Part shown: piece by piece, positions 1 through 64,000 of the stretch
How the letters are laid out: each line of letters starts with the position of its first letter
How positions within the stretch are numbered: the stretch's first letter is position 1
Source: an uncultured Bacteroidota bacterium
GTDB taxonomy: Bacteria; Bacteroidota; Bacteroidia; Chitinophagales; LD1
NCBI GenBank assembly: GCA_903861145.1
Contig: CAIOTH010000083.1
Span: 1-64,000, forward strand
Reading direction: 5' to 3'
DNA: 64,000 bases
Notes under the pieces: generated by a model
The model's database searches: none
What the model was told of the DNA's origin: nothing
Seen by the model: the letters and a program-made list of their open reading frames with translations, nothing else
Made by a program: the position numbers and the translations under genes

Positions 1-21
1 CAAAAATCATAAATTTACGGC

Positions 22-633
22 ATGGCGGAACTTAGATGGCAGAACAAAGCGGCAAATAGAATTTTTTGGGTGAGGTTTTTGACTTTAAGCTTTGTAGTGG
101 GTGCCATTGTGGGAACTACGGGCGATTATTGCCATGTTATTACCAATACAGATGGATATCCTAAGAGGGGGCCATTCCCGTTTCTGCCTATTCCGGACGT
201 TAATATGCCGGTTTGGGTTCCGTTTTTGTTTGGTACAGCGGTAATGCTAATGGCTACCGTGCATAAGCTGCTTGCTAAGGCTTATCACCCACGATTGGAA
301 AAGCATTTTGTGCTTGCCGCGTGCGCGCCGTTACTTTTTGTAACTATTTACGCGCTTAGCGGCTTTTTGCAATTTGGCACCGGTGGCTGGCAAGATGTTT
401 GGTTGGCAGCCCTGGCCATATTTATGTGGTGGGCTATGGACGGCACGCGCTTGGGTGCTATACTTGCAGTTACCAATGCGTTTTTCGGCACCTGTTTTGA
501 AATATTTTTGGTAAGCATTGGTGGCTTTTTTTATTACAAAACGCACTCGAACTTGATGGGAGTGCCTAGTTGGTTGCCGTGGTTGTATGTAATAGCCAGT
601 GTTTGTATTAGTTTGTTTGTGAGGTTGATTTAA
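22..633 (+). CDS. Multi-pass membrane protein of unknown function
   Basis: A 203-residue protein with about six hydrophobic segments, near residues 16-34, 64-84, 97-117, 124-140, 143-165 and 183-203. The loop between the first two is rich in proline and aromatics (PFPFLPIPDVNMPVWVP). The last segment is introduced by GVPSWLPWLY. No catalytic motif or signal peptide is visible. ATG at 22 is the only good start, but the window begins 21 bases upstream, so a longer form cannot be excluded. It is followed by a 324-bp gap and is probably monocistronic or the end of an upstream operon. I do not recognise the family; the inner membrane is the inferred location. Confidence 0.7.
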   Translation: MAELRWQNKAANRIFWVRFLTLSFVVGAIVGTTGDYCHVITNTDGYPKRGPFPFLPIPDVNMPVWVPFLFGTAVMLMATVHKLLAKAYHPRLEKHFVLAACAPLLFVTIYALSGFLQFGTGGWQDVWLAALAIFMWWAMDGTRLGAILAVTNAFFGTCFEIFLVSIGGFFYYKTHSNLMGVPSWLPWLYVIASVCISLFVRLI

Positions 634-957
634 TAAACAGAGCCAAGAGAGATGGGTTTTATACTAAAACCTATGTAAGACCACTTGCATAACATTTGCA
701 AGATATTGGCATAAATGGTTTACACAAGGCTTTTTTGCAAAGCATTAATTACCAATAACTTACATGATTTTTGAAAAATTATGGGTTTACAATTTGCAAA
801 AATGTACACCATGGCGATTTATCTCTGATCAGGTAATAGTTAGGCTTTGGGATTTTGTGGATTAACAGTTGAAAAAAGGACATAAAAGCTGCCAATTGTC
901 CCAACTTTAAGTTCAGAGGTTTGTTATTTTTGCGCCTTCTTAAAACCGAGCCGAAAC
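634..957. other. Intergenic region upstream of gcvP
   Basis: This 324-bp stretch holds no credible ORF. It contains one inverted repeat, CTTGCA-N7-TGCAAG at 684-702, and the gcvP promoter at 925-932. The rest is AT-rich sequence with no structure I can name. I looked for a glycine-riboswitch-like core, because gcv genes often carry one, and did not find it. Confidence 0.5.
925..932 (+). promoter_or_regulatory. Bacteroidota -7 promoter element for gcvP
   Basis: TATTTTTG matches the TAnnTTTG element exactly and is followed by CGCC, an extension seen after several other promoters here. The ATG of gcvP lies 25 bp downstream. No clear TTG/TTTG -33 box sits at the usual 19-21 bp spacing. Confidence 0.6.
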
Positions 958-3855
958 ATGATAAATCTTCGTTCTACTGATCACTTTGTAAATCGTCACA
1001 TTGGCCCTAATGCCGAACAGGTAACTGAAATGCTAAACACTATAGGCGTTAAGAGCCTGGACGAGTTGATAGACCAAACTATACCGAGCAGTATTCGTCG
1101 CAAGGGCAAGCTAAACTTACCCGAAGCGCAAAGCGAGTACAACTACCTGAAAGAACTTAAAAAGAAGGCTGCTAACAATAAGGTTTTCCGTAGTTACATA
1201 GGCATGGGTTATTACAATACAATTGTGCCCGCAGCCACACGACGTAACATACTTGAAAACCCGGGTTGGTATACCCAATATACTCCTTACCAGGCTGAGA
1301 TTGCGCAAGGCCGTTTAGAGGCTTTGTTGAATTTTCAGACTATGGTTAGTGACCTTACCGGTATGCCCATTGCCAATGCGTCGTTACTGGATGAAGGCAC
1401 AGCTGCAGCTGAAGCCATGCACATGTTTTGGGGATTAAAGAACAAAAAGGATTCGCTGCACAATAAGTTCTTTGTTTCGTCGCTTTGCTTTCCGCAAACG
1501 GTTGATGTAATAAAAAGCCGCGCTGAGTTTTTGGGTATTGAGGTAATAGTAGGTGACCATAATACGGTAACGCTTGATAAGGACTTTTTTGGTGCATTAT
1601 TGCAATACCCGGCTAAAGACGGAAGCATTAATGATTACAAAGCTTTTATTGATAATGCCCATAGTTTTGAGTGTTACGTGTGTGTGGCCAGCGACCTGTT
1701 GGCGTTAACCTTATTGACCCCGCCGGGAGAGTTTGGTGCTGATTGTGTAGTGGGAAACTCACAACGTTTAGGTGTGCCCATGGGTTTTGGTGGGCCTCAT
1801 GCCGCTTTCTTTGCAACGAAGGACGACTACAAGAGAATTATACCGGGTAGAATTATAGGAGTATCGGTTGACTCGCAAGGCAGGCCGGCATTGCGTATGG
1901 CATTGCAAACCCGTGAGCAACACATTAGAAGAGAAAAGGCTACTTCAAACATATGCACTGCTCAAGCATTACTGGCAATTATGGCCGGTATGTATGGTGT
2001 TTACCACGGGCCCGATGGCATTAAGAATATTGCATTGCGCGTGCACACCTTAACTACTATTTTAAACAGAGAGTTACACCGGTTAGGATTTAAAGTAACG
2101 AACGAGCATTTCTTCGATACGCTGCATATCGACCTGCAAGGCAAAACCCAGTTGCAGGACTTTATTAAGCAACTGGCCATTACGCACGAAATGAATTTCT
2201 ATTTCGATGAAAGCGGTATTTCTATTTCGCTGGATGAAACCACACAGCCTGAAGATGTGCTTGATATTGTGGCTGTGTTTGCAAAATCGCAAGGTAAGGA
2301 AGATGCAAGTTTTGATATCTATCGCTACAATGAAGAGCCACCTAATTTCCCAACACACTTAATCCGTTCATCGGCATTTATGACACACCCGGTGTTTAAC
2401 AGCCACCGCAGTGAGAGCCAGTTGATGCGTTATATTAAGAGTTTGGAGAACAAAGATCTTTCGTTGACAAAATCAATGATTGCTTTAGGCTCATGCACCA
2501 TGAAACTGAATGCCGCGGCCGAATTGGAACCAATAAGCTGGGCTGAGTTTGGCAACATACATCCATTTGCACCTAAAGAACAGGTTGCGGGTTATCTTGA
2601 AATTATTACTGCGCTAGAGAATTACTTATCGGAAATAACAGGTTTTGATGCTACTTCCCTTCAACCTAACTCGGGCGCACAAGGTGAATATGCGGGCCTA
2701 TTGGTTATACGTGCTTACCAACGCGATATTGGACAAGGACATAGAGATGTAGCGATTATTCCGGCATCGGCGCATGGTACTAACCCTGCAAGTGCGGTTA
2801 TGGCTGGATTAAAGGTAGTGGTAACGGCAAGCGATAGCCATGGCAATATTGATTTTGATGATTTATTGAAAAAGGTGGAACAGCATAAGGACAATCTTTG
2901 CTGCTTTATGGTTACTTATCCATCTACACACGGCGTTTTCGAAAGCAAGATTAAAGACATTTGTGCTTTGATACATGCCAACGGTGGCCAGGTTTATATG
3001 GATGGGGCTAACTTAAATGCACAGGTGGGCTTAACATCGCCGGCCATTATTGGTGCTGATGTTAACCACATTAACCTGCATAAAACATTTGCCATACCAC
3101 ACGGTGGCGGTGGCCCGGGAATGGGCCCAATTTGTGTGGCTAAACATTTAGCACCTTATTTACCGGGCAACGCAGTTGTAAAAACCGGTGGAGAAAAACC
3201 TATTTACGGCGTTAGTGCAGCGCCATTTGGTAGCGCTAGTATCCTGCTTATCTCCTACGGTTATATCCGTATGCTGGGTAATGAAGGAGTGGTATCTGCA
3301 ACGAAGCATGCCATTTTAAATGCCAATTACATGAAGGCGCGTTTGGAGGAATATTACCAGGTACTCTACGTGGGCAAGGAATTTGGCCGCGTTGCGCATG
3401 AATTGATTCTTGATTTCCGCTCGTTTAAACACACGGTTGGTATAGAGGTTGAAGATGTGGCCAAGCGATTGATGGATTATGGTTTCCATGCACCAACGGT
3501 TTCATTCCCTGTTGCCGGTACGTTAATGATTGAGCCTACCGAAAGTGAAGACAAAGCTGAATTAGACCGTTTTTGCGATGCTTTGATTTCGATTAAAAAA
3601 GAAATGGAGGCTATTGAAAAGAAGCAGATTGATGCGCTGGATAATCCTCTTAAAAATGCACCACATACGGTTGCAGTGATTACGTCTTCAGACTGGAACC
3701 ATGCTTATACAAGAGAGGAAGCGGCATTCCCGCTGCCATTTGTTAGTGAGAATAAATTTTGGCCAAGTGTTGGCAGGGTTAACAATTCGCATGGCGATAG
3801 GAACCTGATTTGCACCTGTCCATCAACCGAAAGTTACGCTGAATTAACAAACTGA
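958..3855 (+). CDS. gcvP: Glycine dehydrogenase (aminomethyl-transferring), P protein
   Basis: P protein of the glycine cleavage system. It decarboxylates glycine with pyridoxal phosphate and passes the aminomethyl group to the lipoyl arm of GcvH, in the cytoplasm. At 965 residues it is the fused single-chain form, with GcvPA-like and GcvPB-like halves. The N-terminus carries the family signature ([10 protein letters not shown], then [11 protein letters not shown]). The PLP lysine is K709 in [19 protein letters not shown], a near-invariant block. ATG 958 follows a TAnnTTTG promoter by 25 bp and fits the usual N-terminus. gcvT and gcvH are not in the window, so it appears to be transcribed alone; a terminator follows at 3870. 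Confidence 0.97.
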
Positions 3856-3869
3856 TTATTAACTAATTA

Positions 3870-3917
3870 AACAAATCCTTGCCAATTCAGGTTGAATAGC
3901 AAGGGTTTGTTGTTTTA
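3870..3917 (+). terminator. Rho-independent terminator after gcvP
   Basis: AACAAATCCTTGC pairs with GCAAGGGTTTGTT across a 16-nt loop with one G-T wobble, followed by GTTTT. It lies 14 bp past the gcvP stop. Confidence 0.6.
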
Positions 3918-4064
3918 AGGGATGTGCATAACGTGGAAAGGCTTTTGCAGGCATTTGTGGATTAATTGCTAGCTTTAGTATACAATAAAAATCCACCAAG
4001 GCAGTTTTAAAGGCTATTCGACACGCCCTGTATTTACTTTTATAAACTCATTAAACAGATTGCT

Positions 4065-4580
4065 ATGGTCCCCCATTTTGAGAATAATTTATCCGACACC
4101 TCTAAAGTCTGGATATATCAAAGCAGCAGAAAGTTTTCTGCCAATGAGAGTGAGGTGATCAGCCAAAAAATAAAAGAGTTTGTGAACCAATGGACCTCGC
4201 ACAAAGCGGGAGTAATTGGCGACGGGAAGCTTTTTTACAACCAATTTATAGTGTTGATGGCTGATGAGAGCCAGGTTGGAGTTAGTGGCTGCTCAATTGA
4301 TGCATCTACTCACTTTATTAAAGCAATTGGCAACGAATACAAAGCCAATTTTTTTGACCGATGGAACTTAGCTTACATTAAAGATGATGAAGTAGTAACC
4401 AGCCATCGCGATGATTTTGAAAAGATGCTTAACACCGGTGAAATAAGTGATGATACCATTGTGTTTAATAACCTACTGCATACCAAAGCCGATTTTGAAA
4501 CCAAATGGCAGGTACCTTACCGCGAAAGCTGGTTGAAAAATTTAAGGGTGGCTCACATATCGTTTAATTCGATATTATAA
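4065..4580 (+). CDS. Bacteroidota-conserved cytoplasmic protein (often mislabelled ABC transporter ATPase)
   Basis: A 171-residue soluble protein with no signal peptide, membrane segment or Walker motif. The blocks VWIYQSSRK, FIVLMADESQVGVSGCSIDASTHFIK and FFDRWNLAYI match, from memory, a family found throughout Bacteroidota. Database entries often call it an ABC transporter ATPase, but the sequence gives no support for ATPase activity. The conserved GCSID block may be functional, with the cysteine and aspartate as candidate active residues; that is inference. It stands alone between gcvP and the sterol-desaturase-family gene. Function unknown. Confidence 0.75.
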   Translation: MVPHFENNLSDTSKVWIYQSSRKFSANESEVISQKIKEFVNQWTSHKAGVIGDGKLFYNQFIVLMADESQVGVSGCSIDASTHFIKAIGNEYKANFFDRWNLAYIKDDEVVTSHRDDFEKMLNTGEISDDTIVFNNLLHTKADFETKWQVPYRESWLKNLRVAHISFNSIL

Positions 4581-4657
4581 TCGGTATCCATTATGCCTAT
4601 TGTATTATGCCGTAAAGCTGCAATAGATTGCGTTGCATAATTTTTAAAGCAAAATGG

Positions 4658-4688
4658 TTGACTTTGTAAACTATCCCTTTTACCTTTA
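4658..4688 (+). promoter_or_regulatory. Probable promoter of the sterol-desaturase-family gene
   Basis: TTG at 4658-4660, a 20-bp spacer, then TACCTTTA at 4681-4688, one base off TAnnTTTG. The ATG is 17 bp downstream. Confidence 0.5.
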
Positions 4689-4705
4689 GAACAAAATTAC
4701 TGACT

Positions 4706-5956
4706 ATGCACCCGGCTTATGTATTACTTGCTATTCCCGTGTTTTTTGCAACCATGGGTATTGAATATTGGTATGCCAAACGTAAAAACAAAGATTGGTA
4801 TAGATTAAATGATTCTGTAAATAACCTGGTGGTAGGCCTTGGGCAGCAGTTATGGAGTGCTGTGTTTAAGGTATTTTTGCTGGGTGTTTATGCTTACTTC
4901 TATAACAACTTCTCCTTCTTTAAAATACCAGCTACGTGGTGGTCATTCATCCTGTGTTTGTTGGCTTTCGATTTCTTTTTTTACTGGGCGCACCGGTGGG
5001 GACACGAGATGAATATTTTTTGGGGGGCACATTCAGTGCATCATCAAAGCGAGGAGTATAACCTTTCAGTAGCGCTGCGTCAATCGTGGTTTCATAGCAT
5101 GTTGGCTTTTGTAATTTTCCTACCTATACCGATAATGGGCTTTGACCCTCTGATTTTTGGAGGTGCTGCAGTTACCCATACTTTATATCAATACTGGATA
5201 CATACCAAGGCAGTTGGCAAGCTTCACCCATGGGTAGAATTTTGGATTAATACGCCATCGCATCATAGGGTACACCATGCAGTAAACCCAAAATACATTG
5301 ATAAAAACCATGCAGGTGTATTTATGGTTTGGGATAGAATGTTCGGTACCTTTAAAGAGGAAGAGAACGATGTGGAAATTACCTACGGTATTACCACTCA
5401 ATTAAAAAGCTGGAACCCAGCATGGGCTAATACTCATTACTATGTTGAGATGTATGAAAAAGCCAAGGGCATGAAATGGGCAGATAAGTTTAGAATGATA
5501 TTTGCCAAACCCGGCTGGATGCCAGAATACTTAGGTGGACAAGTGATAGTGCAGGAGGTTGACAAAACAACTTTCAAAAAATATGATGCCGACACCAACG
5601 TGTATTTCAAGATTTACGCGGTAATACAATACTTCGTTTTACTTGGTGGCTCTATATTATACATGGAACATTATAAAGAGATGGATCTTTTTTATAAAGC
5701 TGTTTTCTTTTCACTCATCTTAATAACAATGCTCATAACCGGGGGGATTTTTGAAAACAAGCGTTGGATAATATTTGCAGAGTACGCCCGTTTGGTATTA
5801 GTGATGATTAGCCTAAATACCTTTTACTACCTGAAATTTATTGATTGGTTTAACTTTACCATGGTTGTATCAAGTATTGGGTTTGCTGCGTTTGTAGCGT
5901 TTTTTACCTATTCCTACCTAAATTCGAGAACATTAACTGCTGTTGGCAATGAATGA
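4706..5956 (+). CDS. Sterol desaturase / fatty acid hydroxylase superfamily membrane enzyme
   Basis: A 416-residue integral membrane di-iron oxygenase. The three histidine boxes are complete: HRWGH (96-100), HSVHH (109-113) and HHRVHH (186-191), with a further H166. Hydrophobic segments precede and separate the boxes. After about residue 305 there is an extra four-segment hydrophobic domain to the C-terminus, making it longer than a minimal family member. The architecture resembles alkylglycerol-monooxygenase and C-5 sterol desaturase relatives. Substrate cannot be deduced; a lipid, hopanoid or carotenoid is plausible. Transcribed alone from the promoter at 4658-4688. Confidence 0.88.
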   Translation: MHPAYVLLAIPVFFATMGIEYWYAKRKNKDWYRLNDSVNNLVVGLGQQLWSAVFKVFLLGVYAYFYNNFSFFKIPATWWSFILCLLAFDFFFYWAHRWGHEMNIFWGAHSVHHQSEEYNLSVALRQSWFHSMLAFVIFLPIPIMGFDPLIFGGAAVTHTLYQYWIHTKAVGKLHPWVEFWINTPSHHRVHHAVNPKYIDKNHAGVFMVWDRMFGTFKEEENDVEITYGITTQLKSWNPAWANTHYYVEMYEKAKGMKWADKFRMIFAKPGWMPEYLGGQVIVQEVDKTTFKKYDADTNVYFKIYAVIQYFVLLGGSILYMEHYKEMDLFYKAVFFSLILITMLITGGIFENKRWIIFAEYARLVLVMISLNTFYYLKFIDWFNFTMVVSSIGFAAFVAFFTYSYLNSRTLTAVGNE

Positions 5957-6091
5957 ACAGCCGGTTGAGGGCTATTGTCCTTTTCGGCCAACGGTTATTA
6001 ACATTTTGGGAAATTATTAGGGACAAAAAATACAACGAATAAAAAAGAAAAAAACCCATATTCGCGTTCTTAATAAAACCAAAACCAACTT

Positions 6092-6598
6092 ATGAAAAAA
6101 CTGTTGTTAGCCATTACGCTGCTCGGCTTTGCTCAATTGGGCTTTAGTGCAGAATCTGAAGCAGTGCTCAGTTTCAGAAAAGTATTATGGGGCTCTTCGA
6201 AAGACTCTGTATACCGGGACGGAAAAAAACTGGAATTTGCAAAGGATAGAAACTCTCTAATTAAAAATGCGTACGCACTGCCTGGTGATGATATGACCCT
6301 TGGTGCAGTAAAGCTTGAAAAGGTTCTTTACATATTTAATGATGAAAACAGATTTTACAAAGTGTTTTTACAAGGTTCATTCGACCAGGTTGAGGAAATG
6401 AAATTTATCCTTACCTATAAGTATGGAGATTACCGCAACGAAAGCTTTGTTGATGATAGCCACATTATGCAATGGCAGGTTAAAGACGTTACGTTTACTT
6501 TAAAAGAAGTAACGAAGTCAAGATTTGAATTAACTATTGAAAGCAACTGGCAAGCAAGTTCAGATTATAAAAAGAATACCAGCGTTGATGACTTTTAG
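6092..6598 (+). CDS. Exported protein of unknown function
   Basis: A 168-residue protein with a signal peptide (KK, a hydrophobic core, cleavage near GFSA at 19-20). The mature part is charged and predicted to be mostly beta, with LSFRKVLWGSSKDSVYRDGKKLEF near its start; the WG-S-DSV pattern resembles small periplasmic proteins, but I cannot name the family. No cysteine and no lipobox, so probably soluble in the periplasm. A strong terminator follows at 6619, so it is likely a single-gene unit. Confidence 0.7.
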   Translation: MKKLLLAITLLGFAQLGFSAESEAVLSFRKVLWGSSKDSVYRDGKKLEFAKDRNSLIKNAYALPGDDMTLGAVKLEKVLYIFNDENRFYKVFLQGSFDQVEEMKFILTYKYGDYRNESFVDDSHIMQWQVKDVTFTLKEVTKSRFELTIESNWQASSDYKKNTSVDDF

Positions 6599-6618
6599 TC
6601 AATGCTGACAATTTGTGG

Positions 6619-6658
6619 CAAAGCCCTGAAACTCGAATTTCAGGGCTTTGTTGTTTTT
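6619..6658 (+). terminator. Strong Rho-independent terminator
   Basis: A perfect 13-bp stem (CAAAGCCCTGAAA with its complement), 6-nt loop CTCGAA, then TTGTTTTT. It ends the 6092-6598 unit. Confidence 0.88.
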
Positions 6659-6858
6659 AGGCCAACATTAAATATTTGAAAAAGACGATAAACAAGCGTA
6701 AATTTGTATTACCGGCTAAAATAGACACCTTGACTATCAATGTGTTGTAATTTTTTGGACAGTTGAATGAATAAGCATGAAAAACGGGCTTGACAAATCG
6801 TAAGACTGCAACTATTTTAGTACAGATTATATAAGAACAAAAAACTAAAGCACCTACT

Positions 6859-8055
6859 ATGAACTTTTTAAATAAGATATTCGGAGCGGCCCTATTAACC
6901 CTCTCTCTGAATACATTTGCCAGTGATTGTCCTTCACTATCCGGCCAGTTAACAATTGGAAAAAGTGAAGGTGCAGATTTTGCCACGGTAAGTGATGCTA
7001 TTAACGCCCTAAAATGCGGTGGTGTTAATGGACCAGTGACTTTTTTTATTGAAAGCGGCACTTATAATGAGCGCGTAGTTCTTTCCTCTATTCAGGGTGC
7101 ATCGGCTTTCAACGCAGTAACTTTCGAAGCAAAATCGGGTAGTAATGCCGATGTAATTATTAGCTATACAACTGCTGATGCTACCCTGTTATTAAACGGT
7201 GTATCATATGTTTCGTTCGAAAACATTACTATTGACCATAAGGCAGCGACATACGGAAACAGCGTAAGAGTTGATGGGAAATCGAACCACATACGTTTTA
7301 AAAGCGTAGTATTTGAAGGTGTTGAGGTTGCTAGAACCGGTGCTAACAGTGCTACGGTTTATTTTAGCCCTACTGCTCCAAAATCGGATATAGCTTTTGA
7401 AGACTGCGATATTAACAATGGCAGCTCAGGCATTTTTAAAGGTGGATACAATACAGATTCGCGCGATACCAAAACGTCTATCACCGGTTCGTTATTCTTT
7501 AACCAATACGAATCGGCCTTAGCGCTTACCAACGAAGATGCACCGGTTATTACCAATAACGTGGTAAGTACGTTGTCAACTTATAGCGCTTACAAAGGCC
7601 TTAATCTTGAAAATATTTCGAATAGCCTTATTATCAGCAATAACATTGTTACGGCTGCCAACGGTTCTATAGGCGTATCATTGAAAAACTGCGTAGCGCA
7701 GGCAAGCAGCCTTGGCCAGGTAAATAACAATTCGATTGCGGTGGGCGGTAATGGTGAAACGTATGGCATTTATCTTTCAGGCTCAACGGATAACCAGGTT
7801 CTTAACTTTAACAGGGTTAAATTGACTATTACAGGAACTCAGGCCAATAGTCACCAGGCTTACTACAAAAATGTAGGCTCGGGCAATAACATTAACATGA
7901 TGAACAACATTATGTACGATTTAAATACCGGTGGCTATACCATTTTGGGTAATGAATACAAGGACATGTATAACCAACTGCCTGCACAAAGCAACCCAGC
8001 ATTATCTGTATCGGCCAATGGCATTATGATTGAAAAGGTTACACCAATACGCTAG
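6859..8055 (+). CDS. Secreted right-handed parallel beta-helix protein, pectinesterase-like N-terminus
   Basis: 398 residues with a signal peptide cleaved near residue 22 (NTFAS). The N-terminal motif FATVSDAINAL...GPVTFFIESGTYNERVVL is the pectinesterase-type entry into a right-handed beta-helix. It is followed by repeated coils rich in N, S and T (SYVSFENITID, APVITNNVVST, SLIISNNIVTA, NMMNNIMYD). The fold can be called, but pectinesterase catalytic residues are not evident, so this is more likely a carbohydrate-binding or adhesin-like helix than an esterase. There is no T9SS sorting domain: the protein stops at the end of the helix. Its terminator is at 8079. Confidence 0.8.
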   Translation: MNFLNKIFGAALLTLSLNTFASDCPSLSGQLTIGKSEGADFATVSDAINALKCGGVNGPVTFFIESGTYNERVVLSSIQGASAFNAVTFEAKSGSNADVIISYTTADATLLLNGVSYVSFENITIDHKAATYGNSVRVDGKSNHIRFKSVVFEGVEVARTGANSATVYFSPTAPKSDIAFEDCDINNGSSGIFKGGYNTDSRDTKTSITGSLFFNQYESALALTNEDAPVITNNVVSTLSTYSAYKGLNLENISNSLIISNNIVTAANGSIGVSLKNCVAQASSLGQVNNNSIAVGGNGETYGIYLSGSTDNQVLNFNRVKLTITGTQANSHQAYYKNVGSGNNINMMNNIMYDLNTGGYTILGNEYKDMYNQLPAQSNPALSVSANGIMIEKVTPIR

Positions 8056-8078
8056 TATATAACTTGTTATTTACTCCC

Positions 8079-8115
8079 AAAAACGGTTCAGGAAACTACC
8101 CTGAACCGTTTTTAT
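8079..8115 (+). terminator. Rho-independent terminator
   Basis: A perfect 14-bp stem, AAAAACGGTTCAGG with its complement, loop AAACTA, running into TTTTTATTT. The T tract ends in TTATTTGC, which could serve as the promoter of the histidine kinase just downstream. Confidence 0.88.
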
Positions 8116-8157
8116 TTGCGTTACTATTTCTATTTTTATTATCTAAGAAAATGGGGA

Positions 8158-9573
8158 TTGTTGAAAGCAGAATTAGTTCCTAATAAGGATTTTTTTGATA
8201 GCTATAAAGAGGCGATACTTATTGCATCGGCCACGCCAGAAGTTATTTATGTAAATGCTGCATTTACTCAACTTACCGGCTTAATGTTAGATGCGGGTGA
8301 TGAAAAAGCTCTGATGGAAATCTTAAAAGCTTGTGAAACCGCAACGGTTAATAGCAACGAAAGCCATTGCCATCTTTCCATCGGGGAAAAAAATGCGCAA
8401 GTAAAACCGGTAAACGTTTCTTCATCACCGCTTATACTTTCGGATTTGACGAAAGTAACGCTGTTTACCTTTACGCGGCCGGGGAACAATCCGGCATCAA
8501 TTAATGATGAACGAAAATTTTATGAACTGGCAGATGCCTCGCCTGCCATGATTTTTTTAGAAGATAAAAATGGCCAAGCATTTTTCTTTAATAAGGCATG
8601 GCTGGAATTTATTGGCGATTCGGGCGATAACCGATCAGACTCGAAATGGGAAACCTACATTCATCCTGAGGATATTAAAGTTACGGAAGAGCACCGGGCT
8701 GAGGATGTTGACAGAGTCCCCTATTCGTATGAACTAAGGCTGCAAAAATTTGATGGCAGCTATCGCAACATTTTCGTAATCCGCACACCAGTGACAGCCG
8801 AAGATGGGACTTTTAACGGTTACATGGCTAGCTGCCTTGATATTACGGAAATTGAAGAGTCTCAAAATAAAATTAATGAGCTTACCCGCGAATTAAAACT
8901 GGCAAATGAGGAACTTGAACAGTTTACTTACGTAACATCACATGACCTTCAGGAACCTTTGCGCATGATTACAGGTTACATACAATTGATTCAAAAAAAT
9001 ATTGAGCGAGGGAACCTTAGCGCAATACAAGAGTTTATGGATTTTGTACTGAGTGGCACCAGCAGAATGCAAATGTTGATTGCAGACCTCCTGAAATTGT
9101 CTCGCGTAAATCGTAAAGGCGCACCATTTACTTCGGTTGATTTAAGTGAGGTTTTAAATGTTGCGCTGGCACATTTGGCAAAGAAGATAAAGAATACTGG
9201 AGCAGAAATAAATTGCGAACAATTGCCGGTTGTAACCGGAGATACGTTTCAGCTGGTTAACTTATTCGAAAACATTTTAGATAATGCCTTAAAATTCACA
9301 CCTTTAGACACTTCACCGCACATTGCAATTTCCGTAACAGAAGCTGACGGAAAATATATATTTGAAGTGAAAGATAATGGAATTGGAATTGATAATAAGT
9401 TTCATAAGCGTATATTTGCCATCTTTCAAAGATTACACAACCGTGGCGAATATGAGGGTACTGGAATAGGATTGGCGGTGTGTAAAAAGATTGTTGAACG
9501 GCATGGTGGTGATATATGGGTGCAGAGTGAGCCGGGAAATGGAAGTGCGTTCTATTTTAGTATCAAAAAATAA
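8158..9573 (+). CDS. PAS-domain sensor histidine kinase (phytochrome-type kinase core)
   Basis: Soluble sensor kinase of about 470 residues. It has an N-terminal PAS-like region, then a clearer PAS/PAC domain (ELADASPAMIFLEDKNGQ... WETYIHPED), a short coiled coil (NELTRELKLANEELEQ), a HisKA domain and an HATPase. The phospho-accepting histidine is in YVTSHDLQEPLRMI, codon 8941-8943. N box LFENILDNALKFT, G1 DNGIGI and G2 GEYEGTGIGLAVCKKIVERHGG are intact. The HDLQEPLR H-box is typical of bacteriophytochrome-like kinases, but the light-sensing GAF/PHY module is absent. The start is uncertain: there is no early ATG, and the frame opens as far back as TTG 8116, right on the preceding terminator. 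TTG 8158 or 8161 keeps the first PAS intact and was chosen. Two response regulators follow within 10 bp each. Confidence 0.9.
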   Translation: MLKAELVPNKDFFDSYKEAILIASATPEVIYVNAAFTQLTGLMLDAGDEKALMEILKACETATVNSNESHCHLSIGEKNAQVKPVNVSSSPLILSDLTKVTLFTFTRPGNNPASINDERKFYELADASPAMIFLEDKNGQAFFFNKAWLEFIGDSGDNRSDSKWETYIHPEDIKVTEEHRAEDVDRVPYSYELRLQKFDGSYRNIFVIRTPVTAEDGTFNGYMASCLDITEIEESQNKINELTRELKLANEELEQFTYVTSHDLQEPLRMITGYIQLIQKNIERGNLSAIQEFMDFVLSGTSRMQMLIADLLKLSRVNRKGAPFTSVDLSEVLNVALAHLAKKIKNTGAEINCEQLPVVTGDTFQLVNLFENILDNALKFTPLDTSPHIAISVTEADGKYIFEVKDNGIGIDNKFHKRIFAIFQRLHNRGEYEGTGIGLAVCKKIVERHGGDIWVQSEPGNGSAFYFSIKK

Positions 9574-9583
9574 TAGTTGATTT

Positions 9584-10033
9584 ATGGATTTTGCGAAAGG
9601 CAGTAAGCAGAAACCTCGCGTTTTGCTGGTAGAGGATAACCCAGGGGATATTCGCTTAACACAGGAAGCACTAAAGGAAAGCGAAGTTGAAATAGTTTTG
9701 GATGTTGTATCGGATGGCGAGCAGGCATTAGATTTTTTGCTAAAACGCAATAAGTTTACTGATGCTATACGGCCAAATATTATTCTTTTAGATCTTAACC
9801 TACCTAAAAAGAACGGCATTGAAGTGCTGAAAGAGGTTAAAGCTCATGAATCATTAAAAAAGATTCCGGTAATTGTACTTACCACTTCGGACGCCGACCA
9901 TGATATTTCAAAAGCATATTCATTTCATGCCAATTGTTATATTCTGAAGCCGGTTGACTTTGATGATTTTGCAAAAGTTATTCGACTAATTGAAGTATTT
10001 TGGTTCAATACTGTTCAGCTTCCGAACGAATAA
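9584..10033 (+). CDS. Single-domain response regulator, Rcp1-like
   Basis: 149 residues, a lone REC domain. Acidic pocket E17/D18, phospho-accepting D70 in ILLDLNLPKKNG, T100/T101 and K122 in ILKPVDF are all present. The long loop after helix 1 (LLKRNKFTDAIRPN) and the C-terminal VFWFNTVQLP are typical of Rcp1-type regulators paired with phytochrome-like kinases. With no output domain it probably works as a phosphate shuttle or by protein contact. It starts 10 bp after the kinase stop and 9 bp before the next regulator, so it is almost certainly cotranscribed. Confidence 0.92.
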   Translation: MDFAKGSKQKPRVLLVEDNPGDIRLTQEALKESEVEIVLDVVSDGEQALDFLLKRNKFTDAIRPNIILLDLNLPKKNGIEVLKEVKAHESLKKIPVIVLTTSDADHDISKAYSFHANCYILKPVDFDDFAKVIRLIEVFWFNTVQLPNE

Positions 10034-10042
10034 AATTTATAT

Positions 10043-10786
10043 ATGACCCAACAGGAGCTTAAAGTTTTATTGATTGAGGATAATCCCGGAGATGCATTTC
10101 TTATTAAATTCTACCTGGGAGAATCGACTTCGCCGGTTTTTCATGTCTCGCATTCAGAAGATGTGAAAGGTGGGCTTGACCTTCTTTCGAAAGGTAACTT
10201 TGATATTATCCTCAGTGATATGAATTTGCCCGATAGTTTCGGAGTTGAAACTATTAAATCGATACTTACTAAATATCCCGGTAACCTCGTTATTGTATTA
10301 ACGGGATTGACCGATGAGGAAGTTGGGCTTGAAACCGTGCGTTACGGTGCCCAGGATTTTTTGGTGAAAGGGAAATTTGATGGTAAAGTTTTAATCTCTT
10401 CGATTATGTTTTCGTTTGAACGTTTCAAACTAAACAAGCAGATAGACCGGGTTTCGAAACAGTTAGATGAAGAGAATTCAAGAATTGACTCCATTCAAAA
10501 ATTGCTGAATGCCGGCTACATTGAATTCGACATACAAAACAATAGTGTTTTTCGTTCCGATTTTCTGCTCAAAATGATTGGAATGGATGAATCAATGAAA
10601 GATGCCAAACTTGATGAGGGGTTTCAGGCAATTATTAATTCAGATGAATTAAAAGCCAAAATGCAGGAAGCCATTACCGTTGGTAAAGTTGGCACGCACA
10701 ATTTTAAAAGAAAAGATGGCAGAGAATACCGTTTAACATTTGAATGTAAAAACGGAAAGATGCTAGGGGTTATCCAACCTCTATAA
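10043..10786 (+). CDS. Response regulator with C-terminal degenerate PAS-like domain
   Basis: 247 residues. REC domain at about 1-125 with E12/D13, phospho-accepting D59 (ILSDMNLPDSFG) and the K of FLVKGKFDG. A helical, probably coiled-coil linker follows (FSFERFKLNKQIDRVSKQLDEENSRIDSIQ). The C-terminal ~100 residues (IEFDIQNNSVFRSDFLLKMIGM ... HNFKRKDGREYRLTFECKNGKMLGVIQPL) look like a short PAS domain. There is no DNA-binding, GGDEF, EAL or kinase output. Third gene of the kinase-regulator operon; its stop is 7 bp from the stop of the convergent barrel gene. The PAS call is inference from pattern. Confidence 0.85.
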   Translation: MTQQELKVLLIEDNPGDAFLIKFYLGESTSPVFHVSHSEDVKGGLDLLSKGNFDIILSDMNLPDSFGVETIKSILTKYPGNLVIVLTGLTDEEVGLETVRYGAQDFLVKGKFDGKVLISSIMFSFERFKLNKQIDRVSKQLDEENSRIDSIQKLLNAGYIEFDIQNNSVFRSDFLLKMIGMDESMKDAKLDEGFQAIINSDELKAKMQEAITVGKVGTHNFKRKDGREYRLTFECKNGKMLGVIQPL

Positions 10787-10793
10787 CGTTCTC

Positions 10794-12635
10794 TCAATTA
10801 TCAGTTGTTAGCACCGTAGGTACAAATAAATTATCTGCACTAATCGCGCGGGTGTTTTCAAAGCCACCTATTACAGCGTAGGGTTTAATAATAGGAATAC
10901 TAAGCTTGGGGTAATAGGCAAAAGTTATTTCGAAATACCCTATACCCATTGACAAATTACGCAGTTTTAGGCCTACCCCATAGCCCTGGGTCAATGTGCC
11001 TGAAGTCAACGCATTTTGTTGCATAAATGCTAAATCGGCAAACGCAAAAGCAGCACCGGAAAAACCAAGGATTTTAAAGGTAGGATAAACATCCGTTTCG
11101 AGATTTAGCACGTAGCTGCGGGTACCCTGGATATAATTTACAAAGATGCCACGTACTCCGTTTGAATTGTTCATTACCAACTCCTTATTCTCTGGCCGGT
11201 TAAAGCCAAGATTAACGTTGCCTGAAACAAACTGTCGCATCATAAACCGCCTGCCAAGTTTAACCGGTTGCGAATAAAAGTTCTCGCTTACCTTAAAGAG
11301 AATCTGCTCGTAAACGTTTTTCTTCATAAAGCCACCATATGATGCTCTTGTATCAAAGTAACCGAGGCCTTTTAGGTAATGGCCATAATCGATTTGAGCG
11401 CCTGAGTAAAAGCGTTTATTAAGTTGTTCGTCGTAATCATAACCAAAAATGAGGGAGGGATTAAATCCCTTGCCAAAGTATTCGGCCTGATCGAGATAGT
11501 ATACTGAGTGATCAAGGTAGTAATCCCAATTAGCCAAACCTACGCTACCCAAAAAATAGGTTCGGTTTAAAAATATCAGCGACCCATCGGGGCTAACCTG
11601 GTAGGGCCGCGAATTATATTGGTAACGGTTCATGCGCCCTGAAACTATTAACCGCATTAAATCAAATTGGGGGCCAAGGGCCGGTAACTTAAACGAACGG
11701 GCGAGCCAGGCATCCTGCCAGTTAAATGTAACATTAGTGGGTATGGCCTGACCGAGCGTATTTGGCAGTGCAGCGCTTTGATGTTCGAAAGCCCCTTGCA
11801 GGTGGCCGGCCCATTCGCTATTGGCCGAAAAGAAATTACGATTAATGTTTACCCAAACCCCTTTGGTCAAATCATCATATTGGTAATGTACGCTGGCATC
11901 AATATGCGTTTTTTTGATGTTCTCAAATAAATATCCACCTGAAAGAGAATAAAAATCGTCCTTACGAAAATTAAAGGTTACGTAGTTTGATATAGACTGA
12001 GGTAGGCCCAAAAAGTTTTTGAATTGAACACCGGCCGAGACATAAGAATATGCCAGCGTGCTGGTCACTCCCCAACTCCACCGGTCCTGAAGCATTACAA
12101 CAATGTCAATCATACCCGGCTCGCTATCTACCGGCATTACAAATATCTTGAGGTCTTTAAATGTATTACGCTCCCATAAATTGCGCTCTGTGTCTGAAAT
12201 TAAAATCGGATCAATTTTATCGCCCTGCTTAAAAAGCAAATCGTTTCGTACCACCCAATCTTTAGTTTTTATTTGAACCTTATTGGCAAACCTTTGAAAT
12301 TTGGTATAATGGTCGGTCACCGGTTTATCAATAGTAGCACCATATGGTTCAATAACACGTATATCGATATTACGAATAGTTTTTCCACGGTAAGGTTCGT
12401 ACTCATCAGGGCCGTTAACCGGACGGTCCACCTTGCGGTCGCTATAGCTTAGGTATGAAACATAAGTTAGTGTTTTACTTAACCCGCTTACCAATTTCTT
12501 CTTTTGCGATTGGCGCTTTAACTGTTTCGGGGTTTTGGCCGGGCACAAGGGTTCATCATGCAGGTATTGAGCGGATAACTGCAACACCGGTATGCAAATG
12601 GCAATACTAAAAATGAAATAGTAAAGACCCTTCAT
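10794..12635 (-). CDS. BamA/TamA-superfamily outer-membrane barrel with a single POTRA domain
   Basis: 613 residues with a signal peptide (about 1-22, ending LSAQ). A basic segment (KQLKRQSQKKK) is followed by one POTRA-like domain at about 84-188: GKTIRNIDIRVIEPYG, then FKQGDKIDPILISDTERNLWERNTFKDLKIFVMP and IDIVVMLQDRWSW. The rest has alternating aromatic/polar strands typical of a 16-strand barrel, ending in long strands near the C-terminus. BamA carries five POTRAs and TamA three, so one POTRA marks a smaller relative. It may assemble or insert outer-membrane proteins or lipids, but the role is unproven. Monocistronic, convergent with the two-component operon. Confidence 0.8.
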   Translation of the reverse strand: MKGLYYFIFSIAICIPVLQLSAQYLHDEPLCPAKTPKQLKRQSQKKKLVSGLSKTLTYVSYLSYSDRKVDRPVNGPDEYEPYRGKTIRNIDIRVIEPYGATIDKPVTDHYTKFQRFANKVQIKTKDWVVRNDLLFKQGDKIDPILISDTERNLWERNTFKDLKIFVMPVDSEPGMIDIVVMLQDRWSWGVTSTLAYSYVSAGVQFKNFLGLPQSISNYVTFNFRKDDFYSLSGGYLFENIKKTHIDASVHYQYDDLTKGVWVNINRNFFSANSEWAGHLQGAFEHQSAALPNTLGQAIPTNVTFNWQDAWLARSFKLPALGPQFDLMRLIVSGRMNRYQYNSRPYQVSPDGSLIFLNRTYFLGSVGLANWDYYLDHSVYYLDQAEYFGKGFNPSLIFGYDYDEQLNKRFYSGAQIDYGHYLKGLGYFDTRASYGGFMKKNVYEQILFKVSENFYSQPVKLGRRFMMRQFVSGNVNLGFNRPENKELVMNNSNGVRGIFVNYIQGTRSYVLNLETDVYPTFKILGFSGAAFAFADLAFMQQNALTSGTLTQGYGVGLKLRNLSMGIGYFEITFAYYPKLSIPIIKPYAVIGGFENTRAISADNLFVPTVLTTDN

Positions 12636-12773
12636 TCACAAATTTTAAGCCCGTAAGACCAAATGAACGATGAATTTAATAAAATGCAATTAACGTATAA
12701 AACAATCTGCTGCTTGTTGGGGGCATCCCGCACTTTGTTTTACGGAAGAACTTAATTTTGGTTTTATGGACGT

Positions 12774-13397
12774 TTAAATGGCACTTAAATGCCCTGTTTC
12801 GCTATGCATTTCAATCTCAAACGCGCCATTATCCAGCTGGTTAACTTTATACAGGCAAAGGTTTGAGTGGGTGAATGCTTCCATATCAGTAAGTGGCCTA
12901 CCTGTTAAGGTGCATAAAAAGGCCCTAATAAACCGACCATGCGTTGCAATAAGTATTTTTTTTTGACTGGTTGTAAACAGATGGGCTAAAAACTGCTTTT
13001 GCCTTTGTTGCAAATCAAAAGGGCTTTCGCCCGAGGGGGCGGGTTTGGCATGGATGTCGCCTTCGCGCCATTTCTTAATCAAATTTTGAAAAGTTGCATC
13101 CGACTCCATAGTTGAGGCTGTGCCTTCTAATTCGCCCCAACTTATTTCATCGAGTTCCGAAAATACCTGGTGGGGTATGCCCAATTTTACAAAGTCAACT
13201 ATTGACTCCTGCGCACGCCGCAAGGTTGAACTATACACTATTTCGAAAGGAATATCCTTGTAAGCTTCAAAAAATACCCGGGCCTGCTTTCTGCCTTTAT
13301 CATTTAACGATAGGTCTACACCTTTTCCTTGAACTATTCCCCTGGCGTTATGATCAGTTTGTCCGTGTCGTATTATGTAAAGCTCTCTTTGTATCAA
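12774..13397 (-). CDS. Histidine phosphatase superfamily (phosphoglycerate-mutase-like)
   Basis: About 207 residues of the RHG phosphatase family. The phospho-accepting histidine lies in LYIIRHGQTDHNARGIVQG; the second catalytic histidine is in LIATHGRFIRAF; STLRRAQES and ISWGELEG supply the usual Arg and Glu. Substrate unknown; cobalamin-phosphate and sugar-phosphate phosphatases share this plan. The frame opens further upstream to TTG 13436, but that extension (TQNYIFTAKPSH) overlaps a likely promoter element at 13415-13422. TTG 13397 gives the family-typical MIQRELYIIRHG start, so I prefer it. Divergent from isochorismate synthase. Confidence 0.85.
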   Translation of the reverse strand: MIQRELYIIRHGQTDHNARGIVQGKGVDLSLNDKGRKQARVFFEAYKDIPFEIVYSSTLRRAQESIVDFVKLGIPHQVFSELDEISWGELEGTASTMESDATFQNLIKKWREGDIHAKPAPSGESPFDLQQRQKQFLAHLFTTSQKKILIATHGRFIRAFLCTLTGRPLTDMEAFTHSNLCLYKVNQLDNGAFEIEMHSETGHLSAI

Positions 13398-13414
13398 GTG
13401 ACTGGGTTTAGCGG

Positions 13415-13430
13415 TAAAAATATAGTTTTG
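13415..13430. promoter_or_regulatory. Back-to-back promoter elements between histidine phosphatase and isochorismate synthase
   Basis: On the plus strand, TAGTTTTG at 13423-13430 is an exact TAnnTTTG, 17 bp before the GTG of isochorismate synthase. On the minus strand, TATTTTTA occupies 13422-13415, upstream of the phosphatase. The two elements abut, so the two polymerases cannot load at once. Confidence 0.55.
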
Positions 13431-13447
13431 CGTCAAACAAAAAACAG

Positions 13448-14569
13448 GTGTCGTCAGTTAAAAGAACTTCTTTATATCAATTTTTCGATTACTGCTTGCA
13501 AAACAGGTTGCCGGTTGCGTTTTATCGCATCCCGAATACTAAAACGATAAAAGTTGTTGCACAAAGAGAAAGGCAGCTCGATTTGTGTTCAGAGATGAAA
13601 GATATTTCCACAAAAAAAGGTTTCGTTGTAGCGCCCTTTAGCGAGGATAAGTACAACCACGCCTTTGTGATAAGAGCAGATATTTTTAATACAGAGGGCA
13701 AACTACCGGCTTTAAATTTTGCGAAGGTTTTTGGCAATCAGCCACTGGTGGCGGCTGGAAGAAAAAAAATACAGGAATCGAGCCGAAAAGATTACGCAGA
13801 GTATGTTAAGAACATCCAGCGCGAAATATGGAAGGGAAACTTTAAAAAGGTGGTAGCCGCACGAGTAATTAAAAAGAAAAAGCCCGGTGGATTTAACGTT
13901 GTGACCTATTTTGAAAGTTTGTGTAAGAAATACCCCTCGGCGTTTATATCACTGGTGTATACTGAACAGTATGGCCTGTGGGTTGGCGCAACGCCCGAAA
14001 TTTTGTTGAGGGTAGATAAAACAGGTTTTAGCACTTATTCATTAGCGGGTACCAAGGCCAACACCCCTAATAATTTAGGAATGGCATGGGGCCCAAAAGA
14101 GCAGGAAGAACAAAAAATAGTAAGCGAATACATTACCGGATCATTTAAAAAATTAAACGCTACCCAAATGGAGGTAAAAGGCCCGGAAACCATTGTGGCA
14201 GGTAACTTACTGCACTTAAGAACCTCATTCACTTTTAAGAATTCCGGCAAAAACAAATGGCCGGAAGTTGTCGCCCACCTTCATCCTACACCCGCTATTG
14301 CGGGATTGCCTAAGGAAAAAAGTATTGCGTTTATTAGAGGCCATGAAGTAGCAGACCGAAGCTTTTACAGTGGCTACCTGGGGCCTGTTAATTTGAATAA
14401 TGAGGTAACCCTGTTTGTGAATTTGCGGTGCATGCAGGTCTTAAAAAATAAACTGGTGGTATATGTGGGATGCGGCATAACGGCTGACTCAAAACCAGCC
14501 GACGAATGGAAGGAGGGCAAAATGAAATCGCAAACCTTACTTAACGTGCTATCTGCCAATAAAAAGTAG
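13448..14569 (+). CDS. menF: Isochorismate synthase
   Basis: 373-residue chorismate-binding enzyme that converts chorismate to isochorismate, first step of menaquinone synthesis. The C-terminal catalytic block is intact: VGATPEILLR, YSLAGTKANTP, a conserved acidic EEQKIVSEYI, HLHPTPAIAGLPKEKS, FYSGYLGPVN and CGITADSKP. It is shorter at the N-terminus than E. coli MenF. The start is GTG 13448, 17 bp after an exact TAnnTTTG element. menD follows after 61 bp and menB after that, so the menaquinone role is favoured over siderophore synthesis. EntC and MenF are alike in sequence; context decides. Confidence 0.93.
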   Translation: MSSVKRTSLYQFFDYCLQNRLPVAFYRIPNTKTIKVVAQRERQLDLCSEMKDISTKKGFVVAPFSEDKYNHAFVIRADIFNTEGKLPALNFAKVFGNQPLVAAGRKKIQESSRKDYAEYVKNIQREIWKGNFKKVVAARVIKKKKPGGFNVVTYFESLCKKYPSAFISLVYTEQYGLWVGATPEILLRVDKTGFSTYSLAGTKANTPNNLGMAWGPKEQEEQKIVSEYITGSFKKLNATQMEVKGPETIVAGNLLHLRTSFTFKNSGKNKWPEVVAHLHPTPAIAGLPKEKSIAFIRGHEVADRSFYSGYLGPVNLNNEVTLFVNLRCMQVLKNKLVVYVGCGITADSKPADEWKEGKMKSQTLLNVLSANKK

Positions 14570-14616
14570 CTTCATTTTACCCAAATATTCGTCGCTAAAA
14601 GTTAAGCGAAAAATTT

Positions 14617-14624
14617 CACCTTTG
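14617..14624 (+). promoter_or_regulatory. Promoter-like element directly before menD
   Basis: CACCTTTG, one base off TAnnTTTG, followed by CGCCC and ATG 14631 only 6 bp later. If used, the transcript would be leaderless. Confidence 0.4.
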
Positions 14625-14630
14625 CGCCCG

Positions 14631-16328
14631 ATGAATACCAATAAACGGAGCGTTAAATTAATAGCAGATGTTTGCCGAAGCAAAGGCATACGATACGCTA
14701 TATTTTCGCCCGGTTCGCGTTCGGCGCCATTGGTAATTGCGTTTTCACAAATACCGGGAATAGAATGTATTGTTATACCCGATGAAAGGGTGGCGGGATA
14801 TTTTGCGCTTGGGATTGCACAGCAAACTCAAAACCCTGTAGCGGTAATATGCACTTCGGGCACTGCCGTTTTAAACTTAGGGCCTGCTTTATGCGAGGCC
14901 TATTACCAGCATATACCTATGTTGTTTTTAACCGCAGACCGGCCAAAAGGGGCCGAAGAACGCGGAGAAAACCAGGCTATTAACCAAGCGTTTGTATTTA
15001 AGGAAATGACAAATGCCAGTTATGATATTGACGCCGAAATGACCGATGATACAAGCCTTAAACAGTTAGCACATCAAGTTGAAACTTCGGTTGAGCAAAC
15101 AAAATATGCGGTTCCGGGCCCGGTGCACATTAATGTGAGATTAACCGAGCCCTTGTATGATTTAAATGATGAATTAGCGGCGCCTTACGATTTGAAGAAT
15201 TTTGACTCGACTAAAGTGATTAATTCTGAACTTGCTAAAAAGGAATTAGCACAACAACTGTCTTGTACCGGCAAGAAGTTGATAGTTGTAGGATTGCGAA
15301 ACGCAGATAAAGATTTCGTAGCAAAGCTTCAATTATTGGCCGTAAGAGAAGATACAGTGGTGCTTGCGGAAACGGTGTCGAATGCGGTGATAAATGATGG
15401 CATCAACAATTATGACGGATGTATTGATTTAATTGGTGAAAATGCCGGGGACTTTGCCCCGGATTTGGTGATAACCCTTGGTAATCAGATTATCTCCAAG
15501 AAACTACGGCAGTTTCTTAAAACAAACTCACCACAATACCATTGGGATGTTTCGCCTTACGCTGAGCATAGAAGGCACACTATATTTGATGTACGAACCA
15601 ACGAACATCCTATTAGCGAAAATGAATTGCTGGATGTTTTTTTAACCTCGCCTACGGCAAAATCGACGTATGCCGCCAAATGGAAATCGTTACATCAAAG
15701 CTCAATTGCTGTTTCAGAACAGTATTTGAATAAAGTAGCATTCAGTGATTTAAAGGTTTTTGAGCTATTGACAAAGGCGTTTCCTGAAAATGCACACTTA
15801 CAATACGGCAACTCCACTCCTATTCGGTATTCGAATTTGTTTAGTCATAGCGCCTCATTATATGTTAATTCGAACAGGGGAGCCAGTGGGATAGATGGCT
15901 GCGTAAGTACGGCCGCCGGAGCAGCCTATGCCACCCAGCAATTAACCGTTTGCATAGTGGGCGACGTAAGCTTCTTTTATGATTCGAACGCTTTGTGGAA
16001 CAAATATCTATCGCCCGAATTGCGGATTATCGTAATTAATAACTCTGGTGGGAATATTTTTCGCTTGCTCAACGGGCCAACCAAAGTCAGCGATTTTGAG
16101 AAATTCTTTGAAACCAGGCATAACCTGAACGCAAGGAATTTGGCACAGATGTATGATATCCCTTATTATTTTTGCGACCACCAAGAAAGGTTAGAAAAAA
16201 TACTTGCAACATTTTTCCATCCTCATAATGGTAAGCCGGCCATACTTGAAATTAAGACAGATGGCGCGCTAAGTGCCGAAGTTTATAAAGGCTATTTTGA
16301 TTTTTTGAAAAACAATAAAACTACGTAA
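14631..16328 (+). CDS. menD: 2-succinyl-5-enolpyruvyl-6-hydroxy-3-cyclohexene-1-carboxylate synthase (SEPHCHC synthase)
   Basis: 565-residue thiamine-diphosphate enzyme that joins isochorismate and 2-oxoglutarate to SEPHCHC, second menaquinone step. The N-terminal block [12 protein letters not shown] and catalytic E52 in [13 protein letters not shown] are present. The ThDP/Mg motif runs from [13 protein letters not shown] to [12 protein letters not shown], the GD...NN spacing of the family. A TTG nine bases upstream extends the frame but overlaps the promoter element; ATG 14631 gives the usual length before [11 protein letters not shown]. menB starts 17 bp downstream, so the two are cotranscribed. 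Confidence 0.96.
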
Positions 16329-16345
16329 CACATAATTCAACACGC

Positions 16346-17167
16346 ATGAAAAAGAGAAACTGGAAAACCATTAAAGACTACGAGGAAATAAAATTTGATT
16401 TTTTTGAGGGCATAGCCAAAATCACTATTAACCGTCCGCGGTACCGTAATGCATTTACACCGTTAACGGTGAAGGAAATGATTGACGCCATGAACATTTG
16501 CCGCGATAGCATGGATATTGAAATAATTATTTTAACCGGTGAGGGCGATAAAGCATTCTGCAGCGGTGGTGACCAAAACGTAAGAGGCCATGGCGGTTAT
16601 GTAGGAAAGGATACTGTACCACGCCTTAACGTGCTGGACCTTCAAAAACAAATACGTTCAATACCAAAAGCCGTAATTGCTATGGTAAATGGTTTTGCCA
16701 TTGGCGGGGGCCATGTGCTGCATGTGGTTTGTGATTTATCCATTGCCAGCGAAAATGCAATTTTCGGGCAGACAGGCCCTAGAGTGGGTAGCTTTGACGG
16801 AGGCTTTGGTGCGAGCTATTTAGCCAGATGTGTTGGTCAGAAAAAAGCGCGCGAAATATGGTTTTTGTGTGACCAGTATAATGCAGAAGATGCTTTGAGC
16901 ATGGGTTTGGTAAACAAAGTTGTGCCCTTGAAGAAGTTGGAAGATGTGACGGTTGAATGGTGCAAAAAAATACAGGAAAAGTCTCCATTATCAATTCGCA
17001 TGCTGAAGTCATCCTTCAACGCTGAGCTTGACGGGCAGGCAGGGATACAAGAGCTTGCAGGAAACGCCACCTTACTTTATTACCTGAGCGACGAAGCCAA
17101 AGAAGGCAAGAACGCTTTTATAGAAAAGCGCAAACCCGACTGGAGCAAGTTCCCTAAGTTTCCATAA
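16346..17167 (+). CDS. menB: 1,4-dihydroxy-2-naphthoyl-CoA synthase
   Basis: 273-residue crotonase-fold enzyme closing the second ring: o-succinylbenzoyl-CoA to 1,4-dihydroxy-2-naphthoyl-CoA. MenB-specific features separate it from enoyl-CoA hydratases: [28 protein letters not shown] (about 71-87) and [21 protein letters not shown] with D151. The C-terminal [20 protein letters not shown] is also typical. It lies 17 bp after menD and 6 bp before a DNA-glycosylase-like gene. menE and menC, which make its substrate, are not in this window. Confidence 0.97.
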
Positions 17168-17173
17168 TAGCGA

Positions 17174-17764
17174 ATGATAGAAACACATCCGTTTGGGGTT
17201 TTTACTCCAGCCAATGTTCAATGCCTGGTATTGGGTAGTTTTCCTACCCGCACGGCCAACTGGCGGTTTAATTGGTTTTACCCGGGCCGGGCCAATTTTT
17301 TTTGGAGGATGTTAAGCGAAATTTATGGACGGAAGTTTATTCATACTACAGGCGATGCTGCAGCCGGTGAGCGACGATTACTTTGTGAAGAAAAGGGAAT
17401 TGGTATAAGCGATGTAATATACCGTTGCAGACGCAAAGTAGTTACCAGCTCGAAGGATAGTGACCTTGAGGTAATTGAAAAAATGAACGTGTTAAAAATG
17501 TTGCGGGAGCATAAAACTATTCATACCGTAATCCTGACTGGTAGTTCGGGGCCCGTTAGCGCTCATAGAATATTTTATGAGCACCTGACCGAACATAAAA
17601 TTGCCTTTACTGTAAACGATACGAAACCGCCTATTAACGGACATTTTAAATTAGAAAAGAGAACGATTGAAGTTCATTCTCTCTATTCAACTTCAGGTAT
17701 CAATATCGGACGGTACGCAGAAGCAAAAGAGCAGTTTAAAAAATATTTGCCGGCGACAGAATGA
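17174..17764 (+). CDS. Uracil-DNA-glycosylase-superfamily protein
   Basis: 196 residues. VLGSFPTRTANWRFNWFYPGRANFFWRML has the first active-site motif of the UDG fold (GSFPT at 21-25) and the following NxFW found in MUG/SMUG-like members. GIGISDVIYRCRRK matches the middle of the fold, and VHSLYSTSG is at the place of the second motif (H-P/L-S). It is a divergent family and base specificity cannot be told. The gene starts 6 bp after menB and is probably cotranscribed with it, which looks like a chance association with menaquinone genes. Confidence 0.72.
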   Translation: MIETHPFGVFTPANVQCLVLGSFPTRTANWRFNWFYPGRANFFWRMLSEIYGRKFIHTTGDAAAGERRLLCEEKGIGISDVIYRCRRKVVTSSKDSDLEVIEKMNVLKMLREHKTIHTVILTGSSGPVSAHRIFYEHLTEHKIAFTVNDTKPPINGHFKLEKRTIEVHSLYSTSGINIGRYAEAKEQFKKYLPATE

Positions 17765-18098
17765 TGACAGTTATACCCACCCTGCCTATAAGTTTTCGCA
17801 TTCGTTATTGAGGTTATGTTTAGTTTTGTAATTGGAATTTGGGATTTAGGAGACCGGTGGGACTAATGCTCGAAATTTTGTTTCGTAAGTTTTGAGTTGA
17901 AAGGTGGAATTTTTAGGTTGCCAACTTAAAAAAGGTTACAAAGGGTTACAAAAGGTTACATTTTTTTGGAGTTGGGCCTAAAAGTTGACAAACCTTGACA
18001 AAAGCCGACAAATTCTATTTCTTAACTGAGATTGTGACGATAGTGTGCGAAAGATGTAAAATAAATTGCAATTAATTAAAACATACTATTATTAATTA
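17765..18098. other. Convergent intergenic region with phased decamers
   Basis: This 334-bp gap lies between two 3' ends, so no promoter is needed here. Apart from the decamer array at 17931-18010 (listed separately), it holds AT-rich sequence and no credible ORF. I see no convincing hairpin terminator. Confidence 0.5.
17931..18010. repeat. Two triplets of 10-bp repeats on one helical phase
   Basis: AAAGGTTACA, AAGGGTTACA, AAAGGTTACA at 17931-17960; a gap of exactly 20 bp; then AAAGTTGACA, AACCTTGACA, AAAGCCGACA at 17981-18010. All six start at positions ending in 1 and share AA at the start and ACA at the end, so they lie on the same face of the DNA. Too short and gapless for CRISPR; the 10-bp unit is not a codon multiple. 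Confidence 0.8.
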
Positions 18099-18515
18099 CT
18101 ATGTTTCAGGATATGCCTCATCAATGCAATCCTGAATTACCGCCTGAAGGTTTTTGAACAAGGGGCGCGGAATGGGGTGATGGATGTGCGGGTTATGCGT
18201 AGTTCGTTCTAAAAATATTTTGGCAAACTCGCGGGCTGCGTCTTCAATAATTTCGAAAAGAATTTCGGGCTTTGGTGCAATGCCTTGATTACTTAAGCGC
18301 ACCACACTTTTTGTTTGGCCTATAAAAACTGTGTGACCGCCACTATTAGTGATTTTAAGAACGGGTTGAATAGCAAAGAACGAATACTCCGGCTCATCCT
18401 CAGTAGGAGGAGATAATACCAAGCCGAAGCTCATATTAGCACTCAAATCTGAATGGCTCTCCCAAGGGCTTTCCTCCCATTTAACTACTTCAACAATGTA
18501 TTTGGTTACTTCCAT
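18099..18515 (-). CDS. Hypothetical cytoplasmic protein
   Basis: 138 residues, no signal or membrane segment. MEVTKYIVEVVKWEESPWE opens it; the middle (YSFFAIQPVLKITNSGGHTVFIGQTKSVVRL) alternates like beta strands, and the C-terminal ~50 residues look helical (ILFEIIEDAAREFAKIFLE). I do not recognise the family. A TTG seven codons upstream extends the frame, but ATG 18515 lies just after a promoter-like TTATTTGC-AGCC on the minus strand at 18540-18533, so I start there. It follows the DUF1254/DUF1214 pair on the same strand after 52 bp. Confidence 0.6.
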   Translation of the reverse strand: MEVTKYIVEVVKWEESPWESHSDLSANMSFGLVLSPPTEDEPEYSFFAIQPVLKITNSGGHTVFIGQTKSVVRLSNQGIAPKPEILFEIIEDAAREFAKIFLERTTHNPHIHHPIPRPLFKNLQAVIQDCIDEAYPET

Positions 18516-18567
18516 CAGTATTTCAATTGGCTGCAAATAAACGTTTTCTTAGACTGAAAGTTCAAGG

Positions 18568-19074
18568 CTATTTTACCTCGCACCTCAGCATTTTTTGGTA
18601 GGGCACCAATTGCTGATAACTACCATCGGTTGATTTTAAAAACCGGCAAATAACTACGCCCCTTTCTGTTTTTACATGTACGGTGTGCGGAGCGCTAGTT
18701 TCATTCTTTACCAGGTTAAGTTCAAACTTTCCGGTACGGCTTGAATCGAGATTGTTGTAAACACAGTATGGCTGACACCGGTCGTCGTAAAAAGAAATGG
18801 AGGCGTAGGTCGAATCGGGCAGGACACCTGAAATTTGAATGTTGTTATCAGTAACATCGTAAAATAAAGCGCTGTAAACAAAATCGGGGTTAGGCATTAC
18901 CACCCGACGCATGCTGGCATCTGTTTTTCCCGCGTTGATCCAGACATTAAACTTATGTTCTATTCGACGCGTGGCAATTTTATAGACTACATCGGGCAAA
19001 TAATGTATAACTGCCCACTGAATGGCTAAGACCAATAACACAAACCCAATAAGCCCAATAACAATCTTCCGCAT
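18568..19074 (-). CDS. Membrane-anchored DUF1254-like protein
   Basis: 168 residues: an N-terminal membrane anchor (about 4-25) and a periplasmic domain. MPNPDFVYSALFYDVTDNNIQISGVLP corresponds to the PNPDxxYS...W/F-D motif that opens DUF1254. The second half of the usual DUF1254-DUF1214 protein is missing here; it is encoded separately just upstream (19079-19657), 4 bp away. Two cysteines (RCQPYC) sit in the middle of the domain. Function unknown. The split arrangement with two anchors is known for this family in other bacteria. Confidence 0.7.
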   Translation of the reverse strand: MRKIVIGLIGFVLLVLAIQWAVIHYLPDVVYKIATRRIEHKFNVWINAGKTDASMRRVVMPNPDFVYSALFYDVTDNNIQISGVLPDSTYASISFYDDRCQPYCVYNNLDSSRTGKFELNLVKNETSAPHTVHVKTERGVVICRFLKSTDGSYQQLVPYQKMLRCEVK

Positions 19075-19078
19075 TTAA

Positions 19079-19657
19079 CTATATTTTTTTAATAGCCGGC
19101 AGTTGTGCATTATCCAAGTGCTGTAAAAAGTCTCTATCTCCCTGGTAAAGCCTTAGCACTAACCGAAAAGTGGCATCGGCCTTTACCGGTAACCAATTAC
19201 CTATTTTCTGTTGCGCTGATAAAATTATTTTGAAGTTACCGAGGCTATCGGTTGCCATATTGTTGGCATTAAACGAATAACGATCGGTAGAGTTTGGTAT
19301 TAAGTATTGGTCTTTACCGTAGGCAGTAATGCTCCAATAAGTTGCTTTAATGTTGTGTGTGTTCCCTTCTAAAATATAATCAGCACTGCCGGTCAATAAT
19401 TTATCGTCGGCATCTTTTGAGGCAAACAAATAAATGGCTTCGTTAGAAGGCAGCGCAAATAATGCAAACAGGGTTACCTGGGTAGTTACCAAATCATCGC
19501 GGTTAAGTTGCAGGTCTTTAGTGCCCCGCCAACTACCATATTGCGAAAAGGCAGGTGAGGATTGGATGGCTGTAATCCGGTAAAAAGCAGTACCAAGCCC
19601 CGCCAAAACTGCCGCTAAACAAAAGAGTAAAATCGCAAAAAAGCTTCTAAATCTCAT
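19079..19657 (-). CDS. Membrane-anchored DUF1214 protein
   Basis: 192 residues: an N-terminal membrane segment (about 5-27) and a C-terminal DUF1214 domain recognised by ATYWSITAYGKDQYLIPNS, DRYSFNANN, and NWLPVKADATFRLVLRLYQ. These match the family's FWS-T-Y-dG-yLvpN and NWLP-P-gpF-l-lRlY blocks. It is first in a two-gene unit with the DUF1254-like gene 4 bp downstream, and the two halves probably form one complex outside the inner membrane. Not a frameshifted single gene: each half has its own anchor and start. Confidence 0.78.
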   Translation of the reverse strand: MRFRSFFAILLFCLAAVLAGLGTAFYRITAIQSSPAFSQYGSWRGTKDLQLNRDDLVTTQVTLFALFALPSNEAIYLFASKDADDKLLTGSADYILEGNTHNIKATYWSITAYGKDQYLIPNSTDRYSFNANNMATDSLGNFKIILSAQQKIGNWLPVKADATFRLVLRLYQGDRDFLQHLDNAQLPAIKKI

Positions 19658-19805
19658 GGATGGTTAACTTGTTATCCGCCGCTTAGTTAAGCCAATTTAA
19701 GGTTTCTATTCAATTGTTTACATAAGTGTTTTGTCCTAATTGGCTTGATATTTGTATTTATATATCCATACTACATATTTTCTACATCAAAATGTGGAAC
19801 AAATG

Positions 19806-19836
19806 TTGACAAGTTGCAACTTTCATACTATTTTCG
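19806..19836 (+). promoter_or_regulatory. Promoter for the menA unit
   Basis: TTG at 19806-19808, spacer 20 bp, TATTTTCG at 19829-19836, then GCC. The ATG at 19845 is 8 bp past the element. Confidence 0.6.
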
Positions 19837-19844
19837 GCCTCCCT

Positions 19845-20162
19845 ATGGCAAGTGCACTCGATAATTGGAACCCGCCGGTATTAGAAAAGCCGGACTACTT
19901 TCATACTGTTAAATTCGTTTATAAACACCTTGATTTTCATATATCTGAGGATGAAGCTTATGCTATTCTCAATGTTTTTATTGAAAAATGGGATACTTCA
20001 GCCGGACAGTTGATACATGATGAGGACATGATGGAGTATGTATTGAATAAGATCCAGGATAACTTTATGGTTTTGCTGCCATCTAATAAAATAAAGCGGG
20101 TTACCGAGCTCATTCTATATTACCTTCGCGAAACAGGGCATTATTATCATCACGAATTGTAA
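19845..20162 (+). CDS. Small hypothetical protein upstream of menA
   Basis: 105 residues, acidic and mostly helical, rich in H and Y (FHTVKFVYKHLDFHISEDEAY, ending ETGHYYHHEL). No signal, membrane segment or known motif. The frame is open further upstream to 19752, but that part overlaps the promoter; ATG 19845 directly follows it. Its stop is 10 bp before menA, so the two are cotranscribed. A role linked to MenA is possible but rests only on position. Confidence 0.65.
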   Translation: MASALDNWNPPVLEKPDYFHTVKFVYKHLDFHISEDEAYAILNVFIEKWDTSAGQLIHDEDMMEYVLNKIQDNFMVLLPSNKIKRVTELILYYLRETGHYYHHEL

Positions 20163-20172
20163 ATAGGGATAG

Positions 20173-21093
20173 GTGAGTAAATTTCAGGCGTGGCTTTACG
20201 CATTCAGGCTCCGGACACTTCCATTAGCGCTTTCATCGATTATAGTTGGTAGTTCAATTGCTTATGCCGATGTTAAAGCCGGTTTTAGCTGGTTAATTTT
20301 CGGGCTTTGTGTGCTAACTACTCTCTTCCTGCAGGTATTGTCGAACCTGGCTAATGATTATGGCGATAGTGAAAAAGGAACGGATAATGACGACCGTATA
20401 GGACCTAAGCGGGCAGTGCAATCTGGGCTTTTATCGTTTGCTGAAATTAAATTGGGTATATATGTTTGCGGGGCACTGGCGCTTGCATCGGGCCTTATCT
20501 TGGTTTATAAGGCCACCCAAGGGCTCAATATTAATTACACTATATTTTTTATTGTGTTAGGGTTATGTGCGATGGCCGCTGCTGTAAAATACACTATGGG
20601 GAAAAATGCCTATGGTTACCAGGGTTTAGGTGACTTATTTGTGTTATTGTTTTTTGGCATTGTGGGGGTTTGTGGCAGCCACTACCTAATAGCACATAAA
20701 CTACACTACTCTGTTTTACTACCCGCCTTTACTATTGGGGCGTTCTCAACAGGTGTATTAAACCTGAATAACATGCGCGACCACACTAGTGATGAGAAAG
20801 CCGGCAAAATAACCATGGTTGTGAGAATGGGACTACCAAACGCAATGCGTTACCATAGAATTTTAATATTGGCGGGGTTTGCCGCAAGCATCATTTTTGT
20901 TATTGCGAACTTTACATCAACCATGCAATTTCTGTTTTTAATAACGGTGCCATTATTCAGAAGGCATTTGGTGGCGGTAAGGAGAGTTAACCACCATCAA
21001 GAGTTCGATCCTTTGCTGCCGCAGCTGGCAATCGGCACTTTCATTTTTTCAATTTTGTTTGCGCTGGGCATGATTATAGGAAGTGTCGGCTAA
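20173..21093 (+). CDS. menA: 1,4-dihydroxy-2-naphthoate polyprenyltransferase
   Basis: 306-residue UbiA-superfamily membrane prenyltransferase attaching the isoprenoid chain to DHNA, giving demethylmenaquinone. The first aspartate motif is NDYGDSEKGTDNDDRIGPKRAVQSG, with the MenA-type NDYxD...GxD. The second is NLNNMRDHTSDEKAGK. About eight or nine membrane segments are visible, and AWLYAFRLRTLPLALSSIIVG is the typical start. Translation begins at GTG 20173, with AGGGATAGG just upstream as a possible ribosome site. Ends 1 bp before the stop of the convergent cdd gene. Confidence 0.95.
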   Translation: MSKFQAWLYAFRLRTLPLALSSIIVGSSIAYADVKAGFSWLIFGLCVLTTLFLQVLSNLANDYGDSEKGTDNDDRIGPKRAVQSGLLSFAEIKLGIYVCGALALASGLILVYKATQGLNINYTIFFIVLGLCAMAAAVKYTMGKNAYGYQGLGDLFVLLFFGIVGVCGSHYLIAHKLHYSVLLPAFTIGAFSTGVLNLNNMRDHTSDEKAGKITMVVRMGLPNAMRYHRILILAGFAASIIFVIANFTSTMQFLFLITVPLFRRHLVAVRRVNHHQEFDPLLPQLAIGTFIFSILFALGMIIGSVG

Positions 21094-21094
21094 A

Positions 21095-21577
21095 TCATAG
21101 TTCTTTACCGGTAAACTGCAGGGGCAATAACTGCTTTATGCTGCTTACAGAATAAACTTCCCCCTCCTCTCCCATCATCATAATTTCAATATCTGAACTG
21201 AATCTTGTTTCGTATTCTAAAATGCGCTGCCGGCAAATGCCGCATGGCGAAACCGGATGAGCTACAATTTGTTTACCGCTCTTTACCGTTACTGCCATCC
21301 TCTTTATTGCAACATTGGGGAACATGGCTGAGGCAGCACTTAATACCGTTCCCTCGGCACATATACCAGCCGGAAACGAAGCATTCTCCTGATTGGTGCC
21401 TGTCAATATTTCACCATTAGCAAGCAATACAGCTGCTGCCACTTTAAATTGAGAATAGGGAGAATACGAATTATTTAAAGCATCCTTTGCAGCCTGCATA
21501 AGCGCTAGGTCGGCAGGATTTAAATCGTGCAACTGCTTAAATACTTTGACCTTAATTTTTATTTCAAGCTCATTCAT
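21095..21577 (-). CDS. cdd: Cytidine deaminase
   Basis: 160-residue tetrameric-type cytidine deaminase of pyrimidine salvage (cytidine or deoxycytidine to uridine or deoxyuridine). Zinc ligands C73 in the C-A-E motif (FPAGICAEGTVLS, catalytic E75) and C112/C115 in SPCGICRQ are intact. SYSPYSQFKVAAAV near residue 38 is the substrate-side block. The C-terminus is longer than minimal homologues. Monocistronic and convergent with menA. Confidence 0.94.
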   Translation of the reverse strand: MNELEIKIKVKVFKQLHDLNPADLALMQAAKDALNNSYSPYSQFKVAAAVLLANGEILTGTNQENASFPAGICAEGTVLSAASAMFPNVAIKRMAVTVKSGKQIVAHPVSPCGICRQRILEYETRFSSDIEIMMMGEEGEVYSVSSIKQLLPLQFTGKEL

Positions 21578-21660
21578 ATAAGCAAGATGAACATAAATTT
21601 TGATATAGTAAATGCCCTGGTTTAGTTACACCCAACTCAAACAACGTCTAACTAATAAAT

Positions 21661-23058
21661 CTAAAACTCAAGGTGCAGTCTAAGCCCCGGAACATGCACG
21701 GGGCCACGTGCCTTGTTATAACCGGGGTTGGCAATAAACTGATAATCGGGTGATATAAAAAGAATTTGCGCCAACTGCACATTATAAAACACTTCCAAAA
21801 TCATTTCTGGCTTATAGCTTAATCCTCCATCACCGATAATAAAGCCAGTTCCGCCCAGTGCAAGGTAATCGCGATGCTCTGGTGATAAACCATTGATTAC
21901 GCCGGCCACACCGAAGTTGTCCATCGGGCGTTTCCATAATGTACCTTTCATTAACATACCCAATTGAGCGTTATTATCAATTTCGGTAAATGCCCAGGTA
22001 GCAGAATGCCCATCGCTCCAATTGGCCCGGGCAAAAAGGCTGACACCATAACCAACTTCCTGCTCAAGATTCAAACCAAAGCCATACTTAATACCACCAA
22101 AATTGCTCCAGGTAGTTTCGCTTGAAATAACTCCTTCTATTAAACTTGCTTCGGCTGTATCGCCGGTAAGTATTGCTTTAATAGCGTCCTTATAGTACGG
22201 TGCGCGTGAGAATGTAATAAACCCGGTAAGCCTTGCTATCCCTTTATGTCCTTTAATCGACCAATCCTTTTCACCCTCTATGGTTTCCGAATTTGCCTTG
22301 TTCAATTGCCAATCCATTTTAAGAGCATTAGCCTGGCGCGGAACCATAACTGCTGAAAACCGGATTGCCCATTTGGGTTTTACAAATTCAACAACAAAAC
22401 CAGAAGTATAACCGCGAGTATCAGCGGGAAAATCCCACGAGCCATTGGCCATTAAAGACCAGTTGAGAAATTGAGACCGGGCATCGTGGCTGCAACTATT
22501 GCCATCAAAAAAGTCGGACAAGCAAAATTTGCCAACCGTAATTACTACCCTTGATGCAGGAATTTTACCGGCTAATTGATTTTGGTCGGTTGCCTGTACA
22601 TCATACTCACTATGCCCTAGTGGAAGTATTTGTTGAATATACATCCGGGCAAAAAATGGTGTGGGCGTGGGATTGCCTATCCTGTAAATCTCTCCATTTG
22701 GGAAACCGGCAACCCCATGTGCACCGCTTAAACCCGTGCCACCCGATAACTCGGGATTAATATAAATAGCTGCGCCTTTCCATAGCTTTCTTCCCAAAAA
22801 TATAGTAGAAGTAAGAGACAAAGCATGGTCGGCTTTATTATTTAAACTATTAGGGCCGGAATAATCGGCATGAAAGGCCGGATGGTATTGAAAAACGGTT
22901 GTAACCTGGGCGTGTATCGTCCAATTGGCAACCGAGTCTTTTTTGCCCAGGCGGTCGTTACCAATAAGGCGGCTTATCACGTTATCCTGCTGCCCAAACG
23001 TGAGGCTCAACAAGCAACAAATAAAAATGAATGTGACAGCGAATTGTTTCATGTGCAT
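21661..23058 (-). CDS. Carbohydrate-selective porin (OprB family)
   Basis: 465 residues with a signal peptide (LLSLTFGQ, cleavage near 24). The mature sequence has the OprB pattern: long aromatic-flanked strands, GGTGLSGAHGVAGFPNGEIYRIGN and TVGKFCLSDFFDGNSCSHDARSQFLNWSLMANGSWDFPADTRGYTSG, ending LRLHLEF with terminal Phe for barrel assembly. Expected role is passive uptake of sugars across the outer membrane. Two ATGs six bases apart (23058, 23052) are possible; MKQF from 23052 looks like the natural start. It lies about 100 bp downstream of mgtA on the same strand, with an 8-bp inverted repeat between them. Confidence 0.88.
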   Translation of the reverse strand: MHMKQFAVTFIFICCLLSLTFGQQDNVISRLIGNDRLGKKDSVANWTIHAQVTTVFQYHPAFHADYSGPNSLNNKADHALSLTSTIFLGRKLWKGAAIYINPELSGGTGLSGAHGVAGFPNGEIYRIGNPTPTPFFARMYIQQILPLGHSEYDVQATDQNQLAGKIPASRVVITVGKFCLSDFFDGNSCSHDARSQFLNWSLMANGSWDFPADTRGYTSGFVVEFVKPKWAIRFSAVMVPRQANALKMDWQLNKANSETIEGEKDWSIKGHKGIARLTGFITFSRAPYYKDAIKAILTGDTAEASLIEGVISSETTWSNFGGIKYGFGLNLEQEVGYGVSLFARANWSDGHSATWAFTEIDNNAQLGMLMKGTLWKRPMDNFGVAGVINGLSPEHRDYLALGGTGFIIGDGGLSYKPEMILEVFYNVQLAQILFISPDYQFIANPGYNKARGPVHVPGLRLHLEF

Positions 23059-23063
23059 TTGTT

Positions 23064-23087
23064 ATAGCGATTATAAACCATCGCTAT
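23064..23087 (-). promoter_or_regulatory. Inverted repeat just upstream of the porin
   Basis: ATAGCGAT-N8-ATCGCTAT, a perfect 8-bp dyad, 5 bp upstream of the first possible porin ATG. It could be an operator or a small mRNA hairpin masking the start. No T tract follows, so it is not a terminator for mgtA. Confidence 0.45.
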
Positions 23088-23153
23088 CAAAGACAAGACT
23101 AACAATTATATTTAGACTAGCCTAATTTTTTTATTGATTACTGCAAAGCCATG

Positions 23154-25862
23154 CTATAGCCATGTGCCAAACCTGCGAATAAACCATGTTTTTACAAACT
23201 GAGTTAAAGCGCAATAAGCCAGCAATATAACGATCAAATACAGGAAATAACTACCCGGCAATGGGGCCAATTTTAACGCACTGGCAAATGGTGAAAACGG
23301 AATCCAGATGCCAATAACCATGATAAGCGAAGTAAGCGCTACTACCGGTGCGGTTGCCCAGCTTTGGATAAATGGAATTTGTTTGGTACGAATCATATGC
23401 ACTATCAGAGTTTGTGATAACAGGCCCTCAATAAACCAACCGGATTGGAATAGTGTTTGTTTTTCGGGTGTGTTGGCTGCAAAAATGTAGAACATAACAT
23501 AGAAGGTAGCATAATCAAATATCGAGCTAATAGGTCCAACAAACATCATAAACCGGCTAATGCCACTGGCATCCCATTTGCGCGGCTTCTCCAGGTACTC
23601 GGCGTCCATCCTATCCCAGGGTATTGAAATTTGCGATATGTCGTAGAGCAAATTTTGCACCAGGATATGTACCGGCAACATGGGTAAAAACGGTAAAAAT
23701 GCGCTTGCCCCTAATACACTAAACATATTGCCGAAGTTGCTACTGGCGGTCATTTTAATGTACTTGATAATATTGCCGAAGGTCCTTCGTCCGTAAATAA
23801 CACCTTTGCGCAAAACCATTAGGTCATTTTCCAACAAAATAATATCGGCACTTTCTTTGGCTATATCCACCGCGGTATCCACCGAGATTCCAACATCAGC
23901 ATCGCGGAGAGCTGCTGCATCGTTAATGCCATCGCCCAAAAAGCCGACGGTGTGGCCTTTTGACTGCAACATTTTTACCACACGTGATTTTTGAACCGGG
24001 TTAAGCTTGGCAAGAATAGAAATATCATCAATTTGCTCCTCCAACTCTTTATCGCTCATGTTTTCCAGTTGGCTACCCAGCAATATATTGGTAACCGGTA
24101 TACCTACCTCTTTGCATATTTTCTTTGTAACAATCTCGTTATCGCCAGTCAGTACTTTTACCGTTACGCCCAGTTTTTGCAAGGCAGCTATGGATGTTTT
24201 AGCAGAGGGCTTGGCCGGGTCTAGGAAGCCTACAAAACCCGTTAATATCATGTTGCACTCATCCGCAACCGTATATGTTAGGGGCCGTTCGTCGTATTCT
24301 TTAATACCTACCAGTAAAACGCGTAAACCATCTTCATTCAGACTTTGGGTAATATCAATTATTCTCTTCTTTACGGTTTCATCTAAAGGAATGATTTCGT
24401 CAGTATCAAACTGAATCATGTTGTCTTCACCTGGGTCGATGGCATGACTGCAAATATTCAGCATTTCTTCAACCGCACCTTTGCATATTAGCAAGTGCTT
24501 GTCGTTCTTCTGCTCTAATATTACCGACATGCGGCGGCGCTGAAAATCAAAAGGAATTTCGTCAATTTTAAGATAGTCCTCATCAACCTTTAATTCTTTG
24601 TAAAGCTCCACATGCTCAAGCACAGCGACATCCAACAAACTTTTCAATCCGGTTTGATGATAGCTATTGAGGTAGGCCCATTTCAACACCTCATCGTCAT
24701 CGTGACCATAAACATTTAAATAGCGCTCAAGTACTATTTTATCGAGGGTTAATGTGCCGGTTTTATCAGTACATAAGATATCCATGGCCCCAATATTCTG
24801 AATGGCATTGAGGCGTTTTACAACCACTTTGCGCTTACTCATATTTACGGCACCTTTTGCAAGATTGGCGGTTACTATCATAGGCAGCATTTCGGGCGTT
24901 AAGCCCACTGCCACCGAAAGACCGAACATGAATGCCTCTATCCAATTGCCTTTGCTAAAACCATTTACTAAAAAGACCAGAGGCACCATTACCAGCATAA
25001 AGCGTATCAGCAACCAGCTAACGCTACTCACCCCTTTATCGAAACTGGTTTCGGCCCTTTTGCCTACCAACGACTTTGCCATAGAGCCGAAGTAAGTATG
25101 CCCACCTGTGTTAACCACAACCGCAGCGGCAGTACCGCTAACCACGTTGGTGCCCATAAAACAGATATTCTCAAGTTCCAAAACCGATTTGGTATCAGTA
25201 TCCGATACCCTTTGCTCCCTCTTCTCAACAGGCAATGCCTCGCCGGTAAGCATGGCCTGGCTAACAAACAAATCTTTTGATTGAAAAATGCGCAAATCGG
25301 CGGGCATCATATCACCCGCCGATAGGTAAATAATATCACCAGGTACCAATTGCTTAATATCAATTTCCTTTTTACCCAAACCAAGCCTGAAAACGGTGGC
25401 CGTGGTGGTAACCATCGATTTCAGTTTTTCGGCTGCTACATTACTCCTGTATTCCTGCGCGAAACGAAGAAACGAGCTTAGCAAAACCATAACCGAAATA
25501 ACAATTACAGTCTTGTAGTCCCTGTTCTCAGGTGCTTGCAAAACCACATCCATAATAAACGAAATAGTGGCAAGCACTAAAAGCACTATGATAAAGGGAT
25601 TGGCAAATGCATCTAACAACTGCATATACCATGCCGGGGCCTGCTCATGCACAACTTCGTTGGCGCCAAACTTCTCTGTCTTTTCCTCAACTTCAGTTTC
25701 GCTTAGGCCGGTATCATTACTTTCGAGCAACTCTAAAAACTCAGTTTTCTCGAGGCCAGAAACGCGTTTAAGTAAATCGGAGGCAGTACTATCCATCCCT
25801 TTTTGAGAATTGCCCCCTACCTGCAGTTTGTCAATCAATTTTTCTTTGATGAGTGTAGTCAT
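23154..25862 (-). CDS. mgtA: Magnesium-translocating P-type ATPase
   Basis: 902-residue P3B-type ATPase importing Mg2+ across the inner membrane. The phosphorylation site is D366 in CTDKTGTLTLDK; the actuator loop has MLTGEALPVEK, and the hinge is GDGINDAAALRDADVGISVDTAVDIAKESADIILL. The membrane part includes SNFGNMFSVLGASAFLPFLPMLP and QNLLYDISQISIPWD, characteristic of MgtA/MgtB. The length fits. Translation starts at ATG 25862, preceded by an unusually good AGGAGG at 8 nt and by a ~300-nt structured leader, which suggests post-transcriptional control, as mgtA genes have elsewhere. The porin gene follows. Confidence 0.96.
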   Translation of the reverse strand: MTTLIKEKLIDKLQVGGNSQKGMDSTASDLLKRVSGLEKTEFLELLESNDTGLSETEVEEKTEKFGANEVVHEQAPAWYMQLLDAFANPFIIVLLVLATISFIMDVVLQAPENRDYKTVIVISVMVLLSSFLRFAQEYRSNVAAEKLKSMVTTTATVFRLGLGKKEIDIKQLVPGDIIYLSAGDMMPADLRIFQSKDLFVSQAMLTGEALPVEKREQRVSDTDTKSVLELENICFMGTNVVSGTAAAVVVNTGGHTYFGSMAKSLVGKRAETSFDKGVSSVSWLLIRFMLVMVPLVFLVNGFSKGNWIEAFMFGLSVAVGLTPEMLPMIVTANLAKGAVNMSKRKVVVKRLNAIQNIGAMDILCTDKTGTLTLDKIVLERYLNVYGHDDDEVLKWAYLNSYHQTGLKSLLDVAVLEHVELYKELKVDEDYLKIDEIPFDFQRRRMSVILEQKNDKHLLICKGAVEEMLNICSHAIDPGEDNMIQFDTDEIIPLDETVKKRIIDITQSLNEDGLRVLLVGIKEYDERPLTYTVADECNMILTGFVGFLDPAKPSAKTSIAALQKLGVTVKVLTGDNEIVTKKICKEVGIPVTNILLGSQLENMSDKELEEQIDDISILAKLNPVQKSRVVKMLQSKGHTVGFLGDGINDAAALRDADVGISVDTAVDIAKESADIILLENDLMVLRKGVIYGRRTFGNIIKYIKMTASSNFGNMFSVLGASAFLPFLPMLPVHILVQNLLYDISQISIPWDRMDAEYLEKPRKWDASGISRFMMFVGPISSIFDYATFYVMFYIFAANTPEKQTLFQSGWFIEGLLSQTLIVHMIRTKQIPFIQSWATAPVVALTSLIMVIGIWIPFSPFASALKLAPLPGSYFLYLIVILLAYCALTQFVKTWFIRRFGTWL

Positions 25863-26166
25863 AGCACGGCCCTCCTTTTGTTATGAATGACTAATACAGA
25901 TACCATTCGTCCCCGAGAGAGGAAACCAAGGCAATTAGAACAAATAAGTTGGATTGTATTTAAAAGAAAAAGCTTTACCGCTCCGGCTAAATTATAAGCC
26001 GAAGAATTGATAAACAGCGCATGTTTGTTGCATAACAACAAAAGCGGGTTTACCCTTGCATAGTGCAATATGGGTAAGCGTAACAGCATTTAATTGACTG
26101 TTTAAATTATTATGATTACAACTGGGACCAGCGTCCATTTTCGTGATTACTTTTTTATTTCGGCGG
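25863..26166 (-). promoter_or_regulatory. Long structured 5' leader of mgtA
   Basis: From the promoter at 26196-26167 to the ATG is about 300 nt. It contains three clear hairpins: 26077-26050 (TTACCC/GGGTAA continuing into TTGCA/TGCAA around a CTA loop), 26042-26024 (TTTGTTG/CAACAAA, 5-nt loop) and 26001-25984 (CGGCT/AGCCG). It also holds a possible 48-codon ORF (26138-25992) and an AGGAGG site at 25876-25871. It does not match the M-box core that I remember. The rest of the 444-bp gap, up to the Nudix gene at 26307, is AT-rich with nothing further visible. Confidence 0.6.
25871..25876 (-). promoter_or_regulatory. Strong Shine-Dalgarno site of mgtA
   Basis: AGGAGG followed by 8 nt and ATG. 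Bacteroidota genes rarely use such a site, and I see no other as strong in this window. Confidence 0.7.
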
Positions 26167-26196
26167 CAAAAGTAGAAATGTTTTGAGAAGAACAAA
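26167..26196 (-). promoter_or_regulatory. mgtA promoter
   Basis: On the minus strand TTTG (26196-26193), spacer 18 bp, then TACTTTTG (26174-26167), an exact TAnnTTTG followed by CCGCC. The transcript would begin near 26160. Confidence 0.7.
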
Positions 26197-26306
26197 ACAG
26201 TTTATAGTTTTCGGTTTAAAAGTTTACAGTTAAATAACATAATGCGATAGAACGCTGATTTATTATGATTTTTATGATAGCTTATGATTCAAAAAAATAG
26301 CTAGCA

Positions 26307-26780
26307 ATGCATGTAATTAAACGATTTAATGTTAGGGTATATGGCTTACTGATAAATGACCGTAACCAAATATTGGTAGCTGATGAAGCGTTTAAAAATG
26401 GAACGCGTGCGACTAAATTTCCCGGTGGGGGCTTAGAATTGGGCGAGGGTTTAATTGATGGCTTGATAAGAGAGTTTAGGGAAGAGTGCGGCATTGATAT
26501 TGAAGTAACCGAACACTTTTATACTACGGATTTTTTTCAACCTTCATTCTTCGATACAGAAAGCCAAATTATAAGTGTTTATTATTTATGCAAAAGCCGG
26601 GAGTGGCAGAAAATAAAGACATCCACATCAAAATTTGATTTTGATGTGGAATCGGGGCAAGAGGCAGAATCGTTTAGATGGGTCAGTCTTTATGACATTG
26701 AAGATGAGGATAACATCACCTTGCCAATCGATGTTGTGGTTCAAAAACTGATGAAGAAATTGACAGAGATGCCTTACTAA
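26307..26780 (+). CDS. Nudix hydrolase
   Basis: 157 residues. The Nudix box is complete: GGGLELGEGLIDGLIREFREECGI fits G-x5-E-x7-REUxEExGU, in the metal-binding loop-helix. The N-terminus (VIKRFNVRVYGLLINDRNQILVADE) is the usual first strand pair. Family members hydrolyse nucleoside diphosphates linked to other groups; the exact substrate is not predictable. The start ATG 26307 is the natural one. Convergent with lepA, 8 bp between stops. Confidence 0.93.
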   Translation: MHVIKRFNVRVYGLLINDRNQILVADEAFKNGTRATKFPGGGLELGEGLIDGLIREFREECGIDIEVTEHFYTTDFFQPSFFDTESQIISVYYLCKSREWQKIKTSTSKFDFDVESGQEAESFRWVSLYDIEDEDNITLPIDVVVQKLMKKLTEMPY

Positions 26781-26788
26781 AGCCTCAA

Positions 26789-28579
26789 TTAATCATTCAA
26801 CTTCAATACCGCAATAAATGCCTCTTGCGGCACTTCCACACGGCCGAACTGGCGCATTTTCTTTTTACCCTTCTTCTGTTTCTCTAACAGCTTACGCTTA
26901 CGGCTAATATCACCCCCATAACATTTAGCGGTAACATCCTTACGCATGGCCGAAATACTTTCGCGGGCAATGATTTTTGAGCCAATGGATGCCTGGATAG
27001 GAATCATGAACATTTGCCGCGGTATAATGTCTTTTAGTTTCTCGCACATCCTACGGCCAAAATCCTCAGCCTTTGATCTGTGTATCATCGTACTAAAAGC
27101 ATCTACCTGCTCTGCATTCAATAAAATATCGAGCTTAATTAAATCGCCGGGACGGTAGCCTATCGGGTGATAATCGAATGATGCATACCCGCGGCTGATA
27201 GATTTAAGACGATCATAAAAGTCAAACACAATTTCAGCCAATGGCATTTCAAATACCAATTCAACGCGGTCTTCGGTTAAGTAGCTTTGGTTAATGAGCA
27301 TGCCCCGTTTATCCATACACAATGTCATGATAGAACCAATATATTCAGGCTTGGTTATCACCTGCGCGCGGATATAAGGCTCTTCTAACCTGTCTATACG
27401 CGTTACATCGGGCATATCGGCCGGGTTGTGTATCACCAGCATATCACCATTGCTGAGGTAGCAGTTATAGCTTACCTGCGGCACCGTGGTCAATATGCTC
27501 ATATCGTACTCGCGCTCCAAACGCTCCTGTACAATTTCAAGGTGCAACAAACCTAAAAATCCGCAACGGAAACCGAAACCAAGGGCTATGGAAGTTTCTG
27601 GCTCCCAAACCAATGAGGCATCATTTAATTGTAGCTTCTCCAATGAATCACGCAAGTCGGCAAAATCGTCGTTATCTAAGGGATAAATACCCGCAAACAC
27701 CATGGGTTTAACATCTTCAAAGCCATGGATACCTTCTTTACAAGGGTTATTGAACTGGGTAATGGTATCGCCTACCTTAATTTCTTTGGCATTTTTTACG
27801 CCGGTAACTATATAACCAACATCGCCGGTTTTAACCGAATCATGTGGCTCGAGGTCAAAGCGTAGACATCCTACTTCATCGGCTACATAGGTTGCTTTGG
27901 TATTTACAAACTGAACTTTGTCACCTTTGTGTATCTCGCCATCCATAACCCGATAGTATGCAATAACCCCTCTGAAAGAGTTAAACATCGAATCGAATAT
28001 CAGGGCCCTTAACGGGGCCTTTGGATCACCCTTAGGTGCAGGTATACGGTCCAGAATAGCATCAAATATTTTATCAACCCCTTCGCCGGTTCTGCCACTG
28101 GCCCTGATAATCTCTTCGCGTTTGCAACCAACCAACTGCATCATTTGGTCTTCAACCAATTCAGGGTTTGCCCCAGGCATGTCTATTTTGTTGATGATAG
28201 GGATAATAGTAAGGCCCTGATCTACCGCCAGGTACAGATTTGAAATAGTTTGAGCCTGTATACCTTGAGATGCATCAACGAGCAGCAATGCGCCTTCGCA
28301 AGCCGCCAGTGAACGCGATACTTCATAGCTAAAATCCACGTGGCCGGGAGTGTCAATCAAATTCATGACGTATTTCTGGCCATTCCTTGCAAAATTCATT
28401 TGTATGGCATGGCTTTTAATAGTAATGCCCCGTTCGCGTTCCAAATCCATGTTGTCTAACACTGTGTCCATCATGTTACGATCGCTGATGGTGTGGGTGG
28501 TTTCAATCAAACGGTCAGCCAGGGTTGATTTACCGTGGTCAATATGCGCTATAATACAAAAGTTACGTATGTTCTCCAT
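26789..28579 (-). CDS. lepA: Elongation factor 4 (ribosome back-translocase)
   Basis: 596-residue translational GTPase that acts on stalled or mis-translocated ribosomes. G1 is [14 protein letters not shown] near residue 10, with [17 protein letters not shown] and NKIDMPGA following. EF4-specific C-terminal blocks are intact: [43 protein letters not shown] and [24 protein letters not shown]. The ATG at 28579 lies 7 bp after TATCTTCG, so the mRNA may be leaderless. Monocistronic. Confidence 0.97.
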
Positions 28580-28586
28580 TGGGGCG

Positions 28587-28594
28587 CGAAGATA
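28587..28594 (-). promoter_or_regulatory. lepA promoter element
   Basis: TATCTTCG on the minus strand, followed by CGCCCCA and ATG; the element ends 7 bp before the start codon. Confidence 0.5.
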
Positions 28595-28726
28595 ATTGAA
28601 TTAGGCAAATAGCCGATTAAGAGGTAAAAAAAGGTGGAAAATTGCCTTAACAGTATTATTTGAGAGGTAAAACAGGCCAGAAGAAGGGTATTTGCGAAGG
28701 CCTTAAAAGTTTCTTTACGGCAGCTC

Positions 28727-28755
28727 TTGACAAAAGTTTCAATCCATTGTATATT
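28727..28755 (+). promoter_or_regulatory. Promoter of the small Cna-B-like secreted protein
   Basis: TTGACA at 28727-28732, a 17-bp spacer and TATATT at 28750-28755 would be a good sigma-70 promoter in other phyla. TTG-N20-TATATTAT also fits loosely the Bacteroidota spacing. ATG is at 28777. Confidence 0.5.
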
Positions 28756-28776
28756 ATTTTCAAACGCACGATAGAT

Positions 28777-29232
28777 ATGAAAAACATGACCCGCACCATT
28801 TTAGCTTTAACCATCTGCTTCTTCTCTTTCACAACTATTAACGCAGCAACAGGCGACATTACAGGACAGATTATTGAAAAAGAAACCAAAATGCCTGTGG
28901 CTTTTGCCGAAGTGACCCTTGATAACGGAACTACAACTACCACAATTATTGCTAACGAATATGGCCACTATTCAGCTAACCACTTACCAACCGGCAAATA
29001 TCATGTAACTGTTAAATATGATAACCATAGCATTGCAATGAACGAAATACGCATTAAAGATAGCTATACCATGGGTGTTAACCTGATTGTTAGCGGAACT
29101 GCAGCGAGTGTTGAAACTGAAAAAACTAAGAAAGATGATACTGAAGGTGCTTTACGCCAACACCAAGGTGGTAACTACTTTGATATGATTGTAAAGCCAA
29201 CTCAAGGCCCGGTTAAAGCACCACTGGCTTAA
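28777..29232 (+). CDS. Secreted protein with carboxypeptidase-regulatory-like (Cna-B-type) domain
   Basis: 151 residues. Signal peptide ends near INAATG (about residue 24). The domain GDITGQIIEKETKMPVAFAEVTLDNGTTTTTIIANEYGHYSANHLPTGKYHVTVKYDNH is the Bacteroidota CarboxypepD_reg-like fold, usually found at the N-terminus of TonB-dependent receptors. Here it stands alone with a short acidic, low-complexity tail (SVETEKTKKDDTEGALRQ). The frame is open upstream to 28660, but ATG 28777 gives a proper signal peptide. Probably a periplasmic or surface protein; role unknown. A terminator follows. Confidence 0.78.
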   Translation: MKNMTRTILALTICFFSFTTINAATGDITGQIIEKETKMPVAFAEVTLDNGTTTTTIIANEYGHYSANHLPTGKYHVTVKYDNHSIAMNEIRIKDSYTMGVNLIVSGTAASVETEKTKKDDTEGALRQHQGGNYFDMIVKPTQGPVKAPLA

Positions 29233-29262
29233 TTGTTATAAAAGATTTGACACAGTTTAGGG

Positions 29263-29299
29263 CCCGGTAGATTGAAAAATCTATCGGGTCTTCTTTTAT
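29263..29299 (+). terminator. Rho-independent terminator
   Basis: CCCGGTAGATT pairs with AATCTATCGGG (one G-T wobble) around GAAA, followed by TCTTCTTTTATTT. It overlaps the 3' end of the convergent aldo/keto reductase. Confidence 0.8.
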
Positions 29300-30249
29300 T
29301 TCCACTCGCTGGCCTGATTCAACTTGTCAATTGCCGAAGAATCGAGCTTTACATCAACAGATTTTAAAATATCGTTTAGCTGTTCAAGGTTAGTGGCACT
29401 TACAATGGGTGCGCTAACTCCCTTGCGGGCCATTAACCAGGTGAGGGCAATTTGCGCCTGCGTTGCATTCTGTTGTTTAGAAACTTCATCTAAAGCAGCC
29501 AAAATCTTAAACCCGCGTTCATTCAAAAACCTCTTCATACTTCCGCCTCGCACGCTTTTTCCGAAATCGCTTTCTGCCCGGTATTTACCTCTTAAAAAGC
29601 CACTGGCCAGTGAGAAATAAGTAATAACACCAATGCCACGTTGAACACAAAAAGGTTCAAGTTCCTTTTCGTAACCCTCGCGGGCATATAAATTATATTC
29701 GGGCTGAAGGGTTTGATATACCGGATAGCCTTTTTGTTCGCTTATACTTAATGCCTCGGCCAAACGTGCTGCGCTATAGTTTGAGGCACCTATTACCCTT
29801 ATTTTTCCTTGCTTAACCAATTCTGCGTAAGCAGCAAGGGTTTCTTCTTGCGGTGTATCAGGGTCGTCTTTATGAGATTGGTATAAATCTATGTAATCCG
29901 TTTGCAAACGTTTCAATGAATCTTCCACGGATTTAAAAATGTGTTTTTGCGAAAGGCCCTTGTTTTCGCCACCCATATCCATACCAACTTTAGTGGCTAA
30001 AACTACCTTATCGCGCTTCCCGCTTTTTTTTAACCAGTTGCCAATAATGGCTTCTGATTCGCCGCCTATATGGCCCGCCTGCCAGCGTGAATATACATCG
30101 GCAGTATCAACCAGGTTAAAGCCAGCATCGATAAAGCCATCCACTATTTTAAAAGAGGTTGGTTCGTCAATCGTCCAACCAAAAACATTACCACCCAAGG
30201 CCAGTGGCGCGACTTCAATGCCTGAGTTTCCTAATTTTCGTTTCTCCAT
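29296..30249 (-). CDS. Aldo/keto reductase
   Basis: 317-residue NAD(P)H-dependent TIM-barrel oxidoreductase. The catalytic tetrad is present: D48 and Y53 (NLVDTADVYS), K87 (LATKVG) and H126 (LYQSHKDD). VIGASNYSAARL and the C-terminal PIVSATNLEQLND are the cofactor-side blocks. The sequence resembles the YajO/general-stress-protein-69 branch. Substrate unknown. Monocistronic. Confidence 0.93.
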   Translation of the reverse strand: MEKRKLGNSGIEVAPLALGGNVFGWTIDEPTSFKIVDGFIDAGFNLVDTADVYSRWQAGHIGGESEAIIGNWLKKSGKRDKVVLATKVGMDMGGENKGLSQKHIFKSVEDSLKRLQTDYIDLYQSHKDDPDTPQEETLAAYAELVKQGKIRVIGASNYSAARLAEALSISEQKGYPVYQTLQPEYNLYAREGYEKELEPFCVQRGIGVITYFSLASGFLRGKYRAESDFGKSVRGGSMKRFLNERGFKILAALDEVSKQQNATQAQIALTWLMARKGVSAPIVSATNLEQLNDILKSVDVKLDSSAIDKLNQASEWK

Positions 30250-30315
30250 TACAACAGATTTTAGAAGCCAGGTTTAAGAACCAAGACTAAACGTTATTGC
30301 AACCTAAAAGTTCAT

Positions 30316-32448
30316 TTATTGTGGATGATAAACGGATTCAGCCTTCTTCATTACGTCTTCTTTTTTTAAACTAAGCGGGCGCATTTCCTGGCGGCTGAAT
30401 AAATCCATTTGATCGTTGTAATGTTTGCTTTCTGGTTTTAAAGAATTGCCAAGCGGTTGAAGTGCGTTGATACTGGTTAATCCGTTTTTACCAAAGCTGG
30501 CAAACATGGTGTAGGTATCGCCAAACTCGGGCTTAAACGTAAATGTGCCGGGTATTTGTTTAGGATATTGAGGACTCAGCACATCAGGAAAGCCGCGCAA
30601 AGGCAGGTTTTTGTTTCCGCGTATATTTCTTTGCACCGTGCCCCACTCAACCTTAACAGTTCCAAAATGAGCCTTAAGTGTATCAGATACTTTCCGTAAT
30701 GTGCTAACCCATTCGGCTTCTTCAACTTTAAATCCACTTACAAAACAATTATCATCGCAACCGTTTTTGTCGAAAATAATTTTTATTGAGAGGGCTAATA
30801 TTGTTGGTGCACATTCGTGAATTTCGGCTATACGGTTCCAACTTTTTATTATCCCAATGGCTTCCTTAATGTCAGGATATTTGTTTTCATCTAAATGAAA
30901 AATTGGCTCCATTGATTCACCAAATCCACCTTTGCGGCTGAATCTTACGTCAAACTTCAGTTTGCGAATGTCGTCAAAGCTGAATTTATCCTTTTCATCC
31001 ATCTGCTCTTCAAAGCGATTAGCGCGGTTGTTATCGCCGGGCAAACCATCTACCATTTTTTGAGGTAAGTAAGTATACGCCTGTGCACAATTTTTACCGG
31101 TGGCATGAAACGGGCTATTGTTTGTATTGAAAACATATCCGCAGCTAGGATTGATAGTATGAGGCATACTATCAATTGGCACTAAATCTGTCCACAAATT
31201 TTTTGAGGTATTTCCGGGAAGCAATCCCTTCCAGTTGAAAGACGTATCCTTTCGGGCGGGCAGCATGCCATGCTCTATATATAAAATGTTATTCTCCTTA
31301 TCGGCATACACAATATTAAACAAGGATATAGCGTGTATTTCGAGTGCCTTTCTAAACTCGGCATAACTGTTGGCCTTGTTCATCCAGTATAGTTGCTCAG
31401 CAGGTTTGATGGTAGTGTTACCGGGAAAACGAAGCGAATAAAAGCTGTGCGACTTATCACTTTTTACGGTGCATCCATACTTGCTCCAGTAAGTCGTTTT
31501 TTTAACGGGGATTACAAGTTTGTGGTGCTTACCTAAACCTACTTTTAACCAAACGGGGCGTTTTTCTAACTGATAGTTTTGGCCATCAAATTCATAAGTT
31601 AATGATTTGCCCTTTACCATTTTTAACTTGTAAACATCCAGGCGGTCGAAGAAATTCCAGGTCATGCCCCAACCCAGGTTATCGTTAACGCCCATGGATA
31701 ATGAGCTAGTACCCTGGAACATCGGGCCCTCAATATTTAACCCTTCATCGCTATGCAAATGGGCTTCGTAAAATGAAAGTGCGCCATCCATCATCATGTG
31801 TGGGTTAATGCATAAAAATGTTTCACCGGTAGTAGTGCGGCTTGCGTTTAGAGCAAAGGCATTTGAGCCTGCCGGTTTGCGTTGATGTTCGGGAAAAACA
31901 GATTTTACAGTGTCATACTTCCCTCCCACTGCGTTGCCAATACCATCGGGGGCATCGTTAAGCAACGACATCATTACCACATACGATGTAACTAATTCTT
32001 TATCGCTAACCGGAAAAGCTTTTTTCACTTTCACCTCGTTTGGATGCGCAGCGGCATAGGCATTTATACCTTGAGCAAAACCGTTGATATATTTTTTGAA
32101 TTCAGGCGAGAGGTCTTTGTCATAATGTTCCTCCACCAATTGACGGGCACCTATTGCATGAATAAAAAAGTCGGCCTCGGCACCTTCTTTGCCGTCAGCA
32201 AGCCCTCTCATTTCTTTGCCGGCGTATACAAGGTCCTGTCCCTCATCAAAAGCGTCCTCGGCATTTGCCCAGGCCAGACCATAAGCCACCTCCGCATCGG
32301 TTTTACCAAAAATGTGGGGTATACCGAAGCTATCGCGAACAATAGTTACGTTCTGCGGATCGATTTTTGGAAATGTTTCATTTTGTGAAAAAGCCCGAGC
32401 TGAAAGGAGTATTATCAGCAATAACGGGAGATAAAGTTGCTTAGCCAT
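30316..32448 (-). CDS. Penicillin acylase family (Ntn-hydrolase) secreted enzyme
   Basis: 710 residues with a signal peptide (cleavage near ARAFSQ, residue 21). The family opening is VTIVRDSFGIPHIFGKTDAEVAYGLAWANAEDAF. The autocatalytic site is G194-S195 in AGSNAFAL, which would split it into alpha and beta chains with S195 as the new N-terminal nucleophile. FQGTSSLSMGVNDNLGWGMTW and the C-terminal YNDQMDLFSRQEMRPLSL also fit. Natural substrates could be N-acyl amino acids, acyl-homoserine lactones or similar periplasmic amides. It starts 5 bp after the AHSA1 gene and is cotranscribed with it. Confidence 0.9.
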   Translation of the reverse strand: MAKQLYLPLLLIILLSARAFSQNETFPKIDPQNVTIVRDSFGIPHIFGKTDAEVAYGLAWANAEDAFDEGQDLVYAGKEMRGLADGKEGAEADFFIHAIGARQLVEEHYDKDLSPEFKKYINGFAQGINAYAAAHPNEVKVKKAFPVSDKELVTSYVVMMSLLNDAPDGIGNAVGGKYDTVKSVFPEHQRKPAGSNAFALNASRTTTGETFLCINPHMMMDGALSFYEAHLHSDEGLNIEGPMFQGTSSLSMGVNDNLGWGMTWNFFDRLDVYKLKMVKGKSLTYEFDGQNYQLEKRPVWLKVGLGKHHKLVIPVKKTTYWSKYGCTVKSDKSHSFYSLRFPGNTTIKPAEQLYWMNKANSYAEFRKALEIHAISLFNIVYADKENNILYIEHGMLPARKDTSFNWKGLLPGNTSKNLWTDLVPIDSMPHTINPSCGYVFNTNNSPFHATGKNCAQAYTYLPQKMVDGLPGDNNRANRFEEQMDEKDKFSFDDIRKLKFDVRFSRKGGFGESMEPIFHLDENKYPDIKEAIGIIKSWNRIAEIHECAPTILALSIKIIFDKNGCDDNCFVSGFKVEEAEWVSTLRKVSDTLKAHFGTVKVEWGTVQRNIRGNKNLPLRGFPDVLSPQYPKQIPGTFTFKPEFGDTYTMFASFGKNGLTSINALQPLGNSLKPESKHYNDQMDLFSRQEMRPLSLKKEDVMKKAESVYHPQ

Positions 32449-32453
32449 TTTAT

Positions 32454-32885
32454 TTATCGTTCAATGATTTGTTTAATGCTTTGAAGAAAGGCATCCATGC
32501 CGGTTTCAGAATGGTTATATCCGGCGTCGTTAGCAAAGCCCTTTTGTGTCCATGTAAGTTTTGCATGTTGATTAGGTTCCTCACTCAGTCCATACGTAAC
32601 TAAAGAATAGTTTTCGGGCTTATCTTCAAGTCCCGAAAAAGCTGTCCAGTACCGGTAACTCAATACCCTGTTATTTACATTTTCAACTACCAACCCTTTA
32701 TCGCGGTATTTATGGCCCTGGTATTCTCCCTGAAATATTATTTCGCTGCCAACCTGCCAATCGGTAATGGTTTCAGTTCCGAAAAGATATTCCTTAATGA
32801 TTTGGGGATTGGTTAAAGCATCCCATACTTTTGACACAGGAGCGTTAATCACTACCGACTTTGATACAGACAAATCAAGCATCAT
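32454..32885 (-). CDS. SRPBCC / AHSA1-domain protein
   Basis: 143 residues of the START-like fold. SVSKSVVINAPVSKVWDALTNPQIIKEYLFG is the signature opening; FQGEYQGHKYRDKGLVVENVNNRVLSYRYW and LTWTQKGF follow. Small hydrophobic-ligand binders of this kind are common, and the ligand is unknown. ATG 32885 follows an exact minus-strand TAGTTTTG (32926-32919) by about 33 nt, so the upstream TTG extension is rejected. First gene of a two-gene unit with the penicillin-acylase-like enzyme. Confidence 0.85.
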   Translation of the reverse strand: MMLDLSVSKSVVINAPVSKVWDALTNPQIIKEYLFGTETITDWQVGSEIIFQGEYQGHKYRDKGLVVENVNNRVLSYRYWTAFSGLEDKPENYSLVTYGLSEEPNQHAKLTWTQKGFANDAGYNHSETGMDAFLQSIKQIIER

Positions 32886-32918
32886 ACTAAGGTGTTTTAC
32901 TTTAAAAAGTGGCGAGTT

Positions 32919-32926
32919 CAAAACTA
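32919..32926 (-). promoter_or_regulatory. Promoter element of the AHSA1/acylase unit
   Basis: Exact TAnnTTTG (TAGTTTTG) on the minus strand, about 33 nt upstream of the AHSA1 ATG. Confidence 0.5.
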
Positions 32927-32996
32927 CTCAGATTTTTTTAGTCTTTTCGCTAAAATTCCAACTTCATTCATAACTTACCAGTAATCTTATCTTACC

Positions 32997-33004
32997 TATT
33001 TTCG
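32997..33004 (+). promoter_or_regulatory. Promoter element of the phosphoesterase
   Basis: TATTTTCG followed by CCC; the ATG at 33020 is 15 bp downstream. Confidence 0.5.
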
Positions 33005-33019
33005 CCCAAAATTAAATTC

Positions 33020-33973
33020 ATGCTTCGTTGTTCAATTTCTATCCTGTTTGCCCTAACATTAGTATTAACAGGCATTACCACCCAAGTTTTGGCAGGCGAC
33101 AAGGGTAAAGCGCCCGGCAGCCCCGTAAATGTACAGGCCGACTCGATAACCTTTGTTGTAATAGGTGATTATGGGCGCGATAGTAAACAGGAAGACTCGG
33201 TAGCCAATATGGTAAAATCATGGAACCCCGATTTTATTATCACCATGGGAGATAACAACTATTTTACCGGTAGTGCAGCCACCATTAAAAAAAACATTGG
33301 CAAATACTATGGCGACTATATTTATAACCCCGATGCAAAGCCTGAATGGCAATGCCACGGAAAAGCCGAAAAGCAAAAACAAAACAGGTTCTTCCCTACA
33401 CCGGGGAATCACGACAATTATTCCATACCAGCATTAAAGCCTTACCTGGATTATTTTACGCTGCCGGGCGATGAGAAGAATTACGATTTTAGTTGGGGGC
33501 CGGTCCATTTCTACAGCCTAAATACCGGTAAATCGGCCAAAAACAAAGTTGAAAATGCAAAGGAATCGGCATGGCTGCATGATGCTTTGCAAAAAGATAC
33601 CAAGGCTTTTAAAATCGTTTATTTTCATCACCCGCCATTCTCAGGCGGCCATCATGGAAGTGCAAAAGATATGCGCTGGCCGTATAAGGATTGGGGAGTT
33701 GATGCTGTATTGACCGGGCATGAACATTTTTATGCGCACGCTACTGTAAAAGGTTCACCAAAGCCTCTCTACCTTATTTGTGGTAACAGCGGTAGTAACG
33801 AGCATTATCCCTGCGATCAACATCCGTTGGATAAAGACAAATACGACTGGTTTTGCGATAATGTGCATTTCGGGGCTATTAAGGTTACTGTAACTGCGCA
33901 CAAGGCAATTTTTGAGTATTACGCAGTTGAACAGCCGGGAGCGCCCTGGGATGTGAATATTATTACCAAATAG
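33020..33973 (+). CDS. Secreted calcineurin-like metallophosphoesterase
   Basis: 317 residues with a signal peptide (cleavage near VLAG, residue 25). The five metal-binding blocks are in order: VIGDYGRD, TMGDNNYF, PGNHDNY, YFHHPPFSGG and TGHEHFY. The plan matches purple-acid-phosphatase-like and tartrate-resistant phosphatases. The mature protein contains several cysteines (WQCHG, ICGN, YPCDQ, WFCDN) that may form disulfides in the periplasm. Expected activity is phosphomonoester or diester hydrolysis. Stops 1 bp before the stop of the convergent GNAT gene. Confidence 0.9.
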   Translation: MLRCSISILFALTLVLTGITTQVLAGDKGKAPGSPVNVQADSITFVVIGDYGRDSKQEDSVANMVKSWNPDFIITMGDNNYFTGSAATIKKNIGKYYGDYIYNPDAKPEWQCHGKAEKQKQNRFFPTPGNHDNYSIPALKPYLDYFTLPGDEKNYDFSWGPVHFYSLNTGKSAKNKVENAKESAWLHDALQKDTKAFKIVYFHHPPFSGGHHGSAKDMRWPYKDWGVDAVLTGHEHFYAHATVKGSPKPLYLICGNSGSNEHYPCDQHPLDKDKYDWFCDNVHFGAIKVTVTAHKAIFEYYAVEQPGAPWDVNIITK

Positions 33974-33974
33974 C

Positions 33975-34577
33975 TTAAACGTTGAGCAAATCATTTGCCT
34001 TGCTCGATATTTCCTGAAAGGCTTTAGTGTCTTTCACTTTATCTATAGATACAGGAGGAACAGGGTTAGCAGTATGCTCGGCTAAGTACATTTCAAAAAA
34101 CTTAAGGTCGTGCCACTTGCCCAGCTTGAACCCGATTCTTTCGAACAGCGCTATCTCGGCAAAACCCATAGCTAAATGAAACTGCTCGCTTTGAGGATTA
34201 GGAGTGGTAACACCAGCATATACATTAATAAAACCCTGCAATTCTAATACAGATAATAAGGCGTGGTATAGAATTCGCGCTACGCCTTTACCATGAAATT
34301 TTGGGTCGACATAAATCGTAGATTCAGTAGACCATTGATAGGCTGTTTTCACCCGGTGAATGCTACCATATGCAAAGCCGGCAACCTGGTTGTTTTGAAC
34401 ACAAACAAGGCAGGGGTAATGAGAGGCGATTTTCCTTATCCTTTCGCTATATTCTTCCAACGATGGGACGTCGTATTCAAAAGTAATTGCCGTGTTAATT
34501 ACGTTGGGCGCGTAAACCGCAAGCATGCCGGCAAAATCCTGTTCTTCAACCAACCTTATTTTAAGTTGTTCATCCAT
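33975..34577 (-). CDS. GNAT N-acetyltransferase, phosphinothricin-acetyltransferase-like
   Basis: 200 residues. IRLVEEQDFAGMLAVYAPNVINTAITFEYDVPSLEEYSERI is the PAT/YncA-type opening, STIYVDPKFHGKGVARILYHALLSVL is the acetyl-CoA loop (motif A), and GVTTPNPQSEQFHLAMGFAE...GIGFKLGKWHD-type blocks end the domain. Members acetylate phosphinothricin, methionine sulfoximine or related amino acids. The start is ATG 34577; the TTG extension to 34610 overlaps a TTATTTTG promoter-like element at 34604-34597. Confidence 0.88.
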   Translation of the reverse strand: MDEQLKIRLVEEQDFAGMLAVYAPNVINTAITFEYDVPSLEEYSERIRKIASHYPCLVCVQNNQVAGFAYGSIHRVKTAYQWSTESTIYVDPKFHGKGVARILYHALLSVLELQGFINVYAGVTTPNPQSEQFHLAMGFAEIALFERIGFKLGKWHDLKFFEMYLAEHTANPVPPVSIDKVKDTKAFQEISSKANDLLNV

Positions 34578-34692
34578 AAATAATTGTTTGCGCAGGCAAA
34601 ATAAACACAAAAGGCAATGCCCGATAGAAAAGTTGTTGGTAATAATTATTGCCGGGAGGCATTAAAGGCAATGCACAGAATCAATATTTACA

Positions 34693-34700
34693 TAATTTCG
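34693..34700 (+). promoter_or_regulatory. Promoter element immediately before the DUF4234-like gene
   Basis: TAATTTCG ends 4 bp before ATG 34705, implying an almost leaderless mRNA. Confidence 0.4.
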
Positions 34701-34704
34701 AACC

Positions 34705-35298
34705 ATGAATTTAGAGAGTGATGAAACCGGAAACGTGGTTGAACAGGATAGCGAGCTAGACCCAAACGAACCATACCCCGTTGTTATAGCACCCCTGCAT
34801 TTTATTTTGCTATGCATTGCTACCATGGGGCTATACTGCATTTGGTGGCAGTATAAATGCTGGGTGTATTTTAAAGAAAAAGAGAAGTCGAATATTATTC
34901 CGCCGATTTGGGCACTCCTTTTCATCATTTTTGCGGCTACCTTAATTCCACTGTTGAATAAAATTACAGCCTACAGCAAGCTTTACAACCATAAAGTAAT
35001 GTTTAACTCTATAGTTATATGGCTGGCCTGCATGAGTATAAATTTTGTAGGCTACCTATTAAAGGAAGTTCATCCGCTGCGTAGTTTACTTACAGGCATA
35101 TTGATATTTGTACCGTTGATATTGCCGGTTATGGAGTTCAACTTTTATTTTACAGGTAACCGAAATGGTTATAAAAACGACAAGCTAACTAACAGGCAGA
35201 TATTGTTGTTGATGCTTGGCGCATTTATGTGGGCGGGTATAATAAATGCAGTAATGACGGGTAATTTTCCTCCGCCCGATCCATTTAAGATGAAGTAA
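34705..35298 (+). CDS. Membrane protein with DUF4234-like motif
   Basis: 197 residues: an acidic N-terminal tail (about 1-25) and five hydrophobic segments. HFILLCIATMGLYCIWWQYKCWVYFKEKEK resembles the DUF4234 signature (L...T-GlY-i-W-y). Probably an inner-membrane protein of unknown role. Ends 3 bp before the stop of the convergent FUSC-like gene. Confidence 0.65.
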   Translation: MNLESDETGNVVEQDSELDPNEPYPVVIAPLHFILLCIATMGLYCIWWQYKCWVYFKEKEKSNIIPPIWALLFIIFAATLIPLLNKITAYSKLYNHKVMFNSIVIWLACMSINFVGYLLKEVHPLRSLLTGILIFVPLILPVMEFNFYFTGNRNGYKNDKLTNRQILLLMLGAFMWAGIINAVMTGNFPPPDPFKMK

Positions 35299-35301
35299 CC
35301 A

Positions 35302-35841
35302 TTACGGTTTGCTTAAACGCCATACCTCTGCTTTTTTAAGAAGCCAGGCCAGCAAAAAAGCTATTAAACAACCGTAAAGCACTTCGGCGGTTCGGGCTAA
35401 CGCAATTTGCATTGCTTCGCGCCAGGGAGCGTGTTCAACAATTGCGGGTATCATAACAATGGCAACCGTGGTTGGTGCCAGTTTCCAACTAGCCGGGTAA
35501 TTTTTGAAGGAGGTGCTAATAATAACTGAAACAGAAATTGCGGCAATTAGCGACCAAAAGGTAACTCCAGCAATATAAATGAATAGCAAGCCCAAAATAC
35601 AACCTATAACCGTATTAACCACCCGCGAAATGGTGGAGTTTCGAACGTTATCAAAATCCGGATCGGACACAACGATGACAGAAATGAAAGCCCAAATTTC
35701 TTTACTGTCTTTAACCTGTTGTAAAGTCCACCAAACTATGCTGCAGCCCAACACTATTCGGAAGGCATAAAGGAGAGATTTGTTGTTGAAGGAAAAGACG
35801 TTGCTGAAATTCACATTACAAAGGTAAAAACCTATAGGCAT
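35302..35841 (-). CDS. FUSC-family (aromatic acid exporter-like) membrane protein, short form
   Basis: About 179 residues. KSLLYAFRIVLGCSIVWWTL, WAFISVIVVSDPDFDNVRNSTISRVVNTVIGCILGLLF and the last segments match the FUSC membrane module (six segments). The soluble second half of full-length exporters is absent. ATG 35841 was chosen; an exact minus-strand TACCTTTG (35826-35819) lies inside the frame and could instead give a shorter protein from GTG 35814, so the start is uncertain. It is followed downstream by nothing on its strand until the convergent DUF4234-like gene. Confidence 0.75.
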   Translation of the reverse strand: MPIGFYLCNVNFSNVFSFNNKSLLYAFRIVLGCSIVWWTLQQVKDSKEIWAFISVIVVSDPDFDNVRNSTISRVVNTVIGCILGLLFIYIAGVTFWSLIAAISVSVIISTSFKNYPASWKLAPTTVAIVMIPAIVEHAPWREAMQIALARTAEVLYGCLIAFLLAWLLKKAEVWRLSKP

Positions 35842-35857
35842 AAAAACCAAGGGAATA

Positions 35858-36430
35858 CTAGGGCGTAATCAAGAGTGGGATACCTACTTCAGTATGTTCA
35901 AAAAGCTCTTCAATCTCGGCGTTCCTTACTGCAATGCAGCCCCAGGTCCAGTCGTTTTGATATCGGTCGGGCCCAACATTTTCCTCACCATTAGGTAAGC
36001 CGTGAATCATAATATCTCCGCCTGGGGATAGGCCTATTTTAGCTGACCTTTGTTTATCAACGGTATTGGGATAGGAAACGCCAAGGCTTTTATGAAACTG
36101 GCTATTGTGATTTTTACAATTAATGAAATAAAGGCCTTCGGGAGTTTTAAAGTCGCCGGCACAACGTTTGGGCCCGATGGGGTTGAGGCCCAAATGGATA
36201 TTATAGGTTTTAAGTAGAATCCCTTTCCTGAAAACCTCCATTTCGTGGTTGGCTTTATGTATGGCAATACTATCAATTACCATGTTATCGGCAAGCTTAG
36301 CAGGCATGGATTCTTTATCAAAATGAAAACTTAAACCCGTTTTTATTCCGGCGGTTAAGGTTTCTGACATTACGAACGCAAAAAAGCACGCTGTTAAAAA
36401 TGAAAGCTGTGAAATTCCGAACCTTGGCAT
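35858..36430 (-). CDS. L,D-transpeptidase (YkuD family)
   Basis: 190 residues with an N-terminal signal or anchor (about 8-27). The catalytic site is H143 in IMIHGLPNG and C165 in WTWGCIAVRN, the YkuD HxxN...GC(I/h)xV plan. FRKGILLKTYNIHLGLNPIGPKRCAGDFKTPEGLYFI is the typical N-terminal half. It would form 3-3 cross-links in peptidoglycan or attach proteins to it, in the periplasm. ATG 36430 fits. Confidence 0.88.
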   Translation of the reverse strand: MPRFGISQLSFLTACFFAFVMSETLTAGIKTGLSFHFDKESMPAKLADNMVIDSIAIHKANHEMEVFRKGILLKTYNIHLGLNPIGPKRCAGDFKTPEGLYFINCKNHNSQFHKSLGVSYPNTVDKQRSAKIGLSPGGDIMIHGLPNGEENVGPDRYQNDWTWGCIAVRNAEIEELFEHTEVGIPLLITP

Positions 36431-36778
36431 TGTAAACTATGCACCATACCAGCTATAACGTCCGCGCTTCTTCTAATAGTATTCGTATTGATAACTTAAT
36501 ATCAGCCGGCATGTAGCAAATTTCCAATACAGCCCCTTCCGCCACCTTCTCGCACAAAGCTGCGGGATGAAACAAAAGAGGAAACCAGAGCTGGTTTTCA
36601 GCAACAGACTCCACCGGTTTTCCACAAAAGGAGGTGTTGTAAAATATTTATTTCAAAACACATAATAAAATGCATACTTCAAGCGTATCTTAGTATCAGA
36701 TTATTTGATTGCACGATTTTTTATATTTTGATCGGGCATAACCTATAGTCTAAAAACTCCACTCAACCCATCCTACAA
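36431..36778. other. Divergent intergenic region upstream of the alpha-2-macroglobulin gene
   Basis: 348 bp between two divergent starts. It contains a near-perfect palindrome, AAACCAG-AG-CTGGTTT at 36582-36597, and GCATACTT-CA-AGCGTAT near 36672, an imperfect dyad. TATATTTTG at about 36721-36730 is promoter-like but one base off spacing. No credible ORF. Confidence 0.45.
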
Positions 36779-39700
36779 ATGCGTACCGCAAAAACCTGTC
36801 TAGCTGTGTGTTTTATGCTTTTTCTATCAGCCTGCAGTAACAAGAACAAAGTGAACCTGATATCGTCAACCGCTAAAGATGAGGTGCCATCACTCGGTAA
36901 TCTCAGCTTTACCTTCGACAAAAATTTAGCACCTGATTCGCTGCTAAGCCGATGGGACACCACCGCCTTTGTGCAGTTTGAGCCCAACATACCGGGGCGC
37001 TTTAGGTGGGAGAACGCTAATGAATTAATCTTCTCGCCGGAGAACGAACTACCACCGGCAACCACGTTTAAGGCAAACGTTACCCGGCTTATTGTTCAGT
37101 ATAATAAAAAGCTATCGCTGGGCAAATGCGAGACGCTTAGCTTCCATACACCATACCTGCAACTGCAAAGTGCCAATGCCATGTGGAATGTTAGTGACGG
37201 CAATGCAAGCACGGCCTTTCCGCAAATCGATTTCTACTTTAACTATAAGGTAAATCCTTCGAAGCTAAAAGATTTACTTACGGTTGAAATCGACGGTGCG
37301 AAAAAAGATTTCAGCCTTCAAACTACCGTTGCAGATAATAAAATATCGGTAACGCTTACCGGTATGAAAATGGACGACAAGGATTTAGCCTGCCATGTAA
37401 AAATTGCCAAAGGCCTGTTACCTGAAAGAGGCAATAACCCAACGGATAAGGATATTGAAGCCAACCTGGTTATAACCTCGCCATTTACATTAACCGTTCA
37501 AAACGTTGAGGCGGACCACGATGGCACGCAAGGAACAGTAAAGGTTTATACCAGCCAGCAACCCATTGCCGCCGAACTAAATTCGTTTGTTACCATTGAC
37601 CCTAAAGTGAATTTTAAAACTGAGGTGACTAGTGAGGGGTTTATCATTACCTCGGAAGATTTTGACGTAGGTAAAAATTATACCCTGCTTTTAAAGAAAG
37701 GATTAAAGGGCAGAATTGGCGGCACGCTGAAAGAAGATTACACCAATAACCTAGCCTTCGGGCAGTTAGAGCCGAGTATTAGTATAGTTAATAAGAAGGG
37801 TGTTTACCTTACCGGCAAGGGCTCGAAAAATATTGAGGTGGCTATTACCTCAGTAAAAAAGGTGCGTATTACTATTTCGAAAATATACGAAAACAACTTA
37901 CTGACGGCACAACGTTATGGATATGAGCCGGGCAACGGTTATAACTACAATGAGGGAGATGGTGAGGGGGACGGTGAAGGTAGCTCGTATTCATCGTATA
38001 GTTCGGATGCTGTACTAGGCGATGTTATTTACGAAAAGCTGATTGACACAAAAACGCTGCCACGCTATGGCAATAACCGGCTGTTTAAGTTTAACCTGGA
38101 AGATAAGTTGAAGGAATTTAAGGGTATTTATCACATTTCAATCCGCTCGGATGAGCAATACTATTTGCGCGATTCGAGGTTTATATCGCTTTCGGATATC
38201 GGGTTGATTGCGAAGGAAGGCAAGGGCAAAATAATGGTGTTTGCCAATTCGATTCAAACCGCAGAGGCTTTGAGCGGAGTAAGCGTAACGGTAGTAGGAA
38301 ACAACAACCAAACTGTGGGTACTGCAACAACCGACGCAAGTGGTGTAGCTGAAATTGCAGTTGCGAAAAGGGAGTTTTCGGGATTTAAAAGTGCGATGAT
38401 AACAGCTAAGTATGGCACTGATTTTAACTACCTGCCATTCAATAGCACCCACGTTGAAACTTCCCGGTTTGATGTAGGTGGCAAGCGCGCCAATTCAACC
38501 GGGTTGGATGCTTTTGTGTATTCGGAAAGGGATATATACAGGCCGGGCGAAAAGATAAATTTTAGCGTAATTACGCGCAACTGGAATTGGGAAAACCCGG
38601 GTGAGATACCCTTAAAGTTAAAGTTCCTACTGCCTAATGGTAAAGAGTTGAAAACCATGCAGAAAACGCTGAATGATGAAGGATCGCTTGAAACGCAGAT
38701 TCAGCTTTCTACATCGGCAATAACAGGTAGTTACTCCTTAGAAGTTTATACCAGTAACGATGTGTTGCTGACATCGAAAAACGTGCAGGTTGAGGAGTTT
38801 ATGCCGGACAGGATTAAGGTAAGCAGCGAGCTGGATAAGAAGTTTTTGAAGCCGGGAGAAACCACCACTTTGGCGGTTAATGCGGTTAACTTTTTTGGCC
38901 CGCCGGCAAGTGATAGGAACTACCAGGTTGAGATACAGTTAAAGGAGAAATACTTTTCGCCTCAGAAGTACGCTACCTACAACTTTTACCTGGCCGATAG
39001 AACAACTTATTATGACAAGATAGAGCGCGAAGGTAAAACGGACGATAAGGGCAATGCTAAAGAATCGTATACAGTACCTACAGATTATACTAACCGCGGA
39101 ATTATTCAAACCGATTTCTTTACTACGGTATTTGATGAAACGGGAAGGCCGGTTACCCGCAGGGCTAGCATTGACATTTTTACCCAGGATGTGTTTTACG
39201 GTATAAGGGATGATGGTTATTATTACTATGCCCTAAACCAACCTATTAACTTCCCGCTGATTGCAGTAAATAAGGATGAAAGGCCATTGAATGGAGAACG
39301 CGCGCATGTGCAGGTTATTAAGCATGACTACCGCACGGTACTAAGCCGCAATAGCTCTTATTTCCGATACGAATCGCAGCGGGAGGATAAAACCATTATT
39401 GACCAGGAAGTAATTGTTAGCGGAGAGAATACGGTATTTAAATTTGTACCTAAGACCCCGGGAGAATATGAGATACGGGTAGGTAAACCGGGCGTAAACT
39501 CGTATGTGCGTAATAACTTTTACAGCTATGGCTGGTGGGGCAATTACGGTGGTGGAAACTTTGAAGTGAATAATGAAGGCAACGTTGACATTTCATTGGA
39601 TAAGAAAGCCTACTCGGCAGGTGAGAGCGCAAAGGTGCTTTTCAAAACGCCGTTTAATGGCAAATTGCTGGTTACTGTTGAGAACGATAAGGTAATTGAA

Positions 39701-42196
39701 TACCAATATGTAAATGTCACTAACCGGGCAGCTTCAGTTACGCTTAATTTAAGCACAGAGTATTTGCCAAATGCCTACGTATCGGCAACGCTGATTAAGC
39801 CTAATAGCGAAAGTGATATGCCATTAACGGTTGCGCATGGTTATAAATCCATAAGTGTAAGCGAGAAAGGGCGGAACATGGATGTGCAGATATTTGCTGA
39901 AAAGGAAGTACGCTCGCGCACCCACCAAAAGGTGAGAATTAAGGCGGAGCCAAATAGCAAGGTAACGCTGGCAGTGGTGGATGAAGGTATTTTACAAATA
40001 ACCAATTATCATACACCCGATCCTTACAACTTCTTTTACGCTAACAGGGCATTGGGTGTAAACTCGTTTGATTTGTATCCGCTGCTGTTTCCTGAACTGA
40101 AAGCTACTTTATCATCAACTGGTGGTGACGGGGCTATGGGTAAACGTACCAATCCGTTGCAAAACAAACGGGTTAAACTGATAAGTTATTGGAGTGGCAT
40201 TATGGATGCCAATGGAAGTGGTGAGGCCAATTTTGAATTTGATATACCTCAGTTTAGCGGTGAGTTAAGGTTGATGGCAGTTGCTTATCGTAGCCACAGC
40301 TTTGGTAGTAAGGATGCAGAAATGATTGTAGCTGACCCTATAGTAGTTAGCAGCGCATTGCCTCGTTTCTTATCGCCAAAAGATACGGTGGTAATGCCGG
40401 TAACTGTTTCAAACACTACTAAAAACGCTACTTCGGCCACCGCGACAATCAAGCTGTCCGGACCGATTAAGGTAGTGGGTAGTGCAAGCCAAACCGTTTC
40501 AATAAACGCTAAGAGCGAGCAAAGGCTTCATTTTAAAATTGTGGCCGACCCTAAAATTGATGTGGCAAAGGTTACTGTTGAGGTAAATGCCCTAGGTGAG
40601 AAATTTACAGATGAAACCGACATTACTGTTCGTCCGCCGGCTTCGTTGCAAAAGTTAACCGGTTCGGGCCCGATATTGGCAGGTGCTAGCCAGAAGATAG
40701 ACTTTAGTGCAGGTAAGTTCATTCCGTCAAGTGCAGATTACCAGCTTATTATTAGCAAAAACCCTGCGGTTGAAATTGCTGACCAAATGTGGTATTTGGT
40801 GCAATATCCGTTTGGTTGTACGGAGCAAACGGTAAGCTCTGCTTTCCCTCAGCTTTACTTCAGCGATCTATCGGAAATGTTGAACATGAATAAGAGCGTT
40901 AAGATTAGCGCCAACTTTAACGTGCAGGAGGCCATTAGGAAGATTAAGATGCGCCAGCTTTATAACGGTGCAATTACCCTATGGGATGGGGAAGGCACCG
41001 AAAACTGGTGGGCTACTGTTTATGCTGCCCATTTTTTACAAGAAGCTAAAAAAGCGGGTTTTGATGTTGACCAAAGCCTGTTAGACAATATTTACAGCTA
41101 CATGATTAATAAGCTGAAAAATAAGGAAAGCATTGTTTATTACTATAACAGCAACCAGCAAAAGCAAATAGCACCAAAAGAAGCAGCTTATTCACTTTAT
41201 GTGCTGGCCCTGGCGGGCAGGCCCCAGATTTCGATGATGAATTACTATAAAGAGAACCAGGGCATGCTGGCTTTGGATAGTAAGTATTTACTGAGTGCGG
41301 CTTTTGCTATAGCCGGTGATAAAGCCAAGTTTAAGGAAATGCTGCCAACATCGTTTAGTGGTGAAATATCTAATAGGTGCACCGGTGGCTCGTTTTATAG
41401 CGAGATACGCGATGAAGGTGTTGCGCTTAACGCAATACTTGAGGCCGACCCACAAAATCCACAAATAGGTATTATGGCCAAACACCTTAGCCAGGAAATA
41501 AAATCGAGCTACTGGTTAAGTACCCAGGAAAGAGCATTTGCTTTCTTGGCCCTAGGAAAAATAGCACGTGAGGCTAATAAAACCAGTATTAAAGCTTCCG
41601 TATCGGTGAATGGTAAAGAGATTGCACAAAATGATGGTTCTACTTTAAAACTTAACTCGAAGCAATTAGGCGGAACGAATGTCGAAATCAAAACTTCGGG
41701 TGCAGGCAGGTTGTATTATTTCTGGCAGGCTGAAGGTATAAGCAGCGATGGTTCATTTAAAGAGGAAGATAGTTATCTGCGCGTGCGTAAACGCTTTTAC
41801 GACCGATACGGCAAGCAAATTAGCGGTAACACTTTTAACCAGAATGATTTGGTGATTGTAGCAATCACACTGGAAAATAGTTACAGCCGATATATTGATA
41901 ACATAGTAATTACCGATATGCTGCCAGCCGGTTTTGAAATTGAAAACCCGCGGACCAAGGAAATACCCGGAATGGACTGGATTAAAAACGAAAGCAGTCC
42001 TACGCAGTTAGATGTGCGCGATGACCGGATTAACCTGTTTGTGGATATGGGCCTACAGCCAAAAACATATTATTATGCGGTTAGAGCAGTCTCGCCAGGT
42101 ACTTATGTAATGGGACCAGTTATGGCCGATGCTATGTATAATGGTGAATATCATAGCTATAACGGAGGTGGAGTAGTGCGGATTTTAGAGAAGTAG
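36779..42196 (+). CDS. Bacterial alpha-2-macroglobulin family lipoprotein with thioester
   Basis: 1805 residues. A lipobox (FLSAC, C19) anchors it to a membrane. Many beta-sandwich macroglobulin-like domains follow, then a bait-like region and the thioester motif C1347-T-E-Q in YPFGCTEQTVSSAFPQL, followed by an alpha-alpha toroid (thioester domain) and a final receptor-binding-like domain ending near NGEYHSYNGGG. Low-complexity E/G/D/S stretch (about residues 390-407). Such proteins trap proteases in the periplasm and resemble YfhM. In many bacteria the gene is next to penicillin-binding protein 1C; here it is not. A terminator follows the stop. Confidence 0.93.
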   Translation: MRTAKTCLAVCFMLFLSACSNKNKVNLISSTAKDEVPSLGNLSFTFDKNLAPDSLLSRWDTTAFVQFEPNIPGRFRWENANELIFSPENELPPATTFKANVTRLIVQYNKKLSLGKCETLSFHTPYLQLQSANAMWNVSDGNASTAFPQIDFYFNYKVNPSKLKDLLTVEIDGAKKDFSLQTTVADNKISVTLTGMKMDDKDLACHVKIAKGLLPERGNNPTDKDIEANLVITSPFTLTVQNVEADHDGTQGTVKVYTSQQPIAAELNSFVTIDPKVNFKTEVTSEGFIITSEDFDVGKNYTLLLKKGLKGRIGGTLKEDYTNNLAFGQLEPSISIVNKKGVYLTGKGSKNIEVAITSVKKVRITISKIYENNLLTAQRYGYEPGNGYNYNEGDGEGDGEGSSYSSYSSDAVLGDVIYEKLIDTKTLPRYGNNRLFKFNLEDKLKEFKGIYHISIRSDEQYYLRDSRFISLSDIGLIAKEGKGKIMVFANSIQTAEALSGVSVTVVGNNNQTVGTATTDASGVAEIAVAKREFSGFKSAMITAKYGTDFNYLPFNSTHVETSRFDVGGKRANSTGLDAFVYSERDIYRPGEKINFSVITRNWNWENPGEIPLKLKFLLPNGKELKTMQKTLNDEGSLETQIQLSTSAITGSYSLEVYTSNDVLLTSKNVQVEEFMPDRIKVSSELDKKFLKPGETTTLAVNAVNFFGPPASDRNYQVEIQLKEKYFSPQKYATYNFYLADRTTYYDKIEREGKTDDKGNAKESYTVPTDYTNRGIIQTDFFTTVFDETGRPVTRRASIDIFTQDVFYGIRDDGYYYYALNQPINFPLIAVNKDERPLNGERAHVQVIKHDYRTVLSRNSSYFRYESQREDKTIIDQEVIVSGENTVFKFVPKTPGEYEIRVGKPGVNSYVRNNFYSYGWWGNYGGGNFEVNNEGNVDISLDKKAYSAGESAKVLFKTPFNGKLLVTVENDKVIEYQYVNVTNRAASVTLNLSTEYLPNAYVSATLIKPNSESDMPLTVAHGYKSISVSEKGRNMDVQIFAEKEVRSRTHQKVRIKAEPNSKVTLAVVDEGILQITNYHTPDPYNFFYANRALGVNSFDLYPLLFPELKATLSSTGGDGAMGKRTNPLQNKRVKLISYWSGIMDANGSGEANFEFDIPQFSGELRLMAVAYRSHSFGSKDAEMIVADPIVVSSALPRFLSPKDTVVMPVTVSNTTKNATSATATIKLSGPIKVVGSASQTVSINAKSEQRLHFKIVADPKIDVAKVTVEVNALGEKFTDETDITVRPPASLQKLTGSGPILAGASQKIDFSAGKFIPSSADYQLIISKNPAVEIADQMWYLVQYPFGCTEQTVSSAFPQLYFSDLSEMLNMNKSVKISANFNVQEAIRKIKMRQLYNGAITLWDGEGTENWWATVYAAHFLQEAKKAGFDVDQSLLDNIYSYMINKLKNKESIVYYYNSNQQKQIAPKEAAYSLYVLALAGRPQISMMNYYKENQGMLALDSKYLLSAAFAIAGDKAKFKEMLPTSFSGEISNRCTGGSFYSEIRDEGVALNAILEADPQNPQIGIMAKHLSQEIKSSYWLSTQERAFAFLALGKIAREANKTSIKASVSVNGKEIAQNDGSTLKLNSKQLGGTNVEIKTSGAGRLYYFWQAEGISSDGSFKEEDSYLRVRKRFYDRYGKQISGNTFNQNDLVIVAITLENSYSRYIDNIVITDMLPAGFEIENPRTKEIPGMDWIKNESSPTQLDVRDDRINLFVDMGLQPKTYYYAVRAVSPGTYVMGPVMADAMYNGEYHSYNGGGVVRILEK

Positions 42197-42209
42197 AAAA
42201 CCTTATTGG

Positions 42210-42246
42210 GGCGCAGGTGTTACACATACCTGCGCCTTGCTTTTTG
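42210..42246 (+). terminator. Rho-independent terminator
   Basis: GGCGCAGGT and ACCTGCGCC form a perfect 9-bp stem with a 9-nt loop, then TTGCTTTTTG. It ends the alpha-2-macroglobulin transcript. Confidence 0.82.
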
Positions 42247-42295
42247 GTACGGCTTTTGCTTTTTAACTTGCATAACGAAACTTAAATACCGTATT

Positions 42296-43057
42296 ATGAA
42301 ACGAATGCTTTCGATGTTGTTTATATTTTTTGCTGCATATTCTTCGGTTTATAGCAGCGATAGTGCTAAGAAGCCCTTTAAACGGGTATACATTGGTGTT
42401 TCGGTTACGCCTGAGGTTACTTACAGATACCTGCATGGCAATTTTGTTCCATCAGGAAATAGCCAACAGGGCATTCAGAGTACCGTTGATTACGGAAACA
42501 AACATACTTTTCCCGAATTTGGTATTAATGCAGCAGCAAAAGTAGGTATTAACCTAACCCATTGGCTGGCTGTTGAAAGTGGCGTTGGCTACTACCTCGT
42601 TCGTTACAGGTATGCTTCTGATCCGTATTACACCCCCAGTGTATACACGGGAACTATTTACAACCCGGGCATAGCTTATAAAACAAGCGATCAGGAAACC
42701 TATCATTATATGGCAGTGCCGGTGGGGTTGCGCTTTTCGATGGGGCACAGGACAGTTCGCGGGGTTATTGCCGCGGGTGTTGACTTTGATTTTTTGCTTA
42801 AACGAAAATCAGTTTATACCTACACATACCCCGATGGAAGTACGGTAACCAACTCAAACGTTCAGGATGTAAACAACTTTAAAACTTTTAACCTTTCGCC
42901 TTACCTGGGTGTTGGTATCGATTGCTATCTTTCGCCCGCAGCGGTACTACGTATTATGCCTCAGGCACAAATTCAAAGTTTTAAAAACATAAATACCCCT
43001 GTAACTGAGTATTTATGGAACTTAGGATTAAATGTTCAATTCCTTTTCGGGCTGTAA
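42296..43057 (+). CDS. Outer-membrane beta-barrel protein (PorT/OMP_b-brl-type)
   Basis: 253 residues with a signal peptide (FFAAYSSVYSS). Alternating strands with aromatic girdles (RVYIGVSVTPEVTYRYLHGN, VAVESGVGYYLVRYRY, AVPVGLRFSMG, YLGVGIDCYLSP) and the last strand LNVQFLFGL fit an eight-strand barrel. The upstream 30-codon extension to 42206 crosses the terminator, so ATG 42296 is the start. Function unknown. Confidence 0.82.
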   Translation: MKRMLSMLFIFFAAYSSVYSSDSAKKPFKRVYIGVSVTPEVTYRYLHGNFVPSGNSQQGIQSTVDYGNKHTFPEFGINAAAKVGINLTHWLAVESGVGYYLVRYRYASDPYYTPSVYTGTIYNPGIAYKTSDQETYHYMAVPVGLRFSMGHRTVRGVIAAGVDFDFLLKRKSVYTYTYPDGSTVTNSNVQDVNNFKTFNLSPYLGVGIDCYLSPAAVLRIMPQAQIQSFKNINTPVTEYLWNLGLNVQFLFGL

Positions 43058-43097
43058 TAACAGTTTTTCGAAATACCGCTTGCTTAAAAAAGAACAA

Positions 43098-43304
43098 ATG
43101 AAAATGAAGAAAGCGGTATTTTACGTTGTAGTGCTTATTTCGGCAAGCATCATTTTAGGTTCATGCAATAAATGCTATACCTGCGCCCAATATGGTAATG
43201 CTACTGAAATACTTTGTGAGAAAACGAGTACCAAAGCACAGATTGACGCTGCGGATACTTTTTGTATTCATAATGGCGGGGTTTGGACTCCCTACCAACA
43301 CTAG
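43098..43304 (+). CDS. Small cysteine-rich lipoprotein, C-[NK]-K-C-Y-T-C family
   Basis: 68 residues from ATG 43098. Signal peptide ends at lipobox ILGSC with C23 lipidated. The mature N-terminus is CNKCYTCAQYG, followed by two more cysteines (ILCEK, FCIHN). It shares the C-x-K-C-Y-T-C opening with the lipoprotein at 49865-50188. Role unknown; metal binding or disulfide bonding is possible. Its last bases overlap the stop of the convergent crcB by 4 bp. Confidence 0.7.
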   Translation: MKMKKAVFYVVVLISASIILGSCNKCYTCAQYGNATEILCEKTSTKAQIDAADTFCIHNGGVWTPYQH

Positions 43305-43681
43305 ATACCAATGCGGGTAAGTGTTATTCCCATAAAAACTGCGCCTAATCCTAATGCAAAACTTGAAATGCTGTACAAAGCAAATGTGCTGTAATTTGAT
43401 TGCTGTAAGAGTTGAACATTCTCTAAAGCAAAAGCCGAGAACGTGGTAAAGCCGCCACAAAAGCCGGTAGCCAAAAGCAGGCGCCACTCCGGTGTAAGCC
43501 AAATAAAGCGCAATGATAACCCATATACTACGCCAATTATTAAGCAACCTACAATGTTCACGGCAAAAGTTCCGAAAGGAAAGGGACTAGGAAAAAACCG
43601 AGTCATATATACCATGGAAAGATAACGTGCCACGCTACCAAGTAAGCCACCAATTGCTATTAAAAGTATATTATATTTCAT
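43301..43681 (-). CDS. crcB: Fluoride ion channel (Fluc/CrcB)
   Basis: 126 residues, four membrane helices, exporting F- as a dual-topology dimer. R19 (GGLLGSVARY), N42 in GTFAVNIVGC and the GFCGGFTTFSAFALE block (73-87, with the two Phe of the pore) are intact. Start ATG 43681; the GTG 4 codons upstream was not chosen. No fluoride-riboswitch core is visible upstream. Confidence 0.95.
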   Translation of the reverse strand: MKYNILLIAIGGLLGSVARYLSMVYMTRFFPSPFPFGTFAVNIVGCLIIGVVYGLSLRFIWLTPEWRLLLATGFCGGFTTFSAFALENVQLLQQSNYSTFALYSISSFALGLGAVFMGITLTRIGI

Positions 43682-43860
43682 CCTACCAAACACTTAACGC
43701 GGTTACACCGCAAGGTTAATAATTATTTGTGCTTGTAGGCGCCATTAGCCCCGCCGGAAGCGGAACGGTTAAGTAGGAAGACACCATTTCCTTACAAATC
43801 AAATATACGATTGTTTTTGATTTTGGATACATGGACGCGATACATCGCCCCTCAGCAAAC

Positions 43861-46122
43861 CTAGTAGGTTCTTTCCAAAACAAACCAACTGAAAGCGCGG
43901 AGGTTAAGTTTAACCATACTATCGCGTACCAGTGGGTCAAGCTTTTTCCAGGCACGCTCAAGTATTGTTTTAGCCTCTTTCTCGCAGTTTTCGATGGTGT
44001 TATGCTTATCTAATAAGGCAACTGCCTCAGTTAATAACTCAATATTCTCTGTTTTAGAGCTCACAATCTGCCATAAACGTGCGCGGTCGGGTTTACTTAA
44101 CACAGCCATAGCTTTGGCAACAGGATAAGTAATTTTACCTGCGGTAATATCTTCGGCTTTGGTCTTCAGGTTATCCTTAAACCCTTTGAGATTAAGCGTA
44201 TCGTCAATTATTTGGAAAGAAATACCCAAGGCTTCGAAGTAGTTACCCAAGCCTTCAATCTGTTCCGTTGTTCCATCGCCTAATAGACCACCAATTTTAG
44301 CAAGGTAACTAGCCGGTGCGGCCGATTTTAGGCGGTGTGTTGCAATTACCCTTTTAGCCAATAACCGCGCAGCGGAGTCTTTCTCAAGGGCTGAAGGTAT
44401 CATATAGTCGAGGCCATAAATATCCATTGCCTGTCCGCTATGCGATGCGCGCATGGCTTCGAAATACCAGTTATATATTTGTATCTTCTTTTCAACGCCG
44501 TCTTTAGCACGGTAAATACAAATTTGCCCCAAAAAGTAACTGGCAGAACCTGCGTTAATGGCAACCGGTGTGCCGTAAATTAAATGGCAGGCGGGCCCAC
44601 CACGACGTATTTGAGAACCATCTTCAACATCATCTACTATCAATGAGCCAACGTGCATTAGCTCGGGTAAAGCCAACCAGTCAATCGCTTTTTGTGAGTC
44701 CCCTCCTACTATATCGCAACATGCCACTGTTGCATACGATCTCCATGTTTTACCTCCCCGGTCAGTTATTTCGCGAATTGGTTTAATGAGGGTAGCCGCG
44801 TATGCTTTTTTATCAAGCCCATCAGTAAAGTGCTTATTGCCTTTTACCGAAACAAGCTCTTCAAATTTTTCCTGATCGAATGAGGTAGGAATGATTTTTC
44901 TGACTGATTTAAGCGTTTGTTTAGAAACCGCTTTCAGGAAGTCCTTCATATTAACGCTATCGAAGAACCCGTGACGCTCGATGTAGCCAACACCGGTTAC
45001 ATTTTTGCCCTTAATTTTTCCCTTAATATTCATTCTTCCTTCCCAGAAGGCCGGCTTAGAAATGGCAGTTGCAAATTCCTGGTTTGGGAAAGCTGCTTTT
45101 GCCTCAACATTAAGTTTAAAATCAGGTGCTTCTAATTTCCACGAAACAGGGTAATCATTAAAGGTTCGTGTACTGGTCCATTGCTCATCAAAAGGCTCTA
45201 AATGAAAATGGTTTGAGTGATGGCGTTTGCCCTTTTCATCAATTAAAATTACAAACGAGCCACAGTCTTCGCCCGTTTTTAAATCAATTAAATCGTAGGC
45301 GGTTAGCTCACAACCATTATCAAATTGAATAGCAATCCAGTTCCACGATACATCCTTTTTACCTTCATCGTCTTTTTTATCGGGATGGCAGCCAAACTCA
45401 TGGTCGTACCAACCACTGGCCTTGGTGATATTCAGTTTTTCGTTTTTTACCTTAAGGGTACCGGTTACTTTACAACGCGGTATGAAGTAATAAAACATAT
45501 CCTCGGCCGATACACCTCTTACCACCCCATTATCGCCATGACGAATAGGAGCTCTTTGCGCCTTAAATACCAGGTCGGCACCAATGTTCAACTCTTTGTG
45601 AAACAGGTGCAATTTGTAAGTGCCATCGGGTTGCTTTTTGAAGGTGTTTCCATCAAAATCAAGCGAAAGAGTTTTAAGGGAAACAGTTGCATCCTTTTTC
45701 AATAATTCGTCGGGATAAGGCACTACGCCTTTCCTTAGCATTTCGAGGGCAGCTCTTTTCAAATAGGGATCCTTTACAATCTCACCGCGCTCAAGCCTTT
45801 CAATACCAAGTTTGGGCGCCCGCTGGTCAATCAGAGAAACCGTATTGTATTTTTCATTTTCAACGTCGGAAAGCGCCCAAAGAACAGAGTGCGCATAAAT
45901 CGGTTTCTTGGTTTTTTTATCGTGGCCTACTATTCTTCTGAAAAAAGAAGCGAATAATGAAAAATTACGTTTACCTACCGTTTGAATGTGGGTATTCATA
46001 TACCACCATTCGGTAGTGCTTGAGGCATGCGGCAAATCGTGTATGGCTAAATCAATGGGACCATCTTTTGGCCAATCTGCAGGAAAAAAAATACCGGGAA
46101 CAGGGGTAGAAGTTTTTTTCAT
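43861..46122 (-). CDS. Fusion of CrtC/AttH lipocalin-fold domain with polyprenyl (GGPP-type) synthase
   Basis: 753 residues from ATG 46122. Residues ~1-390 are a CrtC/AttH-like double lipocalin: TEWWYMN (37-43), ASGWYDHEFG (235-244), VSWNWIAIQFDNG, PAFWEG (357-362) and VTGVGYIERHGFF. This family includes carotenoid 1,2-hydratase and fungal decalin-forming enzymes. Residues ~425-753 are an all-helical isoprenyl diphosphate synthase with first motif DDVED (497-501) in IVDDVEDGSQIRRG and second motif DDTLN (640-644). The DDxLN form, ACHLIYGTPVAINAG and EDITAGKITYPV recall eukaryotic-type GGPP synthases. Small residues at -5/-4 from the first motif (G492, S493) favour C20 or longer products. Soluble, no signal peptide. 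The N-terminal domain probably acts on a prenyl product. Confidence 0.88.
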   Translation of the reverse strand: MKKTSTPVPGIFFPADWPKDGPIDLAIHDLPHASSTTEWWYMNTHIQTVGKRNFSLFASFFRRIVGHDKKTKKPIYAHSVLWALSDVENEKYNTVSLIDQRAPKLGIERLERGEIVKDPYLKRAALEMLRKGVVPYPDELLKKDATVSLKTLSLDFDGNTFKKQPDGTYKLHLFHKELNIGADLVFKAQRAPIRHGDNGVVRGVSAEDMFYYFIPRCKVTGTLKVKNEKLNITKASGWYDHEFGCHPDKKDDEGKKDVSWNWIAIQFDNGCELTAYDLIDLKTGEDCGSFVILIDEKGKRHHSNHFHLEPFDEQWTSTRTFNDYPVSWKLEAPDFKLNVEAKAAFPNQEFATAISKPAFWEGRMNIKGKIKGKNVTGVGYIERHGFFDSVNMKDFLKAVSKQTLKSVRKIIPTSFDQEKFEELVSVKGNKHFTDGLDKKAYAATLIKPIREITDRGGKTWRSYATVACCDIVGGDSQKAIDWLALPELMHVGSLIVDDVEDGSQIRRGGPACHLIYGTPVAINAGSASYFLGQICIYRAKDGVEKKIQIYNWYFEAMRASHSGQAMDIYGLDYMIPSALEKDSAARLLAKRVIATHRLKSAAPASYLAKIGGLLGDGTTEQIEGLGNYFEALGISFQIIDDTLNLKGFKDNLKTKAEDITAGKITYPVAKAMAVLSKPDRARLWQIVSSKTENIELLTEAVALLDKHNTIENCEKEAKTILERAWKKLDPLVRDSMVKLNLRAFSWFVLERTY

Positions 46123-46174
46123 TACGGTCAAGATCAGTATTCGGGTTAATTCATCTGGTTAAAAAAACTGCCGC

Positions 46175-46182
46175 CAAAAGTA
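46175..46182 (-). promoter_or_regulatory. Promoter element of the CrtC-prenyl synthase fusion
   Basis: Exact TAnnTTTG (TACTTTTG) on the minus strand, about 52 nt upstream of ATG 46122, followed by GCGGC. Confidence 0.5.
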
Positions 46183-46421
46183 AACTTTGTTTCCACAATC
46201 CGTCTAATTCCTATTCAAAGTTATGTTAAGAATAAGTGCGCGAAAATAAGATGGCTTTTGCACATGGCAGATAGCACAATATGCTATTGGCAGATATAAT
46301 AACCATTTCCATTTAAAATAGGTTTATTGAGGTGTATTGCTGATATGATTCAAATGAGAAAAAGCATTTACCTAAATCGGGATTTTTCTATTTTAGCACC
46401 CACCCAGAACAAACGTAGCGT

Positions 46422-47948
46422 ATGGACTTAAGTGCGGAGATTTTGACGATTCAAAAATTAATCTACCTACTGGATGATTTTCATTACGAAGAATTTATAG
46501 CTCATCTTGGAAAATGCAACGCGGTTTTGCCATTAAAATTATCGGAGGAAATAAGGCGACGATTACCCGCGTTTGATTCGCATGAGGAGCTTTGCAAAAA
46601 GATTTATGGAGCAATAGGTAAGGGCGAAAAACAAACCTTTAACCAGCTTAGCTCGCATACCTTCAGGCTCTCGGCCAACCTGGCCAGCAACTATCCCGAA
46701 TATTTGCACCCCAACATACAAAAGATACAGTGGCTGGTGGCGGAGCAAAGGCTTGAGGAAGCGAATTTCCTGACCGGTCAATTGATGGAAATAGCGGAGA
46801 AAATAAATGATTTTCCGTGCCAGATATTTGCACTAAAGTTTTTAAGCCAACAATATTACCTGGCAAAAGATGCAAAGCGTAATGAAAAAACCGATGCAGT
46901 ATTAAAGCGAGCAACAGAGGACCAAAATCTTTATTTCAGGATTCAATCAACTTTCAGAAACGTAGTTTATGCATCGACTACCCCGAGAGCAGAGCATGAG
47001 CTTGAGGAATTGCAGAGCTATTACGAACAGTACAGTGAACATCATTGCGCCTCGATTCGGATTTTAAGTCAATTTGCCTGCCAGCACACCTTACACACGT
47101 TAACTACCGAAATGTTTACTGAAGCGCACAACGAGCGAATAAAAAGCCTGCGCAAGGAAATTCAAAATAACTCGTACGTGGTATTTCCCTTTATGGTGGA
47201 TATAAAGGGCAGTTTGGAATCGTTGTTACTTAATTCGCCGTATACTAATGTTTTTGCCAAGGAAACCGACAAGGAGTATGAAAACCTATCGGCCCATTTT
47301 GATACCATAAAATTTTGGAAAAACTACCTCAACATAGGCGAGTTGAACATTATTATGGTACAGGCAACCAAAATTTTATCGCTTTATCATAATAAACTGC
47401 ACCTAAGTAATTACCGAGAGGTTATGGACCCGGGTGATAGTGCTTTACTGGATGACCTGCTTAATAAATGCAAGAAAATTATTGAGCGGATACCGGAAAG
47501 AAAAGACAGCGATTACGAAGCGAGGTCGGTGAGAATGTTGTATTCGGCTTTGCTTATTTTATCGGGAAAGCCGTTTACGCAAGTGGGATTAAGTAATATG
47601 GAATCGTTACTGATTGACTACCAGCAGGTAAATTTAAAAGCATCTACGGACAGCATATTCCTGTGCCTGATGTTTGGCTATTTTTCCATGAAAGAATATG
47701 AAAAATGTGCTCATTCATACAAAAGATATCTTAAAACCATTAAGGGTAAGTTATCGTTTGAGGGCAACCATATAAAAATACAATCGTACTACTACATCTC
47801 GCAATGGCTTGCAACCGGTAGCAAGCAATACCCGGCCAAACTTGAAGCACTTTTAAACGAACATGGTAAAACAGGTTCACAACGAACCATTTGGGAGCTT
47901 ATACGATATTTTGAGCTACCCATTGCAGATAACGAACCAATAATTTGA
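46422..47948 (+). CDS. Alpha-helical (TPR-like) protein of unknown function
   Basis: 508 residues, no signal or membrane segment. The sequence is a series of paired helices (AEILTIQKLIYLLDDFHYEEFIAHLGKC; EKCAHSYKRYLKTIKGKL) consistent with a TPR-like superhelix, but no canonical TPR repeat stands out. It begins like other Bacteroidota proteins of 500-550 residues with no known role. Upstream, TATTTTAGCACC at 46389-46400 is promoter-like. Transcribed divergently from the fusion gene. Confidence 0.65.
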   Translation: MDLSAEILTIQKLIYLLDDFHYEEFIAHLGKCNAVLPLKLSEEIRRRLPAFDSHEELCKKIYGAIGKGEKQTFNQLSSHTFRLSANLASNYPEYLHPNIQKIQWLVAEQRLEEANFLTGQLMEIAEKINDFPCQIFALKFLSQQYYLAKDAKRNEKTDAVLKRATEDQNLYFRIQSTFRNVVYASTTPRAEHELEELQSYYEQYSEHHCASIRILSQFACQHTLHTLTTEMFTEAHNERIKSLRKEIQNNSYVVFPFMVDIKGSLESLLLNSPYTNVFAKETDKEYENLSAHFDTIKFWKNYLNIGELNIIMVQATKILSLYHNKLHLSNYREVMDPGDSALLDDLLNKCKKIIERIPERKDSDYEARSVRMLYSALLILSGKPFTQVGLSNMESLLIDYQQVNLKASTDSIFLCLMFGYFSMKEYEKCAHSYKRYLKTIKGKLSFEGNHIKIQSYYYISQWLATGSKQYPAKLEALLNEHGKTGSQRTIWELIRYFELPIADNEPII

Positions 47949-48020
47949 CATTGGGATAATAGGAAAATTACTATGTTGCGCCGGTAAAACATCATTGCTT
48001 CACCCCGTAAAACAAAACTT

Positions 48021-48509
48021 ATGCTTTCGAAATTAAAATGGATTTTGCCGCTTGTAACTTTGGCTGTTATGCTAGGAGGGTGTCCTTATGGCAGCAGCGT
48101 GCCAATGGACGCGACCGGAAAAAAGATTAACCAAGCGTTGCTTGGAAAATGGGAACCCAAATCATCTTCGAGTGACCGTTACAAAATAACCAAGGACAAC
48201 GATTTTACTTATAAAATTGAGAAGACAAGCAAAGACGCCAAAGAACCAACCATTTACAAAGCCTACCTGGTGGATTTAGACGGAGACCAGTTTTTGAACC
48301 TTTGGGAAGAGAATGGCTCATCGGACAAAACTTATTACATGTATAAAATGGAATTGAATGGAAGTGGCTCGAAAGTTACCCTTTCATCGGTTACTGAAAA
48401 CATAACCGAGAAATTTGCCACCGGTGACGAAATGAAAGCGTTTTTCAAAAAATACAAAGGCCTTAGTTTCTTTTACGATAAAACTCAGGACGAGTTTATT
48501 AAGGACTAA
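48021..48509 (+). CDS. Lipoprotein of unknown function
   Basis: 162 residues. Signal peptide with lipobox MLGGC, C21. The mature protein (ALLGKWEPKSSSSDRYKITKDNDFTYKIEKTS) has the LxGxW opening of lipocalin-like domains seen in many Bacteroidota lipoproteins, followed by alternating strands. No catalytic motif. Convergent with the cysteine desulfurase gene. Confidence 0.75.
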   Translation: MLSKLKWILPLVTLAVMLGGCPYGSSVPMDATGKKINQALLGKWEPKSSSSDRYKITKDNDFTYKIEKTSKDAKEPTIYKAYLVDLDGDQFLNLWEENGSSDKTYYMYKMELNGSGSKVTLSSVTENITEKFATGDEMKAFFKKYKGLSFFYDKTQDEFIKD

Positions 48510-48518
48510 GTCCAGTTT

Positions 48519-49673
48519 TTATATAGCATCAACTTTTGTGTCAGCCCTGGTAAACATTTTTGCCAGGGTTGCTACAGCATAGTTAATCTCCTCTTTAGTA
48601 TTGTATTTACTGAATGAAAAGCGAATTGCTTTTCGTTGAGGGTCGGCATTAATGCCTTCAAGTACATGCGAGCCTTTTTCCGAACCGGAAGTACAGGCAC
48701 TACCACCGCTAGCGGCAACACCGGCAATATCTAAATTGAATAAGGTAAGTTCGGCCTTTTCGTTAGGTGGAAGTGAAACACTTAGCACCTTATAATTAGC
48801 ACCACTCTCGGTTTGATCGCCGTTAAATTTAATGCCGGGTATGGCCGCTTTTAATTGAGATGCCATGTATGATTTAAGTTCGCTTAAATACGCGCGGTTT
48901 TCATCCATTTTTTCAATGGCCAATTCAAGTGCTTTGCCTAAACCAACTATACTAAAAACATTTTCGGTGCCGGCACGCATGTTACGTTCCTGGGACCCGC
49001 CATCGAGCAAGGGTTTTACGGTAACCTCATTATTGATATACACAAAACCAACACCTTTGGGGCCATGAAACTTATGCGCAGAACCACTTAAAAAGTGAAT
49101 CTTTAATTGCTGGACATCCAGCGGATAATAACCAATGGTTTGAACCGTATCGGAATGAAAGTAGGCCCCATATTGCTTGCACAAATCTGACACGCGGTAT
49201 AAATCCAAGAGGGTGCCAATTTCGTTATTGGCGTGCATTAGGCTAACAAGGGTTTTGGAGTTGTCGCTTTTCAGTAATTCTTCCAAATGGCTATAATCGA
49301 CATGGCCCACGGCATCCAGTTTTACAAAGTCAACTTTTACGCCGGTTTTCTGCATGGCTTCAACTGAGTGCAATACACAGTGATGCTCAATAGCTGATGA
49401 AATAATGCGGGTAACACCTAAATCGCGCACGGCGCCTTTAATAATCATGTTGCTGGCTTCGGTACCGCAGCCGGTAAAAAACACTTCGGAACAGGAGGCG
49501 TCTAGGTATTTGGCCACCACCTTGCGAGCCTTTTCGATAGCTGACTTTGCTTTACGGCCGTAACTGTGTATTGACGAAGGATTACCGTAAAATTCGGTGA
49601 GGTAAGGCATCATCTCTTCCAGCACCTGCGCATCGAGCTGTGTTGTGGCGGCATTGTCCAGGTAAACTTTCAT
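48519..49673 (-). CDS. Cysteine desulfurase (IscS/NifS-like)
   Basis: 384-residue PLP enzyme releasing sulfur from cysteine for Fe-S clusters or thiolated tRNA. PLP lysine K201 (SGSAHKFHGPKG), H98 region (SSAIEHHCV), D175 (HSDTVQ) and persulfide-forming C327 on a flexible loop (SGGSACTSGSEKGSHVL) are all present. The loop length fits group I (IscS/NifS). Start ATG 49673; a minus-strand exact TACCTTTG at 49696-49689 lies 15 bp upstream. No iscU or other Fe-S genes adjacent. Confidence 0.95.
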   Translation of the reverse strand: MKVYLDNAATTQLDAQVLEEMMPYLTEFYGNPSSIHSYGRKAKSAIEKARKVVAKYLDASCSEVFFTGCGTEASNMIIKGAVRDLGVTRIISSAIEHHCVLHSVEAMQKTGVKVDFVKLDAVGHVDYSHLEELLKSDNSKTLVSLMHANNEIGTLLDLYRVSDLCKQYGAYFHSDTVQTIGYYPLDVQQLKIHFLSGSAHKFHGPKGVGFVYINNEVTVKPLLDGGSQERNMRAGTENVFSIVGLGKALELAIEKMDENRAYLSELKSYMASQLKAAIPGIKFNGDQTESGANYKVLSVSLPPNEKAELTLFNLDIAGVAASGGSACTSGSEKGSHVLEGINADPQRKAIRFSFSKYNTKEEINYAVATLAKMFTRADTKVDAI

Positions 49674-49688
49674 TCAAATAATTTGAGA

Positions 49689-49696
49689 CAAAGGTA
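49689..49696 (-). promoter_or_regulatory. Promoter element of the cysteine desulfurase gene
   Basis: Exact TAnnTTTG (TACCTTTG), 15 bp upstream of the ATG at 49673. Confidence 0.5.
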
Positions 49697-49864
49697 ATGA
49701 ATTGGGGGAAATAGCCTGTTGGCGGATAACCAAAAAATGTTTCGCATGAAGGCCCGGAGAAAATACAAAGAAATTGAAAAACAAAATGCAGCGAGACTGA
49801 ATTTGGTGTATAGCTTGCAAGCATCAAATGGGTTTCTATCTTTACAGTTGTAATTTATGTTTCG

Positions 49865-50188
49865 ATGAAAAAAGCCCTATTCCTCCTTTCATTATTTGCG
49901 GTAGTTATTTATTCGGCCGGGTGCAAAAAGTGCTATACGTGCCAAAATACCTGTGTACAGTGCATTGCTACCTATCATAGCCACGTTTTTAGCCAGGTTA
50001 TTTGCCGCGATAGTTTTGGAACTGATGCACAATACTATGCCGCCATTGCTGCGGATACTATGTTGGGGTATACCTGCACAGCGGGGGCTTCAACCTACAA
50101 ATACGATTTCTGCGTTAACAAACCGGGTGAGGAAAGTTACACCAGTTATTTTGACCATGGTGGCAGGGCGCCTTGTGTGGCTAAATAA
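49865..50188 (+). CDS. Small cysteine-rich lipoprotein, C-[NK]-K-C-Y-T-C family
   Basis: 107 residues. The lipobox YSAGC gives C20; mature start CKKCYTCQNTCVQC is very cysteine-dense, with four more cysteines later (VICRD, YTCTA, DFCVN, APCVA). It is a longer relative of the lipoprotein at 43098-43304. The ten mature cysteines including the lipid anchor suggest disulfides or metal binding. Outer- or inner-membrane attached. Function unknown. Confidence 0.72.
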   Translation: MKKALFLLSLFAVVIYSAGCKKCYTCQNTCVQCIATYHSHVFSQVICRDSFGTDAQYYAAIAADTMLGYTCTAGASTYKYDFCVNKPGEESYTSYFDHGGRAPCVAK

Positions 50189-50204
50189 CAGCCAGCCCCT
50201 TCCG

Positions 50205-50218
50205 TCCCCTAAAGGGGA
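50205..50218. repeat. Short palindrome TCCCCTAAAGGGGA
   Basis: Perfect 6-bp arms around AA, flanked by CCTTCCG and AACC. This type of G/C-rich dyad is common between genes in this phylum. Only one copy seen here. Confidence 0.35.
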
Positions 50219-50244
50219 AACCAAAACCACTCCAAGTCTTATCC

Positions 50245-51165
50245 TTATTTATTAGATACCATGAGCGTATGCGATACAGCAACGTCAGCATCGGAATAGG
50301 ATGTGTATTTATCAGCCAGCTTAACGCGTTTTAAATCTGTTATAGAACCTGGGCGATTTATTTCTTCTAAAACTTTGAAGCCTGCTTGTTGATGCAGCTT
50401 GCGGAAATCGGCGATGCGAAGACGGTTTTGGGGTTGGATTGAATTGTCAATGCGGTTCCATTGGGCATCGGTATAATGCAGGAAGTTGTAGATGGTTATT
50501 GATTTATCAAGATGCGCGAAATGGTCGCTCATGTCGATTTGGTGGCTCATAACACCATCGGGTTTTAGCACGCGTTTAAACTCAATTAAAATATTGACTA
50601 AAATATCCTCAGGGATGTGTTCGAAGGTATTGTTGGAATTAATTAAATCAATTGAGCCATCGGTAAATGGCATTTTTCGCGCATCGCCTACAGTGGTTTT
50701 AATGTGCATCTTTTCCAAAACCAGTTGTGGATCGCCGTGCATTTGCAGGGCTGCCTTTAAAACCTCCAACCTGTCCTCCTTTATAACCGGCAAGTATGTT
50801 TGCAGTTTACCGGAGGCATAATAGTCAAGGAACTTTTGAATGGTTTGGTGAATGGCAGTAGTTTTTAACAGACTGCTGATATCGATAGTATAAATGGTAT
50901 CGGCACCAGCTAAAAAAAAGCCAATAGGGACTATGGGGTACCAACCGGTGCCAATTTCGAGTGAGGTAAAGTTTTCGGGCTTGTGGCCGTATTTGAAATA
51001 GTAATTTAAGTGGTTGCCACAGTGAGTGAGCTTATCATCCATTAAAGCATCATTCAACAAAACGCCTTTGGTAACGTATTTTTGAAACAGGTAATTAATG
51101 CGGTGTTTGTATGGCAAAAAGGAAATAGACTTTTGAATTACGGCCTTGGCTATCCAAACTTTCAT
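50245..51165 (-). CDS. SAM-dependent methyltransferase (class I)
   Basis: 306 residues. SAM-binding motif I LEIGTGWYPIVPIGFFLAGADTIYTIDIS, then VGDARKMPFTDGSIDLINSNNTFEHIPEDILVNILIEFKRVLKPDGVM, the standard Methyltransf_11 order. The basic N-terminal ~70 residues are an extension. Substrate unknown. ATG 51165 follows a TTATTTTG-CGCCC element (51214-51207, minus strand). Confidence 0.85.
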   Translation of the reverse strand: MKVWIAKAVIQKSISFLPYKHRINYLFQKYVTKGVLLNDALMDDKLTHCGNHLNYYFKYGHKPENFTSLEIGTGWYPIVPIGFFLAGADTIYTIDISSLLKTTAIHQTIQKFLDYYASGKLQTYLPVIKEDRLEVLKAALQMHGDPQLVLEKMHIKTTVGDARKMPFTDGSIDLINSNNTFEHIPEDILVNILIEFKRVLKPDGVMSHQIDMSDHFAHLDKSITIYNFLHYTDAQWNRIDNSIQPQNRLRIADFRKLHQQAGFKVLEEINRPGSITDLKRVKLADKYTSYSDADVAVSHTLMVSNK

Positions 51166-51235
51166 TTATTATCTGTTTTATCTATAAAGGTTAACTGAAT
51201 CGGGCGCAAAATAAAAATTACGGGATAGATTCGGG

Positions 51236-54200
51236 TTAAAATAAAGCGCGGAGCTCAGCCTTACCGGTGTGGTAGGGTTTCATGGTGTCTTTTTGCCCGG
51301 GCTCAAAACCGGTCATACGGCCATCGTAAGATAGCGTTAGCTGTAGGTTATTGATAAGGTTGTGTGATATACCTGCCGACCAAACCAAGTTGTTTCCGTT
51401 TTGCAATCCATCTAACATAGCATATTGAAGTTGCTCGTTAGCAAAGCCTTTATCGTTGTATTTAATGGTTGCGTATGAAAAGCTTGCCGTTATCGTACTT
51501 TTCTTCAGTTTGTTATACCGGCCCTCGAGCGTAAATTGGTTAATGAGCGCAGTTTGCTTACCAACGGTATCGGTAGGGTTAGCTTTAAATGCGATGTCAT
51601 ATTTTAAATCCAATCGCATAAAGGTTTTAAACTGGTAGCTAAAATCGGTGTTCGACTCATTGTAATGAAATTTATAGTTAAGGTTGCTATAAAGGTCGGT
51701 AGCATCGGATTTTATACCATTGGTGTACGTGGTTTGGATAGTGAACGCTTTAACAACTGTAACCCGGGCAATAATATCATGATATTGGGTAACGCGATTT
51801 TCGAAACCACCGGTTAAATAGGTTTGCCCGCGCGTGTAGTTAAAATCGTATTGAGCACCGTATTTAGGATCGAGGCGATTAAAATAAAGTGTGTTTCGAC
51901 TTGAGACCTGCGTGGAAACAACATTGGTGTCGTTGCTATTACCCGGAAAAGGATTAAAATACTGATACACTTTTTTATCGGGCGAAACATAGGTTTTGTT
52001 ATTTACCTGCACACTGGCAAAGGCGCTGAACATGGCAACAATCTTTTTGGCGCCTTTTTCATTCTTCCAGATGGCGGCAGGGGTGATGTTTAGCACCTCA
52101 TTAAATTGATTGGTGTTGACCGATGCGTATTGCAGGGTAGGAATAACCACACGCACGTAGGATGAATCGGTTTTGTATGGAGAGAGAACGAACTCGTTGG
52201 TTTGCTGTATTGCATCGTGGTTGTAATCTATCCAGATATAATCGCCGGTGTTATTTGGAGATAGCTGATATGATATCTGGGTTTTCTGTTCGCGGCCGGT
52301 TCCCAGCTCATATAATGTGCTTGATTTAAAAACTCCTTTTAGGGCAGTAAAATTGTAATTGATTCTGCCGAGATAGAAGTTCTCGGGTTCCAGGCCACCG
52401 GTTGAATCGATATTTTTTGAGTGGCGATAGGTGAGTGTGTAAGTAAGTGTTTGATTTTTAAGCCCCTTAAACGCACCGGTGAAGTTTACGGTTTGCGCTT
52501 CGTAATAAGGTTTGCCAAACCGGTGGGTTGCCGAATCTGGCCGTTGCTGGTAGCGCATTAAAAACTCAAAGCCGTATTTGTTTTTAGATGAATCGGCATT
52601 GCCCACGTACACTTTGTAATTTTGCCAGATGTAGCTATTGGCTGACATAGTATCGACGTTGGCGGCTTTGAAAATGTTTATTTCGTGATCGTACTGCGCT
52701 CCTATCCTCCAGCCCTTAAACTTTTTAGGCGCGTATGAAATATCTGCTTTAGGCCTGATAAAATCTGTTTTAATACCTGCGGATGTTGAGTTGAGGTAAC
52801 TGTTTGTAAATACAAGCCTAAACCCGTTTTTATTGAAGTTACCGTCAAATCCATTTTCATAACCGTGGTACACTGTGTCTTCAAGTAGCGCCCGAAAGTG
52901 GTAATTGATACTGCCCAAACCGCCCCATACATAGCCTATGTTGGTTACAGCCAAATGCTGGTTGTAATTTTGGCTGGTGGCGGCAAGGTTAAAATCGCGG
53001 TTAAACTCAACGTTACGGAAACGCTCGATAGGGGTAAATGAACTTTGCTGAAAATCGTATGAAGCATCGATGGTTACACTTTCTGTTTTTTTATTGATTG
53101 AGTCGCTTTTAGTTATAATGGCGCCTTTGTAGGCAACGTGCGCAGCGGCACCAAGGTTTTCGGCAGTTTTACCGGCAAACAGGTTTTGGTTTACGTTGCT
53201 CATGGCCACCTCGGCCGAAATGGTATTGGTTTTATTGATTTTATAATCGCCACCCAACGTGTACAATTGCTGGTAAGTTGGCGTAACCAAAAATATAACC
53301 GGGTTGTAAGTGCCTTGGGGAATAAATACATGGTTCAGTGTATCCCAATATGGAATTACCCATTGGTAAACGGTACCGTTTGCACCAGAAGTAACGGGAT
53401 TGTAATTACCCTTGCCCGAGCCAACATACGAGAAGTTGACCGTGTAAATTGCTTTTGCCGGATTTGTTGAATACACAAAAACCGAATCAAAAGTAAAGGG
53501 GAATTGATGCACTACATCCATTTCATACAAAACCCGGCCGGGGCTAAAAGTTGTGGTATCAAAACCCTTGTAATATGCTTTCTGCACACTATCGCCTAAA
53601 CCCGTTAGGAAGTTTATCTGGTCGGCAGTAAGGCTTTGGGAGCCTGAAGAACCTTTGCTATCCTGCTCGGAAAACACGTTAAAATGTATATCGCCCTTTT
53701 TCATTTGAAGCTCGTTGCTCATGTAGGCAGCCGAACGGGTGAAGTTGTTATTGGCATATTGAAACTCGACCACAATTCGCAAATCGGGGCTGATGATGCG
53801 TTTGGGGGTAAAGGTGATTTCGCCCAGATTATAATCTATGATATAATCGCGGTCTGCCCCCCTATCCATTTTTGCACCATTAACAAATACCTGTTCGCTA
53901 TTGGCCAGAATGGTAATTACAGTTTCGCCGGCGGCACCGGTTAATTTATAGGGGCCCTGATTACTTTCGGTAATAGCCAACGTATTAGTGGCAAATTTAC
54001 CACGAGCGATGCCTCCACCAACGGTAGTTTTAAAAACACCTACCTTTTTAATTTTAAATGCACCACTGTAGAGGCCGCCTTCGTATTTGCGGGCAAATTT
54101 CATAAAGTAATCATCGGGGCTGGTCAGGTCGAAATCGCCGACAATTACTTTGTGCTGGTCTTTACGGATTTGAATGAATATTTTATCAAACTCCTGCAAT

Positions 54201-54844
54201 TGCTGGGTATTTCCTTCGGGTTGAATGGGAACGTTATTATCGGTAATGGCAGCCGTAATTTCGATATCGTGCGTAAGCATACCCGATAGTTGCAGATTAA
54301 ATACAGAATTAAGAGAAACATCCTGGTTGTTGCCTAATGAAATACTACGCGAAAAACTACCGTTGTAGTCGAGGTTACCGAAATCTATCAACTTACCCTC
54401 CACCGTCTCGGGTGTATACACATATGGGTGCGACATGGAGTTGGTTGTAGCCTTTACATACGTAGCATAGCTTTTATGATAGGCCTCGCCTGCCAGAGAA
54501 AAGGGATAAACGCGGAAAAATATTTTAACCGAATCGGCGGCAGGTTTCTTTTTCCAAATAAGCCGTGATTCGTAAGCCTTTACAACGAAATCGTTTGAAT
54601 CAACTACTTCGGAGGTGTAAAAAAAACGGACGGCCACGGTACCGGGAACGATGCTTAGACTATCGAGTTTTATGGTGTCGCTTTGGGTGGAAAAAACCTT
54701 GTAACGGATGTTAGAAAGGTTTTGGGCATGAGTTAAGCCGACCGTCAAACAAAAAAGCATGCAAACACCGGCTTTTTTCAAAACAGTTTTAGGAAACTTG
54801 CTTATCAGCTTTAGGCGGAAGTTCACACAGTAAATAAAATACAA
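51236..54844 (-). CDS. Large outer-membrane beta-barrel protein adjacent to tamB
   Basis: About 1200 residues. A signal peptide ends at GLTHAQ. N-terminal region (to about 380) includes a periplasmic part with QGPYKLTGAAGETVITILANSEQVFVNGAKMDRGADRDYIIDYNLGEITFTPKRII, a block seen in several large FCB-group outer-membrane proteins including SprA-like ones. The remaining ~800 residues form long amphipathic strands ending LTLSYDGRMTGFEPG...AELRALF. The start is uncertain: frame opens at TTG 54844; GTG 54826 or TTG 54781 (giving KKAGVCMLFCLTVGLTHAQ) are also possible. It lies 84 bp downstream of tamB on the same strand. No role is known to me; a function with TamB is a guess from position. Confidence 0.75.
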   Translation of the reverse strand: MYFIYCVNFRLKLISKFPKTVLKKAGVCMLFCLTVGLTHAQNLSNIRYKVFSTQSDTIKLDSLSIVPGTVAVRFFYTSEVVDSNDFVVKAYESRLIWKKKPAADSVKIFFRVYPFSLAGEAYHKSYATYVKATTNSMSHPYVYTPETVEGKLIDFGNLDYNGSFSRSISLGNNQDVSLNSVFNLQLSGMLTHDIEITAAITDNNVPIQPEGNTQQLQEFDKIFIQIRKDQHKVIVGDFDLTSPDDYFMKFARKYEGGLYSGAFKIKKVGVFKTTVGGGIARGKFATNTLAITESNQGPYKLTGAAGETVITILANSEQVFVNGAKMDRGADRDYIIDYNLGEITFTPKRIISPDLRIVVEFQYANNNFTRSAAYMSNELQMKKGDIHFNVFSEQDSKGSSGSQSLTADQINFLTGLGDSVQKAYYKGFDTTTFSPGRVLYEMDVVHQFPFTFDSVFVYSTNPAKAIYTVNFSYVGSGKGNYNPVTSGANGTVYQWVIPYWDTLNHVFIPQGTYNPVIFLVTPTYQQLYTLGGDYKINKTNTISAEVAMSNVNQNLFAGKTAENLGAAAHVAYKGAIITKSDSINKKTESVTIDASYDFQQSSFTPIERFRNVEFNRDFNLAATSQNYNQHLAVTNIGYVWGGLGSINYHFRALLEDTVYHGYENGFDGNFNKNGFRLVFTNSYLNSTSAGIKTDFIRPKADISYAPKKFKGWRIGAQYDHEINIFKAANVDTMSANSYIWQNYKVYVGNADSSKNKYGFEFLMRYQQRPDSATHRFGKPYYEAQTVNFTGAFKGLKNQTLTYTLTYRHSKNIDSTGGLEPENFYLGRINYNFTALKGVFKSSTLYELGTGREQKTQISYQLSPNNTGDYIWIDYNHDAIQQTNEFVLSPYKTDSSYVRVVIPTLQYASVNTNQFNEVLNITPAAIWKNEKGAKKIVAMFSAFASVQVNNKTYVSPDKKVYQYFNPFPGNSNDTNVVSTQVSSRNTLYFNRLDPKYGAQYDFNYTRGQTYLTGGFENRVTQYHDIIARVTVVKAFTIQTTYTNGIKSDATDLYSNLNYKFHYNESNTDFSYQFKTFMRLDLKYDIAFKANPTDTVGKQTALINQFTLEGRYNKLKKSTITASFSYATIKYNDKGFANEQLQYAMLDGLQNGNNLVWSAGISHNLINNLQLTLSYDGRMTGFEPGQKDTMKPYHTGKAELRALF

Positions 54845-54928
54845 GATAATGAGAGAAAGCCGTATTTATTGTGTTGATAACGGGCATTCTACCCCCGTTT
54901 GTCTAAATTGTTAATCAGATAAAACAAT

Positions 54929-57900
54929 TTATTTGTTGGGCGCGGCGCCACCTGTCGGTATTAAGTCAGTTTTCGGTTTATCGGCAGCCTTCGGGGTATC
55001 CTTTTTATCGGTTGGTTTTTTCTTTTTGCGGAAGAGGTCGGACGGCTTATCGAACTCCTGGCGGTACGAGATACCGATGCCGGTGCGATTATCGTTACGC
55101 TCATTCAGGTAATCGTAATTGGTGCGGTTAAAGGCTTTGGCTCGCCATGCTCCATCGGGTGTAAGGGCATACTCAATTTGAAAGTCGCCCGTGGGTATAA
55201 CAGATTTAGGTGCATTACCCGATGGATCTACGGTTGTGTTATTGCTTCCAAAATCCAGATTGCCACCTGCATTAATACTAAGCCTATTGTTAAGCAAGCG
55301 CTGTGTAAGGGCGAGCTGAACCTGAGTGCGGGCATCAATATTAGCAGCAGTAGGCACACCTCCGGTTGTTAAAGTGGATTGATCGTATTGGCGCAACCCC
55401 ACGTTAACATCGAGATTACGGACATTGGCAAACTCCAAGAGGTTACTGAGATAGTTAGAGAACTGTGAGGATATGAATTCGCTAACAGTATTGGCTGCAG
55501 TACCGCTTATATAGTTGCTATTGGTAATGGCATTAGAGGTACTTGAATTGGTTGGAATGAACCGGTTCATAACGAGTAAGCCAAAAACTTGTTTATTTAA
55601 CTCAGTTTCGTTGGTTCTAAGCAGTGCTAGTTTTTGGTCGACATAGGTTTTAATTGCCGGATCAACATCTATAGGCTTTATTTCGAAGGAAATGGTGGGA
55701 CGCTCGAGCATATCAGTAAGATTCAAAATCAAATCTATTTCGGATTGACGCTGGGCTGCCAATGCCAACTGGTTAGATGAGCCTTGCGTGGCGGTGCTGG
55801 TGCTGCTATTCAGCAAGTCGTCAATCAAATCGGAAACAGAACTACGAACTTTGTAAATAGCGCTTAGGTTTAACCGCGCCTTATTAATATCGCCGTTAAA
55901 GCTTATGGTACCTCCGGCGTCAATATCAAAATGCTTGGTGATTACGCCTTGCAGTGTGAAGAGATAGCTACCGCGCTCAATCGTATAATCGCCACGCAAA
56001 TCAAGGTTGGAGTTTTTGGGGATTTTTATGGTTAAGTTACCATTGCCATAACCTGTGAGCACATCACCGGTAACCGGGTCGAGAATAATGTCCATTCTGG
56101 CATCGGGAGTAACTTCGAGATTGAGGTTGAAAGTAACACCATTTAACCTGAAGGAGCCCGGCTGCGATGCGCTTGCGTTTTCCTTTCCTTTTACAACAAA
56201 CTTATAGAATGAATACCGGTTGGTTTCGTAGCTTGAGTTGATAGGCAATTTGCAATAAGTACCTGGACCGGTTGTTGCTGTGGCTGAAATAATGGGGCTG
56301 TTAATCGGGCCCATAAAAGTGATAAGTCCTTTACCATAAGCAACGCCGTAAAAGCCGGGATTACTTTGGGCAGTAGTATTTAAAAACTGCGCACTTTCGG
56401 TGGTTACCCTAATGGCCAATGCAAAATCTTTAAAGCTTTCGTGATTAATGCGACCGTTGCCATAGGCCGCGTTGCCTTTTAAATCGTGTATAACAATTCC
56501 ATCCAGGTTAAAACCGTGGTCATCTAATTTCGCTTTTTGATGATCCAAGGTATAAGTAGTATTGGTGAATGATACCGTAGCGGTATCGTTTACCAAAGTT
56601 ACTTCCCCGTTTAAAAGGGGCTTGGCTAGTGTGCCAGTCATTGAAGCATTTACAATTGCTGTACCCCTCACATCTTTTACATACTTATCGAAAAAACGAT
56701 AGTTCAAAAAATTCAAGTTGACGGTGCGGGCGACAACATCGATTTTCAAACCGGGATTGAGTGGATCGATAGAAACGTAGCCACTTGCCTGTAAATCTGT
56801 ATTAAACCCCTTGATTGTGGCCGACAGGTTTAAGCTTTTAGCAACTGAATCGAGTTGTGAGTTAACGTTTACATCGCCAATTAAAACTTTACCAATGGTT
56901 AGGTCTTTAACCTGAAGATCGGCGTATACCCTGGGAGTATAAAACACATTATCCACCATCAGGTCACCATTTGCAAGGCCTTTGAAATCGTGAATGCGGG
57001 AACTGAAAATACTGGTAAAATCATACAAGCTGGTGTTTGCAAAACTTACTTTAAGCGACGTAGCGGTATCCCCCCGCAAAAAGCTGTTGATAGAAATTGT
57101 TTGAGCATTGCTTTTGAAAACCAGGTTGCGCGTAACAATTTTTTTGCCCTGAATAAATATGGAGTCGTCAGGCTCAAAATGCCAATTGTTGTTGCCCAGG
57201 CGAACATCGCCAGGTTCAAACCTCAATAATGCCTTGCCCTTTAACGGAGTGAAGAGAGCCGTTAGGTTAGCGTAGTTGTATTGTTTACCGTCACCGCCTT
57301 TTATGTCAACTCTAATATCCTCACCATCTTTTTTTGCGCCAATGGCAATTGAATCGAATAGTAAACTATCGTTATTGTAAACGCGATAAACGAAAGTATT
57401 AAAATCGAAAATCCCTTTGTCGGCATTGCCGGTTAAAGTTGCCCCGCGAATATTCATTGGGCCATAGCCGATTTCGGGAATATTGGCACTTACGTTTAGT
57501 TTATGATCTACTGAATTAAAAGTGCAGGTAACCCGGGAGCTACTTAGTTTACGCAACTGGGGCAAAATGATTTGAGTTAAATTATTGGCCTGCTCGTAAT
57601 ACGTAAACTCGAGGTTAAAATCCTGCGGAATTTTATCGGTTGTGGTATCGACATAATCTTTAGTGAAAGTATAGTTTACAAAATTCAACAATGATTTGGG
57701 CAATTGGTTAATGCTAAAATTTCCATCCATTTCGGCATCAGCCACATCCGAATCAAGCTTTATGCTTTTCTTTTTACCAGCTAAAAACTGCGCGTTTAAG
57801 CCAAGGTGTTTAATGCGGGCAGTAATAGTATCGCGGCTAATAACGATATCATTCAAATCTACCGAACCGAACATATCATCAATTTTGGCACCGGTAAAAT

Positions 57901-59827
57901 CGGATTCAATTCTTGCAGATATGCGAAAATCGTCTTTAATCAGGTTCAAATCCTTTAAAGCAGCTTTGCGGATATTGGCCTTGAACCTGAACTCAGGAGC
58001 TTTGTTGGTGAAATCTGCGCGGCCGTCGAAATCCATATCGAGGTTTTTATCCTCAATCTTTAATACGCCGTCGAATGATTTTTTCTGGAGAGCCCCATCT
58101 ATCTTAATGTTTTTATAGTTGTAACCTTTAAACGTTAGATTCGATACAAGGCCATCGAGTGTCGCATCAAGACTTTCGGGGGTTAGGCCCTTTCCGTTAA
58201 CGTTGGCGCTTAGTGATACTTTACCAAACATTTGCTCGTCGCCCACATATTTGCCAATGTTGAAATCGACCATTGAGACATCGCCGTTATAAGACGCCTT
58301 GTTCTTATCCTTATCATATAAAAAGTGAACATCGGTGGTGGCGGAACCTATTGATGTAACCAATTTGCCCTGGCTAACAAAATCGGTTAAGAAGCCATCG
58401 AAATCACCCACGTAATAAATGAGGCCCAGGTTATTTAGATTATCCGGTAGTTGCAAGCCGGGATAAAACCTGCGAACATCTTCGGCAGTGGTAGCAAGGC
58501 GGTTAATGCGCAGGTTGAGGGATGTTTCGTAAATGTTAGGCAGGCCGCGGGTATAAAAATCGCCTTTAAAAATGGTGTTCTTTCCTGTCCGGATTTCAAT
58601 ACCACGCCCCTTTAAGTTGTTTATGCGCCCGGTAATTTCGCCATTAATTGAAAACGTGTTATGCTCAACCTTATCCAGATTTTTAATGAAATAGTTAAGG
58701 TCGCGAAGGGATAGTTTTGAATCAGTAAGTTTAGTACGGAGTTTTACAGAATTAAAAAAATCACCAAAGTCGGCTACGGAATTATAGTTGAAGCCGAGGA
58801 AACCATTTAGCTCGGAGGCAGGAGTTTTTAGATAGAGCTTATCAAGCGTAATGTCTTTTACTGAAACGCGGGCCTGGGTTGAAAGATTGGTAAGCGTAAA
58901 GCCACTTCTATCTTTTGCTGCCAGTGTTTTAATGTTGGCAAAAATGGTATCCTGATCTACTTTGCCATCGCGCGCTAACAGGTTGATGCCGGTAAGATCC
59001 ATGTGCCTGAAATCCATTCCTTTGGGTAAAATGGTATCGTGGTTATGGTCGTCCATCCTAAAATGTGAATCGTTCAGTTTTAACTGTTCGAAGGTTACCA
59101 GAGGGCCTCCCTTTAAAAAATGGAATTCATTTTTGGTGGTATCGACAACACCGGAGATAGTGCGCTTTAACTGGTCGATGGAAACATCGGCCTTATCAAG
59201 ATAAATTGTGCCAAGGGCGATTATGTTTTTTTGCAAATCCAAGGCTTTGGTAGAAATATTACAAACCGGCAAATTAATTCGCAAATCCATATGGCCCTTT
59301 TCATCGAGATACCTGAATGAGGTTTTTTGCATCACCAGATTTTGCAGGTCGATATCCCAGCTAAAGGTGGCCGGTTTTTTAATGGCATCTTTTTTTACTT
59401 CCATCTTAGTGGACTGAAAGCTTTGAAAAGCATCGGCGATATTAGTATTACCGGCCGTATCGCGATGCAGACGCACGGTAGCGCCATCTAAAAACACATC
59501 GGTAATGCTGATTTTTTTACCGATTAAGGAAAATACTTTGAATTGAATTTTGAGATCCGAAGCGGCGAGCATGGTATCGTGCTGCTTATCTTCCATGTAA
59601 AAGTTTACCAGGTCGGCTTTATTGAAAAATGAAATTTCGACCCTATCAATTGAAACATTAACACCTAACGATTTTGACAAAACCGCCGTAGCGCGATGGG
59701 CCAAAAAGGTTTGAACCGATGGCAGACGGACCAAAAGAAAAAAACTGCCCGTCAGCAAAGTGATGAACAGCAAAACCAAAAGAAGTATTCTAAATACCTT
59801 ACGATTCAAATTTCCGTTTTTAATCAA
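54929..59827 (-). CDS. tamB: Translocation and assembly module protein TamB (DUF490)
   Basis: 1632 residues: N-terminal membrane anchor (12-32), a very long beta-taco region in AsmA-like repeats, and a C-terminal DUF490 domain with DLRGDYTIERGSYLFTLQGVITKHFDIDAGGTISFNGDINKARLNLSAIYKV. It ends in a charged K/D-rich tail (KKKKPTDKKDTPKAADKPK). TamB spans the periplasm and moves lipids or helps insert outer-membrane proteins with a TamA/BamA-type partner. Divergent from tsaD with a 122-bp gap. Confidence 0.93.
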   Translation of the reverse strand: MIKNGNLNRKVFRILLLVLLFITLLTGSFFLLVRLPSVQTFLAHRATAVLSKSLGVNVSIDRVEISFFNKADLVNFYMEDKQHDTMLAASDLKIQFKVFSLIGKKISITDVFLDGATVRLHRDTAGNTNIADAFQSFQSTKMEVKKDAIKKPATFSWDIDLQNLVMQKTSFRYLDEKGHMDLRINLPVCNISTKALDLQKNIIALGTIYLDKADVSIDQLKRTISGVVDTTKNEFHFLKGGPLVTFEQLKLNDSHFRMDDHNHDTILPKGMDFRHMDLTGINLLARDGKVDQDTIFANIKTLAAKDRSGFTLTNLSTQARVSVKDITLDKLYLKTPASELNGFLGFNYNSVADFGDFFNSVKLRTKLTDSKLSLRDLNYFIKNLDKVEHNTFSINGEITGRINNLKGRGIEIRTGKNTIFKGDFYTRGLPNIYETSLNLRINRLATTAEDVRRFYPGLQLPDNLNNLGLIYYVGDFDGFLTDFVSQGKLVTSIGSATTDVHFLYDKDKNKASYNGDVSMVDFNIGKYVGDEQMFGKVSLSANVNGKGLTPESLDATLDGLVSNLTFKGYNYKNIKIDGALQKKSFDGVLKIEDKNLDMDFDGRADFTNKAPEFRFKANIRKAALKDLNLIKDDFRISARIESDFTGAKIDDMFGSVDLNDIVISRDTITARIKHLGLNAQFLAGKKKSIKLDSDVADAEMDGNFSINQLPKSLLNFVNYTFTKDYVDTTTDKIPQDFNLEFTYYEQANNLTQIILPQLRKLSSSRVTCTFNSVDHKLNVSANIPEIGYGPMNIRGATLTGNADKGIFDFNTFVYRVYNNDSLLFDSIAIGAKKDGEDIRVDIKGGDGKQYNYANLTALFTPLKGKALLRFEPGDVRLGNNNWHFEPDDSIFIQGKKIVTRNLVFKSNAQTISINSFLRGDTATSLKVSFANTSLYDFTSIFSSRIHDFKGLANGDLMVDNVFYTPRVYADLQVKDLTIGKVLIGDVNVNSQLDSVAKSLNLSATIKGFNTDLQASGYVSIDPLNPGLKIDVVARTVNLNFLNYRFFDKYVKDVRGTAIVNASMTGTLAKPLLNGEVTLVNDTATVSFTNTTYTLDHQKAKLDDHGFNLDGIVIHDLKGNAAYGNGRINHESFKDFALAIRVTTESAQFLNTTAQSNPGFYGVAYGKGLITFMGPINSPIISATATTGPGTYCKLPINSSYETNRYSFYKFVVKGKENASASQPGSFRLNGVTFNLNLEVTPDARMDIILDPVTGDVLTGYGNGNLTIKIPKNSNLDLRGDYTIERGSYLFTLQGVITKHFDIDAGGTISFNGDINKARLNLSAIYKVRSSVSDLIDDLLNSSTSTATQGSSNQLALAAQRQSEIDLILNLTDMLERPTISFEIKPIDVDPAIKTYVDQKLALLRTNETELNKQVFGLLVMNRFIPTNSSTSNAITNSNYISGTAANTVSEFISSQFSNYLSNLLEFANVRNLDVNVGLRQYDQSTLTTGGVPTAANIDARTQVQLALTQRLLNNRLSINAGGNLDFGSNNTTVDPSGNAPKSVIPTGDFQIEYALTPDGAWRAKAFNRTNYDYLNERNDNRTGIGISYRQEFDKPSDLFRKKKKPTDKKDTPKAADKPKTDLIPTGGAAPNK

Positions 59828-59858
59828 TCAACAGTAACGTTTTAGACCAAAGGCATAA

Positions 59859-59891
59859 AACGTACCATAACGTACCCAATATAACGTTACC
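59859..59891. repeat. Direct repeats in the tamB-tsaD intergenic region
   Basis: AACGTACC at 59859-59866 and 59869-59876 (10 bp apart) and AACGTTACC at 59883-59891, the last inside the palindrome TAACGTTA. Candidate operator for one or both divergent genes. Confidence 0.45.
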
Positions 59892-59935
59892 CCCCTATTT
59901 AATTACAAAAGCCATGCAGTTTTAGTATTCATTAG

Positions 59936-59943
59936 TATTTTCG
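59936..59943 (+). promoter_or_regulatory. tsaD promoter element
   Basis: TATTTTCG followed by CCACCC; it ends 6 bp before ATG 59950, so the transcript is predicted to be leaderless. Confidence 0.5.
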
Positions 59944-59949
59944 CCACCC

Positions 59950-60951
59950 ATGAGCATCACTATTTTGGCAATTGAATCATCCTGCGACGACACGAGCGCG
60001 GCCGTGTGCAAAGATGCCAAAATTCTAGCCAACCTTATTGCGGGTCAAAAAGTGCACGAACTTTGGGGTGGTGTAGTGCCTGAACTAGCAAGTAGAGCGC
60101 ATCAACTAAACATTGTGCCCGTGGTAGATGCGGCCATAAAACAGGCAGGAATTACCAAAGAAGAGATTAGTGCTGTGGCGTTTACGCGAGGACCGGGCCT
60201 TATAGGTTCGTTACTGGTGGGTGTTAGTTTTGCCAAGGCTTTTGCGCTAGCTTTAAACATACCGCTAATAGAGGTTAACCATATGCAGGCGCATATATTG
60301 GCGCACTTTATTGACAGCCAACCCGAGTTTCCGTTTATATGCTTAACTGTATCGGGTGGGCATACACAGATTGTGCTGGTTAAGGATTATTTGGATACCG
60401 AGGTTATTGGAGAAACACTGGACGATGCCGCGGGTGAGGCTTTTGATAAGTGTGCCAAATTATTTGGATTACCCTACCCCGGTGGGCCGCTAATTGACAA
60501 ACATGCCAAAACCGGTGATGCACAGGCTTTTCACTTTCCTGAGCCGCAGATACCGGAGCTTAACTTTAGTTTTAGCGGGTTGAAGACTTCGGTGCTGTAC
60601 TTTTTGCAAAAAGAGCAAAGAAAGAACCCGCAATTTGTAGCTGAGAACCGGGATAATCTTTGCGCATCGATACAGCGGACTATTATAGATATTTTACTGA
60701 AGAAGCTGGAAAAGGCTTGCAAGGAAAGAGGCATTACGCAAATAGCATTGGCAGGTGGAGTATCGGCAAATAGTGAGTTACGAAGAAGGTTTAATGAGCT
60801 TGGAGAAAAGAACGGATGGAAAACCTATATACCTAAGTTTGAATATTGCACCGATAATGCAGCTATGATAGCGATGGTGGCGCATTACAAATATTTAAAG
60901 GGCGAGTTTACGAGCCAGGATTGTGAGCCTTTGGCGAGATATCACCTTTAA
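59950..60951 (+). CDS. tsaD: tRNA N6-adenosine threonylcarbamoyltransferase
   Basis: 333-residue ASKHA-fold enzyme completing t6A at position 37 of ANN-decoding tRNAs, with TsaB and TsaE. The family start ILAIESSCDDTSAAV, VPELASRAHQ, the metal ligands H111 and H115 (EVNHMQAH), SGGHTQIV, GEAFDKCAKLFGLPYPGGP and the C-terminal YCTDNAAMIA (aspartate ligand) are intact. ATG 59950 directly follows a promoter element. tsaB and tsaE are not nearby. Confidence 0.97.
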   Translation: MSITILAIESSCDDTSAAVCKDAKILANLIAGQKVHELWGGVVPELASRAHQLNIVPVVDAAIKQAGITKEEISAVAFTRGPGLIGSLLVGVSFAKAFALALNIPLIEVNHMQAHILAHFIDSQPEFPFICLTVSGGHTQIVLVKDYLDTEVIGETLDDAAGEAFDKCAKLFGLPYPGGPLIDKHAKTGDAQAFHFPEPQIPELNFSFSGLKTSVLYFLQKEQRKNPQFVAENRDNLCASIQRTIIDILLKKLEKACKERGITQIALAGGVSANSELRRRFNELGEKNGWKTYIPKFEYCTDNAAMIAMVAHYKYLKGEFTSQDCEPLARYHL

Positions 60952-60953
60952 AT

Positions 60954-61109
60954 AAAGGCCATTTAACACTAAGAATACAAAGGTTAAATACAAAGAATGC
61001 AAGGGAATACATTTTTTGTGGAAATGCAACCGCCAATACGAAAGGCCTTTTAACACAAAGAGCGCAAAGGTTAAATGCAAAGAACACAAAGAATAAATCT
61101 TTTGTGAAG
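60954..61109 (+). repeat. Imperfect tandem repeat of about 70 bp
   Basis: Copy A 60954-61023 and copy B 61041-61109 both begin AAAGGCC.TTTAACAC and carry CAAAGGTTAAAT.CAAAGAA, ending in TTTTGTG.A. Within each copy the unit ACAAAG or GCAAAG recurs at roughly 10-11 bp. This resembles the dispersed CACAAAG-type intergenic repeats found in many environmental genomes. Confidence 0.65.
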
Positions 61110-61170
61110 GATATATACCTTCTTTTCCTTTATTCCGTTCAATGCATATCTTGCAAGCATAATTTTAGAG

Positions 61171-62280
61171 GTGAGAAGTTTTTTTGTATTTATTGCTTTG
61201 ATTGTATATGGCTGGCATCCTATTTACGGGCAGGCACCGGTTAGTGCGCCAAGTGTGCCCAATTTTCCAGGGTTCACTTTTAGATGGGCCATTGGGTATG
61301 CGGGGCAACCGGGTAATAGCGAAAACATACCTGCGCCGGTTATTAATAGCCTTAACCCGTGGGTAGATGCGTTTGGGCCGCTTAGCAACATTAGCACCGC
61401 AGGCAGTACGCCGCAGATAATACATAATTCGTACGGGCAGGGTTTAAATGTGGGGTTTAGGTTTGGGTATATGTTTAACGCTTATGTGGGGGTTGATTTG
61501 GGGGTATCATACTCGCAAAGCACTACTATTTCGGCCTATCAGCAGACAACTTTTTATCAGCCAGACTCGGCGAATAACCCAGTGGCGACCGGTGGATATT
61601 TGGATAATACTGTTACTACCAAAAGTATGAGTATTGCGTTATCGCCCTCGGTAACGCTGGCTTATTCGAAACCAAAATTTAAGATTTACCCATACGCACG
61701 AGTGGGCTTGACCTTGCCGGTGTTTACACAGGTAACCCATAGCATGACTATGGTGTTGGATGGTGTCGGTGCAAGTAATACATCGTACAACTATCCGTAT
61801 TTTATTGGCAACCTGACTACCGTTGAGATGCAAACCAATATGTTATTTACAGTAGGTTTTACCGGTGCAGTGGGCGTTGTTTGGAGGCCTTACAACTTTA
61901 TTAATTTTTTTGCCGAATTGAGCGGGCAGTATTTAAACTTGAAGGGCAGATACACACAGATTACTGAATGGAATGCCGATGGCTATGACCTTACAACTTA
62001 CAGAGGCCCTTACCGGTTGGAGTATGATTATGTAAAGAGCCTCAACTTGCACTCGAACAATGCACAGTATAACCCCAACTATAACGCTAATGCGCCAAAG
62101 CAGGATATAAGCCCTGTTTTTCCGTATAGCAATATTGGGTTTAATGTGGGTGTGCAATTGGTGCTGAACAAAAAGGTGTTTAAGGACCAGGATGGGTTTG
62201 ACCAGGATAGGAGTAAGAAAGTAAAGGTGCCGAAGGTTAAAAAGAAGAAGATTGAAGAGGTAAAGCCGGCGGGAAATTAA
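61171..62280 (+). CDS. Outer-membrane beta-barrel protein
   Basis: 369 residues from GTG 61171. Signal peptide ends near PIYGQ (residue 21). The mature region has P/S/N-rich loops and long strands (FGYMFNAYVGVDLGVSYSQS, SIALSPSVTLAYSKPKFKIYPYARVGLTLPV, FTVGFTGAVGVVWRPYNFINFFAELSGQYLNLKGRY, NIGFNVGVQLVLNK). A lysine-rich tail (KKVKVPKVKKKKIEEVKPAGN) after the last strand is unusual for a barrel and would lie in the periplasm. Preceded by the 70-bp repeats. Confidence 0.75.
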   Translation: MRSFFVFIALIVYGWHPIYGQAPVSAPSVPNFPGFTFRWAIGYAGQPGNSENIPAPVINSLNPWVDAFGPLSNISTAGSTPQIIHNSYGQGLNVGFRFGYMFNAYVGVDLGVSYSQSTTISAYQQTTFYQPDSANNPVATGGYLDNTVTTKSMSIALSPSVTLAYSKPKFKIYPYARVGLTLPVFTQVTHSMTMVLDGVGASNTSYNYPYFIGNLTTVEMQTNMLFTVGFTGAVGVVWRPYNFINFFAELSGQYLNLKGRYTQITEWNADGYDLTTYRGPYRLEYDYVKSLNLHSNNAQYNPNYNANAPKQDISPVFPYSNIGFNVGVQLVLNKKVFKDQDGFDQDRSKKVKVPKVKKKKIEEVKPAGN

Positions 62281-62387
62281 ATTGGCAAGGCGTTAAAAAA
62301 CATTATTAAAGATAGTTGCACCATGTACAGACTCCTCATTTTTACATGATCATGAAGCTTATCGGAAAATTAAGTGAACTAAATTTA

Positions 62388-62395
62388 TACATTCG
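62388..62395 (+). promoter_or_regulatory. Promoter element of the acyltransferase gene
   Basis: TACATTCG followed by CACC, the recurrent extended form; the ATG at 62438 is 42 bp downstream. Confidence 0.5.
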
Positions 62396-62437
62396 CACCT
62401 TTTCTTACTTAATCGCAGTTAGTATTTATATTGAGAA

Positions 62438-63499
62438 ATGAGAGAAAGTATTCCCAGTCTTAACGGGTTACGGGCAATTAGTATAGGCCTTGTTATTATC
62501 AGCCATATTTCTCTTATCAACTGGCAAGACAAATTCACACCTCTTGGCCTGGACATGAGAACCCTGGGACAACTAGGTGTAAATGTTTTTTTTGTTATCA
62601 GTGGCTTTTTAATTACTACTCTTTTATTGAAAGAGGAACAAAACGCTCAGACAATTTCGCTAAAAAACTTTTACCTACGCCGTGTTTTTAGAATTTTTCC
62701 GGTTTATTACATCATGCTACTGGTGTATGCGGGCCTGCAACTTTTAGGTTTAATACATCTAAACCCCAACTCATGGATCCGGTCAATATTATTTCTAAAT
62801 GATTTTGGCCCTCTCGAAGGAAGAGATTGGCCTACATATCATACATGGAGTTTATCAATTGAAGAACAGTTTTACCTTTTTTGGCCTTTCCTTTTTAAAG
62901 GCTTTAAGCCCTTAAGGAATTATATCGCATTATGTATTATTTGCGTTATTCCGGCCTTTAGGATTTACAGTGAGTTTGGGCACTCCAATGTGGTTCATGT
63001 TTTTTCGCTTTTTTACCGGGTAGATGCGATAATGTGGGGTTGCTTTCTGGCATTAAACTACGATGGTTTTTTCTCGGTATTGTCAAGGATTAATAAACGA
63101 TTTAGATTAATACAATTATTGCCATTTATAATAATATATATAAACATGGTGCTACCTTATATCAACTTTAAATACAGCAGCTATGTATACCATTTCTACA
63201 TTGCTCCTTTAGGGGGCCCAACGGGTACCTTAACCAGCATTTGTATATGTCTCATTGTCATTTATTCAATAAAAATTCAGAATATTTGGTTTAGTGTTCT
63301 AAACTCGGGTGTCTTCAATTATATCGGAAAGTTATCTTACAGCATTTATTTGTGGCAGCAGATAATTTTTGTGAGTGCGGTAACAGGCTGCTTATCGAAA
63401 TTTCCTTATAACGTTGTTCTTATTTTAATAGTCGCCGCTTTTTCATATCACTTTATTGAAAAGCCCTTCCTATCGCTGAAAAAAAGATTTGAAGCTTAA
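62438..63499 (+). CDS. Acyltransferase-3 family (OafA-type) membrane protein
   Basis: 353 residues, about ten membrane helices. The family opening IPSLNGLRAISIGLVIISHISL (catalytic-region H), GVNVFFVISGFLIT, then TWSLSIEEQFYLFWP and FIEKPFL at the end are characteristic. Such proteins O-acetylate sugars of LPS, capsule, peptidoglycan or other surface polymers. No SGNH extension. Probably monocistronic. Confidence 0.92.
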   Translation: MRESIPSLNGLRAISIGLVIISHISLINWQDKFTPLGLDMRTLGQLGVNVFFVISGFLITTLLLKEEQNAQTISLKNFYLRRVFRIFPVYYIMLLVYAGLQLLGLIHLNPNSWIRSILFLNDFGPLEGRDWPTYHTWSLSIEEQFYLFWPFLFKGFKPLRNYIALCIICVIPAFRIYSEFGHSNVVHVFSLFYRVDAIMWGCFLALNYDGFFSVLSRINKRFRLIQLLPFIIIYINMVLPYINFKYSSYVYHFYIAPLGGPTGTLTSICICLIVIYSIKIQNIWFSVLNSGVFNYIGKLSYSIYLWQQIIFVSAVTGCLSKFPYNVVLILIVAAFSYHFIEKPFLSLKKRFEA

Positions 63500-63579
63500 T
63501 TTGGAGCATTACATTCCGGACAAAGCTAAAATTCCGCTGATTTTGCCTTCCCGAATCATTTAAAAACTGGCAATTGCCT

Positions 63580-63608
63580 AAATTAAAAATCCCGCCGAAG
63601 CGGGATTT
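63580..63608 (-). terminator. Terminator of the tRNA-Ala transcript
   Basis: On the minus strand AAATCCCGC-TTCG-GCGGGATTT: a perfect 9-bp stem with a UUCG tetraloop, then TTAATTT. It directly follows the tRNA. Confidence 0.8.
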
Positions 63609-63609
63609 G

Positions 63610-63683
<74 letters not shown>

Positions 63684-63695
63684 GCGTTGACAATG

Positions 63696-63726
63696 CAAAT
63701 GTATTTTTTGATTTCAATCTTTCAAA
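63696..63726 (-). promoter_or_regulatory. Promoter of tRNA-Ala
   Basis: TTTG (63726-63723), 19-bp spacer, TACATTTG (63703-63696) on the minus strand, 12 bp before the tRNA. It matches the Bacteroidota consensus at both boxes. Confidence 0.88.
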
Positions 63727-63797
63727 TAGTTGCGGAGGAAAATAAAAAATTTGGCGTTCCATTCCCGTATAGTAAGGCGGCCCCCCGGGGAACTTAA

Positions 63798-63841
63798 AAT
63801 TAAAGAACCCCGTAGCTAAAAGCATACGGGGTTCTTTAATT
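63798..63841. terminator. Bidirectional terminator
   Basis: A perfect 17-bp stem (AATTAAAGAACCCCGTA and its complement) with a 10-nt loop and A/T tracts on both sides. It sits past the T9SS cargo gene. Confidence 0.9.
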
Positions 63842-63859
63842 AAGATTTTTCTGAAACTA

Positions 63860-64000
63860 CTATCGCGCTATCGTGAACGATTTACTTACCACGTTACCAT
63901 CCTGGGTCCAGATTTCGAGGAGATAGTTGCCGCTTGGGAAACGCGATACATTTAAGGTGGTTTGGTTAGATTGGGTATCGAGCTGTGCAACAGCTTTGCC
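63860..64000 (-). CDS. C-terminal end of a T9SS cargo protein (type A sorting domain), partial
   Basis: 46 codons and a TAG stop at 63862-63860, running off the right edge. The peptide includes QTTLNVSRFPSGNYLLEIWT then VVSKSFTIAR. The pattern (l-vs-l-sGnY-l-i-...-k-f-i-r) is the terminal part of the type A C-terminal domain that directs proteins through the type IX secretion system. The rest of the protein lies beyond the window, so its function cannot be read. Confidence 0.8.
   Translation of the reverse strand, partial: GKAVAQLDTQSNQTTLNVSRFPSGNYLLEIWTQDGNVVSKSFTIAR

Follow-up and report, generated by a model that had tools for sequence, protein, structure and literature searches.

A gene on the minus strand of the window (the whole 64,000-nucleotide stretch of DNA that was analysed) encodes a lipocalin-type domain of the CrtC/AttH family joined to an isoprenyl diphosphate synthase. 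The locus raises the question of whether the joined protein is real and, if so, which compound its two halves might produce together. Each half is of a known kind; new are the combination, its wide distribution and the invariant chemistry at two sites. The two-domain protein recurs across Bacteroidota, Myxococcota, cyanobacteria and other groups and is probably uncharacterised so far. No prior description of a lipocalin-synthase fusion was found in the literature searched, with most subscription journals and preprints outside its scope. In public records the matches bear no annotation beyond 'polyprenyl synthetase family protein', and the pathway may therefore escape tools that look for terpene cyclases.

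The fusion gene and its distribution

The frame of the fusion is uninterrupted on the minus strand and extends over 43861-46122 from an ATG (753 aa) or over 43861-46131 from the first TTG (756 codons). The ATG, taken as the start in the original prediction, lies three codons inside the TTG frame; residues are numbered here from the TTG, which adds 3 to the earlier numbering. All features below are on the same strand. The N-terminal lipocalin domain of the CrtC family (residues 40-247, 45391-46014; PF07143, E 4e-18) is followed by a second lipocalin barrel, Lipocalin_9 (residues 259-387, 44971-45357; PF17186, E 7e-22). The inter-domain stretch (residues 393-440, 44812-44955), with model helices at 395-413 and 420-427, forms the start of the helical domain and is the least conserved part of the protein. 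The trans-isoprenyl diphosphate synthase domain covers residues 448-706 in Pfam (44014-44790; PF00348 polyprenyl_synt, E 6e-44), with the fold continuing to residue 756. All three Pfam matches exceed the curated cut-offs. AlphaFold predicted the folds of both halves, with a pLDDT of 89.4 and a pTM of 0.86 for the whole protein and of 85.2 and 0.85 for the N-terminal domain alone. The open frame and the Pfam matches bear out the initial claim that one frame holds a full lipocalin domain and a full isoprenyl synthase; the motif positions given with it, DDVED at 497-501 and DDTLN at 640-644 in the earlier numbering, are right. In the 4.7 Mb source genome, which encodes two further isoprenyl diphosphate synthases, the fusion is the sole protein with PF07143.

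A homologue scan over contigs from one genome per species (GTDB) yielded 66 related loci, 54 of which hold an uninterrupted full-length fusion, with identities of 40-88%. Within Bacteroidota these belong to Chitinophagales, Saprospiraceae, Flavobacterium and Telluribacter; beyond it they were found in myxobacterial/deltaproteobacterial MAGs, the cyanobacterium Iningainema, one Verrucomicrobia MAG and one Thermoplasmata MAG. Among the genomes sampled, the fusion is carried by 16 of 18 from the same genus, 24 of 30 from the same family and 33 of 198 from the same order, so that within the family it behaves as a conserved gene and not as a sporadic one. Two separate genes joined by an assembly error, which had been named beforehand as grounds for abandoning the prediction, are ruled out by the full-length loci and by the recurrence in genus and family. 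Broken frames were seen at two loci, L029 and L066. At the latter (L066:8001-10216, Flavobacterium sp. Root935) a frameshift near residue 411, within the inter-domain stretch, represents either a sequencing error or true fission.

Across 45 aligned fusions the mean pairwise identity is 50% in the lipocalin half, 40% in the inter-domain stretch and 58% in the synthase half. The divergence of the two halves is correlated (r = 0.89), and the catalytic residues of both are invariant. Distant fusions in two other Bacteroidota genomes (L072 and L073) are just 26-27% identical. Plasmid records also contain the fusion, namely those of Tolypothrix sp. PCC 7601 and 7712 and of Streptomyces canus, with a degenerate case in Nitrosomonas stercoris. 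Synthases of the fusion clade that have no lipocalin half occur in Streptomyces sp. NBC_01431 and on pSCL4 of S. clavuligerus; the N-terminal domain is thus dispensable for chain synthesis. A tree of the N-terminal domain sets the AttH-like proteins apart as a separate clade (96/93), with the fusions branching off outside, in the same order as in the synthase tree: L072 and L073 first, S. canus next, then the rest. The rows of kievitone hydratase and CrtC are very long in this tree, and their placement was not used. The branching in both half-trees, with some weak forks and an assumed root, is compatible with one old fusion event, under which the standalone Streptomyces synthases would be losses of the lipocalin half.

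The synthase half and its type III affinity

The fold and Pfam family of the C-terminal half are those of trans-isoprenyl diphosphate synthases, and its best structural match is the GGPP synthase 1wy0 (Z 37.9). Both Asp-rich metal-binding motifs are present, together with the Lys, Arg and His residues that bind IPP. In the first motif, DDVED (residues 500-504, 44620-44634), D500, D501 and D504 are invariant in the 45 fusions, as are D643, D644 and N647 in the second, DDTLN (residues 643-647, 44191-44205), which is of the form DDxxN and not DDxxD. Of the remaining metal- and IPP-binding residues, K461, R464, H493, R509/R510, Q567, K602, Q640 and K656 are likewise invariant, and K666 is conserved at 90% or more. 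Judged by these residues, the half would make a prenyl diphosphate from IPP. Small residues stand ahead of DDVED, Ser at -4 and Gly at -5; the human GGPPS has Ser and Ala. They would argue against a product of FPP length and are consistent with C20 or longer, the length originally proposed and the one that we infer from them.

The second motif had suggested from the outset that the enzyme is closer to eukaryotic GGPP synthases than to common bacterial ones. In a motif census the fusions have SLI[VI]DD[VI][EQ]D and DDxLN, whereas other rows have HDD and DDxxD; outside the fusions DDxxN was found only in the human and yeast GGPPS rows, which, like the fusions, have no His ahead of the first DD, and in the Streptomyces rows the second motif still closes with Asp. 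The fusion thus displays the IDDxED / DDxxN pattern of type III (eukaryotic) GGPP synthases. A maximum likelihood tree of 50 rows, just two of them eukaryotic type III enzymes (human and yeast), splits the fusions and these two from all other rows at 98/98, on long branches. The approximately unbiased (AU) test rejected a grouping of the fusions with archaeal GGPPS (p = 0.0004), which disposes of an archaeal affinity; a grouping with plant/bacterial-type GGPPS was not rejected (p = 0.083). An ordinary Bacteroidota synthase was also considered. The two other synthases of the source genome and about 17 further Bacteroidota synthases sit elsewhere in the tree, and in this tree the placement among standard bacterial enzymes that would have contradicted the original prediction was not observed. 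The eukaryotic flavour is therefore real in the motifs, and a shared ancestry is likely from the tree but short of proven, the plant/bacterial alternative having survived the AU test. The human and yeast enzymes resemble the fusions in their IDD[IV][EQ]D and DDxLN-type motifs and differ in having no lipocalin domain, in being eukaryotic and in being joined to them by deep, long branches. If it holds, the grouping of a bacterial clade with eukaryotic enzymes would also be relevant to how type III GGPP synthases arose.

The lipocalin half and its proposed reaction

The N-terminal half has the double-barrel fold of the kievitone hydratase/AttH-type lipocalins. Compared with solved structures, it is closest to AttH (Z 36.3), followed by kievitone hydratase (Z 32.5 over 301 residues), the pericyclases CghA, Fsa2 and Phm7 (Z 23.6-25.2) and 25-phosphosteroid lyase (Z 22.3-22.7), with the next match at 8.4. 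Sequence profiles gave E 4e-39 for AttH and 8e-16 for kievitone hydratase. The motifs W-x-D-[HR]-[EQ]-[FW] and W-x-W of these two proteins are both present, WYDHEFG...WNW of the fusion aligning with WYDRQWG...WTW of kievitone hydratase. Asp243, in GWYDHEFG (45403-45405), is the equivalent of the catalytic acid Asp268 of carotenoid 1,2-hydratase (CrtC) and matches CrtC YFD and kievitone hydratase WYD without gaps. The Trp residues of W263-N-W265 (45337-45345) correspond to Trp283 and Trp285 of CrtC. All 45 fusions have Asp243, His244, W241, W263 and W265, and Y214, Y215 and F216 are further invariant aromatic residues of the domain.

In CrtC, Asp268 donates a proton to the terminal prenyl unit, and Trp110, Trp283 and Trp285 stabilise the cation (PMC12402844). 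Alanine mutants of His239, Trp241, Tyr266 and Asp268 are inactive (PMC4717167). The CrtC residues were mapped onto the fusion by way of Roseobacter litoralis CrtC (plasmid pRLO149_94) and an alignment. Asp268, Trp283 and Trp285 are retained, the position of Tyr266 is taken by Trp241, and no His or Trp that could correspond to His239 or Trp241 of CrtC occurs within residues 205-224. The register of His239 is uncertain (opposite Y214 without gaps, opposite D211 in the alignment), and no register yields a His. CrtC proper, which also has no synthase domain, was rejected as an identity for the half because these essential residues are missing. Kievitone hydratase, with WYD and WTW near the Asp and no His, follows this pattern too, so the domain is better called kievitone-hydratase/AttH-like than CrtC. 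What stands of the CrtC-like domain first described is thus a complete double lipocalin of the CrtC/AttH type, and not a CrtC hydratase.

Kievitone hydratase of Nectria haematococca (PDB 7a0q/7a0t) shares the double-barrel fold, the acid Asp in WYD, and the WxW and QE motifs; it adds water to the prenyl group of its substrate and needs no cofactor to do so (PMC6013536), a likeness to the chemistry proposed below. It differs in being a secreted fungal single-domain enzyme with a plant isoflavonoid substrate, has no synthase domain and is 19% identical. AttH of Nitrosomonas europaea (PDB 2ich) has the same motif layout, no assigned function and no synthase domain. For the two-domain architecture the closest parallel is offered by fungal bifunctional terpene synthases, such as astellifadiene synthase, variediene synthase and a copalyl diphosphate synthase joined to a prenyltransferase. 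They surfaced as matches of the synthase half and follow the same principle, a single chain holding both a prenyl synthase and a domain that modifies its product. In the fungal enzymes the partner is a helical terpene cyclase ahead of the synthase, not a lipocalin.

A single-chain enzyme with two steps is proposed, at a probability of about 45%. From IPP and an allylic starter the C-terminal domain would build an all-trans prenyl diphosphate, probably of C20 or slightly greater length, which may be transferred directly to the N-terminal double lipocalin and be bound there by its far (omega) end. Asp243 would donate a proton to the trisubstituted double bond at that end, an aromatic wall of W241, W263 and W265 would hold the resulting tertiary cation, and water would most likely capture it, giving a tertiary alcohol, i.e. 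an omega-hydroxylated prenyl compound. In relatives, enzymes that are clustered with the protein or fused to it could then plausibly attach a sugar or a sulfate to the omega-hydroxyl or oxidise it. Free farnesol (17%) and geranylgeraniol (4%) also serve as substrates of CrtC (PMC12402844). Against the proposal stand the three residues required in CrtC and absent here, the lack of a conserved partner gene in most genomes, that of the window included, and the standalone Streptomyces synthases. Proteins throughout the AttH family, most of them of unassigned function, share the Asp and the two Trp, which are thus not proof of hydration. If the proposal holds, a single enzyme suffices in many bacteria for a modified isoprenoid, and its modifying domain is a beta-barrel and not a terpene cyclase fold. 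The protein would then supply hydrated or cyclised terpenoids without further enzymes, and with it one could ask whether protonation of prenyl ends is a general function of the CrtC/AttH fold.

Of the three roles first offered for the N-terminal domain, hydration, cyclisation and carriage, hydration is favoured by analogy. In a proton-initiated terpene cyclase the lipocalin would protonate the terminal double bond and exclude water, and inner double bonds would capture the cation to give a cyclic diphosphate. The mechanism proposed for CrtC was itself modelled on squalene-hopene cyclase (PMC4717167); the fusion has no His239 and is rich in invariant aromatic residues (Y214, Y215, F216, W241, W263, W265), and no cyclase was recognised in the L037 cluster described below, which does contain P450s, an FkbM methyltransferase and a glycosyltransferase. 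Kievitone hydratase, the closest relative of known function, also has no such His and yet hydrates, and the gene of the window has no cluster, which leaves cyclisation unlikely. Its fuller form, a class II-like cyclase with a fold that is not known to carry out that chemistry, joined to a type III-like GGPP synthase of its own and making a cyclic terpenoid diphosphate from C5 units, must be held rather doubtful. Lipid carriage is common in lipocalin-type barrels, and the domain might merely bind the chain, set its length or pass it on, the product being a plain prenyl diphosphate. The lower conservation of the domain (50% against 58% mean pairwise identity) and the standalone Streptomyces synthases of the clade would suit such a role, although five invariant residues (Asp243, His244, W241, W263, W265) in 45 of 45 fusions would be unusual for a mere carrier; this explanation is not considered likely either.

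Other reactions of the same fold appear improbable. An elimination as in 25-phosphosteroid lyase, a double-bond shift or a pericyclic reaction is suggested by the lyase and the pericyclases CghA, Fsa2 and Phm7, whose fold is the same (Z about 22-25). Kievitone hydratase is clearly the nearer relative, and these enzymes rank lower as functional models; no diene/tetramate pathway genes, and no polyene pathway genes for a Diels-Alder substrate, were recognised near the fusions. It is very improbable that the lipocalin hydrates a carotenoid while the fused synthase merely supplies GGPP to the pathway. The family name CrtC, two squalene/phytoene-synthase-family genes in the source genome and a divergent fusion beside a desaturase-like gene speak for it, but the essential His, Trp and Tyr of CrtC are missing and the two synthase-family genes, on contigs C38 and C122, are not close to the fusion, which is on C83. 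The divergent fusion (L109:8021-12360, minus strand) stands beside an FAD amine-oxidase-family gene that resembles a carotenoid desaturase.

Neighbouring genes

The fusion gene is solitary in the window and in nearly all close relatives. No conserved operon was found in the lineage of the window, and a search of the source genome, run without a positive control, found no relative of the L037 glycosyltransferase. A minority of relatives show clustering with tailoring genes. A GT28-type glycosyltransferase adjoins the fusion at five loci (L036, L037, L055, L058 and L064), which belong to Iningainema, two Telluribacter, one Verrucomicrobia MAG and one Bacteroidetes MAG; an HMG-CoA synthase is found at L058. 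At L037 (6773-16160), L055 and L064 the glycosyltransferase, the fusion, an LMF1-family membrane protein and two P450s are co-directional, constituting an uncharacterised terpenoid-type gene cluster. At L037 it includes an FkbM methyltransferase, and no separate terpene cyclase was recognised there. A plasmid of Tolypothrix sp. PCC 7601 (L100:9655-14184) encodes a single protein of 1509 aa that combines sulfotransferase, glycosyltransferase, CrtC, Lipocalin_9 and polyprenyl_synt domains. The glycosyltransferase, P450 and sulfotransferase partners would fit a lipid-like isoprenoid product that bears a free hydroxyl. The fusions with tailoring genes are just about 37-51% identical to that of the window, so that carrying their associations over to it would be an extrapolation.

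A family of proteins of about 205 aa that have no Pfam match directly follows the fusion at five myxobacterial/deltaproteobacterial loci (L032, L033, L043, L044 and L061). In the window itself, a fluoride riboswitch (43729-43800, minus strand; RF01734, E 1e-8) lies directly upstream of crcB (43301-43693, minus strand), named from its sequence as a CrcB/Fluc-like fluoride channel gene; the two are found immediately downstream of the fusion on the same strand and form an independent unit.
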